NCBI RefSeq assembly: GCF_000220565.1
Contig: NZ_AFPM01000048.1
Location: 1-48,567, forward strand
Origin: Oceanicola sp. S124
GTDB lineage: Bacteria > Pseudomonadota > Alphaproteobacteria > Rhodobacterales > Rhodobacteraceae
Reading direction: 5' to 3'
DNA length: 48,567 nucleotides
Shown here: piece after piece, positions 1-48,567 of the stretch
Layout: each line of letters opens with the position of its first letter
How positions within the stretch are numbered: the stretch's first letter is position 1
The notes under the pieces: model-generated
Told to the model about the DNA's origin: nothing
What the model saw: the letters and a program-made list of their open reading frames with translations, nothing else
Databases searched by the model: none
Program-made: the position numbers and the translations under genes

Positions 1-506
1 TTGCGCAAGCGGCGGGTGGTGTCGGCCGCATGTCGCGAGCGAGACGCCCCAAGTCCGAACGGCAAGCGGCTGCCGGTCTCAGGTCGCTTCAGCACCGTCA
101 GGGTCAGCGTCTTGTCGCGCAAACCCGCGCGGCCGAGATGCGCGTGCCATCGTTCGTCGACGGCAGCCGCAAACCCTTCGCCCGGAACGGGCGGCAGGGT
201 CACATCGACCGCTTTCGACACCTTGTGCAGGTAGAAGGAGAACTCGGTCCCCACCTGCGCGACGATGCCCGCAAGCAGCGCACCGATCCGGTCGAGATGG
301 GCGTCCTCGCTCGTGGTGCTGTTCACCCCTTCGAGGCGGATGCACTGCATCAGTTCGTTGCCGCGTGTCCGGATCGTTCGGTCGTTCACGAGGCTCACAT
401 AAGGCAGCATCATTGAGAGCCGCTTCTCGCCCTTGACCCATGCCGGCAGCGCGGTCAGCGGATCGATGGCGTTCTCAACCTCATCGGCAAGTCCATCACG
501 GGGCAT
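1..506 (-). CDS. virB4: VirB4 conjugation ATPase, N-terminal part (runs off the window)
   Basis: The frame is open from an ATG at 506 to the window edge and gives 168 residues beginning MPRDGLADEVENAIDPL. It follows virB2 and virB3 in the standard order, and its start overlaps the last 11 bases of virB3, which suggests translational coupling. The segment LPYVSLVNDRTIRTRG fits the conserved N-terminal domain of the VirB4/TrbE/CagE family. VirB4 is the inner-membrane-associated ATPase that energises pilus assembly and substrate transfer in type IV secretion. The Walker motifs lie beyond the edge, so catalytic competence cannot be judged. The family assignment rests mainly on gene order plus this N-terminal similarity. 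Confidence 0.85.
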   Translation of the reverse strand, partial: MPRDGLADEVENAIDPLTALPAWVKGEKRLSMMLPYVSLVNDRTIRTRGNELMQCIRLEGVNSTTSEDAHLDRIGALLAGIVAQVGTEFSFYLHKVSKAVDVTLPPVPGEGFAAAVDERWHAHLGRAGLRDKTLTLTVLKRPETGSRLPFGLGASRSRHAADTTRRLR

Positions 507-774
507 AGCTGTCGCCTCCGTGCAGCTTGCGGTTCGTGGTCGGCGGGGTTTCCTGCAGGGTGATCACCAGGACATCGAGGAAGTTCGGATCCCAGTCCGC
601 GGCCTTCCAGAGCGCCGGCCAGGCCAGCCCCGCGAACACAGCCACCACCCAGCTCTGCACCCAGAGGAACAGAAGCGTCGAGCCGAAGAGCCAGACCATG
701 GCGTACATGATCGGCAAGCCCATCAGCTTGGGTGGCCTGAGAAGACCGATGAACACGTGGGACTGGTCAGCCAT
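496..774 (-). CDS. virB3: VirB3 type IV secretion inner-membrane protein
   Basis: A 92-residue protein, the usual size for VirB3. It opens with a short hydrophilic stretch containing FIGLLRPPKLMGLPIMYAM, a pattern typical of the family, and has one long or two closely spaced membrane segments at about residues 16-55. VirB3 is a small inner-membrane component that works with VirB4 in pilus biogenesis. It sits 9 bases downstream of virB2 and overlaps virB4, so the three form one transcription unit read leftwards. No defect is visible. Confidence 0.9.
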   Translation of the reverse strand: MADQSHVFIGLLRPPKLMGLPIMYAMVWLFGSTLLFLWVQSWVVAVFAGLAWPALWKAADWDPNFLDVLVITLQETPPTTNRKLHGGDSYAP

Positions 775-783
775 GGATGGAGC

Positions 784-1074
784 TCAGGTTGTCCAGATGG
801 CGGCGACGATGGTGGGTGCTGCGGCGATGCCGGCGATTGCAACCACGACCCAGAGCGCCTGACGAAAGTCGAGGATGCCAAAGAGCCAGGAAAGGAACAC
901 CCCGATCAGTGCGAGCGTGCCAATCACGATCCCCAAGGGACCGGTGATCGCATCGACAATTCCTTGAAGCAGGGTCTGTACCGGCGAGAGGTCGATGCTC
1001 TGTGCAAGCGCTGGACCCGCCAGCATGATAAGGGCCATCGCGCTGAGCGCGACGATCGAAGGTCTCGATGTCAT
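784..1074 (-). CDS. virB2: VirB2 major pilin precursor
   Basis: A 96-residue precursor with a signal peptide ending near residue 24 (AGPALA) and two hydrophobic segments at about 40-64 and 70-92, separated by a short polar loop (FGILDFRQ). This is the layout of VirB2/TrbC pilins, which are processed and packed into the conjugative pilus. The start overlaps the stop of the upstream transglycosylase gene by 4 bases (ATGA), and a GAGGAGAT ribosome site lies just before it, inside the upstream gene. Length and topology agree with the family. Confidence 0.9.
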   Translation of the reverse strand: MTSRPSIVALSAMALIMLAGPALAQSIDLSPVQTLLQGIVDAITGPLGIVIGTLALIGVFLSWLFGILDFRQALWVVVAIAGIAAAPTIVAAIWTT

Positions 1075-1754
1075 GAAAGATCTCCTCTGAGCCGCTCAAA
1101 CACGGCGGTCACACGGGCCACATGCCCTTGGGTTTCGCGGAAAGGGGGAATGCCGCCGTGGCGCGTGACCGCCTCCGGACCAGCGTTGTAGGCCGCAAGG
1201 GCCAGAGAGCCTTCGCCGAACTGGTCGAGCATCATCAGCAAGTAGCGGGCTGATCCGTCGAGGTTCTGCGCAATGTCATGTGGGTCCACGCCGAGGTCGC
1301 GGGCGGTATCCGGCATAAGCTGGCCAAGGCCTATGGCACCGACAGGGCTACGTGCAGCCGGATTGTATGCGCTCTCGACTTCGATATTGGCCCGGTAAAG
1401 GAGCGCCCAATCAGTGACTGAAAGCCCTGCGCGACGCAGCGCACCATGCCCGGCATACCGCAGAGCCGTGGTCTCGATCGCATGGAGGATTTCTGGGGTG
1501 GCGCGGGCGGCGGATCGAGCCGGGATCGCTGTCTCGCTCGTTGCGTCAGGAACGCGAGGTTCTGCGAAGAGAAAAAGGCGCCCGTTTGCCTCTTGAGAAG
1601 TGGAAATCAATTGGCCGTCTGGGCCAACCGAAAAGATGAAACCGTCGGCCAGGGCCGGGGGCGCGGAACAAACGCCTGTACCCAAAGCAACGACGAGCGC
1701 AGTCGCGCGGTCAGCTGCCTTTGACCGGAGGCGCGGCGTGGCGCTCGCGGCCAC
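1071..1754 (-). CDS. VirB1-like lytic transglycosylase
   Basis: A secreted SLT-fold muramidase, first gene of the virB2-3-4 block, that would open the peptidoglycan for pilus assembly. The catalytic region shows IEVESAYNP (the ES motif with the presumed acid Glu), GAIGLGQLMP and LALAAYNAGPEAV, all hallmarks of family 1 transglycosylases. The start is uncertain. No ATG precedes the mature protein in frame; a GTG at 1754 (227 aa) gives a signal peptide ending in PPALA, and a TTG at 1763 is the alternative. Both overlap the end of the upstream gene in another frame by about 40-55 bases. The frame remains open further upstream, but that stretch is antisense-like filler. Confidence 0.85.
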   Translation of the reverse strand: MAASATPRLRSKAADRATALVVALGTGVCSAPPALADGFIFSVGPDGQLISTSQEANGRLFLFAEPRVPDATSETAIPARSAARATPEILHAIETTALRYAGHGALRRAGLSVTDWALLYRANIEVESAYNPAARSPVGAIGLGQLMPDTARDLGVDPHDIAQNLDGSARYLLMMLDQFGEGSLALAAYNAGPEAVTRHGGIPPFRETQGHVARVTAVFERLRGDLS

Positions 1755-2037
1755 CTTCTTCAAGTGGGATGCTAGCGGTCGTACAGCCCATGTCGGCCAG
1801 GAAACTGACAAGGCCAACGATGGTTTTGAAGTCGCGGAGCTTGAGGACGCTTCGGCTGGTGACGAGCATCTTATCGTCACGCCCATCAGTGGCGACGGCG
1901 CGGATGACCCACGAGCCGTACCAGCTGTTATGGCGCTTCTCTGCTCTCTCCTTGCAGACCACCTCAATGAGGTAGCCCTCGGCGAGCAAGCCGCGCAGTC
2001 CGTCTTCTGTAACCACATTCGGGGCTTCTTCTATCAT
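1711..2037 (-). CDS. Hypothetical protein heading the virB operon
   Basis: A 108-residue protein of unknown function. The ATG at 2037 is preceded by a good AAGGGAAGG ribosome site, so it is preferred to the in-frame extension to 2112. No signal peptide or membrane segment is visible. The N-terminal half contains GYLIEVVCKERAEKR and GSWVIRAV, suggesting a small alpha/beta domain; the C-terminus is basic. It overlaps the transglycosylase gene and is probably the first cistron of the secretion operon, downstream of the promoter-like block at 2103-2133. Small genes of unknown role are common at this position in alphaproteobacterial virB clusters. Confidence 0.7.
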   Translation of the reverse strand: MIEEAPNVVTEDGLRGLLAEGYLIEVVCKERAEKRHNSWYGSWVIRAVATDGRDDKMLVTSRSVLKLRDFKTIVGLVSFLADMGCTTASIPLEEGGRERHAAPPVKGS

Positions 2038-2102
2038 GGCCTTCCCTTGGGTCCTTGTTCTGCCTGGGTGCAGTATCAGGCCCACGGGGTCGCAACACCG
2101 TG

Positions 2103-2133
2103 AGCGATACAAAACAACATTAATGATAGCAAG
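2103..2133 (-). promoter_or_regulatory. Promoter-like block, copy A, in front of the virB operon
   Basis: Read leftwards this 31-base block holds TTGCTA, 17 bases, then TATCGC, a plausible -35/-10 pair. It matches the block at 3499-3529 at 30 of 31 positions in the opposite orientation, and the match stops at the block ends. It lies 66 bases before the first virB-operon gene. A promoter or shared operator is the simplest reading. Confidence 0.6.
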
Positions 2134-2231
2134 ACAATAATAGCGTGTTGACGAAGTTCGCCTTGCTCCGATAACGGTGATAGCCGACAGAATGATAATC
2201 TTAAAGGCGGCAAAGGAGTTTTGCCCTGCGC

Positions 2232-2510
2232 TTGTTTATTGCGCCCAACGCACCGTTGCTGTTCGCGTTCCTGCTTGGAAGCATGCCGGTAGCCGCAGCG
2301 GCGGACTGCGTGCCTCCCGAACGACCGTTCTTGCCTCAGTCGCAAGACGACATTCGAGAATATGCCGATCTGCTGCGTTCCGATTTCGAGGGCTACATCG
2401 CTGACATCCAGGAATACTTCCGCTGTCTTGATGCCGAGCGCCAACGCGCGTTTCAGGAGGCGCGCGAGGTCAGTGAGGACTATGGAAGACTGGTCGAGCT
2501 ATTGGATTGA
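2232..2510 (+). CDS. Small secreted hypothetical protein near the virB operon
   Basis: A 92-residue protein with a TTG start at 2232, preceded by AAAGGAG at 2212-2218. The spacing is long (13 bases); a CTG at 2226 is an alternative. The first 24 residues form a signal peptide (LLFAFLLGSMPVAAAA), so the mature protein of about 68 residues is periplasmic. It is acidic and helical, with two Cys (residues about 26 and 65) that could form a disulfide. It faces away from the virB operon. No family is recognised; small secreted helical proteins often accompany VirB systems, so a role in conjugation is possible but unproven. Confidence 0.65.
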   Translation: MFIAPNAPLLFAFLLGSMPVAAAADCVPPERPFLPQSQDDIREYADLLRSDFEGYIADIQEYFRCLDAERQRAFQEAREVSEDYGRLVELLD

Positions 2511-2523
2511 GGAAACGCATGGC

Positions 2524-2844
2524 TTAGCCGCCGTCGAGATCCTCGTAGTAGACGAGCGCGGGCATGTTGCGGCGCTGGTGCACGATGCGCAGGATGACTG
2601 CCGCACCATCCGTCGCATCGAGCCGCTTGTAGAATATCACGTGACGCTGGCAGTTGACGGACCGCATCCCCGGGACAAAGAGACTCCTGTCCCGGCCCGC
2701 GTCGGGATCGCCAGTGATCCGCTCGAAGGCGGTGACCAACTGACGGTAATAGGCGAGCCATTGGTCCCTGCCCCAAGTTTCGACGGTGTAGGCACGGATC
2801 TCTTCAAGGTCGGCTCTGGCCCGACCGGAAAGTCGAATGGTCAT
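2524..2844 (-). CDS. parE: ParE/RelE-superfamily toxin
   Basis: A 106-residue protein with the ParE fold signature: an N-terminal helix RARADLEEIRAYTVETWG, then ITGDPDAGR, then the C-terminal strands HVIFYKR and ILRIVHQRRNM. ParE toxins poison DNA gyrase; related RelE toxins cleave mRNA. The 5-base gap to the upstream antitoxin gene gives a classic operon. It lies between two conjugation-related genes and probably stabilises the plasmid. Length and motifs look intact. Confidence 0.92.
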   Translation of the reverse strand: MTIRLSGRARADLEEIRAYTVETWGRDQWLAYYRQLVTAFERITGDPDAGRDRSLFVPGMRSVNCQRHVIFYKRLDATDGAAVILRIVHQRRNMPALVYYEDLDGG

Positions 2845-2849
2845 GCGGG

Positions 2850-3092
2850 TCAGCGATCAAACGCATCCGGTTCGAAGGCTTGAGCATCGAACTCGGCGAA
2901 ATCCCCATTTTCGGCCAAGGTGGCTGTCTCCTCTAGGTCGGCCTTGAGGGCATAGAATTGCCGGGCGCCATCCTTCTCCATCAGCATCCTTACGCCGGCG
3001 CGCACGACTTCGCTCAGATTGGCGTAGGCGCCGGACTCGATCTGCGCCTGCACATATTTCTGCATCGGTTCGGTCAGGTGGACGTTTGGCAT
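2850..3092 (-). CDS. parD: ParD-family ribbon-helix-helix antitoxin
   Basis: An 80-residue antitoxin. The N-terminal ribbon-helix-helix is seen in NVHLTEPMQKYVQAQIESG followed by YANLSEVVRAGVRML, the standard ParD DNA-binding pattern. The acidic C-terminus (about 50-80) would wrap the toxin. It is translated ahead of the toxin, as usual, and should repress the shared promoter just upstream. Confidence 0.93.
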   Translation of the reverse strand: MPNVHLTEPMQKYVQAQIESGAYANLSEVVRAGVRMLMEKDGARQFYALKADLEETATLAENGDFAEFDAQAFEPDAFDR

Positions 3093-3114
3093 CAGACTCT
3101 CCTATCTATGCTCG

Positions 3115-3144
3115 ATCATATCAGATACTGACATAAATCTTCAA
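3115..3144 (-). promoter_or_regulatory. Probable parDE promoter
   Basis: On the minus strand, TTGAAG (3144-3139), an 18-base spacer and TATGAT (3120-3115) form a near-consensus sigma-70 promoter 23 bases ahead of the antitoxin start. Imperfect inverted repeats (TATCT and AGATA) overlap the -10 region and could bind the antitoxin. Confidence 0.6.
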
Positions 3145-3498
3145 GCTGATGTTCGATCCCAACATAGGCTCGTTGCTCCATACCGTCCTTCTGCGCCCGG
3201 ATTCCAGCCGGGGAGCCAGGCGAGACAGTTTTCCGATACTGCCCTTCCCGAGACCATGAGCGCTGCGACACGCCGTTTGACGGGCTCATGCGGTCTGTTC
3301 TTCCGTGACCGCTTTCTTGGCCGCATTGAAATGCTATATTTGTATTTTTTTTACAGATATTTGAGTGAAAGTTAACATGAAAGAGGTCCGCAATTTTGGC
3401 CACTTTCAAGACGCCGAAGCAGCCAGAACCGACGTCAGTTCTTGGAAGCCATCAAGCTAGACAAGCGAACAATCGCACGCAACCATCAATCAAATCTC
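3145..3498 (+). other. Intergenic stretch without a convincing gene
   Basis: About 350 bases between the parDE promoter and promoter block B. It includes an AT-rich run near 3330-3370. A minus-strand open frame (3116-3409) has no ribosome site, no recognisable motif and runs into the parDE promoter, so I do not call it. The sequence may be a remnant of an earlier gene. Confidence 0.5.
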
Positions 3499-3529
3499 CT
3501 TGCTATCATTAATGTTGTTTCGTATCGCT
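3499..3529 (+). promoter_or_regulatory. Promoter-like block, copy B, in front of the TrbM/KikA-like gene
   Basis: This is the inverted second copy of the 31-base block at 2103-2133, with one mismatch. It carries TTGCTA, 17 bases and TATCGC, and lies 26 bases before the ATG at 3556. A second possible pair, TTGTTT and TTATAG (3536-3541), lies slightly downstream with a short 15-base spacer. Confidence 0.6.
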
Positions 3530-3555
3530 GCACCATTATAGATGGAGTCGGCATC

Positions 3556-4209
3556 ATGAAGCACGTGATCCACGGCGTGGCAACAGCCACGGCACTAAGC
3601 ATATCCGGACTAATGGCCTCGTCCGGTCCGGCTCAGGCCTATCAGGTGGACTGTGCAATCCTCCTCTGCCTTGCGGGAGGCTGGCCTGCCTCCGCGCCCT
3701 GCGCACATGCTAGAGCGGTCTTCATTCGGCGGATTACGCCATGGCCGATCGAGCCGCCTTTGCAAATCTGGCGGTGTCCGATGGGTGTGTCGTTCAACGA
3801 TCCCAACCCGATGTCGCCCATGGAACGCCTTTATGACATCACGTTCCGCGATCCGCCCGAACCGCAGGAATCGACTCCGATCCCCCTTGTTCACATCCAA
3901 GCAGATGAGCAAGCCGACATCGACATCTCAGGCGACGCCTTTGATTTCGTGCGCAGCATTCGCGTTTATCACATCCAGTACCGCCAGCATGAAAACCAAG
4001 ATGGCGACTGTAATCGTAGCGACTCCACGCGGTTGGGGTCCTACGGCGTGCAGGGCGACTACCGATGGACAAGGTCCACCGTAGGCCAGGTGCCGGCCGC
4101 ATCCGGCCTGAGCATCCCGAATGGATGCGGGAGCTACTTCTACCGTTCCGTCTTCGTCGACTGGCACGATCACGCCGGTAACTATGGCTCTGAAGAGGTT
4201 CGCTACTGA
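3556..4209 (+). CDS. Secreted TrbM/KikA-like conjugation protein
   Basis: A 217-residue protein. The ATG at 3556, with GGAG eight bases upstream, begins a clear signal peptide ending in GPAQA; the longer frame to 3442 would bury it and cross the promoter block. Directly after cleavage come VDCAILLCLAGGWP, APCAHA and RITPWPIEPPLQIWRCPMG. This Cys-rich pattern (C-x4-C, LAGG, then RIT and PP) resembles the TrbM/KikA/MpfK family of periplasmic conjugation proteins. The rest of the protein (about 90-217) is longer than that family and not recognised. It shares a promoter-like block with the virB operon, which supports a transfer role. The family call is by pattern only. Confidence 0.65.
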   Translation: MKHVIHGVATATALSISGLMASSGPAQAYQVDCAILLCLAGGWPASAPCAHARAVFIRRITPWPIEPPLQIWRCPMGVSFNDPNPMSPMERLYDITFRDPPEPQESTPIPLVHIQADEQADIDISGDAFDFVRSIRVYHIQYRQHENQDGDCNRSDSTRLGSYGVQGDYRWTRSTVGQVPAASGLSIPNGCGSYFYRSVFVDWHDHAGNYGSEEVRY

Positions 4210-4217
4210 CAAAATCT

Positions 4218-4238
4218 GCGCGCGGTTTTGCCGCGCGC
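4218..4238 (+). terminator. Hairpin after the TrbM/KikA-like gene
   Basis: GCGCGCGG (4218-4225) and CCGCGCGC (4231-4238) form a perfect 8-bp GC stem with a 5-base loop, starting 9 bases after the stop codon. There is no T-run, so it may be a weak terminator or an mRNA 3' end stabiliser. Confidence 0.5.
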
Positions 4239-4370
4239 GTCATCTCAACCCCGCACGGGAGGCTGTGCAAAACCCCTGAAAAGGAGACGACGCCAGACCG
4301 TGAAGCCTGACGCCGTGCTAGAAAACTCCGTGAACAAGAGTTTCCTAGCGCACCGCTAAAACACCTGCAA

Positions 4371-4391
4371 CCAGCAAAGTTGTTTTGCTGG
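4371..4391 (+). other. Hairpin in the leader of the HTH gene
   Basis: CCAGCAAA and TTTGCTGG form an 8-bp stem with a 5-base loop, 55 bases before the ATG at 4446. A second, bulged hairpin (GAAAACTC with GAGTTTC) lies at about 4321-4345. The 236-base stretch 4210-4445 holds no gene; these hairpins may terminate or attenuate transcription. Confidence 0.4.
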
Positions 4392-4445
4392 CAAGAATGT
4401 TGTTGTCTCACGACATGGCGTCGGATCTCCAAGGAGACCTCGACC

Positions 4446-4751
4446 ATGGAACCTACGACCGGCTTGATCCTGCGACGGATTACGCAGACAAATCTCTCTG
4501 TTGCAGCGCACAAGCTTGCCACCCTCATCCTCGACGCCATCGCCTGGAAGGATGGCTACAACGGTTTGTCGCGCGGAACGGCAGCCTTCACCCTCTCGGC
4601 CCTGGCGGAGAAGATGGGTGTCTCACGGCAGTATCTTGCGGTTCTTCTGAACGAACTTGAGGCTTCGGAGTTGCAGCTCGAGAGGGCGAAGCCGAATGGC
4701 AAGTTCGTCGCCCTGGATCTTTCGGTTTTCCGCTTTCGACGAGGAGAGTGA
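4446..4751 (+). CDS. Small helix-turn-helix protein
   Basis: A 101-residue protein. The ATG at 4446 has AAGGAGA eleven bases upstream. Residues about 48-75 (FTLSALAEKMGVSRQYLAVLL) form a standard helix-turn-helix, followed by a short wing-like segment (PNGKFVALDL). It is probably DNA-binding, perhaps in plasmid copy control or regulation of the neighbouring transfer genes. It ends at a TGA that overlaps an open frame continuing as the next gene; the two may be one protein split by a frameshift (see findings). Confidence 0.65.
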   Translation: MEPTTGLILRRITQTNLSVAAHKLATLILDAIAWKDGYNGLSRGTAAFTLSALAEKMGVSRQYLAVLLNELEASELQLERAKPNGKFVALDLSVFRFRRGE

Positions 4752-4764
4752 AACCTATGATCTC

Positions 4765-5289
4765 GTGTCAGGTGAAGGCGACACATCACTATCTAGAGAT
4801 AATAATAACAAAACTATCTTCTCAGGGCTGATCGATATCACCACGAGTTCGAACGTTTTTCAGACAAGTTGGGCGGAGCTCATCAAAGCAGCGAAGGCCA
4901 CGTTGCCCTGCTGGAACATCGACACCCAGGTCATCTGGGATCGCTTCCTCGCCTTCAACCGGTCCCGAGGCAACGGCAGGGTGCCGGCCGGCTTCCTGCT
5001 TGGCTTCATGCGCCGATGGCGAAATTCGTGGGGAACTCCAACTCGTCCCGCGGTCAAGCCGTCCGCGAGACCAATAACGGATCCCAAAGAGCGCGAATTG
5101 CTGAGACAGATGCAAGCCGCACCAACTGCGAACCGCCAGTTCCACGCGTCCGACTTGTGTCGCTTGATCGGACACTCTGCCTACGAAGCGCGGGTACTCG
5201 ATGTGATCCGCAAGTTTGGGTGCCAGAGGTTTTCAGCAACCTTGGCGGTGCACGGACGAGCGGTGCTGGAAGGGGAGATATCCCGGTAG
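4765..5289 (+). CDS. Hypothetical protein, possibly the C-terminal part of a split HTH protein
   Basis: About 174 residues if the GTG at 4765 is the start. The frame is open further upstream, where it only overlaps the HTH gene in another register. GAGGAGAG at 4741-4748 is 16 bases away, so the start is not well supported. Residues about 30-90 contain SWAELIKAAKATLPCW, VIWDRFLAFNRSRGN and VPAGFLLGFMRRW, a layout vaguely like the C-terminal domain of RepC-type replication proteins, but not enough for a call. A second basic helical segment lies at about 115-170. No membrane segment is seen. Function unknown. Confidence 0.5.
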   Translation: MSGEGDTSLSRDNNNKTIFSGLIDITTSSNVFQTSWAELIKAAKATLPCWNIDTQVIWDRFLAFNRSRGNGRVPAGFLLGFMRRWRNSWGTPTRPAVKPSARPITDPKERELLRQMQAAPTANRQFHASDLCRLIGHSAYEARVLDVIRKFGCQRFSATLAVHGRAVLEGEISR

Positions 5290-5555
5290 CTTCGCTTGCT
5301 CGGACTTGGAGTCCATGAAAGCCCCGCTACAGATGTCAAGTTCCGATAGTGAAGTTTATGTTAAATTTCGAAGAATTCAGCGCGTAGGGACTTATTATGC
5401 AGCCTAAAGTCGACATCAAACTGCATCGGATTGTTTCATCCGAGCAGACAAATGTTGCTGACTACATTTAGATCGTTCCGATCCTCCATTAATCGTGAAG
5501 CATCTGATGTGATGTCAATTTCCAGGCCAGAGTCCTTTTCTTGCAGAATCGCTGG
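5290..5555 (+). other. Intergenic region between the transfer block and the metal island
   Basis: No gene is supported. A small hairpin (TCGGAT and ATCCGA, near 5427-5445) is present without a T-run. The stretch is richer in A and T than its surroundings and may mark the boundary of the metal island. Confidence 0.4.
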
Positions 5556-5918
5556 CTACCCGTCACGCGCCCTCGCAATTGCGGACTCGGTATCGCTGGA
5601 TTCGAACCACTGCATCTCGGAGCGGGTCAGTAGGTTGACCACCCGTGCGCCCCATTCCATCCATCTGCGTTCTCCGACAACAGCAATGCGACCGAAATCG
5701 TTCGCGTGGGCGGTGTCGATCTTCAGATCTTCCAGCATCGCCGAAGGCTCTTCGTAGCCATCGAATCTTGTAAGGTCGAGAACCAGACCCGGATTATCGG
5801 TTGTTCCAAGACGCTCATGAAGCAGCGCGTGCATTTGCTTGAATTCTGTCTCCGTCAACTTGCCTTCGCAGACGAGCCCGATGACATCATCACGCTCGGT
5901 CAGCGTTTCCTTGAACAT
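5556..5918 (-). CDS. SpoIIAA-like (STAS-fold) protein
   Basis: A 120-residue protein starting at the ATG at 5918, which has AGGAGA seven bases upstream; the extension to 5936 lacks one. It matches the SpoIIAA-like/DUF3478 pattern: an N-terminal strand ERDDVIGLVCEGKLTETEF, then GLVLDLTRFDGYEEPSAMLEDL, then RIAVVGERRWMEWG. Such proteins have an anti-sigma-antagonist fold and occur beside transporters and stress genes; their biochemical role is not established. It overlaps the end of the CDF gene by 29 bases, so it is probably the last gene of that operon. Confidence 0.75.
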   Translation of the reverse strand: MFKETLTERDDVIGLVCEGKLTETEFKQMHALLHERLGTTDNPGLVLDLTRFDGYEEPSAMLEDLKIDTAHANDFGRIAVVGERRWMEWGARVVNLLTRSEMQWFESSDTESAIARARDG

Positions 5919-6855
5919 TGGTCTTCTCCTTTTCACTTGCGTTGCCGTGACCGTAGAGATCGGCGTTCTGATGAGCGCGATCCTCGTGCTCGAATTCGAG
6001 GCTGGAATGGCTGATGCCGAATTCTTCCTTCAGCCGCTCCTTGATCGCGCTCTTGATCTCTTCGATCTTCGACCATCCCTCGGCTGCCACGACGACATGA
6101 CAGTCGAGCGCAGCCTCGTGCTCTTGCATTTGCCAGAGATGGACGTGGTGGACGTCGGCGACGCCTTCGACTTTCCGCATCGCTTCGACGACGGCCTCGT
6201 TGTCGATGTCCGGCGGGCTCCCGAGCATCAGGGTTCGGATTGGGCCGCCTATTTCAGTGAAAGACAGATACAGGATGTAGGTCGCGATGCCGATGGTGAT
6301 GGCAGGATCGACCCAACGCATGTCGTAAAGGATGATCAGCGACCCAGCGACGATAACCGCGACCGAAGCAAGCGCATCCGAAAGGTTGTGGAGAAAAAGC
6401 GCACGGATGTTCACGCTCCCCTTCTGCATCGAATAGGTCAGCATTGCGGTCAGCGTGTCGACCACAAGCGCGATTCCACCGAGAATGACGACGGTCCACC
6501 CCATGACTTCGGGTGGATCAATCATGCGCATGCCACCTTCGTAGATCAGATAGAAGCCGATCACGATGAGGGTGGTGTAGTTGATCAGGGCCGCGACGAT
6601 TTCGACCCGGCCATAGCCGAAGGTCATGCGCTCATCGGCCGGGCGGCGCGCGATCTTGCGTGCGGCAAAGGCAATGACAAGCGAGGCCATATCGGAAAAG
6701 TTGTGCAGCGCATCGGCGATCAGTGCCAGGCTGCCCGACAATATGCCCCCGACGATTTGCGCAACGGTAAGAAGCCCGTTCGCCCAGATCGCGATGGCAA
6801 CCCGCCGATCGCCAGAATCCGGATCGATATGCGCGTGCCCGTGGTCATGTGGCAT
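5890..6855 (-). CDS. CDF-family metal cation efflux transporter
   Basis: A 321-residue cation diffusion facilitator. The ATG at 6855 has GAGGAGC nearby and opens with a His-rich tail (MPHDHGHAHID). Six membrane segments span about 20-210. The paired metal-site motifs are DALHNFSDM in TM2 and HNLSDAL in TM5. The cytoplasmic C-terminal domain (about 215-300) includes VHHVHLWQM, which shapes the dimer metal site. CDF proteins export Zn, Cd, Co or Fe in exchange for protons. It overlaps the upstream transglutaminase gene by 11 bases and lies in a MerR-type operon, so Zn/Cd export is most likely. Confidence 0.9.
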   Translation of the reverse strand: MPHDHGHAHIDPDSGDRRVAIAIWANGLLTVAQIVGGILSGSLALIADALHNFSDMASLVIAFAARKIARRPADERMTFGYGRVEIVAALINYTTLIVIGFYLIYEGGMRMIDPPEVMGWTVVILGGIALVVDTLTAMLTYSMQKGSVNIRALFLHNLSDALASVAVIVAGSLIILYDMRWVDPAITIGIATYILYLSFTEIGGPIRTLMLGSPPDIDNEAVVEAMRKVEGVADVHHVHLWQMQEHEAALDCHVVVAAEGWSKIEEIKSAIKERLKEEFGISHSSLEFEHEDRAHQNADLYGHGNASEKEKTNVQGNADRA

Positions 6856-7600
6856 TGGCAGGCTCCTCATGCGCGTGTGTCGCGCGTCGGTCAGTCTTGA
6901 GGCGGTCGCTGCGGAAACCACGAACGCGCGCATTCATCCAGTGGCGTATGATATGACGGTAAAGGGCACCACGCAGCCATCCAAAGGATTGCTCATGGGA
7001 AAAATAGAAGGCGTCCGGCGTATCAAACACGCCGAAATCCTGCACGATGCCGGTTTTCTGAATGTAGGTATCTTCTCCGTTCCAGGCGACGGGAGGCGCG
7101 CCAAGGCAATCCGTGCCCGCGCCATAACCGCAGAGACTGTCCGTGTCCGAGAAAGACGTTTGCAGGACTTTGAGGAAAGCGTCATCCAGGATGAAGCCTT
7201 CAAGGTTGATCCAGGCACCTTGAAATTCGATCTCGACCCATGAGTGGAGAATTTCCTGCGGAGCAAGCGGATACACCAGCTCAGGTACAACACCGCGCTG
7301 CAAGCGTTTATGGATCGTAAACCCATGCAACCGGCAACGAATGCCGACACCACGCAGCAGCGCCATCAAGAGCGTGCCTTTGGTATTGCACTGCCCGTAG
7401 CCGTCGGAAAGCACTTCGGATGCGGGGATGTCGTCAGCTCGATTGTATCCGAACGCGATTTCATTCCGAACGAAATCATAGGCAGCTCCGATCCGATCGT
7501 ATTCGGATAAGCCGCGCCAGCTGCGGTTCTCAATTAGATGCGCAAGAGGCGCGGCATCAAAATCCAGTAGTTTGGTGGGTACAAGTAGAGGGTCGGTCAT
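6845..7600 (-). CDS. Transglutaminase-like cysteine peptidase fold protein
   Basis: A 251-residue soluble protein with the transglutaminase-like triad: GYGQCNTKGTLLMALLRG (Cys at about 84), then HSWVEIEFQGAWINLEG (His at about 120 and a following Asp/Glu in LEGFILDD). The fold covers most of the protein; the basic C-terminus ends with a His-rich stretch. No signal peptide is seen. The ATG at 7600 is preferred over an upstream TTG at 7636 that falls on the MerR-type promoter. It heads the operon with the CDF transporter and the SpoIIAA-like gene, and overlaps the former. The substrate is unknown; the link to metal efflux is by position and shared promoter only. Confidence 0.8.
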   Translation of the reverse strand: MTDPLLVPTKLLDFDAAPLAHLIENRSWRGLSEYDRIGAAYDFVRNEIAFGYNRADDIPASEVLSDGYGQCNTKGTLLMALLRGVGIRCRLHGFTIHKRLQRGVVPELVYPLAPQEILHSWVEIEFQGAWINLEGFILDDAFLKVLQTSFSDTDSLCGYGAGTDCLGAPPVAWNGEDTYIQKTGIVQDFGVFDTPDAFYFSHEQSFGWLRGALYRHIIRHWMNARVRGFRSDRLKTDRRATHAHEEPANAT

Positions 7601-7635
7601 CTGCAACGGGTCGCTCCTCGAATCGTCTTGGAACA

Positions 7636-7666
7636 AGACTAATTGCTATAGTCACTATAGCTTAAA
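7636..7666 (-). promoter_or_regulatory. MerR-type promoter 1 (transglutaminase-CDF-SpoIIAA operon)
   Basis: Read leftwards: TTTAAG (7666-7661), a 19-base spacer with the dyad CTATAG-TGA-CTATAG, then TAGTCT (7641-7636). The overlong spacer with a central dyad is the signature of promoters twisted open by MerR-family regulators. The ATG at 7600 follows 35 bases after the -10. Confidence 0.65.
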
Positions 7667-7695
7667 CCCTTTCTTTCAGAAAGAATCTCCCGCAA

Positions 7696-8295
7696 CTATT
7701 TGTCCGTGTGAACCGCTTTGTGGTGTTCGCCGTGTGCGTCGCGCAGGATGTCGATACCGCCCCAGGCCGCGATCCCGGCGACGATCACACCGACGACAAG
7801 GTCCGGCCAGTTGGTTCCTAGCCAAGCGACGAGGCCACCGGCCACGACGATCCCGAGGTTCGCGGCGAAATCGTTGTAACTGAAGGTGTTGGCCGCGCGG
7901 ATGTTGACGTTTGGATTTTTGAGCTTAGCGAGCAGCCAAACGCAGACTGCGTTGATAGCCGCCGCGATCAGGGCCATTGCAATCATGATCGTCCCGAGCG
8001 GATCTGACCCACCGATGTAGCGGCGCCACGCATCGTAGAGGATGCCTGCAGCGAACAGGATCAGCAGCCCGCCGGAAACGTTCGCCGCCCCGCGTTTCCA
8101 TTTGGCGGATCGGGACAAAGCGAAAAGGCTGATCGCGTAGACGAAGCTGTCGGAGAGGTTATCGAGCCCGTTGGCGATCAGGGCACTTGAGTCGCCGAAG
8201 GCGCCTGTTGCGAAAAAGGCCACGGCCAAACCGATATTGAGCGCCAGAACGATCCAAAGCGTCCGTCTCTCCATTGAATCTTGTCTAGCGGCCAT
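7696..8295 (-). CDS. Short CDF-type cation transporter lacking the C-terminal domain
   Basis: About 199 residues with six predicted membrane segments and little else. TM2 carries NGLDNLSDS and TM5 carries NTFSYNDFAANLG, in the positions of the CDF metal-site aspartates. Unlike the full-length CDF protein nearby, it stops soon after TM6 with a His-rich tail (DAHGEHHKAVH), so the usual cytoplasmic domain is absent. Proteins of this short type recur next to MerR genes in proteobacteria. Start choice is open: an ATG at 8295 with a weak GGAA site is used, while GTG 8325 and ATG 8274 are possible. It follows the merR-type gene on the same strand. Confidence 0.8.
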   Translation of the reverse strand: MAARQDSMERRTLWIVLALNIGLAVAFFATGAFGDSSALIANGLDNLSDSFVYAISLFALSRSAKWKRGAANVSGGLLILFAAGILYDAWRRYIGGSDPLGTIMIAMALIAAAINAVCVWLLAKLKNPNVNIRAANTFSYNDFAANLGIVVAGGLVAWLGTNWPDLVVGVIVAGIAAWGGIDILRDAHGEHHKAVHTDK

Positions 8296-8377
8296 TTTGT
8301 GGTTCCAGCTTGTGTTGTACGACACATTAACTTCTGCGGCTGATCTGCGTTCCAGCCGGAATGTTGGCTGAATTCCT

Positions 8378-8806
8378 TCAGGCCCCGATTTCCTCGTGTT
8401 CGGTCAAGCATTCCGAATGGTCCCGCAACACCTCAAGCACCTTGCAATCTCCCGTCCGCCCGCCGCTGCACTCGTGGACCATCCGTTTCAGTTCGGTGCG
8501 CAGTGCCTTCAAGCGGGCCATGCGTTGCTCCACCTGTTTGAGTTGGCGACGCGCAATCGCATCGGCCTCGTCGCAGGGTCGATTGGGATGGTCGCTGAGG
8601 TCGAGCAGTTCGCGGATCGCATCCAGCGAGAAGCCGAGTTGCCGCGAGTGGCGGATGAAGGACAGGCGATCGAGCTGTGAACTGTCGTAGCGCCTCTGTC
8701 CGCCCTCGGTCCGGCCAGGTTCGGGCATGAGCCCGATCTGCTCGTAGTACCGGATGGTCTGCACCTTCGTGCCGGTCTTCTTTGACAGAGTGCCGATCGT
8801 GAGCAT
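8378..8806 (-). CDS. MerR-family metal-responsive regulator (Cd/Pb/Zn type)
   Basis: A 142-residue regulator. The ATG at 8806 has GGAGG six bases upstream. Residues 1-40 (LTIGTLSKKTGTKVQTIRYY) are the winged helix of the family; a dimerisation helix follows at about 75-110. The likely metal ligands are Cys78, Cys113 and Cys121, with Cys133 and several His near the C-terminus. This spacing matches the thiolate pattern of Hg/Cd/Pb sensors, and with a Zn/Cd/Pb ATPase and two CDF genes nearby a Cd/Pb/Zn sensor is most likely. It lies between its downstream CDF gene and a divergent MerR-type promoter, and is the only MerR gene seen, so it probably serves all four such promoters. Confidence 0.9.
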   Translation of the reverse strand: MLTIGTLSKKTGTKVQTIRYYEQIGLMPEPGRTEGGQRRYDSSQLDRLSFIRHSRQLGFSLDAIRELLDLSDHPNRPCDEADAIARRQLKQVEQRMARLKALRTELKRMVHECSGGRTGDCKVLEVLRDHSECLTEHEEIGA

Positions 8807-8820
8807 TCTCGCCTCCAGGG

Positions 8821-8847
8821 AAAGTATACAGTCGTTGTAGGTTTTGC
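8821..8847 (-). promoter_or_regulatory. Possible promoter/operator of the MerR gene
   Basis: On the minus strand a TATACT (-10 like, 8828-8823) follows an interrupted dyad TACA-ACGAC-TGTA, 17 bases before the MerR start codon. The -35 is not clear. Autoregulation is plausible but the site is weakly supported. Confidence 0.35.
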
Positions 8848-8912
8848 CGCGGGAGCGGGCAAGTGCGGGATTCACAGGCGCGTGATGTCGCATCAAAGCG
8901 CCATCTTCACGC

Positions 8913-8943
8913 TTGAACCTTCAGTGGCTAGAGGATGTAGACG
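8913..8943 (+). promoter_or_regulatory. MerR-type promoter 2 (SCO-Dsb-LspA-Lnt operon)
   Basis: TTGAAC (8913-8918), a 19-base spacer carrying CCTTCAG-TGG-CTAGAGG, then TAGACG (8938-8943). It is divergent from the regulator gene and 37 bases before the first gene of the long plus-strand operon. The dyad CCT-NN-AG / CT-NN-AGG recurs in promoter 4 (20616-20646). Confidence 0.7.
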
Positions 8944-8979
8944 CGCAAACACACAAGAATCAATGGCAGGCGAACGGGA

Positions 8980-9582
8980 TTGTCACTTAGATCGGTGCAG
9001 AAACTTCTTTGGGTATCGGCGGGCGTCGCGGCGTTTGCCTTCGTGTGGCTTCTGCTCTGGTCCGACTATCGTTCCGACCGCGCCCGAACCGACGCCGAAC
9101 CGCCTTTTTTCGCTGAGTTCGAACTGACGGACCACCAGGGTATGGTTCGAACCGAGGAGGACTTTGCGGGGCGCTGGATGCTGGTTTTTTTCGGCTTTAC
9201 CAACTGCCCCGACGTCTGCCCGACGACCCTATCCGAGGTCGCGGCGGTGATGGACGGTCTGGGCGACGATGCCGCCAAGGTCCAGCCGATTTTCATAACA
9301 ATCGACCCTGAACGAGACACGCCCGCAGCACTCGCCGAATACGTCCCGCTGTTCGATGCGGGCATCATCGGGCTGACCGGCACGCCGGAACAGATCGCCG
9401 CCACATCCGAGACCTTTCCGATCTTCTTCGAACGCGTCGAAGAGGCTGCGGCGCCGGATGGTTACACGATGGGCCACACGTCGCATCTGTTCCTCTTCGA
9501 TCCCGACGCGGGCTTCGCCGACTCGTGGCCCTACGGCACCTCCGCCGAAGAGATCCTCGCCGATCTGGAAGAGAGGATCTGA
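8980..9582 (+). CDS. SCO1/SenC-family protein
   Basis: A 200-residue protein with one N-terminal membrane anchor (about 7-27) and a periplasmic thioredoxin-like domain. The copper/thiol motif is FTNCPDVCPTT (CxxxC), and a conserved His lies in MGHTSHLFLF near residue 165. SCO proteins insert copper into the CuA site of cytochrome oxidase or act as periplasmic thiol reductants. The start is a TTG at 8980, with a GTG at 8995 as alternative. It is first in an operon with DsbB, DsbA, PCuAC and a second SCO, which points to copper handling coupled to thiol redox control. Confidence 0.9.
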   Translation: MSLRSVQKLLWVSAGVAAFAFVWLLLWSDYRSDRARTDAEPPFFAEFELTDHQGMVRTEEDFAGRWMLVFFGFTNCPDVCPTTLSEVAAVMDGLGDDAAKVQPIFITIDPERDTPAALAEYVPLFDAGIIGLTGTPEQIAATSETFPIFFERVEEAAAPDGYTMGHTSHLFLFDPDAGFADSWPYGTSAEEILADLEERI

Positions 9583-9587
9583 CCGAC

Positions 9588-10010
9588 ATGAACCGTATGT
9601 CCGGAGAAACAGCCCTCGGGCTGGCGTGGATCATCGCGCTCGTCGCCTCGCTTGCCGTGCTTTTCATCGGCGAGGTGCTGGGGCAGACGCCCTGTGTGCT
9701 GTGCTGGTTCCAGCGCGCCTTCATGTTCCCCTTGGCCATTGTCCTCGGGCTGGGCTTTTGGTGGCGGGACGGCCGCGTGGGGCGCTACGGCATCGCATTG
9801 GCGCTTGGCGGCGGCGCAGTCGCCCTGTGGCACATGGGGCTGTACGTCGGTCTTGTTCCCGAACGCATCCAGCCTTGCACGGCCACCGGCCCCTCTTGCA
9901 CCGATGACAACCAACTGGTCTTCGGCATCCCTATCCCGCTGATGGCGCTCGCCGCCTTCGCGCTGATCGGGTCGCTGTCGGCCTTTTCACTGAAGGACAC
10001 ACGAACATGA
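9588..10010 (+). CDS. dsbB: DsbB-like disulfide bond formation protein
   Basis: A 140-residue inner-membrane protein with four membrane segments. The first periplasmic pair is CVLCWFQR (C-x2-C) and the second is CTATGPSC, the arrangement DsbB uses to move electrons from DsbA to quinone. It starts 6 bases after the SCO stop and overlaps the next gene by 4 bases, so DsbB and the DsbA-like protein are translationally coupled. It is probably a dedicated oxidase for the island. Confidence 0.9.
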   Translation: MNRMSGETALGLAWIIALVASLAVLFIGEVLGQTPCVLCWFQRAFMFPLAIVLGLGFWWRDGRVGRYGIALALGGGAVALWHMGLYVGLVPERIQPCTATGPSCTDDNQLVFGIPIPLMALAAFALIGSLSAFSLKDTRT

Positions 10011-10666
10011 ACCGACGCGGCCTGATCCTGTCCGTTCTCGCCCTCGGCGTCGCCGGTTTCGGCGGAGCGACCTGGTTTGCAAACCGCCCCGGCCCCGTGG
10101 CCGAAGTGGAGCCCGTTGCTCCGGAACTCGCGGACGCGATGATCCGGCCCTACTCACCCATCCTCGGGCCTTCCGATGCGCCCGTCACCATCGTCGAATT
10201 CTTCGATCCGGCCTGCGAGGCCTGTCGCGACTTTCATCCCATCGTGAAGGACATCATGGCCGAGCATGGGGATGCTGTCCGCGTCGTGATCCGCTACACG
10301 CCTTTCCACGGCGCGGCATCCGAGGAAGCGATCCGCGTGCTCGAGGCGGCGCGCATGCAGGACGTTTACATGCCGGTGCTCGAGGCCGTTCTGCGGGAAC
10401 AGCCGAGATGGGCGTCGCACGGTGCCCCGGAGCCCGGCCTGATCCTTCAGATCGCCGCCACGGTCGGACTCGATGCCGAGGCCGCGCGCACGCAAGTGCT
10501 GGCACCCGATGTCGTGGCGATCCTGAACCAGGATCGTGCTGACGTCGAGACCGTGGGAGTTCGCCAGACGCCCACATTCTTCGTGAACGGCAAGCCGCTC
10601 GATCCGTTCGGGGAGGCAGAATTGCGTCGTCTGGTGGCTGCCGAAGTCGCTTCCGCGCAAAGCTGA
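10007..10666 (+). CDS. DsbA-family thiol oxidoreductase
   Basis: A 219-residue protein with an N-terminal signal-anchor (about 5-25) and a DsbA/thioredoxin-4 domain. The active site is FFDPACEACRDFHP (CEAC), and the cis-Pro loop is GVRQTPTFFVNGK near residue 190. It overlaps dsbB by ATGA. The CEAC pair and the sequence GPSDAPVTIVEFFD place it with the DsbA/ScsC/DsbG-like periplasmic oxidoreductases used for metal-binding thiol clients. Likely clients are the two SCO and DUF411 proteins encoded nearby. Confidence 0.9.
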   Translation: MNRRGLILSVLALGVAGFGGATWFANRPGPVAEVEPVAPELADAMIRPYSPILGPSDAPVTIVEFFDPACEACRDFHPIVKDIMAEHGDAVRVVIRYTPFHGAASEEAIRVLEAARMQDVYMPVLEAVLREQPRWASHGAPEPGLILQIAATVGLDAEAARTQVLAPDVVAILNQDRADVETVGVRQTPTFFVNGKPLDPFGEAELRRLVAAEVASAQS

Positions 10667-10689
10667 ATGGAAAAGACAGGATCAAAACG

Positions 10690-11157
10690 ATGAAAAAGCA
10701 TATTTTGACCGGCACATTGACTGCGCTTTTGACCCTAGGAGGGATCTCAGTGCCCGCGCTGGCCGGACCCGAGGATGTTGTCGTCGAGAACGCGTGGTCC
10801 CGCGCCTCTATCGGGATGAACCGCCCCGGGGCCGCATACATGACGATAAGCAACACTGGCGACGAGCCGGTGACGCTGATCGGCCTTGCAACACCGCTCG
10901 CGATGATGCCCGAAATTCACGAGACGAAGACCAATGCCGAAGGTGTGAGCTCCATGAGCCCGGCGGGGGAGATCGTGATCGCCCCGGGCGAGAGCATCGC
11001 GCTCGAACCGGGGGGCCTGCACGCAATGCTGATGCGGCTGCAAGAACCAATGACGGAAGGGGACACTTTTCCGCTGACACTGCTTTTCGACGACGGAGGC
11101 GAAGTGACGGTCGAGGTTCCGATCCTCGGCATCGCCGCGCGGGGGCCAGAGGACTGA
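10690..11157 (+). CDS. PCuAC-family periplasmic copper chaperone
   Basis: A 155-residue secreted protein with a signal peptide ending in SVPALA. The copper site H-M-x(n)-M-x(n)-H-x-M is visible as MMPEIHETK, then VSSMSP, then GGLHAMLMRL. PCuAC proteins bind Cu(I) in the periplasm and pass it to SCO or to CuA centres. Its neighbours, two SCO genes and a Dsb pair, fit that pathway. Its stop overlaps the start of the next SCO gene by one base (TGATG). Confidence 0.92.
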   Translation: MKKHILTGTLTALLTLGGISVPALAGPEDVVVENAWSRASIGMNRPGAAYMTISNTGDEPVTLIGLATPLAMMPEIHETKTNAEGVSSMSPAGEIVIAPGESIALEPGGLHAMLMRLQEPMTEGDTFPLTLLFDDGGEVTVEVPILGIAARGPED

Positions 11158-11782
11158 TGCAGCGACGGGCGATCCTGGGGTACGGCGCGGCTGGTGTCGG
11201 GGCGGTCGCCCTGATGCTCTTCGTCGGTTGGTGGCGGGTCGACGGACCCGGTGCACCCGCACCTGTCGGGCAGCGGCCTGTGACCCTTACCGAGATGGAC
11301 TTCCGGCTGACGGATCATGAGGGCAACGCGGTCGGGCCGGAAACCCTGATCGGTCGCCCGACGATGGCGTTCTTCGGCTTCACCTACTGTCCCGATGTCT
11401 GCCCGACCACGCTTCTGACATTTCGGGATGGCTCGACGATCTGGGAGACGAGGCCGACGAGATGAACGTGGTTTTCATCACGGTCGATCCCGAGCGCGAC
11501 ACTGTCGAAACGATGGCCGAATATGTCGGCTACTTCCATCCGGCGATCCGCGGCTGGACGGGACCGGAAGAGCAGATAGCGCGCGTCGCGGACGGCTTCC
11601 GCGCCACCTACGAGCGAGTACCGGCGGAGAGCGGCGATTACACGATGAACCACACCGCGAGCGTCTTCCTGTTCGCAGCCTCTGGGCGATTCGTCACCAT
11701 GATCGACTATCACGAGCCCAAAGAATTCGCGGTGCCGAAGATCCGCCGCGCGCTGGAAGAAGAAATGGAGGGGGCGACATGA
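11157..11782 (+). pseudogene. Second SCO1/SenC gene, broken by a one-base frameshift
   Basis: An ATG at 11157 begins a normal SCO protein: membrane anchor, then FGFTYCPDVCPTTL. The frame then fails near 11413-11420 and ends at 11465. Shifting frame at that point restores the family sequence: SDISGWLDDLGDEADEMN, then VVFITVDPERDT, and the conserved His in MNHTASVFLF, ending at 11782. One base appears to be missing in ACGCTTCTGACATT. The rest is intact, so this is either a recent mutation or a sequencing error; if corrected the product is about 208 residues. A good intact SCO paralogue lies at 8980-9582. Confidence 0.85.
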
Positions 11783-13152
11783 GGCTCAGAACTTTGGCGG
11801 CTTGTGTCGCAATTGCGGGGACGGTTTCGGGAGCGGCTATCGCCATCTCTGATTCCATGTCGAAAGAACCCGTGCCGCCGGAACTTGCCCAGGCAGGTAG
11901 CTGGATGCCCCAAGGTCCTGAAGCCCCCCAGAACGTTGACATCCCCGTGACGCTGCCCGCGGCGGCATGGGCAGACGATGCACCCGACCTCAGCCCGCTG
12001 CCCCTTCTGCAGGCCGCGTTTGCCGACAGGCCGGTGCAAGCGATCGAGCCACCCCTGTCGACGTGGTCGCGCGACATTGCTCCGGGCGAAACGCTCGATT
12101 TCTTGCTGTCAGAGGCCGGTCTTGCGGCACCTGACAGAGCCGAAGTTGCCCTCGCGCTTGGTGCGGAATACGATCTGCGACGGCTGCGGCCGGGGCACTC
12201 GGTCACTGTCGCTTCGACCGTGGACGGCAGCCCCCGCACCGTCTCACTCGCCGTCGAGGACGGGGTTCGGATCGAGGTGGTTTTCGGCGAGCAGATGTCC
12301 ACGCAGGTCGTGGCTCCGGATCCGGAAATCGTAACCCTTGCCGGCGAAGCCATGATCGACAGCTCGATCTTCGCGGCACTCGACGAAGCCGGCATACCCG
12401 CCCGTTTTTCCGTGGACCTTGCGCAGATGCTGGGTGGGACCGTGGATTTCCGCCGCGAGATGGCCGGTGGCGAAACACTAAGGCTTCTCTGGCGTGAGGC
12501 GCGGGTCGGAGAGGACAGGATCGGACAGCCCGAACTCGCCTTCGCCGCACTGGAGATCGGCGGTTCGCTTTACGAGATCGTATGGCCGGACGACGGCAGC
12601 GGTCAGGCGACGATCTACGTCGATGGCGAGGTGCTGCGCGTCTTCGCACAGCCGGTCGAGGGTGCGCGCCTCAGCTCGGTGTTCGGACGCCGCACGCATC
12701 CGGTCTTTGGCAACGTCCGGATGCACACCGGCGTCGATTTCGCAGCGGCACGTGGGACACCGGTTCAATCGACGGCACCGGGGCGGGTTAGTTTCATTGG
12801 CTGGCGCGGTGGCTATGGCCGTGTGGTCGAAATCTCGCACGGCTCCGACACCATGACGCGCTACGCGCATCTGAGCGCCGTGCCGGAAGACCTGGCACAA
12901 GGCCAACGCGTTGCGGCGGGAGATGTGATCGGCCGCGTCGGCGCGACTGGCACGGCGACAGGTCCGAACCTGCACTACGAAGTCCTCGTGGATGGGCGCC
13001 CGACTGACCCCCTCACTGACGACCGGCTCGCCGAAGCAGCCGAGAGCGAAGCGGATGATACCGCCGCGCTCTCGCGTCTGGCCGAGGCGCGCGCGCTTCT
13101 GAATGAAAACCTCGGCAGCGAGATTGCCGAAACGACAACCGAAAGGCTCTGA
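11779..13152 (+). CDS. Secreted M23 (LytM-type) peptidoglycan peptidase
   Basis: A 457-residue protein. The ATG at 11779 overlaps the SCO stop; the frame is open upstream only as an antiparallel shadow of SCO. A signal peptide (about 1-24) is followed by an OapA/LysM-like region (SRDIAPGETLDFLLSEAG and LRRLRPGHSVTV) and a C-terminal M23 domain with MHTGVDFAAARGTPV (H and D zinc ligands) and TGPNLHYEVLVDG (HxH-type ligand). It should cleave peptidoglycan cross-bridges. Location inside a metal-induced operon is unusual and suggests controlled wall remodelling. Confidence 0.9.
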   Translation: MRLRTLAACVAIAGTVSGAAIAISDSMSKEPVPPELAQAGSWMPQGPEAPQNVDIPVTLPAAAWADDAPDLSPLPLLQAAFADRPVQAIEPPLSTWSRDIAPGETLDFLLSEAGLAAPDRAEVALALGAEYDLRRLRPGHSVTVASTVDGSPRTVSLAVEDGVRIEVVFGEQMSTQVVAPDPEIVTLAGEAMIDSSIFAALDEAGIPARFSVDLAQMLGGTVDFRREMAGGETLRLLWREARVGEDRIGQPELAFAALEIGGSLYEIVWPDDGSGQATIYVDGEVLRVFAQPVEGARLSSVFGRRTHPVFGNVRMHTGVDFAAARGTPVQSTAPGRVSFIGWRGGYGRVVEISHGSDTMTRYAHLSAVPEDLAQGQRVAAGDVIGRVGATGTATGPNLHYEVLVDGRPTDPLTDDRLAEAAESEADDTAALSRLAEARALLNENLGSEIAETTTERL

Positions 13153-13155
13153 CCC

Positions 13156-13611
13156 ATGAAACGCATGGCCCAAGCTCTGGCAATCACCCTCGCCCTGTTA
13201 CCAGCGGCCCAGGTCCTCGCAGAGGCAACGGCGATCGAGGTCCGCAAGACGAACGGTTGCGGCTGTTGCCTGTCTTGGATGAACCATCTCGAAGAAAACG
13301 GGTTTGCGCCGACCGGCCAGGACATGTTCGGCGGGCTTCTCGTGCGCTTCAAGCTAGACAACGGCGTGCCGCAGCGCATGGTCTCCTGCCACACCGCGCT
13401 CATTGACGGCTACGTGATCGAGGGCCATGTACCGGCCGCTGACATCCGCCGCCTTCTCGAGGAGCGCCCGGACGCCGTCGGCCTCGCTGTTCCGGGGATG
13501 CCCTATGGCTCGCCCGGCATGGGGCCAGAAGACGACCGCGAGGCCTATGATGTCTTCCTCATCCGCAAGGACGGGTCGACGGAAGTCTTTTCGAGCTACG
13601 CAGAAGGATAA
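13156..13611 (+). CDS. DUF411 periplasmic metal-binding protein
   Basis: A 151-residue protein with a signal peptide ending in VLAEA. The DUF411 signature is present: KTNGCGCCLSWMNHLEENGF (CxCC), then MVSCHTALIDGYVIEGHVP, then AVPGMPYGSPGM. DUF411 proteins occur beside copper oxidases and efflux genes and are thought to bind copper; the mechanism is unknown. A second copy lies at 21360-21857. It follows the M23 gene by 3 bases. Confidence 0.88.
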   Translation: MKRMAQALAITLALLPAAQVLAEATAIEVRKTNGCGCCLSWMNHLEENGFAPTGQDMFGGLLVRFKLDNGVPQRMVSCHTALIDGYVIEGHVPAADIRRLLEERPDAVGLAVPGMPYGSPGMGPEDDREAYDVFLIRKDGSTEVFSSYAEG

Positions 13612-13623
13612 TCTGGCCCGCCC

Positions 13624-14406
13624 ATGGAAAATCTGTCTCCGATAATGCTCGGCTTTCTCGGAAGTCTTGCCGCCGGATCGCTCACAGCAGTCGGAGCAGT
13701 TCCCGTGCTGTTCGGGCGCATCCCGTCTCGGGCCACACGCGATCTGTCGCTCGGCTTCGCTGCCGGTGTGATGCTCGCCGCTTCTTTCTTTTCGCTGATC
13801 ATCCCGGCATTGGATGCGGCGGAGCCGATGTTCGAAAACGGCGCGATGCCTGCGGCCATCGTATGCGTTTCGATTCTTCTGGGCATGGGGGCTGTCGCCC
13901 TGATGAACGAAAAGCTGCCGCACGAGCACTTCAAGACGGGACGCGAAGGGCCCGAAGCGGCGTCTTTGCGGCGGGTCTGGTTGTTCATCATTGCGATCAC
14001 GATCCACAACTTCCCCGAAGGCCTTGCCGTGGGGGTCGGCTTCGGATCCGGAGGTATGGAGGGCGGTCTGCCGCTCGCCATCGGCATCGGGCTTCAGAAT
14101 GCGCCCGAAGGATTGGCCGTCGCTGTATCTCTGCTGGGCGAGGGATATCCGAAGCTGCGCGCCTGGGGCATCGCGGCGCTGACGGGCATGGTCGAGCCGA
14201 TTGGCGGTTTGCTCGGGGCCGGCATCATCACACTGTCGGAATCGCTGCTTCCATGGGGTCTGGCCTTTGCCGCGGGCGCAATGCTCTACGTCATTAGCCA
14301 CGAAATCATCCCCGAAACCCATCGCAGCGGCCATCAGAACAGGGCGACGCTCGGTCTCGCAGTCGGGCTCGTTCTGATGCTGTTCCTTGATGTCTGGTTG
14401 GGATGA
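13624..14406 (+). CDS. ZIP-family metal transporter
   Basis: A 260-residue membrane protein with about eight segments. The ZIP metal site is seen in IHNFPEGLAVGVGF (TM4) and LQNAPEGLAVAV (TM5). A cytoplasmic loop near residue 95 has HEHF. ZIP proteins move Zn, Fe or Mn into the cytoplasm. In an operon activated by a heavy-metal regulator this import direction is odd; it may restore an essential metal during toxic-metal stress, or act in the opposite direction. Confidence 0.9.
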   Translation: MENLSPIMLGFLGSLAAGSLTAVGAVPVLFGRIPSRATRDLSLGFAAGVMLAASFFSLIIPALDAAEPMFENGAMPAAIVCVSILLGMGAVALMNEKLPHEHFKTGREGPEAASLRRVWLFIIAITIHNFPEGLAVGVGFGSGGMEGGLPLAIGIGLQNAPEGLAVAVSLLGEGYPKLRAWGIAALTGMVEPIGGLLGAGIITLSESLLPWGLAFAAGAMLYVISHEIIPETHRSGHQNRATLGLAVGLVLMLFLDVWLG

Positions 14407-14410
14407 GGCA

Positions 14411-14893
14411 ATGTCACTAAACAAGATATCTCCGATGATCGGCGTCTTCGCAGCACTTGCTGCGTTCGCGATCGATCAGATCACCAAAGCCATTGTCGTT
14501 GCGAATGCCGTCACTTTAAGCGCCGGAATTTCCGTGTTTCCGGGATTCAACCTCGTCTTTTATCGTAATGACGGCGTGACTTTCGGGATGTTGGGCGGCG
14601 CGCCGTGGTGGAGCCTCATCGCTTTCGCTCTTGCCATCTGTGTTTGGCTGGGGGTTATGCTGTTTCGCGCCGACAATGCGGTGGAAACGCTTGCCTACGG
14701 TGCGATCATTGGCGGAGCCCTGGGCAATGTCATCGATCGTGTGCGGTATCGGGCTGTAACAGACTTTCTCGATTTCTACATTGGCACAACACATTGGCCT
14801 GCCTTCAACTTGGCCGATGTATTTGTCGTCAGTGGCGTGGGGCTCTTGCTCGCCGCGCCATGGATCAGCGCGCGGCGTTCGATCAAGTCGTGA
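14411..14893 (+). CDS. lspA: Lipoprotein signal peptidase (signal peptidase II)
   Basis: A 160-residue inner-membrane aspartyl protease with four membrane segments. The two catalytic Asp lie in GALGNVIDRVRY and FNLADVFVV. It removes the signal peptide of prolipoproteins after Cys lipidation. The stop overlaps the GTG start of lnt by 4 bases. An lspA-like gene in a metal operon has a precedent in the lead-resistance (pbr) operon of Cupriavidus metallidurans, where PbrC is of this family. Lipobox-bearing candidates in the island are the proteins at 16447-16959 and 19560-19844. Confidence 0.95.
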   Translation: MSLNKISPMIGVFAALAAFAIDQITKAIVVANAVTLSAGISVFPGFNLVFYRNDGVTFGMLGGAPWWSLIAFALAICVWLGVMLFRADNAVETLAYGAIIGGALGNVIDRVRYRAVTDFLDFYIGTTHWPAFNLADVFVVSGVGLLLAAPWISARRSIKS

Positions 14894-16437
14894 AGCCGGA
14901 AATTCTGAACCGCATCGCTCTGCGCCACCGTTTTCTTTCGCGGATGACGCTTGGTTTCGCCGCCGGGGCGATGACCGTTCTGACTTTCCCGCCTCTTTCG
15001 ATTCTCCTGCTCGTTCCCGTTGCCTATTCCGCGTTGTTTGTCGGGCTTCGCGATCTCTCCTTCGGGCGCGCTTTCCTCGTCGGCTGGGCGTTTGGTCTCG
15101 GCCAGTTCGGTTTCGGGATTTGGTGGATCGCGGAAAGTTTCTACGTCGAGGCCGAGCGGTTTGGGACGATGGCGATTCCGGCGGTCGCGGGATTGTCCGC
15201 AGGTCTCGCGATTTTCCCAGCCATTGCCGCTGCGCTTTTTGCCGAAATCGCGCGGCGCGGAGCCATGGGCAGTCTCTTGGCCTGCCTCCTGTTCGCGACC
15301 TCCTGGACCGTGGCCGAGTGGTTGCGTGGTCAAGTTCTGACAGGGTTTCCCTGGAATCTGGCCGGTTACGCACTTGTAGACTACGCCGCCCTTCGCCAGA
15401 CCGCCGCCTGGGTCGGAAGCTATGGGCTAAGCTTTCTCACCGTGTTCGTCGCGGTACTCCCTGGCGCGGCTGCTATGGCGTCCGGGCGGCAACGATTGAC
15501 CGTTTCGCTCCTGGCGCTGGCCGGAATCGCGACGATGTGGGCTGTCGGCACGCTGCGCCTCCAGTCGGATGCACAACAGCCACCCGGTGTCGACCTGCGC
15601 ATCGTCCAGGGCAACATTCCACAAGAGGAGAAATGGGCGCCCGAGAACCGCGAGGCGACATTCGCGCGCTATCTTGAGCTTTCAACCCGGCGCGGCGATT
15701 TCGACGTGCTTCTCTGGCCGGAAACCGCCTTTCCGAGTTTCCTCGATGAGGATACGGAGGCACGGGATCGCATTGCCGCTGCGCTCACAGAGGGCAGGGT
15801 GCTGCTCACCGGTGTGCCGGACCGTGTACCGAGCGAGGATGGCACCCGATATTTCAACACGGTCCAGGCATTTGACGAGACCGGCGAGATCCTGACCGGA
15901 TACGCGAAACACCATCTCGTGCCCTTCGGCGAATATGTGCCATTCCGCGGCTGGTTGCCCATCGAGCGGCTCACGGCGGGTCTGGGCGATTTTACGCCCG
16001 GACCGGGCCCGAGAACGCTTGCGCTTCCGGGTGTGCCGCTGGTCGCCGTGGCGATCTGCTATGAGATCATCTTCCCAGGGCATGTGGTCGACGACCTGTT
16101 CCGGCCGGACTGGATTTTCAACGCGACAAACGATGCCTGGTTTGGCACCAGCATCGGACCCGAGCAGCATCTGGCTTCCGCACGTATGCGCGCCGTAGAG
16201 GAAGGCCTTCCAGTCATCCGAGCCGCGAATACGGGCATCTCTGCGGTCATCGACGCGAGCGGAGAGATCGTTGCGCGGCTCGATACCGGCGAAACGGGCA
16301 TCATCGACGCTAGCCTGCCCTCCGCGCGACCGCCGACACTCTACGCGAGCTTCGGGGACGGGATGCTGTTGGCGCTCATCTTGGCTTCGTGGAGCTGGGC
16401 AATGGCGCCAATGCGACGGCTCACTACCGCCGCATGA
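14890..16437 (+). CDS. lnt: Apolipoprotein N-acyltransferase
   Basis: A 515-residue protein with a GTG start that overlaps the lspA stop (GTGA). The N-terminal half is a bundle of membrane helices; the C-terminal half is a nitrilase-fold domain with the Glu-Lys-Cys triad in LLWPETAFPSF, YAKHHLVPFGEYVPF and VAICYEIIFPG. It adds the third acyl chain to mature lipoproteins in the inner membrane, which permits export to the outer membrane. An accessory plasmid copy paired with lspA implies a dedicated lipoprotein maturation path. It is the last gene of the operon. Confidence 0.95.
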   Translation: MKPEILNRIALRHRFLSRMTLGFAAGAMTVLTFPPLSILLLVPVAYSALFVGLRDLSFGRAFLVGWAFGLGQFGFGIWWIAESFYVEAERFGTMAIPAVAGLSAGLAIFPAIAAALFAEIARRGAMGSLLACLLFATSWTVAEWLRGQVLTGFPWNLAGYALVDYAALRQTAAWVGSYGLSFLTVFVAVLPGAAAMASGRQRLTVSLLALAGIATMWAVGTLRLQSDAQQPPGVDLRIVQGNIPQEEKWAPENREATFARYLELSTRRGDFDVLLWPETAFPSFLDEDTEARDRIAAALTEGRVLLTGVPDRVPSEDGTRYFNTVQAFDETGEILTGYAKHHLVPFGEYVPFRGWLPIERLTAGLGDFTPGPGPRTLALPGVPLVAVAICYEIIFPGHVVDDLFRPDWIFNATNDAWFGTSIGPEQHLASARMRAVEEGLPVIRAANTGISAVIDASGEIVARLDTGETGIIDASLPSARPPTLYASFGDGMLLALILASWSWAMAPMRRLTTAA

Positions 16438-16446
16438 GAAAGACCG

Positions 16447-16959
16447 TCATGCAAAGATGTGGATAGGTGTTCCGTCTTTCACCATTGCATAGATGTCCTC
16501 GATCTGCCGATCTGTGACCGCGATGCAGCCAGCTGTCCAGTCGCGGACGTCCGTTGGGTCGATGCCCGGGCGTGGACCACCATGGATGAAGATGTCGCCG
16601 CCGGGGGAAAGGCCCTGCGCTTCGGCAAAGGCGATGTCGGCCTCGTTCGGATAAGAGATACCAACTGAAAGATGATACGTACTTTCAGGGTTGCGCTTAT
16701 CTACTATGTAGGTGCCCTCCGGGGTCCGGCCGTCTCCCTCGAATTGCTTGTGACCCTCAGGAGCGAAACCCAGCCCGACCGGATAGGTTTGCAATACGCG
16801 ATCGGCTCCGTCGAGAACAAGCAAGCGCTGCCCCTTATAAAGCCGAACACGGGTCACCTCGGGTCCGCCATAGCTGCGGAACTTGCTGGCACAGCCGGAC
16901 AAAAACGCTGCCAACCCGCCCAACAGGACGGCGCGGCGGGGAAATCGGATGGTTTTCAC
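16447..16959 (-). CDS. Lipoprotein L,D-transpeptidase (YkuD family)
   Basis: A 170-residue protein with a twin-Arg-like start (RFPRRAVLLGGLAAFLSGC) ending in a lipobox LSGC, so it is probably a lipoprotein. The YkuD catalytic motif is IHGGPRPGID followed by DWTAGCIAVTD (H-x(n)-S/T-x-GC). It would form or edit 3-3 cross-links or attach proteins to peptidoglycan. It converges with lnt, ending 9 bases from it, and its own promoter must lie between it and the ATPase gene. A natural client for the lspA-lnt pair encoded beside it. Confidence 0.9.
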   Translation of the reverse strand: MKTIRFPRRAVLLGGLAAFLSGCASKFRSYGGPEVTRVRLYKGQRLLVLDGADRVLQTYPVGLGFAPEGHKQFEGDGRTPEGTYIVDKRNPESTYHLSVGISYPNEADIAFAEAQGLSPGGDIFIHGGPRPGIDPTDVRDWTAGCIAVTDRQIEDIYAMVKDGTPIHIFA

Positions 16960-17022
16960 TGCTCGATGCCTCTTTCGTGAGGTCTGATATGGACATTACG
17001 TTACCTTGCAAATGCTGCCTGA

Positions 17023-19377
17023 TCAATGTCCGTGGGCAAGCGCGGCTTTTGTCATCTGTGGACCAACCTGTTCACCGCCGGACGGCGGCGCCTTGGCCTC
17101 TTGGCTGTTAAGCAGGCGCAGGGCGTTGGTCACCACCAGCAATGACACTCCTACGTCGGCTGCAATAGCGCCCCACATCGATGCCACTCCGAACGCAGTA
17201 GCGACGACGAAAACGCCCTTGGTCGCCAAGGAAATACCGATGTTCTGATGGATAATCGACATTGTCCGGCGCGAATGACCGATCAGCCAAGGCACCTTCC
17301 CGAGGTCGTCGGTCATCAGGGCAATATCAGCCGTCTCGATTGCCGCGTCCGAACCAACAGCACCCATCGCGATGGCGTAATGCGCACGTGCCATGGCGGG
17401 GGCGTCGTTCACCCCGTCGCCGATCATGGCCACCATGTCATGCGTTTCGACCAGTTCTTCGATGGCTGTCACCTTGTTTTCGGGCAGAAGCTCGGCACGG
17501 ACCTCGTCGATGCCGACCTCGGCTGCAACAGCGCGCGCTGTCCGCTCGTTGTCGCCCGTCAGCATGACGATGGTCTTCACGCCCTGCGCGTGGAGCTTTG
17601 CCACGATGCCCTTGGCATCGGGGCGGATACGGTCGCGCAATTCCAAGATGCCGGTGACGCCGGTGTCGTCGCCCACGGCAACAAGGGTGCTGCCAGCCCC
17701 TTCGATGCGGTCGCGCAAATCCTTCGGAATGGCGTCGCCGAAACCCTTCTCCTCGGCAAACCGGTCCGACCCTAACCAGATCGACCGGCCGTCTGTGTGT
17801 CCTTCAAGTCCCCTACCGGGAACGGTTCGGGTATCTTCCGCGGCGGACACCTTGATGCCGTCGGCTTCTGCCCGCGCGAGAATGGCGCGCGCCAAGGGAT
17901 GCGAGGAACGTGCCTCCAGCCCAGCGGCGAGGGTCATCAGATCTTGCGCCGAAGCCCCGCCCAGCGGATGCACAGCCGCCACTTCGGGCTCGCCCATTGT
18001 GATTGTGCCGGTCTTGTCCATGGCCAGCGCGGTGGTCCGACCCGGTGCCTCGACATAGGCACCACCCTTGATGAGTACGCCCGCCCGCGCCGAAGCGGTG
18101 AGCGCTGCGACGATGGAGACAGGGGTCGAGATGACCAGAGCACATGGGCAAGCGATCACCAGCAGCACGAGTGCATTGTAGAACCAATAATCCCAGGCCC
18201 CACCGAAAATGAGCGGCGGCAGCAGGGCAATTGCGATGGCGAGCGCCATGACGATAGGCGTGTAGATGCGGGCGAACTTCGCCACCCACTGCTCCACCGG
18301 CGCGCGGCGGGCATGGGCGTCACCGACCATGCGGATGATCTTGGCCAACACGGTGTCCGATGCGGCCTTCGTGGCGCGCACCGTCAGTGTGCCTTCGCCG
18401 TTGATCGTACCGGCATAGACTTCGTCGCCCCGTTCCTTTGGGACCAGCGCACTCTCTCCGGTGATTGGCGCCTGATCGACGGCCCCTACCCCATCGACAA
18501 CCTCACCATCCAATGGGATGCGGTCTCCGCCGCGCACGACGAAACGTGCGTTGATAGCAACCGCAGAAGCCGGAACGTCTGCTTCCGAGCCGTCATCATA
18601 AAGAACTCTTGCCGTCGGCGGCGCGAGGTCGAGCAGAGCTGAAACCGCATTCCTCGCACGCCCGACGCTCCAGCTCTCGAGATAAAGCGAGAGCGAGAAG
18701 AAGAACGCGACCGTCGCCGCCTCGAAAAATTCGCCAAGCCCGATGGCACCGGCCACGGCGACCACCATGAGCAGGTTCATGTCGGGCGACAGCCGCCGAG
18801 CGGACGACCATGCCTTGGGTGCCACGAGCCAGACACCGAACAGGATCGCAACCGCGAATAGCCCTGCCTCGACCAGTGGCATCGGCGCTTCGCCGTGACC
18901 CGCGAAGAGGCCGAGCGCCCCGCCCATGCCGGTCTCGATGATGTGCCACAGAAAACCCGCGGCCCAGAAGCCGCCACTGAGCGCCGTAAACAGCCGCTGT
19001 CGTGCAAGATGGGCCGCCTGGTCGACCGACGCGTTTTCGGCATCCCAGGGCTTGGCGGTCATGCCGGTGCTTGCGACCAGTTCTGCAATTTCGCCGTCCG
19101 ATACACTGCTGGCGCTGTCGAGAATAGTCATCCGTCCATTGATCACGTCGAACGCGAGATGCTCGGCTCCGCCGATCTTCGGACCGACCACCTTGTTCAG
19201 GATTGCTACCTCCTCGGCACAATCGAGGCCGGATACCTGAAAACTGCGCCCGCCCGATGGCGCGGGCGTCGTCGGAACGATGTCGCCGCACGTTCCGGCG
19301 CCCCCGCAGCAGCTGCCGCCGCTTGTCTGGGCATCTTCGGCGTGATCGTGGTCGTGACGATGGGTGTCGGACGGCAT
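17023..19377 (-). CDS. zntA: Zn/Cd/Pb-exporting P1B-type ATPase
   Basis: A 784-residue ATPase. The N-terminus is rich in His and Cys (HRHDHDH, then GGSCCGGAGTCG) and precedes one HMA-like domain with GLDCAEEV. Eight membrane helices follow; TM6 has ACPCALVIS near residue 410. The phosphorylation motif DKTGTIT is near 453 and the hinge motif GDGVNDAPAM near 656. CPC with this N-terminus indicates export of Zn, Cd or Pb to the periplasm. A MerR-type promoter directly upstream (19410-19440) fits induction by the same metals. Confidence 0.95.
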   Translation of the reverse strand: MPSDTHRHDHDHAEDAQTSGGSCCGGAGTCGDIVPTTPAPSGGRSFQVSGLDCAEEVAILNKVVGPKIGGAEHLAFDVINGRMTILDSASSVSDGEIAELVASTGMTAKPWDAENASVDQAAHLARQRLFTALSGGFWAAGFLWHIIETGMGGALGLFAGHGEAPMPLVEAGLFAVAILFGVWLVAPKAWSSARRLSPDMNLLMVVAVAGAIGLGEFFEAATVAFFFSLSLYLESWSVGRARNAVSALLDLAPPTARVLYDDGSEADVPASAVAINARFVVRGGDRIPLDGEVVDGVGAVDQAPITGESALVPKERGDEVYAGTINGEGTLTVRATKAASDTVLAKIIRMVGDAHARRAPVEQWVAKFARIYTPIVMALAIAIALLPPLIFGGAWDYWFYNALVLLVIACPCALVISTPVSIVAALTASARAGVLIKGGAYVEAPGRTTALAMDKTGTITMGEPEVAAVHPLGGASAQDLMTLAAGLEARSSHPLARAILARAEADGIKVSAAEDTRTVPGRGLEGHTDGRSIWLGSDRFAEEKGFGDAIPKDLRDRIEGAGSTLVAVGDDTGVTGILELRDRIRPDAKGIVAKLHAQGVKTIVMLTGDNERTARAVAAEVGIDEVRAELLPENKVTAIEELVETHDMVAMIGDGVNDAPAMARAHYAIAMGAVGSDAAIETADIALMTDDLGKVPWLIGHSRRTMSIIHQNIGISLATKGVFVVATAFGVASMWGAIAADVGVSLLVVTNALRLLNSQEAKAPPSGGEQVGPQMTKAALAHGH

Positions 19378-19409
19378 GAATGGACCTCTGGATTCGGGTG
19401 CTTTACCAT

Positions 19410-19440
19410 GACATAACCCCTACAGTAGCTAGAGCTTCAA
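19410..19440 (-). promoter_or_regulatory. MerR-type promoter 3 (zntA)
   Basis: Read leftwards: TTGAAG (19440-19435), a 19-base spacer with CTCTAG-CTA-CTGTAGGG, then TATGTC (19415-19410). This is the best of the four and closely resembles promoters of CadR/PbrR-controlled ATPase genes. The zntA start codon lies 32 bases after the -10. Confidence 0.8.
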
Positions 19441-19559
19441 GAGCAAAATACGGTGGTATTTCAGTTTGTTTTATTGCTAGAGGATGCGGCGACCGGCTCC
19501 ATCACGCCTTGAGGCATGAAAAGCCGATGCAAAGAAAAACAGACACGAAAGGAAGCTTG

Positions 19560-19844
19560 ATGCGGGTTTTGATGCTGAAGCAAAAAATAATTGTTGCAGT
19601 GGCGCTGTCTCTTACGGCCGGGTGCGCAATCCAGCCGACTGGACCGGGCGACTCGGCAGACCGGCGGGGCAACGTTCCCGAAGCTGTGATTGCAATGGCT
19701 GCCCCGGATCAGGATGTTGCAACCGCGCGCTTGGTGCCCGAGGACGGGTGCTACTGGTACGAACACAGCGGCCCCGTTGAAACGACCTTGCTGCCGCTGC
19801 GCACGGCGAACGGCAACCCTATCTGCGTCGCGCGGGAAGTGTGA
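19560..19844 (+). CDS. Small putative lipoprotein
   Basis: A 94-residue protein. The ATG at 19560 has AAGGAAG five bases upstream; an in-frame ATG at 19527 is less likely. The signal peptide ends in LSLTAGC, a lipobox with Thr at -3. The mature protein of about 75 residues has two more Cys (DGCYWYEHSGP and NPICVAREV) that may pair. No known family. It is divergent from zntA, so it may respond to the same metals, and it is a second lipoprotein candidate in this island. Confidence 0.65.
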   Translation: MRVLMLKQKIIVAVALSLTAGCAIQPTGPGDSADRRGNVPEAVIAMAAPDQDVATARLVPEDGCYWYEHSGPVETTLLPLRTANGNPICVAREV

Positions 19845-19891
19845 CGACGACCCGCACGTCACATCAATGCGCTGAGAGTTAATTACCTCAT

Positions 19892-20554
19892 TCAACTTCT
19901 CGCGGTAACGCTGTCCTCAGCCGAATAAAGATGTGCTGTCGATCCGATCTCGACGTTCGGATAAAGCTCGTTGATGTGTGCCATAACCATCCGCACGCAA
20001 CCCGAACTCGCACGACCGCCGATGCTTCTCGGGTAGGGTGTGCCGTGTATCCGAAGATAGGTGTCGCGATCACCGACATAGAGATAGAGCGCCCGTGACC
20101 CGAGAGCGTTTTCCGGCCCTGGTTCCATCCCATCGGCCCATTGTGCGTTCACGGGATCGCGTTCGATCATGTTTTGTGTTGGCGTCCAGTGCGGCCACCT
20201 GACCTTGCGCTTGATGTTATAAACACCCGGCTCGTAGAGGTTGCCCCGCGCGATCGCCACGCCGTAGCGCATCGCGGTTCCACCCTCCTCAATGTGGTAG
20301 AGATACCGCGCGACCGCATCGACATGGATGTCTCCCGGCACGAGGCCGTCCTTCGCGTCCACACGCTGAGGCAAGAAACGTGGGTGTAGTCCCCAAGGGT
20401 TTGACGTGGCCGGATCGAAGCCGGGCGGGCTGACTTGCGCGTCCCATTCAGCCTTCTGCGCCTCGGTGGGCCAGCTATCGGCAAACACAGGGTTGGCCAC
20501 AGTCGCCGAAAAGAGCGCTGTTGTCGTTTGAATAAAGTGTCGTCTTGTCAGCAT
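19892..20554 (-). CDS. Periplasmic L,D-transpeptidase (ErfK/YbiS type)
   Basis: A 220-residue protein with a signal peptide starting TRRHFIQTTTALF (Tat-like twin Arg) and ending in PVFA. The catalytic motif is LRIHGTPYPRSIGGRASSGC with VRM following. It belongs to the ErfK/YbiS/YcfS/YnhG group, which links the outer-membrane lipoprotein or makes 3-3 cross-links. It is directly downstream of a MerR-type promoter (20616-20646), so envelope cross-linking appears to be part of the metal response. The other L,D-transpeptidase at 16447-16959 is different in sequence and is a lipoprotein. Confidence 0.92.
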   Translation of the reverse strand: MLTRRHFIQTTTALFSATVANPVFADSWPTEAQKAEWDAQVSPPGFDPATSNPWGLHPRFLPQRVDAKDGLVPGDIHVDAVARYLYHIEEGGTAMRYGVAIARGNLYEPGVYNIKRKVRWPHWTPTQNMIERDPVNAQWADGMEPGPENALGSRALYLYVGDRDTYLRIHGTPYPRSIGGRASSGCVRMVMAHINELYPNVEIGSTAHLYSAEDSVTARS

Positions 20555-20615
20555 GTCGTACCCTTTCGGTTCCCACCGGCGATCAATGGCAAGAACGATA
20601 TAAATTCTCGTCGAC

Positions 20616-20646
20616 TAGATAGGACTTCTAGTGGCTAGAGGTTCAA
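20616..20646 (-). promoter_or_regulatory. MerR-type promoter 4 (L,D-transpeptidase)
   Basis: Read leftwards: TTGAAC (20646-20641), a 19-base spacer with CCTCTAG-CCA-CTAGAAG, then TATCTA (20621-20616). It has the same geometry as promoters 1-3. The next start codon on this strand is at 20554. The 199 bases upstream to 20845 hold no supported gene. Confidence 0.75.
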
Positions 20647-20845
20647 GGGTAAATTTTCGTGAACGCATGCACGCGACCCTGGTAGCACATGCTTGCCTTG
20701 CGGGCGGGTTAACGGCCAACCAGGTCAGGTCCGAATTAGCGTGGTAAAGCGGGAGTCAGGGGGCGGAGTAGGACAGATTTGCCGAATTGGTCCCCCGGTG
20801 GATCGGTTTTGGTCGAAAGATACTATCCTGACACCCTGTCGATCT

Positions 20846-21373
20846 TCACCCGCCCGTGTCATTGGCCGAAACTTCGGCTTGGAACTCACGTTGCCGCTCA
20901 GGCCAGGTGCTCTTGATGTAGACGAGGATAGCCGCGATCTCTGCGTCTGTCAGATCCTCTCCGAAGGCCGGCATGTCGCTCTCGTATCCCGGCACGACGG
21001 CCCCGACCCCGCCTTTAGTGATCTGAAAAAGCATGCGGTCTGAATGGTGCCAAGTGTGGCCTGAGTCATCATGCGGCGGGGCCGGCATTCTTCCTGTGTC
21101 AAGACGACGACGCCAATCGGGCTGACCCTCGAGGCTGGCACCATGGCAACTGGCGCAGTTGTCCGCATAAAGCTGTTGCCCTGCCATGACCTGGGATGCA
21201 AGCACGGGCTCTCCCAAAAACGTCAGTCCCTCGACACGCGGGTCAACCGGTTCCGATTGGGCCAGCACCACAACGCCGGTGGTCGCGAGCGCGGACACTA
21301 GGGCAGCGAGGTGCACTGACCGCCTGACCGTACACTTCGCCGATCGATCTTTCGGCCCTTTATTCATCGGCAT
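20846..21373 (-). CDS. Secreted mono-haem c-type cytochrome
   Basis: About 175 residues; starts at 21373 or 21367 both overlap the end of the upstream DUF411 gene. The N-terminal hydrophobic segment (about 20-40, ending VVVLAQS) is a signal peptide or anchor. The haem motif is NCASCHG (CxxCH) near residue 72, and the likely distal Met lies in ESDMPAFGEDLTD near 140. It belongs to the small cytochrome c class I/cytochrome cbb3-type group. As last gene of the multicopper oxidase operon it may accept or deliver electrons for periplasmic metal oxidation. Confidence 0.88.
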   Translation of the reverse strand: MPMNKGPKDRSAKCTVRRSVHLAALVSALATTGVVVLAQSEPVDPRVEGLTFLGEPVLASQVMAGQQLYADNCASCHGASLEGQPDWRRRLDTGRMPAPPHDDSGHTWHHSDRMLFQITKGGVGAVVPGYESDMPAFGEDLTDAEIAAILVYIKSTWPERQREFQAEVSANDTGG

Positions 21374-21857
21374 AAATTGAAATTCCGTCTGGGCCAAAGG
21401 CGTAGGTCCTTAGCGTGCCTGACTTGACCGCAGCCATGCCCGGCGCGTTCGCGGGCATTCCCGGCAAGGTGATACCCGTTATCGCCGGACGGGTTTCCAG
21501 CAGCCGATCGATGATGTCGACGGGGACGAGACCGCTGACATAGTAGCCGTCGATCTCGGCCAGGTGGCAGCCGATGCCCTGGGCGGGCACACCGACTTCG
21601 ACCGAGCGTTTGTCGAAGTCGCGGTCATCCACACGCGTAACGGTAAAGCCGTGTTCTTCGAGATAATCCCCATAGGCATCACAGCAGCCGCAGCCCGGAT
21701 CGCGCCAGATGGTGATCTGCCTTTCGTTGCCCGCCAAATCGGACGCCATATCGCCTGTCGCTTGCGCCCAGGCCGATGTGGACAGGCCCACCATTCCGAC
21801 AATGCCGCTGCCAATCAGGCCAAGCGCGTTTCTTCTCTGCATCATTTTCTCCATCAT
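21360..21857 (-). CDS. DUF411 metal-binding protein, second copy
   Basis: A 165-residue secreted protein; AGGAGA is just ahead of the ATG at 21857 (in-frame ATGs follow closely). Signal peptide ends in SAWAQA. The signature WRDPGCGCCDAYGDYLEEHG (CxCC) is followed by GIGCHLAEIDGYYVSGLVP and LPGMPANAPGM. It has the same layout as the 13156-13611 protein but differs in sequence, so the two are old paralogues. It overlaps both neighbours in the operon. Confidence 0.88.
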   Translation of the reverse strand: MMEKMMQRRNALGLIGSGIVGMVGLSTSAWAQATGDMASDLAGNERQITIWRDPGCGCCDAYGDYLEEHGFTVTRVDDRDFDKRSVEVGVPAQGIGCHLAEIDGYYVSGLVPVDIIDRLLETRPAITGITLPGMPANAPGMAAVKSGTLRTYAFGPDGISIYADE

Positions 21858-22804
21858 TGTTCTCCTGTTTCGATCCAGGTTGCGCCGCCGTCACGGCTGA
21901 TTTTCAAGATGCCGCCCAACAGGGCAGCGATGTAGGTCTCGTCTCTTGGATGAACCGCAACAGCGGTCGCAGCTTTGCTGGCCCGCTTTTGCCAGATGAC
22001 TCCGCCGTCCTGCGATGCCCAGAGGCCCGAGGGCAGCGCGGCGTACATCACTTCCGGCGCCGAGGGGGCACTGGCCAGCGACAGGATCGGTTCACCTCCA
22101 GGCAATGGCGCTTCGGACGGTGGGGCTTCACCCGCAACCAATGCGTCCATCGCGTTGCCTGGCTGCACGTCCTGCCAGCGACAAAAGCAATCGGGCACCC
22201 GCGTTAGGCCAACTTCGGTGCCCGCATAGATCCAGATCCCGCCCATGCCGGTTTCAAGCTCGACCGAAGCCAGAGCAAGAGGATCGCGCTCTGCGTCGTC
22301 GAGCCAGGGGCGGTCCATGGCGAGCGACCAGGTTGCACCGGCGTCTTCGCTCTTCCACAACCCGTCGCCGCGAAGCGAGGCATAGATCATGTCCGGGTTC
22401 CGCGAGGCGATAGCAACGGCAGTGATTTCTCCGTCAGGCAGCCTAGCTTCAAAGATACGCCACGAAGCGCCCCCGTCTTCGGAAATGCTGACACCGCCCT
22501 CGGCCAGCCCCGCAACCACAAGTCCGGGCCGGTCGCGATGGGTCGCCAGCGACAGCACTTTTCCGGGTGTCTCTGCCGCGGTCCAAGTCCGGCCGCCATT
22601 ATCACTGACGAACAGCCCTCCTCTCGCCAGCAGGATGGTATCACCATCAAAGGCAAGTGCCGCTGGATCACCATCGCTCGCCGCGAGTGCGAACCCCGGC
22701 AACATCGAAGCGACGCCGATAGTGAGTGCCGCGGTGAGTACCTTGCGCCGGTTTGGCCGAAATTCAATCTCAATCGACTTCAATCTGCATGCTCCCCTGC
22801 TCAT
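21854..22804 (-). CDS. Secreted BNR/Asp-box beta-propeller-like protein
   Basis: About 316 residues from the ATG at 22804, which overlaps the oxidase stop (ATGA); a TTG at 22783 has the better ribosome site (AGGGGAG) and gives a neater signal peptide ending GFALA. The mature protein has repeated Asp-boxes such as SDNGGRTW, SEDGGASW, SEDAGATW, SQDGGVIW and SRDGGATW, spaced about 45-60 residues apart, as in sialidase-like and photosystem-assembly-type propellers. Asp-boxes are structural, so no enzyme activity is implied. Lying between the oxidase and DUF411, it may be a periplasmic scaffold for metal handling. Confidence 0.85.
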   Translation of the reverse strand: MSRGACRLKSIEIEFRPNRRKVLTAALTIGVASMLPGFALAASDGDPAALAFDGDTILLARGGLFVSDNGGRTWTAAETPGKVLSLATHRDRPGLVVAGLAEGGVSISEDGGASWRIFEARLPDGEITAVAIASRNPDMIYASLRGDGLWKSEDAGATWSLAMDRPWLDDAERDPLALASVELETGMGGIWIYAGTEVGLTRVPDCFCRWQDVQPGNAMDALVAGEAPPSEAPLPGGEPILSLASAPSAPEVMYAALPSGLWASQDGGVIWQKRASKAATAVAVHPRDETYIAALLGGILKISRDGGATWIETGEQ

Positions 22805-24246
22805 GCCACGCGGATCACGCCCATCATCCCGGCCGCCTGGTGCTCGAGGATGTGGCAATGGAACATCCAGTCTCCGGGATTGTCGGCGACCAGGGCGATT
22901 TCGACCTGCTCGCGCGGCGCGATCAGCACGGTGTCCTGCCATTCACGGAATTCGGTCCGAACGCCATCGCGGCTGATGACGCGGAAGGAGTGGCCGTGCA
23001 GGTGGATCGGATGGTCGAACGCCGTGGCGTTCGTCATGTGGAGGACATGGCTCGCGTCGCGCTCCAATGTCAGGAAGGGATCGAGCATGTGCCCTTCGGC
23101 CGCAACGCCATTGACGAACCACATGCCGCCGCCCACAACGCCACCCATCATTCCGCCCATCATGCTGCCTGACTGGCTCAGGCCCATCTGGCGCTCGACC
23201 ATTGCTCCCATCATGCCCCCGGTGAACAGGATTTCGTGACGACGGGCCGCGTTCAGATCAGGTTCGACAAGCGGATTGGCTGGAAGGGCAATTTCCCATT
23301 CCGGCGGCGCGGCACGCAAGGGCGTGTCGTCAAAGACGACATCCAGCAGGTTGAATTCATTATCGCGATAGGCGCGGTCGACGATTGGAAGCGTGGTTCC
23401 CGGGTCGGCAGGGCAATCGAGCATTATGTCGGCACGCATCGCCGGGCCCAGAACCACGACACCGTCAGGCGCGGCGTGCGGGGTGATCGGCTGGCCGTCG
23501 AGCGCAATGATGCGCGCGGAAAGGTCGCCGAAGTCGAGCGCGAAGATGCGGGCGTTCGCGGCATTGATCAGCCGCAACCGGATACGTTCGCCTTGCCGCA
23601 CCACGAAGACATCGGGAACACGCCCATTTATCGTGACAGTATTGCCCAGACGGCCCGCATGGCTCATGTCCATGGCTGCGCCGAAGTCATCCGCAATCGC
23701 CGCGTCTTGCGTCAGCCGCCAGTCGTCAAGCAGCCAGGTGACATCGCGATCGACCCGCGGCGGGTTGGATTCGTCAATGATGAGCGGTCCGGCCAGCCCA
23801 CGTCCGACCTGCTCGAAACTGCGCTGGTGGGGGTGATACCAGAAGGTCCCGGCATCGATCGCGTCGAACTCGTAGATAAAGGTTTCTCTGGGTGCGATCG
23901 GCTTCTGCGTCAGGTGTGGAACCCCATCCATCGCGTTCGGCAGACGAAGTCCGTGCCAATGGACGGTGGTTTCCTCGTCCAGACCGTTTGTGACGACGAT
24001 GCGCAGCCGATCGCCTTGCCGAACCCGTAGCTCCGGGCCGGGAACCTGACCGTTGAAGCCCCAAACGGGGGTTGCGGGATAAGGTTCTGGGACCAGCCTT
24101 GCCTGTCCCGGCGCGGGGCGCAGCGAAAAGCTGCGGATTTGCGGCTCGGCGCGCAGGGGCTTTCCGAAAGCCGTGGCGCCGATACCCGCCAAGGACGTTG
24201 CAAGAAATGATCGGCGACTGAAAAGGGAATTGATTTGGTAGGACAT
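22801..24246 (-). CDS. Met-rich multicopper oxidase (CopA/CueO type)
   Basis: A 481-residue oxidase. The ATG at 24246 begins a Tat signal (SRRSFLATSL). All four copper-site motifs are present: HWHGLRLP, FWYHPHQRS, HPIHLHGHSF and HCHILEHQAAGM. Before the third motif lies a Met-rich insert (about 350-385, MMGAMVERQM and MMGGMMGG) like that of Cu(I) oxidases CueO and CopA. It should oxidise Cu(I) to Cu(II) in the periplasm. It is first in an operon with the BNR protein, DUF411 and cytochrome c. No inducible promoter is obvious upstream. Confidence 0.92.
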   Translation of the reverse strand: MSYQINSLFSRRSFLATSLAGIGATAFGKPLRAEPQIRSFSLRPAPGQARLVPEPYPATPVWGFNGQVPGPELRVRQGDRLRIVVTNGLDEETTVHWHGLRLPNAMDGVPHLTQKPIAPRETFIYEFDAIDAGTFWYHPHQRSFEQVGRGLAGPLIIDESNPPRVDRDVTWLLDDWRLTQDAAIADDFGAAMDMSHAGRLGNTVTINGRVPDVFVVRQGERIRLRLINAANARIFALDFGDLSARIIALDGQPITPHAAPDGVVVLGPAMRADIMLDCPADPGTTLPIVDRAYRDNEFNLLDVVFDDTPLRAAPPEWEIALPANPLVEPDLNAARRHEILFTGGMMGAMVERQMGLSQSGSMMGGMMGGVVGGGMWFVNGVAAEGHMLDPFLTLERDASHVLHMTNATAFDHPIHLHGHSFRVISRDGVRTEFREWQDTVLIAPREQVEIALVADNPGDWMFHCHILEHQAAGMMGVIRVA

Positions 24247-24382
24247 GGATGAACACTCTCTGATTTCACTGTACGCCGCCAAAGCAATTGCGTGGCGACG
24301 TTCATGGATCCGCGCAAACGCCCATTTGAGGGCGTCCGGCACGGGGAAACACACGAAGCGCAATCAGGCGCCGTGTGTCAGA

Positions 24383-24727
24383 TCAGAGGTAGACCCGAGG
24401 AGGTTGCTTGGCCGGGGGGCCAGATATTCCGTGCGGAGCGTCCATTGGCTGGATTTCATGGGCCGCGGCGGCAGCGATCGGGCTGGTACCAGCCGGAATC
24501 GAAAGAAGAGCGACCATTCCCGCGGCATTGCACACAAAATCACAGACGGAACCCATCTTACCGTCTTCCAAGCTGCCGCAGGCATCACAATCGTCCATCG
24601 CCATCATGCCGCCGTCCGTGGAGACCATTGACGAGGCCATGGCATTTGAGCCCGCAGACTGCGCGACCGCGCCGATGGCAATAGCCACCAGAGAAAGAAT
24701 GCCGATAAGGCGGGCCCAACGTCTCAT
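24383..24727 (-). CDS. Small secreted Cys/Met-rich protein
   Basis: A 114-residue protein with a signal peptide (about 1-23). The mature part has MMAMDDCDACGS and SVCDFVCNAAGM, four Cys and several Met within about 30 residues, then HEIQPM. This composition suggests a metal-binding protein of the kind found beside periplasmic copper oxidases. I do not recognise a family. It ends 136 bases before the multicopper oxidase start on the same strand, and may be the first gene of that transcription unit. Confidence 0.6.
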   Translation of the reverse strand: MRRWARLIGILSLVAIAIGAVAQSAGSNAMASSMVSTDGGMMAMDDCDACGSLEDGKMGSVCDFVCNAAGMVALLSIPAGTSPIAAAAAHEIQPMDAPHGISGPPAKQPPRVYL

Positions 24728-24851
24728 GATCTTGATCTACTACCCGCGCGATCCGAATGCCAGCGGCACAAAATCACGTTTCTTGGAACATCCAAAAATT
24801 GACTCGTTCAAATCCTCGGCCAACCGACTTGTTGCAGCGGCAACCACCTGC

Positions 24852-25304
24852 CTATGACCGCTGGGCAAACGCCGCGAACAGGGCAAGCGTGCGCTCGCTC
24901 ACATGATGCTCGATCCCTTCCGCGTCGCGTTCAGCCGTCTCGGGGTCGAGCCCGAGGCTCAGGAGAAACCGCAAGACGATCTCGTGGCGGTGTCTGCATT
25001 CCTTGGCAAGCGCCCGGCCTTCCTCGGTCAGAAAGACCGAACGGTATTTCGCGCGAGTGATCAGGCCGTCCCGCGCCAGACGGCCGAGGGTTTTGGCGAC
25101 CGTCGGCGCGGTAACGCCCATCCGGGCCGCGATATCGACCGGTCGGGCTTCGCCGTTCTCGTGGATCAGCTCAGCGATCAATTCGACATAGTCTTCCGCC
25201 ACTTCGCTGCGCCGCGCTTCGCGCACACCGATGAAGGCCTCGGCGCGGGTTTCAACCGCGCGCGCCTCTGCCTGCGTTGATTCATGGTTCTCATCGTTCG
25301 TCAT
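24852..25304 (-). CDS. mntR: MntR/DtxR-type manganese-responsive regulator
   Basis: A 150-residue repressor. The ATG at 25304 follows GAGGGTGG. The N-terminal winged helix is [20 protein letters not shown] and [20 protein letters not shown]; the metal-binding part includes [28 protein letters not shown] and an upstream Asp/Glu. This is the short MntR form, lacking the SH3-like domain of DtxR. It sits divergently from a multicopper oxidase-ZIP operon, with a palindromic operator between (25357-25370), and so should repress that operon in response to Mn (or Fe). Confidence 0.9.
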
Positions 25305-25356
25305 GCCGCCACCCTCGCACGATCGGGATTGACTCGTAAAGCCTAAGCGATGATTA

Positions 25357-25370
25357 TTAGCCGAAGCTAA
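25357..25370. promoter_or_regulatory. Palindromic operator between mntR and the oxidase-ZIP operon
   Basis: TTAGC-CGAA-GCTAA is a perfect inverted repeat, 53 bases from the mntR start and 51 bases from the divergent gene. MntR/DtxR operators are dyads of similar size centred between divergent promoters. Binding by MntR is inferred from position. Confidence 0.6.
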
Positions 25371-25420
25371 CTTTTTGCGCCGGGACTTTGGCCTGCGTGT
25401 CATTTGAAGGGACCACGTCC

Positions 25421-26629
25421 ATGCCTGCCGATACCAGCAAGCGAGGGCGCGATGTGTCGTCCGCCGTGGAGACATCTCGGCCCACAGCGCCACCTGCGAT
25501 GGTCACGGAGCCAGTATCGGCGTCGCGACGCGCGTTGTTGGTCGGCGGTCTAGTGGCTGCCGGCGGAGCGGCCGTGGCCGCGAGCCGCGCGCAATCCCAG
25601 GCAACGCCCGACCCGATGGCGGGGCATGCGATGCCCGGCGGGGCGGTCGATCCGTATTCGGCCCATGACAGTGGCATGGCGCATGGCAACATGACGATGG
25701 TCGGCCAGGTCGACCACGCCCGGAACGGGTTCGACCCGACGGCCATGCTGACCGACTGGGAGACAGGCCAGACCGAAGTTCTGCCGGATGGGCGCACGTT
25801 ACGAACGTTTGAGGTGGACGTCATCGACGTGGAGATCGAGATCGCTCCCGGCGTTTTCTTTCCCGCCTGGACGTTCAACGGCCGCGTTCCCGGCCCCGCC
25901 CTGCGCGCCAAAGAAGGCGAACGGCTACGGATCGTCTTTCGCAACCTCGGTTCACACCCGCATTCCATGCATTTTCACGGCATTCACTCGGCGCGGATGG
26001 ACGGCGTTCAAGGCGCCGGGCTGATCGATCCGGGTGAGGAGTTCGTCTATGAGTTCGATGCCAAGCCCTTCGGCTGTCATCTCTATCACTGCCATGCCCT
26101 GCCGCTGAAACGGCACATGCATAAGGGCATGTACGGACTTTTCGTGGTCGACCCTGATCCGGCGCGCCACCCCGAACTTGCGGCAATCGCCGCGTCGCGC
26201 GTGCTGGGCAGCCCGGAAAACGCCGAATGGCAGGAACTGGCGATGGTGATGAACGGCTTTGACACCAATTTCGACGGCGAGAACGAGGTCTATGCCGTCA
26301 ATACGGTCGGCCAAGCTTACATGAACGCGCCTATCCGGATCGACAAGTCGCGCCCGGTCCGTATCTACCTCATGAATGCGACCGAGTTCGACCCGATCAA
26401 CTCGTTCCATCTGCACGGCAATTTCTTCGACTACTACGAGACCGGTTCGCAACTCACGCCGACCCTGCGCACGGTCGATGTGATCATGCAGTGTCAGGCG
26501 CAGCGCGGCATCCTCGAGTTCAGTTTCGCTGACCACGAGGATGGATTGTACATGTTCCATGCCCATCAGGCCGAGTTCACCGAACTAGGCTGGATGGGAT
26601 TTTTTGACGTGCGGGAGGCCGGAGCATGA
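25421..26629 (+). CDS. Secreted multicopper oxidase, two-domain type
   Basis: A 402-residue protein from the ATG at 25421, with AAGGGA nine bases upstream. A Ser/Arg-rich start leads to a hydrophobic segment ([18 protein letters not shown]), possibly a Tat signal. A His/Met-rich stretch follows ([15 protein letters not shown]). Copper motifs are [43 protein letters not shown] and MFHAHQAEF. The arrangement is of two cupredoxin domains, as in nitrite reductase-like oxidases and two-domain laccases. It overlaps the ZIP gene by 4 bases and is under presumed MntR control, so Mn or Cu oxidation is plausible. Confidence 0.85.
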
Positions 26630-27807
26630 CCGATCAGACCGAACAAAGCCGCCCGCCAATGACCCGCCTGCTTCTCGTTCTCGTGCCGCTGGCCGTCATG
26701 CTGGGGGCTTTCGTGTGGATTGCCTCGCTCGATCCGCTGCGCGGCTTCAACAATGGCGCGCCCCCGGTCGAGGCGTTGACGGTCGAACGGACGATCCTCG
26801 ATGGGTCGGGGATTTCGCTCAGTGTGCGCGCCGGCGGATCGGAAGCAATGGTGGTCGCGCAGGTCGCAGTGGACGACGCCTACTGGACCTTCACGCAGGA
26901 GCCCGCGGGGCCGATTGCCCGCGGCGAAGCGGTCTGGTTACGAATTCCCTATCCGTGGGTTCTCGGCGAGGCCCATCACGTCAACCTGCTGACCAACACG
27001 GGCGCGACCTTCGGGCATGAGATCGGGGTCGCCGTCTCGACGCCAAGTCCCACCTGGGGTCAACTTCGACTTCAGGCGGTGATCGGGGCGATCGTCGGCT
27101 TGTTGCCGGTGGCGCTTGGCCTGATGTTCTATCCGGCCATGAAGGGCGTCGGGCGAAGCGGGATGAACTTTCTGCTGGCACTGACGGTTGGGTTGCTGGC
27201 CTTCTTGCTGATCGACACCCTATCCGAAGCAATGGAGCTGTCGGCAGAAGCGGCCGCAATATTCCAGGGCTCCGCCATGGTCTGGCTCGCGGCGCTGGCA
27301 AGCTTCCTTTTGCTGATGGCGATCGGGCGCTGGCGCGGCAACCCGGAGGGCATTGCGCTGGCGTTCTACATCGCCCTCGGGATAGGGCTGCACAACTTCG
27401 GTGAAGGGTTGGCGATCGGCGGTGCATTCGCCGCAGGATCGGCAGGGCTTGGCACTTTCCTCGTCCTAGGCTTTGCCTTGCACAATGTCACCGAGGGCAT
27501 CGGCATCGCCGCCCCGATGCTTCGTGCCCGGCCAACGCTTTGGACGTTTGCCGCCCTGACCCTGCTCGCCGGTGGCCCGGCCATCCTCGGAATGTGGGCG
27601 GGCAGCCTTGCCTATGCGCCGCAATGGTCGGCATTGGCACTCGCCGTCGGAGCGGGTGCTATCCTGCAAGTCATGGTCGAGGTCAGCGCCTACCTTGTAC
27701 GTCAAAACGCCGACAGGCAGGCGGCGCTGATGTCACCAGCCGTACTGGTCGGGTTTCTGGGCGGCATCGCCTTCATGTACGCGACGGCGGCATTGATCAA
27801 GATCTGA
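26626..27807 (+). CDS. ZIP-family metal transporter with an N-terminal extracytoplasmic domain
   Basis: A 393-residue protein. The first membrane segment (about 14-34) is followed by a domain of about 100 residues (TVERTILDGSGISLSVRAG onward) outside the membrane, then a ZIP core. The metal motifs are LGIGLHNFGEGLAIGG and FALHNVTEGIGIA. It overlaps the oxidase gene by ATGA. The extra domain is longer than in ordinary ZIP proteins (compare the 260-residue one at 13624) and may receive metal from the oxidase. Mn uptake is the natural guess given mntR. Confidence 0.85.
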   Translation: MTDQTEQSRPPMTRLLLVLVPLAVMLGAFVWIASLDPLRGFNNGAPPVEALTVERTILDGSGISLSVRAGGSEAMVVAQVAVDDAYWTFTQEPAGPIARGEAVWLRIPYPWVLGEAHHVNLLTNTGATFGHEIGVAVSTPSPTWGQLRLQAVIGAIVGLLPVALGLMFYPAMKGVGRSGMNFLLALTVGLLAFLLIDTLSEAMELSAEAAAIFQGSAMVWLAALASFLLLMAIGRWRGNPEGIALAFYIALGIGLHNFGEGLAIGGAFAAGSAGLGTFLVLGFALHNVTEGIGIAAPMLRARPTLWTFAALTLLAGGPAILGMWAGSLAYAPQWSALALAVGAGAILQVMVEVSAYLVRQNADRQAALMSPAVLVGFLGGIAFMYATAALIKI

Positions 27808-28134
27808 GCGGTGATCGGCTGTTTCGGCTTCATGGGGCGGTCGCCCAACTCTATAAACTGACCCCGTCTGTCCACGGGGAGATCGCAATTTTCGTGCCCC
27901 AGTTTGTGCGCCCAAGAGACTTATTCTTTCGTGATTTCGAAATGAAGAATTTGAGGCTAGAGCGACTAGAGGATCCCACAGATAGGTGAAAACACTGCAA
28001 ATCCATCTGACTACTATTGCTGAGCCGCGCGTCGAAATAGACTGTCTCATATTTTCATTCTGTCACGATTCAGCGCCTCCGTTGAACTATCAACAGATGT
28101 TACGCACCAAAACGAGTGCTTCTGTAGAGGTGTT
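27808..28134 (+). other. Intergenic region with a degenerate MerR-type element
   Basis: About 330 bases between convergent genes. At 27951-27956 TTGAGG is followed by a 19-base spacer with CTAGAG-CGA-CTAGAG, much like the other MerR-type promoters, but the -10 position reads CCACAG, which is poor. No supported gene lies downstream on this strand. I see nothing else. Confidence 0.4.
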
Positions 28135-29214
28135 TCATGGCATCGCCCGCCACATGCGGAAACGCCCTTGTCCGGTCACCTCGCGGATCAGGTCGCGCGT
28201 TTCCATCCAAGCAAGGTTGCGCTGGACGGCGCCGCGGCTGGCACCGGTCAGGGTCTCGGCCATTGGGGCGGAGACGAGGGGCCATTCGGTCAGCACAGCG
28301 CGCAATGCAGGTGGTGTCCTGCCAGAGAGCGGGGCCATCATGGCTTCCGCCCGCACTGACCATGCCTGGATATCGTCGAGGTGCCGCATCGCGGTCAGGC
28401 ATGCTGTTTCCATTCCCTCGAGCCAACGCTCCAAGCGCTCAGCAGGTGGGCCACTGGCGCGCAGCCCCCCTGCCCCGCGCATAGCCAGAGGCGCAAAGAT
28501 GGCCCCGCGATTCGAATTCGGGCCTTCGCTCGCGGCAATGCGTGCGGCGGTAACCGCTGCTTCCGTCCGGTCGCCCTGTTGCCTGAGGCCCGCAAGGTTC
28601 CAGAGGTGAAACCCCATGCAGGCGCGTGTGATCGAGTGCAGGTCGGCGGCTTGCGCCATCAGGTCAAGCCAACCGACCGCGCGATCCGCAAAGGGCTCGG
28701 CTTCATTGGCCATGTTTTCAGGGTCACGGCGATCGAGGAAAGCGGATAGGTCCACCTCTGGGCCGGGACCGCCTGTCAGACGCCGCACCGCCCATCCGAC
28801 ACGCGCGAGTGCTGCGGTGTCGTCCTGCACACCCGACAGGCGCATGGATATCCAGAGTGCCAGCCGATCCGGGCCAATTCGGTCGCCCACAAACCAGCTG
28901 AGGTCTGCCGCCTCCATCAGCGCGAGCCTATGCCGCCAGCCCTCCGGGCCACGGTGCAGACGGTCATCCAGCGCGCCAATCCGGCCCGCCACACGGGCGA
29001 GACGGGCGGCATTGCCTGCCTCTGCCTTCCGCCAGTCGTCGAGGACTGCGGTTTCACGCAGCTCTGCCCTCGGTCCGGGCGGCAGATAATCCGGCTCCAC
29101 TTCCATCGGACCGGGCAGGAACCACAGATCGTCCTCAGACGTCACTTCAAGCCCCTCCGCATCCACTAGAGGATCATCAACACTATCATACTGCGTAGTT
29201 ACTTGAGGCTTCAT
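28135..29214 (-). CDS. RHE_PE00001-like protein with C-terminal HTH (DUF1612)
   Basis: A 359-residue soluble protein. The C-terminal 65 residues form a helix-turn-helix (PLVSAPMAETLTGASRGAVQ) ending GRFRMWRA, and the middle is alpha-helical (GWRHRLALMEAADLSWFVGD and TRACMGFHLWNLAGLRQQGD). This matches the DUF1612/HTH_13 architecture annotated as RHE_PE00001 in rhizobial and rhodobacterial plasmids; the family name is given from memory of the pattern. It is divergent from the resolvase gene and next to the replicon. A DNA-binding role is probable; the target is unknown. Confidence 0.7.
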   Translation of the reverse strand: MKPQVTTQYDSVDDPLVDAEGLEVTSEDDLWFLPGPMEVEPDYLPPGPRAELRETAVLDDWRKAEAGNAARLARVAGRIGALDDRLHRGPEGWRHRLALMEAADLSWFVGDRIGPDRLALWISMRLSGVQDDTAALARVGWAVRRLTGGPGPEVDLSAFLDRRDPENMANEAEPFADRAVGWLDLMAQAADLHSITRACMGFHLWNLAGLRQQGDRTEAAVTAARIAASEGPNSNRGAIFAPLAMRGAGGLRASGPPAERLERWLEGMETACLTAMRHLDDIQAWSVRAEAMMAPLSGRTPPALRAVLTEWPLVSAPMAETLTGASRGAVQRNLAWMETRDLIREVTGQGRFRMWRAMP

Positions 29215-29379
29215 ATGTGCAAAATACGGCAGTTTTGCAGTTTACCCAAGTGTTTTGTCAGGGTGCGCCTGTACACCTTATATAGCACGCGCGCGCGGTG
29301 GTCTGCGAGATCTCTCTGATCGCGCTCAGCGTATGAAAACCAAGGGGTTTTTGATGAGCAGCACCACAGAGAGCGCCCT

Positions 29380-29440
29380 TGCATCTGTTTACAAACGGTC
29401 GTTTATTGGCGATATATTAAATTGCAAACGGCCCAGTTTC
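29380..29440. other. Candidate res region of the resolvase
   Basis: An AT-rich stretch directly before the resolvase holds an inverted repeat AAACG-GT-CGTTT (29393-29404) and two direct copies of CAAACGG (29392 and 29425) 33 bases apart. Resolvases usually bind paired repeats just upstream of their own gene. Proposed from position and repeats. Confidence 0.4.
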
Positions 29441-30322
29441 ATGCCCCTGATTGGCTATGCGCGCGTCTCCACCGAGGATCAGACCCCCCTGCCCCAGTCT
29501 GAGGCACTGCAGTCTGCGGGATGCGCCGAGATCTTTGAAGAGCACGCCTCGGGCGGCAATCGCGCGCGGCCCGTGCTTGCACGTGTGCTGGAGCGGATTG
29601 GCAAGGGCGACACGCTGGTCGTCGTGCGGATCGACCGGCTTGCGCGGTCTTTGTCGCACCTACTTGAGGTGATCGAAAGACTGGAGGGCAAGGGGGCGTT
29701 CTTCCGCTCGCTCCAGGACCCGATCGACACTGCCTCGCCCCAGGGCAAGTTCACGTTGCAGGTTCTGGGCGCTGCGGCTGAGTTCGAACGCGCCCTGATC
29801 CGCGAGCGTACCAAAGCCGGACTTGCCTCGGCACGCTCAAAGGGCCGCGTCGGCGGCAACCCAGGTCTTCGCGCCAAGGACCCTGAAGCGCTGCGCAAGG
29901 TGCGGCTGGCGCGACAGGACGGCTACATGGAGCGCTTGAACGAAACTGCGCAGGATTGGGTGCCCCATGTGCGCCGTTTGCGCTCCGATATGGCTTGGGA
30001 AGACGTCCTGCGGATCATCAATGGCCCCCTGCCCCATGATCGGCGCTGGACGCAAAGCCGCCTGCTCCGCGCCGTGAAGGCATACGTGGCGGACGGATTC
30101 CTGCCCGCTGAAGTGCTTGGACGCGCTGGACGTCGCGATACCGACGATCGCCTGCCTGCGATTGTCGCCGCAATCAAAGGTGCTGACCCCGAGATCACCT
30201 TGCAGGCAATCTGCGACCGACTGGAATCCATGCGTGAGCGCACCCCTCGCGGTCGCACCAGCTGGCAGCCTTCCTCAGTCAGAATGCTGCTGGAGCGTGC
30301 TGAAAAGCTGGGGCTCCTCTGA
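29441..30322 (+). CDS. Serine recombinase (resolvase) with extended C-terminus
   Basis: 293 residues from the ATG at 29441, giving the standard N-terminus PLIGYARVSTEDQ with catalytic Ser at about 10. Other core motifs are VVVRIDRLARSLSHL and GKFTLQVLGAAAEFERALIRERTKAGL. The resolvase core (1-140) is followed by about 150 residues without a clear family, apart from a possible HTH. Upstream in-frame ATGs at 29333 and 29354 (with AAGGGG) would overlap the res-like repeats. It probably resolves plasmid dimers, next to repABC. Confidence 0.88.
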   Translation: MPLIGYARVSTEDQTPLPQSEALQSAGCAEIFEEHASGGNRARPVLARVLERIGKGDTLVVVRIDRLARSLSHLLEVIERLEGKGAFFRSLQDPIDTASPQGKFTLQVLGAAAEFERALIRERTKAGLASARSKGRVGGNPGLRAKDPEALRKVRLARQDGYMERLNETAQDWVPHVRRLRSDMAWEDVLRIINGPLPHDRRWTQSRLLRAVKAYVADGFLPAEVLGRAGRRDTDDRLPAIVAAIKGADPEITLQAICDRLESMRERTPRGRTSWQPSSVRMLLERAEKLGLL

Positions 30323-30456
30323 GGATCACACTTGTGTTGGCCTAACCGATTGCCACTAAATCTAGAAAGTGCTTGCACGAATCTGGTTGGTCGGGCAATA
30401 GTCTCGAGAAATAACGCGCGGTCACATAAAAAACGCGCCCACGGATCGGGGCAGAC

Positions 30457-31650
30457 ATGAGCGAAGTAGAGCAGGATCTAGACATCGCCATCGGGCACTA
30501 CGCGGAACTTCTCGCGTCGAACCTGCATGCTCAGCGCGCTGCCCACTTCCCGCCGGATGCAAAGAAGGTGATGCGCACTTTGACTAGCGGCGAAGCTGCT
30601 GAACTCCTTGGCGTCGATCATACCTATCTTCGTAAGCTTCATCGAGAAGGAAAGATCGTTGACGTCGAGACGACGGCTGGAAGTCATCGCCGCTATACCC
30701 TCGACGATATATGGGAAATCCGTCAGACCCTTGAAGGAAATGCAAAGAAGTCTGGAACTTACGTGCCTGGACGTCGCGACGGTGACGAGCTTCAAGTCGT
30801 TTCAGTGGTGAACTTCAAGGGCGGTTCTGGCAAGACGACGACGTCTGCTCACCTCGCTCAACGCTTGGCGCTTAAGGGGTACAGGGTTCTTGCGATCGAT
30901 CTCGACCCTCAAGCATCCCTTTCAGCTCTTCATGGAATCCAGCCGGAACTTGACCTTATGGAGGGCGGGACCCTCTATGATGCCGTTCGCTACGACGATC
31001 CGGTTCCGATCGACGAAGTGATCCGCAAGACCTACATCCGCGGCCTTGATCTCATCCCGGGCAACCTTGAACTCATGGAGTTCGAGCACGAGACGCCTGC
31101 TGCTATCCAGCGAGGAGGAGCGAAGGCGTTCTTTGCGAGAGTTCATGATGCTCTCGACAGTGTTGAAGCAAACTACGACGTTGTTGTGATCGACTGCCCG
31201 CCGCAGCTTGGTTTCTTGACGATGTCAGCACTTTCCGCGTCCTCGGGTGTTCTCGTGACGGTTCACCCGCAGATGCTTGACCTCATGTCGATGTCCCAAT
31301 TCCTGCGAATGACTGCGGATCTCCTGGGAGTGATCAGGGATGCAGGCGCAAATCTGCGCTTCGATTGGCTGCGCTTTTTGCCAACGCGATACAAAGTCGG
31401 CGACGCGCCACAAACCGAAGTCATCGCTTTCATTCGCGGGCTGTTTGGGAGGTCGGTCCTTACCAATCACATGGTTGAATCGACCGCAATTTCTGATGCC
31501 GGCTTGACCAAGCAAACGCTCTACGAAGCTGACAAAAGGGACTTCACGCGTCAGACGTTTGATCGTGCGATCGAATCCATGAACGCAGTCAACGATGAGA
31601 TCGCTGAAATCATCCAGAACACATGGGGGCGGAATGGCAAGAAAGCCTAA
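30457..31650 (+). CDS. repA: RepA partition ATPase of a repABC replicon
   Basis: A 397-residue ParA-type ATPase. Residues about 40-90 hold a MerR-like winged helix (TSGEAAELLGVDHTYLRKLH) typical of RepA proteins; the deviant Walker A KGGSGKTT begins near 121; VIAIDLDPQAS-like and VVIDCPPQLGFLT segments form Walker A' and B. It drives plasmid segregation with RepB and represses the operon. It overlaps repB by 17 bases. The start at 30457 follows a GC-poor leader with no strong ribosome site. Confidence 0.95.
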   Translation: MSEVEQDLDIAIGHYAELLASNLHAQRAAHFPPDAKKVMRTLTSGEAAELLGVDHTYLRKLHREGKIVDVETTAGSHRRYTLDDIWEIRQTLEGNAKKSGTYVPGRRDGDELQVVSVVNFKGGSGKTTTSAHLAQRLALKGYRVLAIDLDPQASLSALHGIQPELDLMEGGTLYDAVRYDDPVPIDEVIRKTYIRGLDLIPGNLELMEFEHETPAAIQRGGAKAFFARVHDALDSVEANYDVVVIDCPPQLGFLTMSALSASSGVLVTVHPQMLDLMSMSQFLRMTADLLGVIRDAGANLRFDWLRFLPTRYKVGDAPQTEVIAFIRGLFGRSVLTNHMVESTAISDAGLTKQTLYEADKRDFTRQTFDRAIESMNAVNDEIAEIIQNTWGRNGKKA

Positions 31651-32563
31651 ACTCGGCCTGCCGCTGCAGACCCTTCGCAACGCTCCTGACGCTCTTGAAG
31701 GGCGCCGACTGCGTGGCGGTGTATTTGAGATCGATCCGGCGCAGATTGTTACCGAAGGACGGTTGGATGACAGGCTTCAGATTGAAGTTGAGGGCCTGAA
31801 GAACTCTATCTCCAAGAACGGTCAGCGGGTGCCTGTTTTGGTCCGCCCACTGGAAGGCGATCGCTACAACCTGATCTATGGCCGCAGGCGCCTAGAAGCA
31901 TGTCGCGAACTCGGCATCAAAGTTCGAGCCATCGTCACGGAAGTTGAGGGTGATCAAGCGCTTCGAGATCAGCTTCTCGAGAACCAAGAGCGTCGTGATC
32001 TGAGCTTTATTGAACGTGCGCTTGTTGCAACGGCGCTTCTGGACGGTGACCATTTGGAAGGGGCTGAGCGCACCAATCGAGGTGTCGCCGAAGTCCTTAA
32101 CCTCCACGAAGCTGGGGTTTCACAACTCTTGAGTGTCGTTCGGACAGTCGGCGAGGAACTCATCCAGGCAATTGGTGCAGCTCCTGGGATTGGTCGCCCA
32201 AGATGGGAAGAACTCAAAAAGGCCTTGGGTGCCTACGACGGTGATCGAGACCAACTGCAAGCCGCAGCTCATACAGCTAAGTCCGAAAGTTCCGGCTCGG
32301 TCGATGAGGTTTCTGATCGTGCGTTTCTCGCAGTTCTGGAAGCTGCGAAGAGCGCGGAGAGAAAAGCAAGTCCGCCTCGCAAGGGCGCGCCTGCTTTGGC
32401 GATCCCCGGTGTCGGAGCTGCGACAGTCAAGACCGGTCGCCAAGGCAAGCAGCTAAAACTCGATCTGACTACGGATGAACCTGAATTTGTCAGCTGGTTG
32501 GAGGGCAATGCCTCAAAGCTGATTACCGAGCTTCATGAGCGCTGGAAGCGTTCAGAAGACTGA
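31634..32563 (+). CDS. repB: RepB partition protein of a repABC replicon
   Basis: A 309-residue ParB-type protein from the ATG at 31634. The ParB core is seen in LKNSISKNGQRVPVLVRPL and YNLIYGRRRLEACRELG, followed by the HTH region near 170 (HEAGVSQLLSVVRTVG). It binds parS and loads the partition complex. A pair of identical palindromes downstream (33985-34000 and 34043-34058) are the likely binding sites. Confidence 0.95.
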   Translation: MARKPKLGLPLQTLRNAPDALEGRRLRGGVFEIDPAQIVTEGRLDDRLQIEVEGLKNSISKNGQRVPVLVRPLEGDRYNLIYGRRRLEACRELGIKVRAIVTEVEGDQALRDQLLENQERRDLSFIERALVATALLDGDHLEGAERTNRGVAEVLNLHEAGVSQLLSVVRTVGEELIQAIGAAPGIGRPRWEELKKALGAYDGDRDQLQAAAHTAKSESSGSVDEVSDRAFLAVLEAAKSAERKASPPRKGAPALAIPGVGAATVKTGRQGKQLKLDLTTDEPEFVSWLEGNASKLITELHERWKRSED

Positions 32564-32600
32564 GGAAGAGCAACCAACAAGAAGGAGGCACGATACAGGC

Positions 32601-32692
32601 AAAAAAGAAAAAGGCCCCGAGAAGCTAGCTTCACGAGACCTTTGTAAGGTTTCGCACCGGGATCAGCCCGCTACAAAATCTCAGTTTTCGCA
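32601..32692 (-). ncRNA. Counter-transcribed RNA (incompatibility RNA) of repABC
   Basis: Between repB and repC, on the minus strand, a promoter (TTGCGG 32727-32722, 17-base spacer, TACATT 32704-32699) should start an RNA near 32692. It ends in a stem-loop built around GAAGCTAGCTTC (32629-32640 region) followed by a T-rich run (positions 32612-32601 on the plus strand read as A). Such an RNA pairs with the repC leader and limits copy number in repABC plasmids. The 5' end is approximate. Confidence 0.75.
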
Positions 32693-32698
32693 CTTCTG

Positions 32699-32727
32699 AA
32701 TGTAGCGTTCTGGCCCCTACCCCGCAA
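32699..32727 (-). promoter_or_regulatory. Promoter of the counter-transcribed RNA
   Basis: TTGCGG and TACATT separated by 17 bases on the minus strand, in the expected repB-repC gap. On the plus strand the same region forms a GC-rich stem (CCCGC with GCGGG, 32721-32746), the usual repC leader structure. Confidence 0.65.
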
Positions 32728-32777
32728 GCGCAAAGCGATTCGCGGGCCGTAGAAATTTTGCCTTCGTGAACGTTTTC

Positions 32778-33989
32778 ATGGATTACACACCGATTTCGCC
32801 GTTTATGCGGCCGATCTCGCACGCGCATCTGCGCGTGATCGAGCGACCCGAGGCATCTGTCCCGGGTAGACCCGTCAACAAGTGGGAACTCCTGCGCGAG
32901 CTCTCGAAGGCGCAAGCGGCCTTCGGCGTGTCAGAACGTGATTTGACTGTTTTGCAGGGGCTCCTCAGCTTCTTTCCAAACGATGCACTTGGCGGGAACG
33001 CCGAGATGGTAGTCTTCCCCTCGAACAAGGCGATCTGTGAGCGCCTGAATGGTATGCCCTGCTCCACGATGCGTCGTCACCTCGCGCGTCTTGTCGATGC
33101 TGGTTTGCTCCAGCGGCGTGATAGCCCCAATGGAAAGCGCTACGTTCGCAAGCACGGCGAAGAGCGCGTCGCCTTTGGCTTCGATCTTTCCCCGCTCTAC
33201 TGCCAATCCGAGGAGATAGCACGGGCCGCAGAGGCCGTACGTGAGGCTGAGGAGCGCGTCAGGCGTCTGAGAGAGGTTGTAAGCCTCATGCGGCGTGATC
33301 TCGCGGCTCTCGCGGAGTTCGGAGACGAGATGCAGCCAGGCCTAGGCATCTGGGACCAGCTTCGTGACAAGGCTATCCTCACAGCGCGCGCGCTTCGCCG
33401 CAAGCTTTCAATTGAGGATCTCGTGGCCTATCGAGCCGATCTTGAAGCTCTCCTCGACCAGGCACGCAACATCATTGATGGCTCTGGAACAGAAGAAATG
33501 AACACCAATGATGCCCGATCTGAGCGTCACCATCATAATTCAAATAAAGAATCTATAGATCTTGAACCTGCTTTAGAAAAAAGCGGGGCGGCGGCCGGCG
33601 TGCCAGATGTGGACAGGGATGAGCCCGTGGCTGACGTCGATGAACAGGACACAAGACACCTGCCAAAGATCCCGCTGCACCTGGTGATCGCGGCATGTCC
33701 CTCGCTCAAGACCTTCTACCAAGGCGAAATCCGGCATTGGCACCAGCTTTTCGATGCGGCATGCCATGTGCGACCAGCCATGGGGATCAGTGCATCTGCA
33801 TGGGAAGAAGCGCAGCGGTTCATGGGTCCGGAGCAAGCGTCGATCGTTGTTTCTGCCATGCTGGAACGCTTTGAGGACATCAGATCGCCTGGTGGATACT
33901 TGCGAGCTCTAACTGCCAAAGCTGCGGCCGGTGAGTTTTCCTGTGGGCCGATGGTCATGGCATTGATTGGGCGACGATCTGCAGCTTAA
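32778..33989 (+). CDS. repC: RepC replication initiator
   Basis: A 403-residue initiator. The ATG at 32778 gives MDYTPISPF, the conserved RepC start. The N-terminal half has a winged helix (PSNKAICERLNGMPCSTMRRHL). The C-terminal domain is conserved: GISASAWEEAQRFMGPEQA, then IRSPGGYLRALT and FSCGPMVMALI. A GTG at 32766 is less likely. An AT-rich patch within the gene (about 33531-33583) is the usual site of oriV. The gene ends on a parS-like palindrome. Confidence 0.95.
   Translation: MDYTPISPFMRPISHAHLRVIERPEASVPGRPVNKWELLRELSKAQAAFGVSERDLTVLQGLLSFFPNDALGGNAEMVVFPSNKAICERLNGMPCSTMRRHLARLVDAGLLQRRDSPNGKRYVRKHGEERVAFGFDLSPLYCQSEEIARAAEAVREAEERVRRLREVVSLMRRDLAALAEFGDEMQPGLGIWDQLRDKAILTARALRRKLSIEDLVAYRADLEALLDQARNIIDGSGTEEMNTNDARSERHHHNSNKESIDLEPALEKSGAAAGVPDVDRDEPVADVDEQDTRHLPKIPLHLVIAACPSLKTFYQGEIRHWHQLFDAACHVRPAMGISASAWEEAQRFMGPEQASIVVSAMLERFEDIRSPGGYLRALTAKAAAGEFSCGPMVMALIGRRSAA
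33531..33583. other. Candidate replication origin inside repC
   Basis: A markedly AT-rich patch (attcaaataaagaatctata) in an otherwise GC-rich gene, in the variable linker between the two RepC domains. In repABC plasmids oriV lies within repC, commonly in such a patch. Inference by position and composition. Confidence 0.5.
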
Positions 33990-34000
33990 CAGCTGTTAAG
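33985..34000. repeat. parS-like palindrome, copy 1
   Basis: CTTAACAGCTGTTAAG is a perfect 16-base palindrome with a GC centre flanked by A/T-rich arms, as in repABC parS sites. It overlaps the repC stop codon TAA. Confidence 0.75.
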
Positions 34001-34042
34001 GTTGAGAGACTGCGTACTGTTCCGCCACATCGGAACTGACGA

Positions 34043-34058
34043 CTTAACAGCTGTTAAG
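34043..34058. repeat. parS-like palindrome, copy 2
   Basis: Identical to copy 1 and 58 bases from it centre to centre. No further copy was seen in the window. The pair is the probable centromere bound by RepB. Confidence 0.75.
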
Positions 34059-34112
34059 GTCCTGTCTCGGGAGCGTCAGAATAAGAGAGGGAAAGGTTTG
34101 TTGGTTTGAGGG

Positions 34113-34157
34113 ATGACGGGAAATGAGATCGGAAGAGTGGCTTCCGGCGCCCGTCGT
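34113..34157 (+). promoter_or_regulatory. Two-tiered leader hairpin of the ParB-like gene
   Basis: Outer stem ATGACGGG (34113-34120) with CCCGTCGT (34150-34157); inner stem GGAAG (34131-34135) with CTTCC (34141-34145) and loop AGTGG. Linker GGCG, then the ribosome site GGAGAA and the ATG at 34170. The same design with compensating base changes precedes DUF932 (42435-42478) and the gene at 44366. Confidence 0.65.
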
Positions 34158-34169
34158 GGAGAAGATCTG

Positions 34170-36338
34170 ATGGCGAAACCTGCCCAGAAAGTCACCCTGT
34201 CCCCGTCCCGGGACATTCCCTTCGACAAGCTCGTGCTGAGCCAGTCCAACGTCCGGCGCATCAAGGCCGGCATCTCGGTCGAGGAACTGGCCGAAGATAT
34301 CGCCCGCCGCGGGTTGCTGCAGAGCCTGAGCGTTCGGCCCGTTCTGGCGGATGATGGGTCCGAGACCGGTAAGTTCGAAATCCCCGCTGGCGGTCGGCGC
34401 TTCCAGGCCCTGTCTATCCTCGTGAAGCAGAAACGCTTGGCCAAAACGACGCCCATTCCCTGCATCGTGCGGGATGCCAAGTCCACGATCCTCGCCGAAG
34501 ACGACTCGCTCGCCGAGAACATACAGCGCGCTGCCTTGCATCCGCTCGATCAGTTCCGCGCCTTCGTGGCGCTTCGGGAGAAGGGTCAGGGCGATGAAGA
34601 GATCGCGGCCGCTTTCTTCGTCACGCCGCAGGTGGTCAAACAGCGCCTGAAACTCGCCGCCGTGGCCCCTGCCCTGCTTGAGCTCTATGCCGAGGATGAA
34701 ATGACGCTGGAGCAGTTGATGGCCTTCACGGTCAATCCGGATCACGAGCGCCAGGTTCAGGTCTGGGAGGCGATCCGGTCGTCCTGGAACAAAGAGCCCT
34801 ATCAGGTCCGGCGCATGCTGACGGAAACCTCGGTGCGCGCCTCAGACCGTCGTGCCGCCTTTGTCGGCGTCGAGGTTTATGAGGCTGCTGGCGGCACCAT
34901 GTTGCACGACCTCTTCCAAGGCGATGACGGCGGCTGGCTGGAAGACCCTGCTCTGCTCGATCGTCTGGTCAGCGAGAAGCTTCAGTCTGAAGCCGAAGCG
35001 ATTGCGACCGAAGGTTGGAAATGGATCGAGGTCTCGCTCGACCTGCCCTATGGCTACAGCCACGGTTTGCGGCGGCTGAGCGGAGACCCGGCGCCGATGA
35101 CAGATGACGAAGGCGCGGCCCATGCGAAGCTGCTTGCCGAATACCGGGCGCTTGAAGAGGAATACGAGGGTCAGGATGAGTTCCCCGAAGAGATCGACGC
35201 GCGTCTTGGCGCGTTGGAAGTCGCGATGGAGAAGCTCGAGGCCCGGCCGTTGATCTTCGACGATCAGGAGATCGCGCGGGCAGGGGCCTTTGTGACGCTT
35301 GGTCGCTATGGTGAGCTTGCCGTTTATCGCGGCTTCGTGCGGCCCGAGGATGAGCCACGGGAAGACGCCGACGTGCAGAGCGGCGAGCAGGCCATGGGCG
35401 GGCAGGGCGCCGAGCTTTCCGCGGCGAGCAACGTGGATGGTATCGGCCATGGCACGGTGATCACCTGTGCTGGTCAGGCGCTCGGCGCCAACGTGCCCGA
35501 CGATGAGGACGATGGTGCGTTGAAGCCCTTGCCTGAGCGGCTGGTCATGGAGTTGACGGCGCATCGGACATTGGCACTGCGCGAAGCTGTCGGGCGCTCA
35601 CCTGATGTCGCGTTGACGCTGCTGCTCCTGAAGCTCGTCAATGACACCTTCCGGACGTCCAGTTCGGCCGGCAGCTGCCTCGAGGCTTCGGTGCGTCACG
35701 TCTACATGTCGGCGCAGGCGAGCGATCTGAAGGACAGCGTGGTGGCCAAGCTGGTGGACGATCGTCATGCGGAGTGGGAGGCCGACCTGCCGCTCGACGA
35801 CGATGCCGAACTCTGGGATTACCTAGCGTCCCTCGATCAGGCGAGCCGGCTGGCCCTGCTCGCGCATTGCCTCAGCTTCGGGATCAACGCGCTCCATGAG
35901 AAGGTGAACCCTTATGGTGCCGGTATCTCCGCCAGCGGTCTGACCAAGCGGATGACCCAGTCCGACTTGGTCGCACAGGCGCTAGAACTCGACATGGTCG
36001 AGGCGGGTTGGGAGCCGACGGTCGATACCTACCTCAGCCGCGTGCCCAAGGCCCGGATCCTCGAGGCCGTGCGCGAGGCGAAAGGGGAGGGGACGGCGCA
36101 ACTCCTCGATCACCTGAAGAAGGGCGAGATGGCGACCGAAGCCGAGCGTTTGCTGAAAGGCAGCGGCTGGTTGCCGGAGGTTCTTCGCCGTCACGATCTG
36201 GCGGCACTCGACGGTGTGGAAGGGCAGGGGGCGTCTGAGCCCGTTTCCGGCACCGAGCAGGCCGAAGATGTCGATCTGCCCGCCTTTCTCACTGCTGACC
36301 TGCCGGGCAATGAGGCATCGATGATGGCCGCGGAGTGA
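34170..36338 (+). CDS. Large ParB-like N-terminal domain protein
   Basis: A 722-residue protein. The ATG at 34170 has GGAGAA seven bases upstream. The first 150 residues are a ParB/sulfiredoxin-type domain: LVLSQSNVRRIKAGISVEEL, RRGLLQSLSVRPV, IPAGGRRFQAL and DDSLAENIQR, followed by an HTH (FFVTPQVVKQRLKLAAVAP) near 170. The remaining 500 residues are acidic and helical without a known motif. Homologous proteins sit in the leading or accessory region of many alphaproteobacterial plasmids, apart from repB. A role in segregation or early transfer is unproven. Confidence 0.8.
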   Translation: MAKPAQKVTLSPSRDIPFDKLVLSQSNVRRIKAGISVEELAEDIARRGLLQSLSVRPVLADDGSETGKFEIPAGGRRFQALSILVKQKRLAKTTPIPCIVRDAKSTILAEDDSLAENIQRAALHPLDQFRAFVALREKGQGDEEIAAAFFVTPQVVKQRLKLAAVAPALLELYAEDEMTLEQLMAFTVNPDHERQVQVWEAIRSSWNKEPYQVRRMLTETSVRASDRRAAFVGVEVYEAAGGTMLHDLFQGDDGGWLEDPALLDRLVSEKLQSEAEAIATEGWKWIEVSLDLPYGYSHGLRRLSGDPAPMTDDEGAAHAKLLAEYRALEEEYEGQDEFPEEIDARLGALEVAMEKLEARPLIFDDQEIARAGAFVTLGRYGELAVYRGFVRPEDEPREDADVQSGEQAMGGQGAELSAASNVDGIGHGTVITCAGQALGANVPDDEDDGALKPLPERLVMELTAHRTLALREAVGRSPDVALTLLLLKLVNDTFRTSSSAGSCLEASVRHVYMSAQASDLKDSVVAKLVDDRHAEWEADLPLDDDAELWDYLASLDQASRLALLAHCLSFGINALHEKVNPYGAGISASGLTKRMTQSDLVAQALELDMVEAGWEPTVDTYLSRVPKARILEAVREAKGEGTAQLLDHLKKGEMATEAERLLKGSGWLPEVLRRHDLAALDGVEGQGASEPVSGTEQAEDVDLPAFLTADLPGNEASMMAAE

Positions 36339-36352
36339 TCTGCGCCATCCGG

Positions 36353-36370
36353 GGGCGGGGAAACCCGCCC
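36353..36370 (+). terminator. Hairpin after the ParB-like gene
   Basis: GGGCGGG and CCCGCCC with a GAAA loop, 15 bases after the stop codon. No T-run follows. The most stable simple hairpin in this gap. Confidence 0.55.
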
Positions 36371-36403
36371 TCAATCACATAAAACCAAATAATATCAATA
36401 AGA

Positions 36404-36425
36404 TGAATGCGAAATGACGCATTCA
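36404..36425 (+). promoter_or_regulatory. Leader hairpin of the gene at 36438
   Basis: TGAATGCG and CGCATTCA form a perfect 8-bp stem with a 6-base loop, ending 12 bases before the ATG and followed by the ribosome site GAGG. Simple hairpin, not the two-tiered design of 34113-34157. Confidence 0.45.
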
Positions 36426-36437
36426 GGATGAGGAATC

Positions 36438-36911
36438 ATGTCTGCAACGATCATTCTCGACACCGCGCCGCTAGGGGCGCTCATTCGCTACACCGACAAC
36501 AGTCCGAAACCGCCTGCGCGGTTCACGAAGAAGCTCGCGGCCTGGGAACGCTCGAACGGCGTTGGACGTCTCGTCAAGAAGGAGCCGCCGCGACCCTATC
36601 CAACCCGGACGGCGCCGGCGTCGTTCACGCTACACGAGGGGAACTTCTCTTCGGGCGGGGTCATACTCGTGACAATCATGCGGACACATTCGGCTGATAG
36701 CGCCTTGACCTTCGAGGTCGCTGAGGAACCACAGCCCGGGCAGGTGCGTGTCCTTTTGGATTTCGGCGGTTGCACGGAGTTGCTCCACCTGGCCGAGTCT
36801 GTCACGGCTGCCGAACTCTGGATCGCCAGAGAAGGCTATCGCAACGCGCGGCTGGAGATTGTCGGCGAAGAAGGCGCTGGTAGGGCAGGGGGCGCGGAGC
36901 TTGCCGCCTGA
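36438..36911 (+). CDS. Hypothetical plasmid protein
   Basis: A 157-residue protein of unknown function, cytoplasmic by sequence. The first half is basic with many Pro and Arg (RFTKKLAAWERSNGVGRLVKK); a middle beta-rich part (VILVTIMRT, TFEVAEE) is followed by a helix with VTAAELWIAREGYR. The Pro-rich patch before residue 60 lacks structure. ATG 36438 has GAGGAATC upstream. Proteins of this kind neighbour ParB-like genes on related plasmids. Confidence 0.6.
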   Translation: MSATIILDTAPLGALIRYTDNSPKPPARFTKKLAAWERSNGVGRLVKKEPPRPYPTRTAPASFTLHEGNFSSGGVILVTIMRTHSADSALTFEVAEEPQPGQVRVLLDFGGCTELLHLAESVTAAELWIAREGYRNARLEIVGEEGAGRAGGAELAA

Positions 36912-36926
36912 GCCTATGTAGAACCC

Positions 36927-36954
36927 GAGGGGCCCGCCAAAGCGCGGGCCTCTC
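36927..36954 (+). terminator. GC-rich hairpin after the gene at 36438
   Basis: GGCCCGC (36931-36937) and GCGGGCC (36944-36950) with flanking GAG and CTC extending the stem. It begins 16 bases after the stop codon. No T-run. Confidence 0.5.
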
Positions 36955-37298
36955 ACCCATCACGACCCTGTCCCGCGAAATCGCGGAGCACCATAGGATC
37001 CAATCCATCACGGAAAGAGATCTCACCCAAGAGCCTGCCCTGGAGGCTGGCAGCGAAAGCATCAGCGGAACACCAGGCTCCAGTCAGCGGTCGCACCATC
37101 CCCCGCTCGCCATTCCCTTCCTTGCCCCGAATCCCGTCTTCGAGATCAACCCGCGAGGGGTCGGACTACGGGCATGCCCGTGCCGCCGGGTGGATTCGGA
37201 CGAGCCGAACGCACCCGGTGATGTCAGCCAGTCTTCGGGCCTGCGGGGTCCTGTCGCGCGGGGGATGGTCCTCCGCCTCCAAGACAGGAGCCAAACAG
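36955..37298 (+). other. Intergenic region without a supported gene
   Basis: About 340 GC-rich bases; no ribosome site and plausible protein combination found in either strand. Presumably contains the promoter of the small protein at 37299. Confidence 0.4.
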
Positions 37299-37463
37299 AT
37301 GTCCCGCAAAGATGCTCACGCCTTCGCCGCCTCGCTCGCCGCCACGCTCATGGTCTCGATCGTCGTCTTCCAGGCAGGTGATGGAACCTATGGCGCCGTC
37401 CCCGCCGATGAAATCGACGGAGACGAGGTTCAGGTGGTGGGTGAGATCGACCCGTGGGCGTGA
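37299..37463 (+). CDS. Small single-pass membrane or secreted protein
   Basis: A 54-residue protein whose ATG at 37299 has AGGAG nine bases upstream. The first 26 residues (AFAASLAATLMVSIVVFQAG) form one hydrophobic segment; the rest is acidic with Asp and Glu (EIDGDEVQVVGEID). It is too short for a confident family. A hairpin overlaps its stop codon. A longer open frame from 37122 lacks a ribosome site. Confidence 0.45.
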   Translation: MSRKDAHAFAASLAATLMVSIVVFQAGDGTYGAVPADEIDGDEVQVVGEIDPWA

Positions 37464-37476
37464 AGCCCACGGGGTC
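37449..37476 (+). terminator. Hairpin overlapping the end of the small protein gene
   Basis: CCGTGGGC (37452-37459) and GCCCACGG (37465-37472) with loop GTGAA; the stop codon TGA lies in the loop. Smaller GGAGC-AAG-GCTCC hairpin follows near 37496. Confidence 0.5.
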
Positions 37477-37717
37477 GAAGACGGCTCGGGTTCGGAGCAA
37501 GGCTCCGATCCGGGCCTTTCGCCTGTCCACCGTTCCGGCCGACCGGCAAAATGAGCCGACGATGGTCGGCATGCCTTTGCATTAAGAAAACAAGCTCGAG
37601 CGTCAGCCAATCTGGCTTTGCCCAGACATCAGCGGTCAATTGTAGTGCAATGAATGCAGCTTGAACATCGTCAGGGTTCGTCGGACACTGCGTTGTATTT
37701 GGTTCGGGTCACGTCGC

Positions 37718-38770
37718 ATGCTCTACAAATCATTGATTTCCTTATACGGTTCATCGCTTGCGGGTAAATCGGCTCCTGCTGACGACCTGGTTTGGCACTT
37801 TACGCCGTCCGAGGATCTGAGGCTTTTTCGCGAGTATGCGCTCGATGCCCTACAGCAGGCAAAAGTATACCTGCTCGACCATTTGGCTGCAGCCTATGCC
37901 GATACGCTTCATGACGCAGTCGCCAAACAGGCTTCGGAAACCGGTCTTCCCGCAATGGCCATTCTGGGTGAGGTAAAGCTCCCCGCCGACGTTGTTTGGG
38001 TCGAATTTGACGATCGAGAGCTGGGTGTCGCGCGCTTTGAACGGGCTTCACCTGTAACGAGACATGACGACAAACCCATAGGCACCGGTCTACGCGGCTA
38101 TCTCATCGATGATCGAAACAAGGGCCACTTGCGCATCACGATGTTCCATCGCCGCGAGAATTCCCGTGTCGTCGATCCAATCTGCGCTTTGCTCGTGAAG
38201 CGAGCTCCGACAGGCGAGTTGAACTATGACGACGTCGAAGTCGAGTTGAGCCGTTCCATGGTCGATTTCCGTGTGCGTAGCGGAGATACGATGGAAATGA
38301 TCAACGGTCGGCGAACGGTGCACCAAGTTGAAACAGGCTACGATCTGTTCATCCCCTACGCGCTCTTTGCGATGCTGGTTTCCCCGGACTTGGGTGGCAT
38401 CATTCCCACGGAAAACGAGACGTACACAGCCAAGGATGCAAAGACCGCTCGAAAGTTCGGGAAGTTCTGGATTCTAGGCGCGCAGAAATCCCATCTTACA
38501 ATCCGCATTGGTCCGCAGGCCGCGGCTCACATGCAGGAGCGGCAGGCTCGCCTTGAGTTCGAGCGTCAGGTCCAGGACGGGCGAAGCGGCCCTGTTCGCC
38601 ATTGGGTGAGCGAACATGAGCGTCGCTATCGCAGCGGTAAGGTTGTGTTGGTGAAGGGGCACCACAGAGGGCAATTGCCTGCGCCTAATCTGCCAACGCG
38701 TGTGATGGGACCAAAACCCGAGGCAACGATTTTCGAGTTGGACGCAGTTGATCCGTCCAACCCAGACTGA
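37718..38770 (+). CDS. Hypothetical protein of plasmid or phage type
   Basis: A 350-residue protein starting at the ATG at 37718 (a TTG at 37661 would add 19 residues). No signal peptide or membrane helix. It starts with an alpha/beta region (DDLVWHFTPSEDLRLFREYA), a middle with LRGYLIDDRNKGHLRITMFH and a C-terminus with HWVSEHERRYRSGK followed by VVLVKGHHRG, repeatedly found in uncharacterised plasmid and phage-related proteins. Base composition is lower in GC than the flanking genes, so it may be cargo inserted into the plasmid backbone. I do not recognise a function. Confidence 0.6.
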   Translation: MLYKSLISLYGSSLAGKSAPADDLVWHFTPSEDLRLFREYALDALQQAKVYLLDHLAAAYADTLHDAVAKQASETGLPAMAILGEVKLPADVVWVEFDDRELGVARFERASPVTRHDDKPIGTGLRGYLIDDRNKGHLRITMFHRRENSRVVDPICALLVKRAPTGELNYDDVEVELSRSMVDFRVRSGDTMEMINGRRTVHQVETGYDLFIPYALFAMLVSPDLGGIIPTENETYTAKDAKTARKFGKFWILGAQKSHLTIRIGPQAAAHMQERQARLEFERQVQDGRSGPVRHWVSEHERRYRSGKVVLVKGHHRGQLPAPNLPTRVMGPKPEATIFELDAVDPSNPD

Positions 38771-39522
38771 ACCCGGAGTTTTCCATGCAGCCATGTTGTC
38801 CGCCGTCAATCTATCGCCGCCACATGGAAGAACAGCCCTAGTTTCCGGCCGTGACCGGACCAGGTCGGCGCCAAAAGCTCAGGGTACCGGAAATCCGACG
38901 ATACCGGCGCACAAGTGGTTTCCACTCTCCCAATCAGTTCGGCCCGGAAGTGGTCCATACCGTGGCGATGGCTTCCGCCTTGGTGCAACCTTTCGCCATC
39001 TGCCAATCCGAGACCGTGGAGATTGACCTGGCGACTTTCTTCCGCATTTTCTGCAGAGCGTTGGGCGACAATGTCCCGAGATCGAAATCAGCCGTTGGTC
39101 CGGTTCCTGTCCTGAATATTCCGGCATCGATAGCCCGTCTCGGCAAGGCCCTGCATTCCCCTGCAGGGAAGGGCAAGAGGGCGAGAGCCGGTGATCGACA
39201 CTTGCGCCGCTGGTGGGGTGCTGGGCTTTGGGTCAAACAGTCCGATTGGCAAGGGGACATGGTCTGGCATGGGCTCCCCGCATCTCTCTGTCTCCTGGGC
39301 CATCCCTTCGACTGACAATCCCCTAATCCCGTTCGGTCTCCTGCGCGCAACCCCGCGTCAGTCCGGGCCGTGTTGGCCGCCTTTGGCGTCCTGCCCGCTC
39401 CACCCCGGTCCTCTGGGGGTGTCCGGTGTCCATGTTGTCCACCGTGCACGCGTCACCCGACGGGCTTTTTCAGGGTCTTGTCGAAGGGACGGTCCCGAAG
39501 ACAGGAAACACAGGAGCTTATC
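38771..39522 (+). other. Long intergenic region before ssb
   Basis: About 750 bases. Open frames exist on both strands (plus 38851-39315; minus 38934-39449) but they are antiparallel to each other, lack ribosome sites and match nothing I recognise. A GTCTT/AAGAC outer and GGGA/TCCC inner hairpin lies near 39476-39506 just before the ssb ribosome site. Possibly decayed genes. Confidence 0.4.
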
Positions 39523-39927
39523 ATGCAGAACATCGTCATCCTCGCCGGCAACATCGGTCAGACCCCCGAAGTCCGCACCACCCAGAGCGGCACCAAGATC
39601 ACCAACTTCAGCCTCGCCACCTCGCGTCCCCGCCTCTCGGAAGGCCGTGTGATGCGCGACGAGAACGGCTACCGGGTCATGGACACCGAATGGCACCGCA
39701 TCACCTGCTTCAACGGTCTCGGCAAGACGGTCGCCGAGCATTGCGAAAAGGGGATGAAGGTCCTCGTCCACGGCCGCATCCACTACACCAAGTGGATCGA
39801 CAGCATGGGGAACGACCGCTACGGCTGCGAGATCATCGCTGAGAAGGTCGACTTCCTGAGCCGCCCGAAGTCGGCCGAGAACGAAAACCCCGAGCTGGTC
39901 GACCGCGACGACGAGATCCCGTTCTGA
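39523..39927 (+). CDS. ssb: Single-stranded DNA-binding protein
   Basis: A 134-residue SSB with the OB fold: NIVILAGNIGQTPEVR, ITNFSLATS, MDTEWHRITCFNGLGKTVAEH and VLVHGRIHYTKW. The C-terminus ends EIPF, close to the usual acidic tip DxPF that docks partners. The start follows CAGGAG. Shorter than chromosomal SSB (missing much of the Gly/Pro linker), as is usual for plasmid SSBs. It would protect single strands after transfer. Ends before a strong terminator. Confidence 0.95.
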   Translation: MQNIVILAGNIGQTPEVRTTQSGTKITNFSLATSRPRLSEGRVMRDENGYRVMDTEWHRITCFNGLGKTVAEHCEKGMKVLVHGRIHYTKWIDSMGNDRYGCEIIAEKVDFLSRPKSAENENPELVDRDDEIPF

Positions 39928-39950
39928 GGAACGGGGTCTCCCCCTTCGGG

Positions 39951-39975
39951 CCCGGCGGGTTACCCCGCCGGGTTT
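39951..39975 (+). terminator. ssb terminator
   Basis: CCCGGCGGG and CCCGCCGGG with loop TTAC, a perfect 9-bp GC stem followed by TTT, 24 bases after the ssb stop. Confidence 0.8.
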
Positions 39976-40146
39976 GCCGGATTGCCGCGAGGCGGTTTGG
40001 AGCCCATCTTTCTGATGCTGCACCAAGCGAAAACTCCCTCTAACCTCAGCATGCCGACACTGGACATCATGGAGAAAGATCATTTGATCTTTCTAACGAC
40101 TTCGGTCCTTCCGCGCTCTCATTTTTGTTGGTGATGTCGGTACATG

Positions 40147-40171
40147 GTGTTGCATTGCTTTGCAGCAACAC
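40147..40171 (+). promoter_or_regulatory. Hairpin upstream of the OLD-family gene
   Basis: GTGTTGC and GCAACAC pair across an 11-base loop, 37 bases before the ATG at 40209. The region from 39976 is otherwise featureless. Confidence 0.4.
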
Positions 40172-40208
40172 AACCAGTAGTATTGCGCCTGATTAGGAGT
40201 GACAGCAG

Positions 40209-42311
40209 ATGAAATTGTCCAGGTTCAGAGTTTCCAATTTCCGGTCCGTGTCTGACAGCGGTTGGCTTGAGGCCGACGACGTGACAGCGCTGATTGGGGT
40301 CAATGAGTCTGGTAAGACGAATTTGCTGCTGCCACTTTGGAAGCTCAAGCCTGCCCAAGACGGTGAGATCCAACCGACGTCTGACTATCCGAAAACGATG
40401 TTCGGAGAAATCCGCAATGCGCCGGGCGACTATCACTTCATCGAAGCCGAGTTCGATACGGGTACTTCCGGCGCTGCCATCGCGCAAGCCGCAGGTATTT
40501 CGGCTGAGATCGCTGAGACTGTCCGCGTCACGCGCTTCTTCGACGGTCACTACGACATCGAATTTCCAAAGCACCAACGGATCACCACCGTTACGCGGGA
40601 GTGGCTCGCGGGCAAGCTAACTGGGGCCGCAGGCGCAGTTGAAGCTGCGCAGGCTCTCAAGAAGGAAGCCGAGCTGCAGCCTCAGTTGGTTCAAGGCCTC
40701 AGGGCCACCTCTGATGCGCTGCCCGACACGGAGAACCTTGGAGCGGTTCAATTGCGCGCGGCCATCAAGGCAGTCGATGGGCTAATACCCGAAGAGCCAG
40801 CAGAGACCAGCGTTATTGTCCCGTTGGTAAGGCAACTGGCATCAGAACTAGGCGACCAGCTCCGCGTGCTGATGACACCGCCACCGGGCCGTGTCGAAGG
40901 CGTTGAAGCAGTAGTCGTGAACGCAATCCCGCCATTTGTCTATTACTCCAACTACGGCAACCTCGATTCAGAAATCTACCTGCCGCATGTTGTTGAGAAC
41001 CTCGTGCGACAGGATTTGGGGGCGAAAGAAGCCGCAAAGGCGAGAACGCTGCGGGTGCTGTTCAGCTTCGTACAGTTGGAGGCAAAGGAAATCCTAGAAC
41101 TTGGACGTGACTTCAAAGAGGTGAATGGCCAGAATCGAGAGCCAACCGCAGATGAGATTGCCGCCATCGCGGAGCAAAAACGGACGCGCTCAATCCTGCT
41201 GCAATCCGCGGGCGCAACTCTGACCACTCGCTTTCGGGATTGGTGGAAGCAAGGCGATTACCGCTTCCGTTTTGAGGCGGACGGAAATCATTTTCGTATT
41301 TGGGTTGCTGACGACCGGCGTCCAACTGAGGTAGAACTTGAGAACCGAAGCACGGGTTTGCAGTGGTTCCTGAGTTTCTATCTTGTCTTCCTTGTCGAAA
41401 GCCGAGGCGACCACAAAAAAGCGGTGCTCCTCCTCGACGAACCAGGTGTGTCGCTGCACCCGCTTGCCCAACGTGACCTCTCTGCGTTCTTTGAAAGTCT
41501 GTCCCAGACCAACCAGATCATCTATACATCGCACTCGCCCTTCCTGGTCGATGCGGATCGACTTGAGAGGGCTCGTAAAGTCTATGTAGCGGCGGACGGC
41601 ACCACGAAGGCGACACCAAATCTGCGACATAGCGAAGGCCGGGATGAGCAGGCGGGCGCGGCGTATGCCGTCCATTCTGCACTGAACCTGAGCGTCGCTG
41701 AGAGCCTACTTGTTGGTTGTCGGCCCGTGCTGGTCGAAGGCCCGTCGGATCAGCATTACCTGACTGCAATCAAGGCTCTCTTGGTCTCCGGCGCGAAAAT
41801 TACGCCCAAACGTGAATTGGTCTTCCCACCCTCTGGCGGAACGAAGACAGCGCGTGTAGTGGCCAGCATCCTCACTGGTCGCGACGAAGTTCTGCCGATG
41901 ATGCTGCTCGACGACGATGGTCCTGGCCGACAGATGCGCGCCAACTTGGCTCAGGGTCTGTATGCGGAAAGCCCGGACAAGGTGCTTAACGTCGCAGCCC
42001 ATGTCGGCTACGAGCGTGCCGAGATCGAAGACCTGATACCATTTGACATCATCGCCGACGAACTGGACCGAATGGAACGCGAACCTGACGTTAGGTTCGC
42101 GGACGTTGTGCAGGCAGGCCTGCCAATTGTGGGCCAGATCGAAGCCTGGGCACAGGCGCAGGGCGTGCAACTTGACGAACATTGGAAAGTGCCGCTGTCG
42201 ATCAAGGTCAAACAACGGATGCTGACACGGGGATTGAACGCGATCCCGCCGGATGTGGTGGTTCGGTGGGTCGGGTTGTTCGAGGCATTCTCGCCGCAAG
42301 ACGCACCGTAG
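40209..42311 (+). CDS. OLD-family ATPase-TOPRIM nuclease
   Basis: A 700-residue protein. AGGAG lies eight bases before the ATG. The N-terminal ABC-type ATPase has FRSVSDSGW then LIGVNESGKTNLL (Walker A, near 29-42); the signature/Walker B region is LLLDEPGVSLHPLAQRDL near 425 with TSHSPFLVD. The C-terminal TOPRIM has VLVEGPSDQHYL, then LLDDDGPGRQ and AEIEDLIP. Such fusions cleave DNA; members act in anti-phage defence, alone (class 1) or with a UvrD-like helicase (Gabija). No helicase gene follows, so it is a free-standing class. Low GC and position suggest cargo. Confidence 0.85.
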   Translation: MKLSRFRVSNFRSVSDSGWLEADDVTALIGVNESGKTNLLLPLWKLKPAQDGEIQPTSDYPKTMFGEIRNAPGDYHFIEAEFDTGTSGAAIAQAAGISAEIAETVRVTRFFDGHYDIEFPKHQRITTVTREWLAGKLTGAAGAVEAAQALKKEAELQPQLVQGLRATSDALPDTENLGAVQLRAAIKAVDGLIPEEPAETSVIVPLVRQLASELGDQLRVLMTPPPGRVEGVEAVVVNAIPPFVYYSNYGNLDSEIYLPHVVENLVRQDLGAKEAAKARTLRVLFSFVQLEAKEILELGRDFKEVNGQNREPTADEIAAIAEQKRTRSILLQSAGATLTTRFRDWWKQGDYRFRFEADGNHFRIWVADDRRPTEVELENRSTGLQWFLSFYLVFLVESRGDHKKAVLLLDEPGVSLHPLAQRDLSAFFESLSQTNQIIYTSHSPFLVDADRLERARKVYVAADGTTKATPNLRHSEGRDEQAGAAYAVHSALNLSVAESLLVGCRPVLVEGPSDQHYLTAIKALLVSGAKITPKRELVFPPSGGTKTARVVASILTGRDEVLPMMLLDDDGPGRQMRANLAQGLYAESPDKVLNVAAHVGYERAEIEDLIPFDIIADELDRMEREPDVRFADVVQAGLPIVGQIEAWAQAQGVQLDEHWKVPLSIKVKQRMLTRGLNAIPPDVVVRWVGLFEAFSPQDAP

Positions 42312-42434
42312 TGGTGCCTGAAGGCGCGCGTGGTAAGTGCAAAAAAGCTACCTTCGGTTCGAAACAACATGAACACCAGCTTGGTCCCGTATTGCTCGAA
42401 CTTTTTTAAGAGTGAGAGGCGAGCCGGTTTCCCG

Positions 42435-42478
42435 GTGACAGGTTGAGGATTGGGAGAGTGGCTCCCGGCGCCTGTCAC
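42435..42478 (+). promoter_or_regulatory. Two-tiered leader hairpin of the DUF932 gene
   Basis: Outer stem GTGACAGG (42435-42442) with CCTGTCAC (42471-42478); inner stem GGGAG (42452-42456) with CTCCC (42462-42466) and loop AGTGG; linker GGCG; then GGAGGA and the ATG at 42491. Compared with 34113-34157 the outer stem changes a G-C to an A-T pair and the inner stem an A-T to a G-C pair, while loop and linker are identical. Confidence 0.7.
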
Positions 42479-42490
42479 GGAGGAATGCCG

Positions 42491-43690
42491 ATGGGTGTTG
42501 TGGAAGTTCTGGATCCGGTCGCACCGGCGCGGGCTGGTGGTTGGAAAGTAGATGTGAGCCGGGGCGAGCGGAACGGGCGGGTGTCGTCCGAATGGTTTAA
42601 CCGGCCGGATGACGAGCGGTATCTGTCGCTCGACGATCTCTGGACCAATGTGAAGGGTCGGTCCGAGCGCAGCCGGAGCCGGGTGGTGCAGACGGCAGAT
42701 ATTCGCGTCGAGGCCGCGCGCGACAGCGCCGAGCGATTGCGTCTGGTCTTGCCGCAAGCGCAGGAACCCGTAGCGCCCACACATTGGGCCTTCGGCCAGC
42801 TCGCCAGCATTGTCGGCGCTCCGGCCTCCTACCTGCGGCAGCTGCCTGCTCCTCTGGCGGGGATCAACCTGCAATACGGTTTGACCAACCACCGCGCCGA
42901 GCAGGTGAAGACCTTCGAGACCGAGGATGGCCGCACGGAACTGCGCGCGGTGACCGGTCCCGACTACGGCCGCATCCATGACTTCGAGCTTGTCGAGGCA
43001 GTGCAGCGCATCGCGGGCAATGGCACGGGTGACACGCGCTGGAAGGTGCCGGGTGTGCTCGACTGGTCGACCGGGGTCTACAACCCCGATGTCGAAATCA
43101 GCCGCGACACGACCACGCTCTACGCCTCGGACCGCGACGTCTTCCTGTTCCTGGTCGACGACCGCAATCCGATCGAAGCAGGCAAGTTACCCGACGGCTC
43201 CCCCGATCTCTATTTCCGGGGCTTCTATTGCTGGAATTCCGAGGTGGGCGCGAAGACCCTCGGCATGGCGAGCTTCTACCTGCGGGCGGTGTGCCAGAAC
43301 CGCAACCTCTGGGGCGTCGAGGATTTCCAGGAGATCAAGATCCGTCACTCGAAATACGCCGCTTCGCGCTTCGCCCATGAGGCGGCCCCGGCGCTGACTC
43401 GGTTTGCCAACTCCTCGCCGCAGGGGTTCGTGAATGGGATCAGGGCAGCACGGCAGCAAGTCGTGGCGCGCAGCGACGAAGACCGTGCGGATTTCCTGCG
43501 CAAGCGCGGTTTCTCGAAAGCCGAATCCGGCAAGATCATCGAGAAGGTGCTGATGGAGGAAGGCCGCCCGCCCGAAAGCATCTTCGATTTCGTGCAGGGC
43601 ATCACGCGGCTTGCGCGCGACAAGACCCAGCAGGATGCACGCCTCGACATGGAAGGGCGCGCCAAGAAGCTCCTCGACCGGGTCGGCTGA
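42491..43690 (+). CDS. DUF932 plasmid protein
   Basis: A 399-residue protein. GGAGGA with 6-base spacing selects the ATG at 42491; ATG 42485 is too close to it. The DUF932 region is broad: TADIRVEAARD, THWAFGQLASIVGAPASYL, YGLTNHRAEQVKTF and YNPDVEISRDTTTLYASDRD, FYCWNSEVGAKTLGMASFYL and AVCQNRNLWG. DUF932 proteins lie in the leading regions of conjugative plasmids and phages; some relate to LGT_TIGR03299. The function is unknown. It ends before a strong terminator. Confidence 0.85.
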   Translation: MGVVEVLDPVAPARAGGWKVDVSRGERNGRVSSEWFNRPDDERYLSLDDLWTNVKGRSERSRSRVVQTADIRVEAARDSAERLRLVLPQAQEPVAPTHWAFGQLASIVGAPASYLRQLPAPLAGINLQYGLTNHRAEQVKTFETEDGRTELRAVTGPDYGRIHDFELVEAVQRIAGNGTGDTRWKVPGVLDWSTGVYNPDVEISRDTTTLYASDRDVFLFLVDDRNPIEAGKLPDGSPDLYFRGFYCWNSEVGAKTLGMASFYLRAVCQNRNLWGVEDFQEIKIRHSKYAASRFAHEAAPALTRFANSSPQGFVNGIRAARQQVVARSDEDRADFLRKRGFSKAESGKIIEKVLMEEGRPPESIFDFVQGITRLARDKTQQDARLDMEGRAKKLLDRVG

Positions 43691-43705
43691 CGCCGGACCC
43701 GACAT

Positions 43706-43734
43706 CGCGACCGCCCTCACTTGCGGCGGTCGCG
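43706..43734 (+). terminator. Terminator after the DUF932 gene
   Basis: CGCGACCGCC and GGCGGTCGCG form a perfect 10-bp stem with a 9-base loop, followed by CTTTCC. Confidence 0.7.
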
Positions 43735-43815
43735 CTTTCCCCTTCCACATGCATGCCAATCGCCCCGCCCCGAGAGGGCAGGGAGCTTCGGCGCGCGCAA
43801 TTCAGCGAGACTCCC

Positions 43816-44256
43816 ATGACCCCCCAGGAAGAAACCGTCATTCTCGAGGCCCGTGACATCCTCGGCCGCTACCTCAGCCAGAACCCGGTTATCGACAGCT
43901 GGCAGGCGCTGATGGACTATTGTGCGTTGACCGTTCGAGGTCCGATCGAGCGCTTCCGCGTCCTCTACCTCGACCGCAAGAACCGGATCATTTCCGATGA
44001 GCTTCTCTCGACCGGCACGGTCGATCACGTCCCGGTCTATCCGCGCGAGGTGATCAAACGGGCGCTGATGCTGAACGCCAGCGCCCTGATCCTGATCCAC
44101 AACCACCCGTCGGGCGACCCGACACCGTCGGAGGCCGATCTCGGCATGACCAAGGAGATCCAGAAGGGGTGCAGGTATCTCGGCCTGACGCTGCATGACC
44201 ACATCATCGTAGGTGCCGGGACGGAACTGAGCCTGCGGGCCCTGGGCAAGCTCTGA
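43816..44256 (+). CDS. radC: RadC-type JAB/MPN-domain protein
   Basis: A 146-residue short RadC protein. The JAB metalloprotease-like site is HNHPSGDPTPSEAD (HxH-x(10)-D), preceded by VLYLDRKNRIISDELLSTGT and VYPREVIKRALMLNASALIL. It lacks the N-terminal helix-hairpin-helix of chromosomal RadC. Short forms are common on plasmids and in antirestriction clusters; their substrate is unknown. An ATG at 43816 with CGAGACTCCC upstream gives a weak ribosome site. Confidence 0.85.
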   Translation: MTPQEETVILEARDILGRYLSQNPVIDSWQALMDYCALTVRGPIERFRVLYLDRKNRIISDELLSTGTVDHVPVYPREVIKRALMLNASALILIHNHPSGDPTPSEADLGMTKEIQKGCRYLGLTLHDHIIVGAGTELSLRALGKL

Positions 44257-44316
44257 CGCGCCTTGCGAGCCTGCCGCCGTCACCCTTCCGAGGAAGAGGG
44301 CGGGGGTTTGGTCTTT

Positions 44317-44354
44317 GACGGTTTGAAGCGGGGAGAGAGGCTCTCCGCACCGTC
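44317..44354 (+). promoter_or_regulatory. Two-tiered leader hairpin of the gene at 44366
   Basis: Outer stem GACGGT (44317-44322) with ACCGTC (44349-44354); inner stem GCGGGGAG (44328-44335) with CTCTCCGC (44341-44348), one G-T wobble, loop AGAGG; then GGAGAT and the ATG at 44366. Same layout as the two leaders at 34113 and 42435, with the loop varying in one base. Confidence 0.6.
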
Positions 44355-44365
44355 GGAGATATGCC

Positions 44366-44884
44366 ATGTTCGACCTGCCTCTCCAAACTCAGCCGGAAAC
44401 GCAGAAAACAGGTTTGCCGCCGAGCTTCCCGACCGCTTTTGCAGATCAAGATTTGCCGTTCGCACTCACGACGGCTTGCCATACGCCCGGGGCTCTCATG
44501 TCCGGGCAGGCACACCCCAAGGTACTGGCGCGGTTTGCCACGCTGACCGAGGCCATGCAGGGGGCAATCGTTCAGGCCGAAGATATCATACCTGAAGACG
44601 CTCCGCGCCTCCTGGCAATCCTCGATAGGGAGGGCCGCCTCGTTCTGGCCGGCGCTACCTATGATGGCGGGATCGCATGGTGTCACCCGGTCTCGGATGC
44701 CGCCGAAGCCCGCGCCGTCGTGTCCGAGGCCAGCCAGACCCGCGCGCAGGCCATGCGGGCGGCCGAGTGGCATGAACATGGCCTCGCGCGACGGCTGCGG
44801 CACCACGCCAACGTTCTCGATGCCCGTCTTGTCGATCCGCTCTGGCGTGTCTTCGCGTCTCGCGCCCTGCAGATCGCGGCGTGA
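44366..44884 (+). CDS. Hypothetical plasmid protein
   Basis: A 172-residue protein starting at the ATG at 44366, five bases after GGAGAT. The N-terminal third is Pro-rich and low complexity; the middle (VQAEDIIPEDAPRLLAILDR then LVLAGATYDGGIAWCHPVSD) looks alpha/beta; the C-terminal helix AAEWHEHGLARRLRHHANVL is basic. No known family. It belongs to the short-gene series of this region and has one of the shared leader hairpins, so it is probably expressed with the ParB-like and DUF932 genes. Confidence 0.55.
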   Translation: MFDLPLQTQPETQKTGLPPSFPTAFADQDLPFALTTACHTPGALMSGQAHPKVLARFATLTEAMQGAIVQAEDIIPEDAPRLLAILDREGRLVLAGATYDGGIAWCHPVSDAAEARAVVSEASQTRAQAMRAAEWHEHGLARRLRHHANVLDARLVDPLWRVFASRALQIAA

Positions 44885-44907
44885 CGCCCGAGAGTCAGAG
44901 AAGGGCA

Positions 44908-44962
44908 GGGAAGGATGTGAGCCTAGGAGGACGAGAGAGCCTCGAAGTTCAGATCCTTTCCC
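44908..44962 (+). promoter_or_regulatory. Leader hairpin of the gene at 44980
   Basis: GGGAAGGAT (44908-44916) pairs with ATCCTTTCCC (44953-44962) with one bulge; an inner CGAG-AGAGC-CTCG stem lies at 44932-44944. Related in design to the other leaders, but without the conserved loop. The ribosome site GGAG follows. Confidence 0.45.
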
Positions 44963-44979
44963 TCATTCCGGAGTTTCCT

Positions 44980-45471
44980 ATGTCCAAGATCGAACCCACT
45001 CTGGCCGCGCCGATGGCGCCGTCCAGGATTGATTTCACCGCCGTGCTGGCCCGGCAGGCCGAGCGCGACGCGCGGATCGCAGCTTTGCGTCCGGCCAACA
45101 AGGAGCGCCTCTTCGATGGCCTGACTGCCGCGGGCATCACCCATGTGACCGTGAGCTTTGACGGCTATGGCGATAGCGGCCAGGTTGAAAGCATCGAAGC
45201 GTACGCTGGCGACGCCGAAGTCACTTTCCCCAAGACCCAGATCGCCTATGCCGCATTGACCTGGGACGACCCCGAGGTCGAGATGCGGGCGCTTTCGCTC
45301 GAAGACGTCGTGGAGCAACTGGCCTACGACTTGCTGTCTGACACCCAAGGCGGTTGGGAAAACAACGACGGGGCTTACGGCGAATTCTGCTTCGACGCGA
45401 GCGCTCGCTGCATCCACCTCGAGTTCAATGAGCGCTTCACCTCGTCCGAACTCACCACCCACAATTTCTGA
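44980..45471 (+). CDS. Hypothetical plasmid protein, DUF6878-like
   Basis: A 163-residue protein. The ATG at 44980 follows GGAG by six bases. The sequence includes ARQAERDARIAALRPANKER, ITHVTVSFDGYGDSGQVES, LSLEDVVEQLAYDLLSDTQG, WENNDGAYGEF and IHLEFNERFTS, a pattern I associate with DUF6878 (from memory). It is acidic, cytoplasmic and likely enzyme-like or protein-binding; the role is unknown. It is 10 bases before the next gene. Confidence 0.55.
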   Translation: MSKIEPTLAAPMAPSRIDFTAVLARQAERDARIAALRPANKERLFDGLTAAGITHVTVSFDGYGDSGQVESIEAYAGDAEVTFPKTQIAYAALTWDDPEVEMRALSLEDVVEQLAYDLLSDTQGGWENNDGAYGEFCFDASARCIHLEFNERFTSSELTTHNF

Positions 45472-45481
45472 GGGGGCGGCG

Positions 45482-45859
45482 ATGGCACATCCGTATCACC
45501 ACGCCCTGTCCTCGGTGAAGAAATGGGGCGGCACGGTCGAGGATTTCCTCGCCGTGCATTCCTGGTTCGACCAGAGCAAGGAGATCACAGCCGATTTTCG
45601 GCACCGGGCGCTACGCCACCATGCCGAGGGCATCTTCATGGCCGAGACCATCTTCGGCCAGACCCTTACGCTCTCGAGCGGACGCATCATCCCGACCCGG
45701 TGGGTCGGCGAGCAGCATGTGAAGGAAGACCTCGGCTTCATCCCGAGCTTCGCCGACTGGGTGAAGGCCATCCGGCCCGAGCCTTGGATGGGTCGGACCG
45801 AACGGATCGAGGCACAGGTCGATCCATATCTGGTCTCGCCCGTGGTCGAGGTCACGTGA
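45482..45859 (+). CDS. DUF6915-like plasmid protein
   Basis: A 125-residue protein with AHPYHHALSSVKKWGGTVED and SWFDQSKEITADFRHRALRH, FGQTLTLSSGRIIPTRWVGE and QHVKEDLGFIPSFADW, the DUF6915 pattern. Many His and Asp suggest a metal-binding or hydrolase-like fold, but the activity is unknown. The start at 45482 overlaps nothing; AGGGGGC precedes it. One base separates its stop from the next start. Confidence 0.65.
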   Translation: MAHPYHHALSSVKKWGGTVEDFLAVHSWFDQSKEITADFRHRALRHHAEGIFMAETIFGQTLTLSSGRIIPTRWVGEQHVKEDLGFIPSFADWVKAIRPEPWMGRTERIEAQVDPYLVSPVVEVT

Positions 45860-45860
45860 C

Positions 45861-46058
45861 ATGACCGATCCCACTTATCCAAATCTTGGCTTGCCGCCAA
45901 CCGCTTCGCCACTGGCAGTGGTTCGCGCGGCGGTCCGGGCGCTGCACCCCGACACACGCGCCGTTTGCGGCCTCCGGACCGCGCGCAAGCGTTTCTACCG
46001 GCAGATGCTCTGCGCGCATGCCGCACGACAGGCGGCGGGCGACAGTCTCACCGGCTGA
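45861..46058 (+). CDS. Small hypothetical protein
   Basis: A 65-residue basic protein beginning at the ATG at 45861, right behind the DUF6915-like gene. Residues about 20-55 (VRAAVRALHPDTRAVCGLRTARKRFYRQM) have a helical, positively charged look. No ribosome site apart from the upstream coding end. Moderate support from the close spacing. Confidence 0.4.
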   Translation: MTDPTYPNLGLPPTASPLAVVRAAVRALHPDTRAVCGLRTARKRFYRQMLCAHAARQAAGDSLTG

Positions 46059-46092
46059 TCGCCCCCAACCACCCCTTCATTCCAACACAACG

Positions 46093-46114
46093 CCCGGCCG
46101 CCCGGCCGGGTTTT
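46093..46114 (+). terminator. Rho-independent terminator
   Basis: CCCGGCC (46093-46099) and GGCCGGG (46104-46110) with a 4-base loop, followed by TTTT. It separates the small gene above from the gene at 46133. Confidence 0.75.
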
Positions 46115-46132
46115 CCCATTCAGGAGGTCCCC

Positions 46133-46552
46133 ATGGCGGATTACTTCACCCATTTCTCATGCCTGATCGACGTCGGCAGCCCCGACAAGGCGGCCCGCGC
46201 GCTCGCGCTGTTTCAGGAACTACGCGCTGCGGATCAGGACGCTGACGACCCAGATGTCGCTGGCTTCGATCTCGTGCACCAGGATGCCCCCGAGGGCAGC
46301 AGCCTCTGGATCCATGATGACGAACACGGCGATGTCGAAGCCGTCATCCGCTTCGTCTTGCGCCTCGCCGAAGACCTCGACCTCACCGGCCTTTGGGGGT
46401 TCCAGTATGCTCTGACCTGCTCCCGGCCGCGGCTCGACGCCTTTGGCGGCGGTGCGCATGCCATTGATCTCGGGGCGCGCAAATCCATCGGCTGGACTGG
46501 CAGCCAAGAGTGGCTGGCCGCTGCGCTGAACGGGGAGGACGTTGATGCCTGA
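46133..46552 (+). CDS. Hypothetical plasmid protein
   Basis: A 139-residue acidic protein. The ATG at 46133 has AGGAGG eight bases upstream. Features: YFTHFSCLIDVGSPDKAARAL, GSSLWIHDDEHGDVEAVIRF and LTGLWGFQYALTCSRPRLDA. It has no known domain that I can name; related proteins appear in antirestriction and accessory regions of conjugative plasmids. It overlaps the next gene by 8 bases, so the pair is co-translated. Confidence 0.6.
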   Translation: MADYFTHFSCLIDVGSPDKAARALALFQELRAADQDADDPDVAGFDLVHQDAPEGSSLWIHDDEHGDVEAVIRFVLRLAEDLDLTGLWGFQYALTCSRPRLDAFGGGAHAIDLGARKSIGWTGSQEWLAAALNGEDVDA

Positions 46553-47189
46553 GATCATCTGCACCACCGTCTACCAGTTCCCCGAGCTCTCGGATGCGGC
46601 CAAGGAAAAGGCGCGCTGCTGGTATCGTGACCTAGGGCCGCACGACGACTGGTGGGACGCGGTCTATGAGGATTTCGAGCGGGTCTGTGAGATCCTCGGC
46701 ATCCGTCTGAAAACCACGCCCGTCCGCTTGATGGGCGGCGGGACGCGGGCCAAGCCATGCATCTGGTTCTCCGGCTTCTGGAGCCAGGGCGACGGCGCCT
46801 GCTACGAGGGCTATTGGTCCTACGCCAAGGGCGCTGCCACGCGCATTCGGGACTACGCCCCGACCGATGCGACGCTCCATGGCATCGCCCACCGGCTGCA
46901 TACCATTCAGCGCCGGAATTTCTACCAGCTCGCCGCCGAGGCCAACCACCGTGGCCGCTACTACCATGAATATACCATGTCGGTGGACGTCACGCGGGAC
47001 AGCCCGACCTGGCAGCCGCCGACCGAGGACACGGAAGAAATCGTGGCCGAGGCGCTGCGTGATCTGGCCCGCTGGCTTTACCGCCAGCTTGAGGTCGAAT
47101 ACGACCACCTCACCTCGGACGAGGCCATCGAGGAGGGGATCATCGCGAACGCGTATACGTTTACGAAAGGAGGGCGGCGGTTCGGGTGA
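46545..47189 (+). CDS. Hypothetical plasmid protein, co-translated with its upstream neighbour
   Basis: A 214-residue protein starting with the ATG at 46545. Tryptophan- and tyrosine-rich segments (VYQFPELSDAAKEKARCWY and DDWWDAVYEDFERVCEILGI, FSGFWSQGDGACYEGYWSYA) alternate with charged helices. The same kind of protein is seen on phages and plasmids of alphaproteobacteria, always uncharacterised. A C-terminal helix is rich in Glu and Asp (LTSDEAIEEGIIANAY). The overlap suggests a functional pair with the preceding protein. Confidence 0.6.
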   Translation: MPEIICTTVYQFPELSDAAKEKARCWYRDLGPHDDWWDAVYEDFERVCEILGIRLKTTPVRLMGGGTRAKPCIWFSGFWSQGDGACYEGYWSYAKGAATRIRDYAPTDATLHGIAHRLHTIQRRNFYQLAAEANHRGRYYHEYTMSVDVTRDSPTWQPPTEDTEEIVAEALRDLARWLYRQLEVEYDHLTSDEAIEEGIIANAYTFTKGGRRFG

Positions 47190-47225
47190 GCGCGCTACTT
47201 TCGAAGTACTTTCTCGCCCGAACTC

Positions 47226-47254
47226 TTGATTTGTACGTCAATGTGGCGTACATG
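47226..47254 (+). promoter_or_regulatory. Promoter and operator of the DUF1778/GNAT toxin-antitoxin pair
   Basis: TTGATT (47226-47231), 17 bases and TACATG (47249-47254); the spacer and -10 contain an inverted repeat TGTACG (47232-47237) with CGTACA (47247-47252). Autorepression by the antitoxin is expected. Confidence 0.6.
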
Positions 47255-47279
47255 AAGGATTGAAAAACAGGAGGCGACC

Positions 47280-47588
47280 ATGCTTGGTTTCCACGACACC
47301 ACGCGCGCGATCGATGAGCGCAACGAGGCCCGGATGAATTTCCGGACGAAGCCGCGCATCAAGACAGCGATTCAGCAGGCGGCGGCGCTTTCTGGCGTCG
47401 ACGATTCCGTCTTCACCATGAATGCCGCCTACCAGGCGGCGCTGGCAACGATTGCAGCGCATGAACGGACGGTGCTGCAGCCGGTCGATCATGACGCGTT
47501 TTTCTCGGCACTCGATACACCGGCGGCGCCGACAGACGCCTTGCGCTCGGCCTTCCGTCGGCATGGCAAATCGGTTGTGTCACAGTAG
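47280..47588 (+). CDS. DUF1778-type antitoxin
   Basis: A 102-residue protein. The ATG at 47280 has AGGAGG eight bases upstream. A predicted ribbon-helix-helix is at about 15-60 (MNFRTKPRIKTAIQQAAALS), and the C-terminus (DHDAFFSALDTPAAPTDALR) has the DHDAF-like motif of TacA/DUF1778 antitoxins that block the acetyltransferase toxin. It is directly before the toxin gene with no gap. Confidence 0.85.
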   Translation: MLGFHDTTRAIDERNEARMNFRTKPRIKTAIQQAAALSGVDDSVFTMNAAYQAALATIAAHERTVLQPVDHDAFFSALDTPAAPTDALRSAFRRHGKSVVSQ

Positions 47589-48137
47589 ATGGCTGCATCA
47601 CAACCGGCCTCTTACATCATTGAGCCGTTCGATCCAGTGAGGCATGATCGGGCGGCTTTTTCTTGCGGCGTTGAACAGGTCGACAACTACTTTCAGAAGA
47701 CGGCCAACAAGCTCGCCAAGGCGGACAACGTCCGGCTCTATGTGATGGTTGATCCTGCCGGCACGGTTATCGGTTTCTATGCTCTCAATGCGCACGCTGT
47801 TCATTTTGAGGATTTACCTGCAAAGTTCGCGCGGACACGTCCGTCGCACGGCAACATCCCGGCCGCATACATCTCGATGATCGGGCGTGATCAGAAGTTC
47901 AGTGGGGGCGGGAATGGCGGCGATTTGCTTGTCGATGCGCTCCGCCGGATTGCGGTTGCCGCAGATGCCATCGGCGTCGCTGTAGTCATGCTCGATGTTC
48001 TTGACTGTGGCGATCCCGACCGCGTGGCCCGCCGCAAGGCGCTATACGAAAGCTACGGCTTTCTGCCGCTCGCATCGAACCCGCTGAGGATGTTCTTGCC
48101 AGTCAGCGTTGTTCGAACGCTCATCGCTGAAGAGTAA
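47589..48137 (+). CDS. GNAT-family tRNA-acetylating toxin (TacT-like)
   Basis: A 182-residue GNAT acetyltransferase. The sequence has FDPVRHDRAAFSCGVEQVDNY, the usual start of TacT-type toxins, a GNAT core (VIGFYALNAHAVHFEDLPA) and RGQGYG-like loop replaced by KFSGGGNGGDLLVDALRR for acetyl-CoA. The C-terminal ARRKALYESYGFLPL is typical. Such toxins acetylate charged tRNA and stop translation. The pair with the antitoxin probably maintains the plasmid. Confidence 0.88.
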   Translation: MAASQPASYIIEPFDPVRHDRAAFSCGVEQVDNYFQKTANKLAKADNVRLYVMVDPAGTVIGFYALNAHAVHFEDLPAKFARTRPSHGNIPAAYISMIGRDQKFSGGGNGGDLLVDALRRIAVAADAIGVAVVMLDVLDCGDPDRVARRKALYESYGFLPLASNPLRMFLPVSVVRTLIAEE

Positions 48138-48224
48138 GCCGTGCAGACGAAGGACGCGGGGCTCACCGAGCTGGCCGGGCTCGGACAGGCGGTTGACCGA
48201 GGTTGAAGTCCTGAAGGTCCAATC

Positions 48225-48267
48225 TGCCAACCTTTAGGTTGGCAACTACGCTCGGTTTGCCAAACCG
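48225..48267. repeat. Two adjacent inverted repeats
   Basis: TGCCAACCT-TT-AGGTTGGCA (48225-48244) and CGGTTTG-C-CAAACCG (48253-48267). They lie between the toxin gene and the convergent topoisomerase gene, so they could be a bidirectional terminator or a protein-binding or nicking site. Confidence 0.55.
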
Positions 48268-48313
48268 CGGTATGGCAGAATCTCCGTCAGTCCGGAGCCA
48301 GCCAGTGCCGTGC

Positions 48314-48567
48314 TCACTTGTTCCCGTCGATCCACTTCGACATCAGCCCCTTGTCGCGAAAGCACTCGTCAGGGACAGCGCGCCGTTTGATCCGCGCGAG
48401 CTTCTCCGCGAAGGCCACCTGCTTGGACGTGGGCAGTCGGTCCATGTCCGATACCGGCTTCAGCCGGGCCTGTGCCTCGATCCAGGCACTTAAGGACCGT
48501 CGATTCTGTTGAACCTCCCATGGCAAAACCGTCTGGTTGCGCTGTGCGATGGCGCGCGCATAGGCGA
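48314..48567 (-). CDS. Type IA DNA topoisomerase, C-terminal part (runs off the window)
   Basis: Only the last 84 or so residues are inside. The frame is open from the window edge and reads AYARAIAQRNQTVLPWEV, then LPTSKQVAFAEKLARIKRRA and VPDECFRDKGLMSKWIDG, ending at a TAA at 48314. The pattern PTxKQ-x-AFAEKLA-x(n)-P is the usual C-terminal tail of plasmid-borne topoisomerase III/TopA-like proteins. Plasmid topoisomerases often lie near transfer genes. Most of the protein, including the catalytic Tyr, is outside, so the exact subtype is not certain. Confidence 0.7.
   Translation of the reverse strand, partial: AYARAIAQRNQTVLPWEVQQNRRSLSAWIEAQARLKPVSDMDRLPTSKQVAFAEKLARIKRRAVPDECFRDKGLMSKWIDGNK

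Follow-up and report, generated by a model that had tools for sequence, protein, structure and literature searches.

Unrelated genes on alphaproteobacterial plasmids share a structured leader directly ahead of their start codons, and we hold with moderate confidence that these leaders form a new family of cis-acting RNAs controlling the translation of an establishment regulon common to plasmids and, probably, ICEs. The computed basis for this reading is the structure and its covariation, the fixed distance of an upstream box, spacer–Shine-Dalgarno (SD) pairing better than in permuted leaders, placement before the AUG, a constraint on the sense strand and repetition of the element before unrelated genes on one replicon. 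The regulon would include ParB-like, DUF932, ArdC (antirestriction) and orf172 genes, with methylase-helicase and DUF6878 genes bearing related, class II leaders. From 5' to 3', the element consists of an unpaired AGAGNNAGAG box (herein the AG-box), a lower stem that includes the SD, an outer stem (GUGACGGG/CCCGUCGC), a 6x1 internal loop UUGARG, an inner stem and a loop AGWGG, and its 3' end typically lies at or adjoins the AUG.

Leaders in the Plasmid Window

The window (the whole 48,567-nt stretch analysed, a repABC plasmid contig; all positions refer to its forward strand) carries the element ahead of three genes and a related leader ahead of a fourth. Leader 1 begins with an AG-box at 34086–34095 (AGAGGGAAAG, one mismatch to AGAGNNAGAG), followed by a spacer that forms the 5' side of the lower stem (34096–34112; GGUUU pairs with AGAUC), a core hairpin of outer stem, internal loop, inner stem and AGUGG loop (34113–34157; 65.5 bits with R1, the covariance model of the core hairpin, whose end includes the SD) and the SD GGAGAA (34158–34163). 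The ParB-like gene downstream (start codon 34170; 34170–36338, 722 amino acids) matches PF02195, and its PRTRC_parB-like score of 61.5 bits is far under the cut-off of 278.6. Leader 2 comprises an AG-box (42409–42418, AGAGTGAGAG), a spacer that pairs in the predicted fold with the SD or the SD–AUG interval (42419–42434), a core hairpin (42435–42478; 70.2 bits with R1) and the SD GGAGGA (42479–42484), ahead of a gene of 399 amino acids (start codon 42491; 42491–43690) that scores 21.1 bits against PF06067, below the cut-off of 23, and whose relatives are annotated as DUF932. In leader 3, an AG-box (44289–44298, CGAGGAAGAG, one mismatch), a core hairpin with an AGAGG loop (44316–44354; 50.5 bits with R1) and the SD GGAGA (44355–44359) precede orf172 (start codon 44366; 44366–44884), which is without a Pfam match and has relatives annotated as hypothetical or RadC. 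A fourth AG-box (44891–44900, AGAGTCAGAG) lies 6 nt after the orf172 stop codon and opens into a class II leader with a larger hairpin and a GAGAGAG loop (44901–44979; GGAG at 44970–44973) before the DUF6878 gene (44980–45471, 163 amino acids).

A sequence-only reading of this DNA had described three two-tiered hairpins with paired substitutions directly before the ParB-like, DUF932 and orf172 genes, and all three are present as described. It had recognised the core hairpin; the AGAGNNAGAG box, the lower stem with its SD and the fourth leader (44891–44979) are additional. The pattern GGNAGAGWGGCTNYCNGC occurs exactly at 34131, 42452 and 44331, and allowing up to two mismatches gives four matches in the window versus 0.56 expected. 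Eight of the 11 pattern matches in the organism's own genome lie outside the window; the two-tiered hairpin is not visible in the printed folds of these eight, and R1 matches at E < 0.2 in that genome are confined to the three copies in the window. The box taken alone (RAGAGNNAGAG) is ordinary in the window, with two exact matches versus 0.61 expected (a count reached by 12 of 100 shuffles) and 12 versus 11.49 expected at one mismatch.

Covariation of the Core Hairpin

Folding energies of the individual leaders (approximately −20 to −48 kcal/mol as printed) are clearly better than those of shuffled sequences for leader 2 (z = −3.31) and leader 3 (z = −4.66); leader 1 folds no better than its shuffles (z = −0.58; 49 of 200 equally good), and the case for structure therefore rests on comparison. 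In a seed of 15 leaders, 94.8% of 232 cells pair, with two-sided changes at 6 of 16 pairs; none of 500 shuffles reached either value, although the count of further pair types was attained by 21 of them. Among 112 distinct model hits, in an alignment fitted to the covariance model, 96.8% of 1,740 cells pair and two-sided changes occur at 15 of 16 pairs, against 39–53% pairing in slid controls. The loop is conserved across 105 distinct leaders (A in 105; G in 100; A in 78 or T in 25; G in 103; G in 91 or T in 12); eight rows representing cut-off or chance matches were removed from this alignment (A2) before pair types and AG-boxes were counted. The earlier proposal of a selected, covarying structure common to unrelated genes is thus supported by the seed, the 112 hits and the downstream-gene census given below; indeed, the covariance-model search by which that reading suggested its case might be refuted yielded the opposite, further covarying examples.

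A Lower Stem That Probably Hides the Shine-Dalgarno Sequence

The hairpin probably hides the ribosome-binding site of these plasmid genes, as judged from modelled folds. Lower-stem energy, accessibility and anti-SD pairing were assessed on 93 distinct leaders from four gene families with at most one box mismatch. Native combinations of spacer and SD are more stable (−12.59 kcal/mol) than combinations permuted within families (−11.59, SD of 0.21, 60 permutations), the mean unpaired probability of the SD is 0.25 versus 0.42 with the spacer shuffled, and the SD is more hidden than in the shuffled-spacer control in 71 of the 93 leaders. The AG-box and the AUG have mean unpaired probabilities of 0.86 and 0.90, respectively. 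In a rigid register 63.8% of lower-stem cells pair, and no more; the lower stem of leader 1 is weak, with the SD in an internal loop, and the four orf172 leaders do not hide the SD (mean unpaired probability of 0.53 versus 0.43 with the spacer shuffled). The element has what characterises a translational operator or regulatory leader, namely a covarying, structured region that takes in the SD or lies directly against it. Translational operators of phages and the leaders of ribosomal-protein genes, e.g., the T4 gp43 operator, likewise place a hairpin with a conserved loop beside or over the SD for a presumed trans factor; the present leader differs in preceding four or more unrelated families of genes carried by mobile elements and in its extra AGAGNNAGAG box.

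The AG-Box and Alternative Readings

Of 98 non-redundant leaders, 96 carry the box with at most one mismatch (66 exactly), versus 6.9% of shuffles, and in 95 of these 96 it lies 15–17 nt ahead of the hairpin. Since its match to an assumed anti-SD tail is about as strong as that of the SD (mean duplex energies of −7.81 and −7.80 kcal/mol, respectively; spacer −4.15), a plain ribosome-binding role is possible. The box might itself be the SD-like element of a structure-bridged ribosome site, in which the hairpin folds away the intervening RNA and sets the box at a normal distance from the AUG, as a constitutive or standby device with no dedicated factor. A hairpin lies between SD and AUG in T4 gene 38, and here too it can place a purine box from further upstream beside the AUG; in 65 of 93 leaders 0–1 nt separate the hairpin end from the start codon. 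Unlike the T4 gene 38 type, however, the present hairpin contains a second SD and is shared by several genes. Moreover, four box positions are constant in 95–96 of 96 leaders (themselves chosen for at most one mismatch), which is beyond normal SD need, the box-to-AUG distance varies widely once the hairpin is discounted (−8 to 25), and the conserved loop AGWGG and internal loop UUGARG are left unexplained; we regard a bridged site as unlikely.

The mostly stem-hidden SD and the conserved non-helical residues would suit a metabolite riboswitch or RNA thermometer that frees the SD upon a host signal or a change in temperature, yet we find this improbable. No Rfam 15 family matches the window or six plasmid regions at the gathering threshold, and E-value scans of the leaders, class II included, return nothing or miRNA, snoRNA, sRNA and IRES matches far below threshold (best E 0.043), i.e., at chance level. 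The folds are also very stable for thermometers, and a box common to leaders with different hairpins is more readily explained by a shared trans factor than by one aptamer fold. At title and abstract level, the literature searched contains no description of the motif; a 2017 survey, which reportedly covers 224 candidate RNAs, lay outside that scope.

Those different hairpins belong to the class II leaders of the DUF6878 gene and the plasmid methylase-helicase genes, which retain the AG-box. Among 29 methylase-helicase loci inspected (L158 and two matches lacking a locus were set aside), the box is present in every one of the 15 with E ≤ 3e-85 (13 exact, two with one mismatch), 67–100 nt upstream of the estimated start, and in the 14 with E > 1e-54 the best match to the box has two or more mismatches. 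The class II consensus fold is weak on a mixed alignment (−4.9 kcal/mol; two-sided changes at 8 of 20 pairs), so the class rests mainly on the shared box and its position.

A linear box 15–17 nt from a pentaloop hairpin, repeated before several genes, also recalls the lambda nut boxA–boxB arrangement with its fixed distance, and a plasmid-encoded antiterminator might act at such sites; however, the element overlaps the ribosome site once per cistron, at a near-constant spacing from the start codon, and even the neighbouring cistrons orf172 and DUF6878 have separate leaders, making transcription antitermination a quite doubtful reading. CsrA/RsmA targets, which present ANGGA in a hairpin loop, resemble the element in carrying unpaired purine-rich sequences both in loops and close to the SD; the motif here is instead AGAG/AGWGG, and the 105 distinct leaders do not show the ANGGA loop.

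Occurrence and Downstream Genes

At E ≤ 0.01, R1 detects the core hairpin in 42 of 198 genomes of the family, 27 of 385 of the class Alphaproteobacteria and 29 of 299 drawn from the phylum, the organism's own genome being counted in each set. Three of the 29 (G607, G642 and G763) lie outside the class with marginal E-values of 0.006–0.008. R2, a model spanning the AG-box to the AUG in 85 positions, gives a single chance-level match (E 0.68) on L117, L118 and L119. At E ≤ 0.001, R2 matches 34 of 398 phylum-drawn genomes, every match listed covering positions 1–85; all 34 are labelled own, same family or same class, with none outside the class. The window's DUF6878 leader is a weak R2 match (23.7 bits, E 0.0022).

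An open reading frame was found downstream of 111 of 121 hits (ParB-like, 43; DUF932, 34; ArdC, 21; orf172, five plus the window's own; others, seven), and in 93 of the 111 the start codon lies 5–7 nt past the model end, SD included, a spacing that points to translation. Hits on multi-megabase contigs suggest that the element probably resides on ICEs as well as plasmids. It was not detected at E ≤ 0.1 in pSymA, pAtC58, pDSHI01 or pDSHI03, and may therefore be absent from many conjugative plasmids.

Selection on the mRNA-Sense Strand

The sequence-only reading had left the choice between an RNA and a single-stranded DNA motif, and the RNA half has stood while the DNA half, in its Frpo form, has not. 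Stem cells of the 105 distinct leaders contain 243 G-U versus 32 A-C combinations (15 of the latter at one junction pair), indicating selection on the mRNA-sense strand. On pMM259, the sole plasmid in which a relaxase could be placed, the motif genes point towards mobC/relaxase, which would make the transferred strand the template, where G-U would be A-C mismatches; in the stretch of Bradyrhizobium pB323S2b examined for oriT orientation, no relaxase is annotated. Frpo/ssi elements are described in PMC11541004 as single-stranded promoters of plasmid leading regions, and our leader resembles them as a folded element ahead of establishment genes of the type found there, on the leading side of pMM259, the one plasmid examined. 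Nevertheless, the strand asymmetry and start-codon position indicate RNA, and the hairpin end near the AUG leaves little space for a transcript leader. An Frpo/ssi promoter carries −35/−10 in the stem of a transferred-strand hairpin, yet visual inspection of the element showed no TATAAT-like (−10-like) sequence. A promoter active on the entering strand is therefore very improbable.

A Possible Translational Switch

Under the favoured reading of a cis-acting translational leader, the closed hairpin would limit initiation at the hidden SD, the AG-box may receive a trans-acting factor (a protein encoded by plasmid or host, or an RNA) or a standby 30S subunit, and binding at the box and loops would open or lock the hairpin, such that levels of the regulon proteins would change in concert, plausibly around the time of conjugative entry. 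Establishment genes are needed early once a plasmid has entered, and the regulation known for them is, to our knowledge, at promoters. A shared, strongly conserved leader ahead of genes for antirestriction, ParB-like and DNA-modification proteins, on alphaproteobacterial plasmids and probably on ICEs, would amount to regulon-wide translational control, by which a plasmid may switch on these proteins together. More tentatively, we hypothesize a plasmid- and ICE-wide switch in which one trans factor reads AGAG boxes and GA-rich loops and opens or closes both SD-hiding leader classes, so that synthesis of the antirestriction, ParB-like, methylase-helicase and related proteins would be timed to conjugative entry through RNA rather than through single-stranded promoters. 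R1 and R2 provide a searchable signature for establishment genes of unknown function, and the leader itself could serve as a bait for isolating its cognate factor.

Co-occurrence tests of a toprim protein and the ParB-like protein yielded no candidate factor. The toprim protein was rejected, being absent from 11 of 37 motif-positive genomes (37 of the 42 family R1-positives) and present in 2 of 20 motif-negative genomes of that set. A close ParB-like protein is missing from at least the motif-positive genomes G455, G491 and G495, some of which have the motif near contig ends. Because the motif precedes the ParB-like gene in 29 of 30 loci returned, the test of this protein is nearly circular; the ParB-like protein may be an autoregulator.

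Structured leaders and their covariation

Named genes in the window (bases 1-48567 of contig C292, in a 339-contig assembly) run from repABC through a ParB-like gene (34170), an SSB gene (39520), a DUF932 gene (42491), RadC, orf172 (44366) and a DUF6878 gene (44980) to a DUF6915 gene, and metal-related cargo (cation efflux, P-type ATPase, ZIP transporters and multicopper oxidases) occupies 5890-27807. The two-tiered hairpins described in the sequence-only reading before the ParB-like, DUF932 and orf172 genes (34113-34157, 42435-42478 and 44317-44354) are all present as written, the third with stems GACGGT/ACCGTC and GGGGAG/CTCTCC, and the ParB-like and DUF932 proteins, described there as unrelated, indeed lack similarity to one another. 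Against shuffled sequences, the second and third leaders fold far better and the first by itself no better.

DNA resembling the DUF932 leader occurs in 132 plasmid records (E ≤ 1) and DNA resembling an ArdC leader in 203 (E ≤ 0.01). In a seed set of 15 leaders from the window and six plasmid regions, 94.8% of 232 stem cells are paired, with two-sided changes at 6 of 16 pairs. The covariance model built from these seeds (R1) recovers the three window copies from the window's genome and nothing further below E 0.2; it matches 27/385 class-drawn (the class taken as Alphaproteobacteria from named plasmid relatives), 42/198 family-drawn and 29/299 phylum-drawn genomes, all of them samples, the large draws being scored under stricter filters and neighbours being hidden by draft contigs. 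The covariance search proposed in the sequence-only reading hence yielded further covarying examples, with two-sided changes at 15 of 16 pairs among 121 R1 hits (112 distinct). Cells with two-sided changes number 132 versus 31.0 in shuffles, and pairing falls from 96.8% to 39-53% when partners are slid; kinship among leaders inflates such counts, for which the slid controls and permutations correct in part. The R1-hit alignment is biased towards the model, and two alignments made by sequence alone (A1 and A4) agree with it.

A second model (R2), built on the full element from box to AUG, matches 34/398 phylum-drawn genomes at E ≤ 0.001, all labelled as own, same family or same class and many already matched by R1; each of the matches listed spans the whole model. 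An ORF of one of the four gene families described below stands at all 12 R2 loci listed, only two of which (L207, L208) differ from those found before.

Genes behind the hairpin

An ORF lies at the expected place in 111/121 R1 hits, its start codon 5-7 nt beyond the model end in 93 of them. These genes are ParB-like (43), DUF932 (34), ArdC (21; identified by Pfam PF08401 on one representative), orf172 (5) and other (8, including doubtful hits and the window's own orf172, whose start was misplaced by script). The hairpin directly precedes 29 of the 30 ParB-like relatives listed, and the remaining locus begins within the protein, close to a contig end. Some ParB-like relatives carry stop codons or split frames (G559:C9, G565:C11, G421:C143, G510:C14), with the R1 hit kept in G559, G565 and G510. 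In Bradyrhizobium p192_1 (L132:21057-21139), a full R2 element precedes DNA that lies between ArdC and toprim and carries no annotation, perhaps a remnant gene.

A fixed box and a Shine-Dalgarno sequence predicted to be mostly hidden

The sequence-only reading overlooked a box, a pairing spacer and a second class of leader. The AGAGNNAGAG box (AG-box) is found with at most one mismatch in 96/98 non-redundant leaders (66 exact), a threshold reached by 6.9% of shuffled upstream sequences. The box alone has no unusual frequency within the window; its weight as evidence comes from its fixed place, 15-17 nt before the hairpin in 95 of 96 box-bearing leaders. By eye, the box at times lies in or beside a small inverted repeat, CGCCCTC...GAGGGCG, chiefly ahead of ParB-like (L107, L105, L110, L053) and orf172 genes (window 44265-44305). 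A GCGGGG/CCCCGC inverted repeat, likewise seen by eye, lies ~5-40 nt upstream of the box in L012 and other ArdC leaders; many ArdC leaders and some of the DUF932 leaders have it.

The spacer between box and hairpin is predicted to pair with the Shine-Dalgarno (SD) sequence and the SD-AUG interval. Predicted pairing energy, with boundaries in the folding and permutation scripts chosen by the analyst, is -12.59 for native spacers versus -11.59 (sd 0.21) when spacers are swapped within gene family, the best of 60 such permutations reaching -12.02. The predicted chance of being unpaired is 0.86 at the box, 0.90 at the AUG and 0.25 at the SD; the SD value rises to 0.42 once the spacer is shuffled and, as an exception, stands at 0.53 in the four orf172 leaders. 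When its register is fixed, only 63.8% of the cells of this lower stem pair, yet two-sided changes occur at 6 of its 8 pairs.

RNA leaders and translation

Computation thus shows a conserved structure and box, a mostly hidden SD and a free AUG, as modeled, common to unrelated genes. The DUF6878 box starts directly past the orf172 stop, and the leaders therefore precede single cistrons, an arrangement that fits translational control better than promoters or antitermination. The sequence-only reading had allowed for an RNA or ssDNA motif; stem cells in 105 distinct leaders hold 243 G-U versus 32 A-C combinations, and structure is therefore selected on the mRNA-sense strand. The pMM259 block, directed from repABC to mobC and relaxase, is in leading-region gene orientation (one plasmid, oriT between ParA and mobC being inferred), and for such genes the entering strand serves as template, according to PMC11541004; together with sense-strand selection, this disfavours a hairpin of the entering strand.

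Under translational control, the closed form would keep initiation low, and a putative factor reading the box and GA-rich loops would alter it. The products resemble proteins of DNA establishment, and because ArdC-type polyvalent proteins can travel with DNA (PMC5512222), timing around conjugation would be plausible. As candidate trans factor, the toprim protein of the block was rejected, being missing in 11/37 motif-positive genomes; the ParB-like protein is found in most, a nearly circular test since the motif precedes its gene.

A second class of leader

A fourth structured leader with the AGAGNNAGAG box (44891-44979) precedes DUF6878; it shares with leaders of plasmid methylase-helicase genes a box ~90 nt before the AUG and a distinct, large hairpin with a GAGAGA-type loop. 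This window leader (class II) gives R2 a weak match at E 0.0022, and matches to four to five others have E 0.012-0.21. The box is present in 15/15 inspected methylase-helicase loci at E ≤ 3e-85 (13 exact, two with one mismatch) and absent (at <2 mismatches) from 14/14 weaker loci inspected (E > 1e-54). Leaders before plasmid methylase/strawberry-notch helicase genes (L127:7570-7661, L128:20769-20860, L130:23582-23676, L131:23543-23637) probably comprise two or three structural subtypes.
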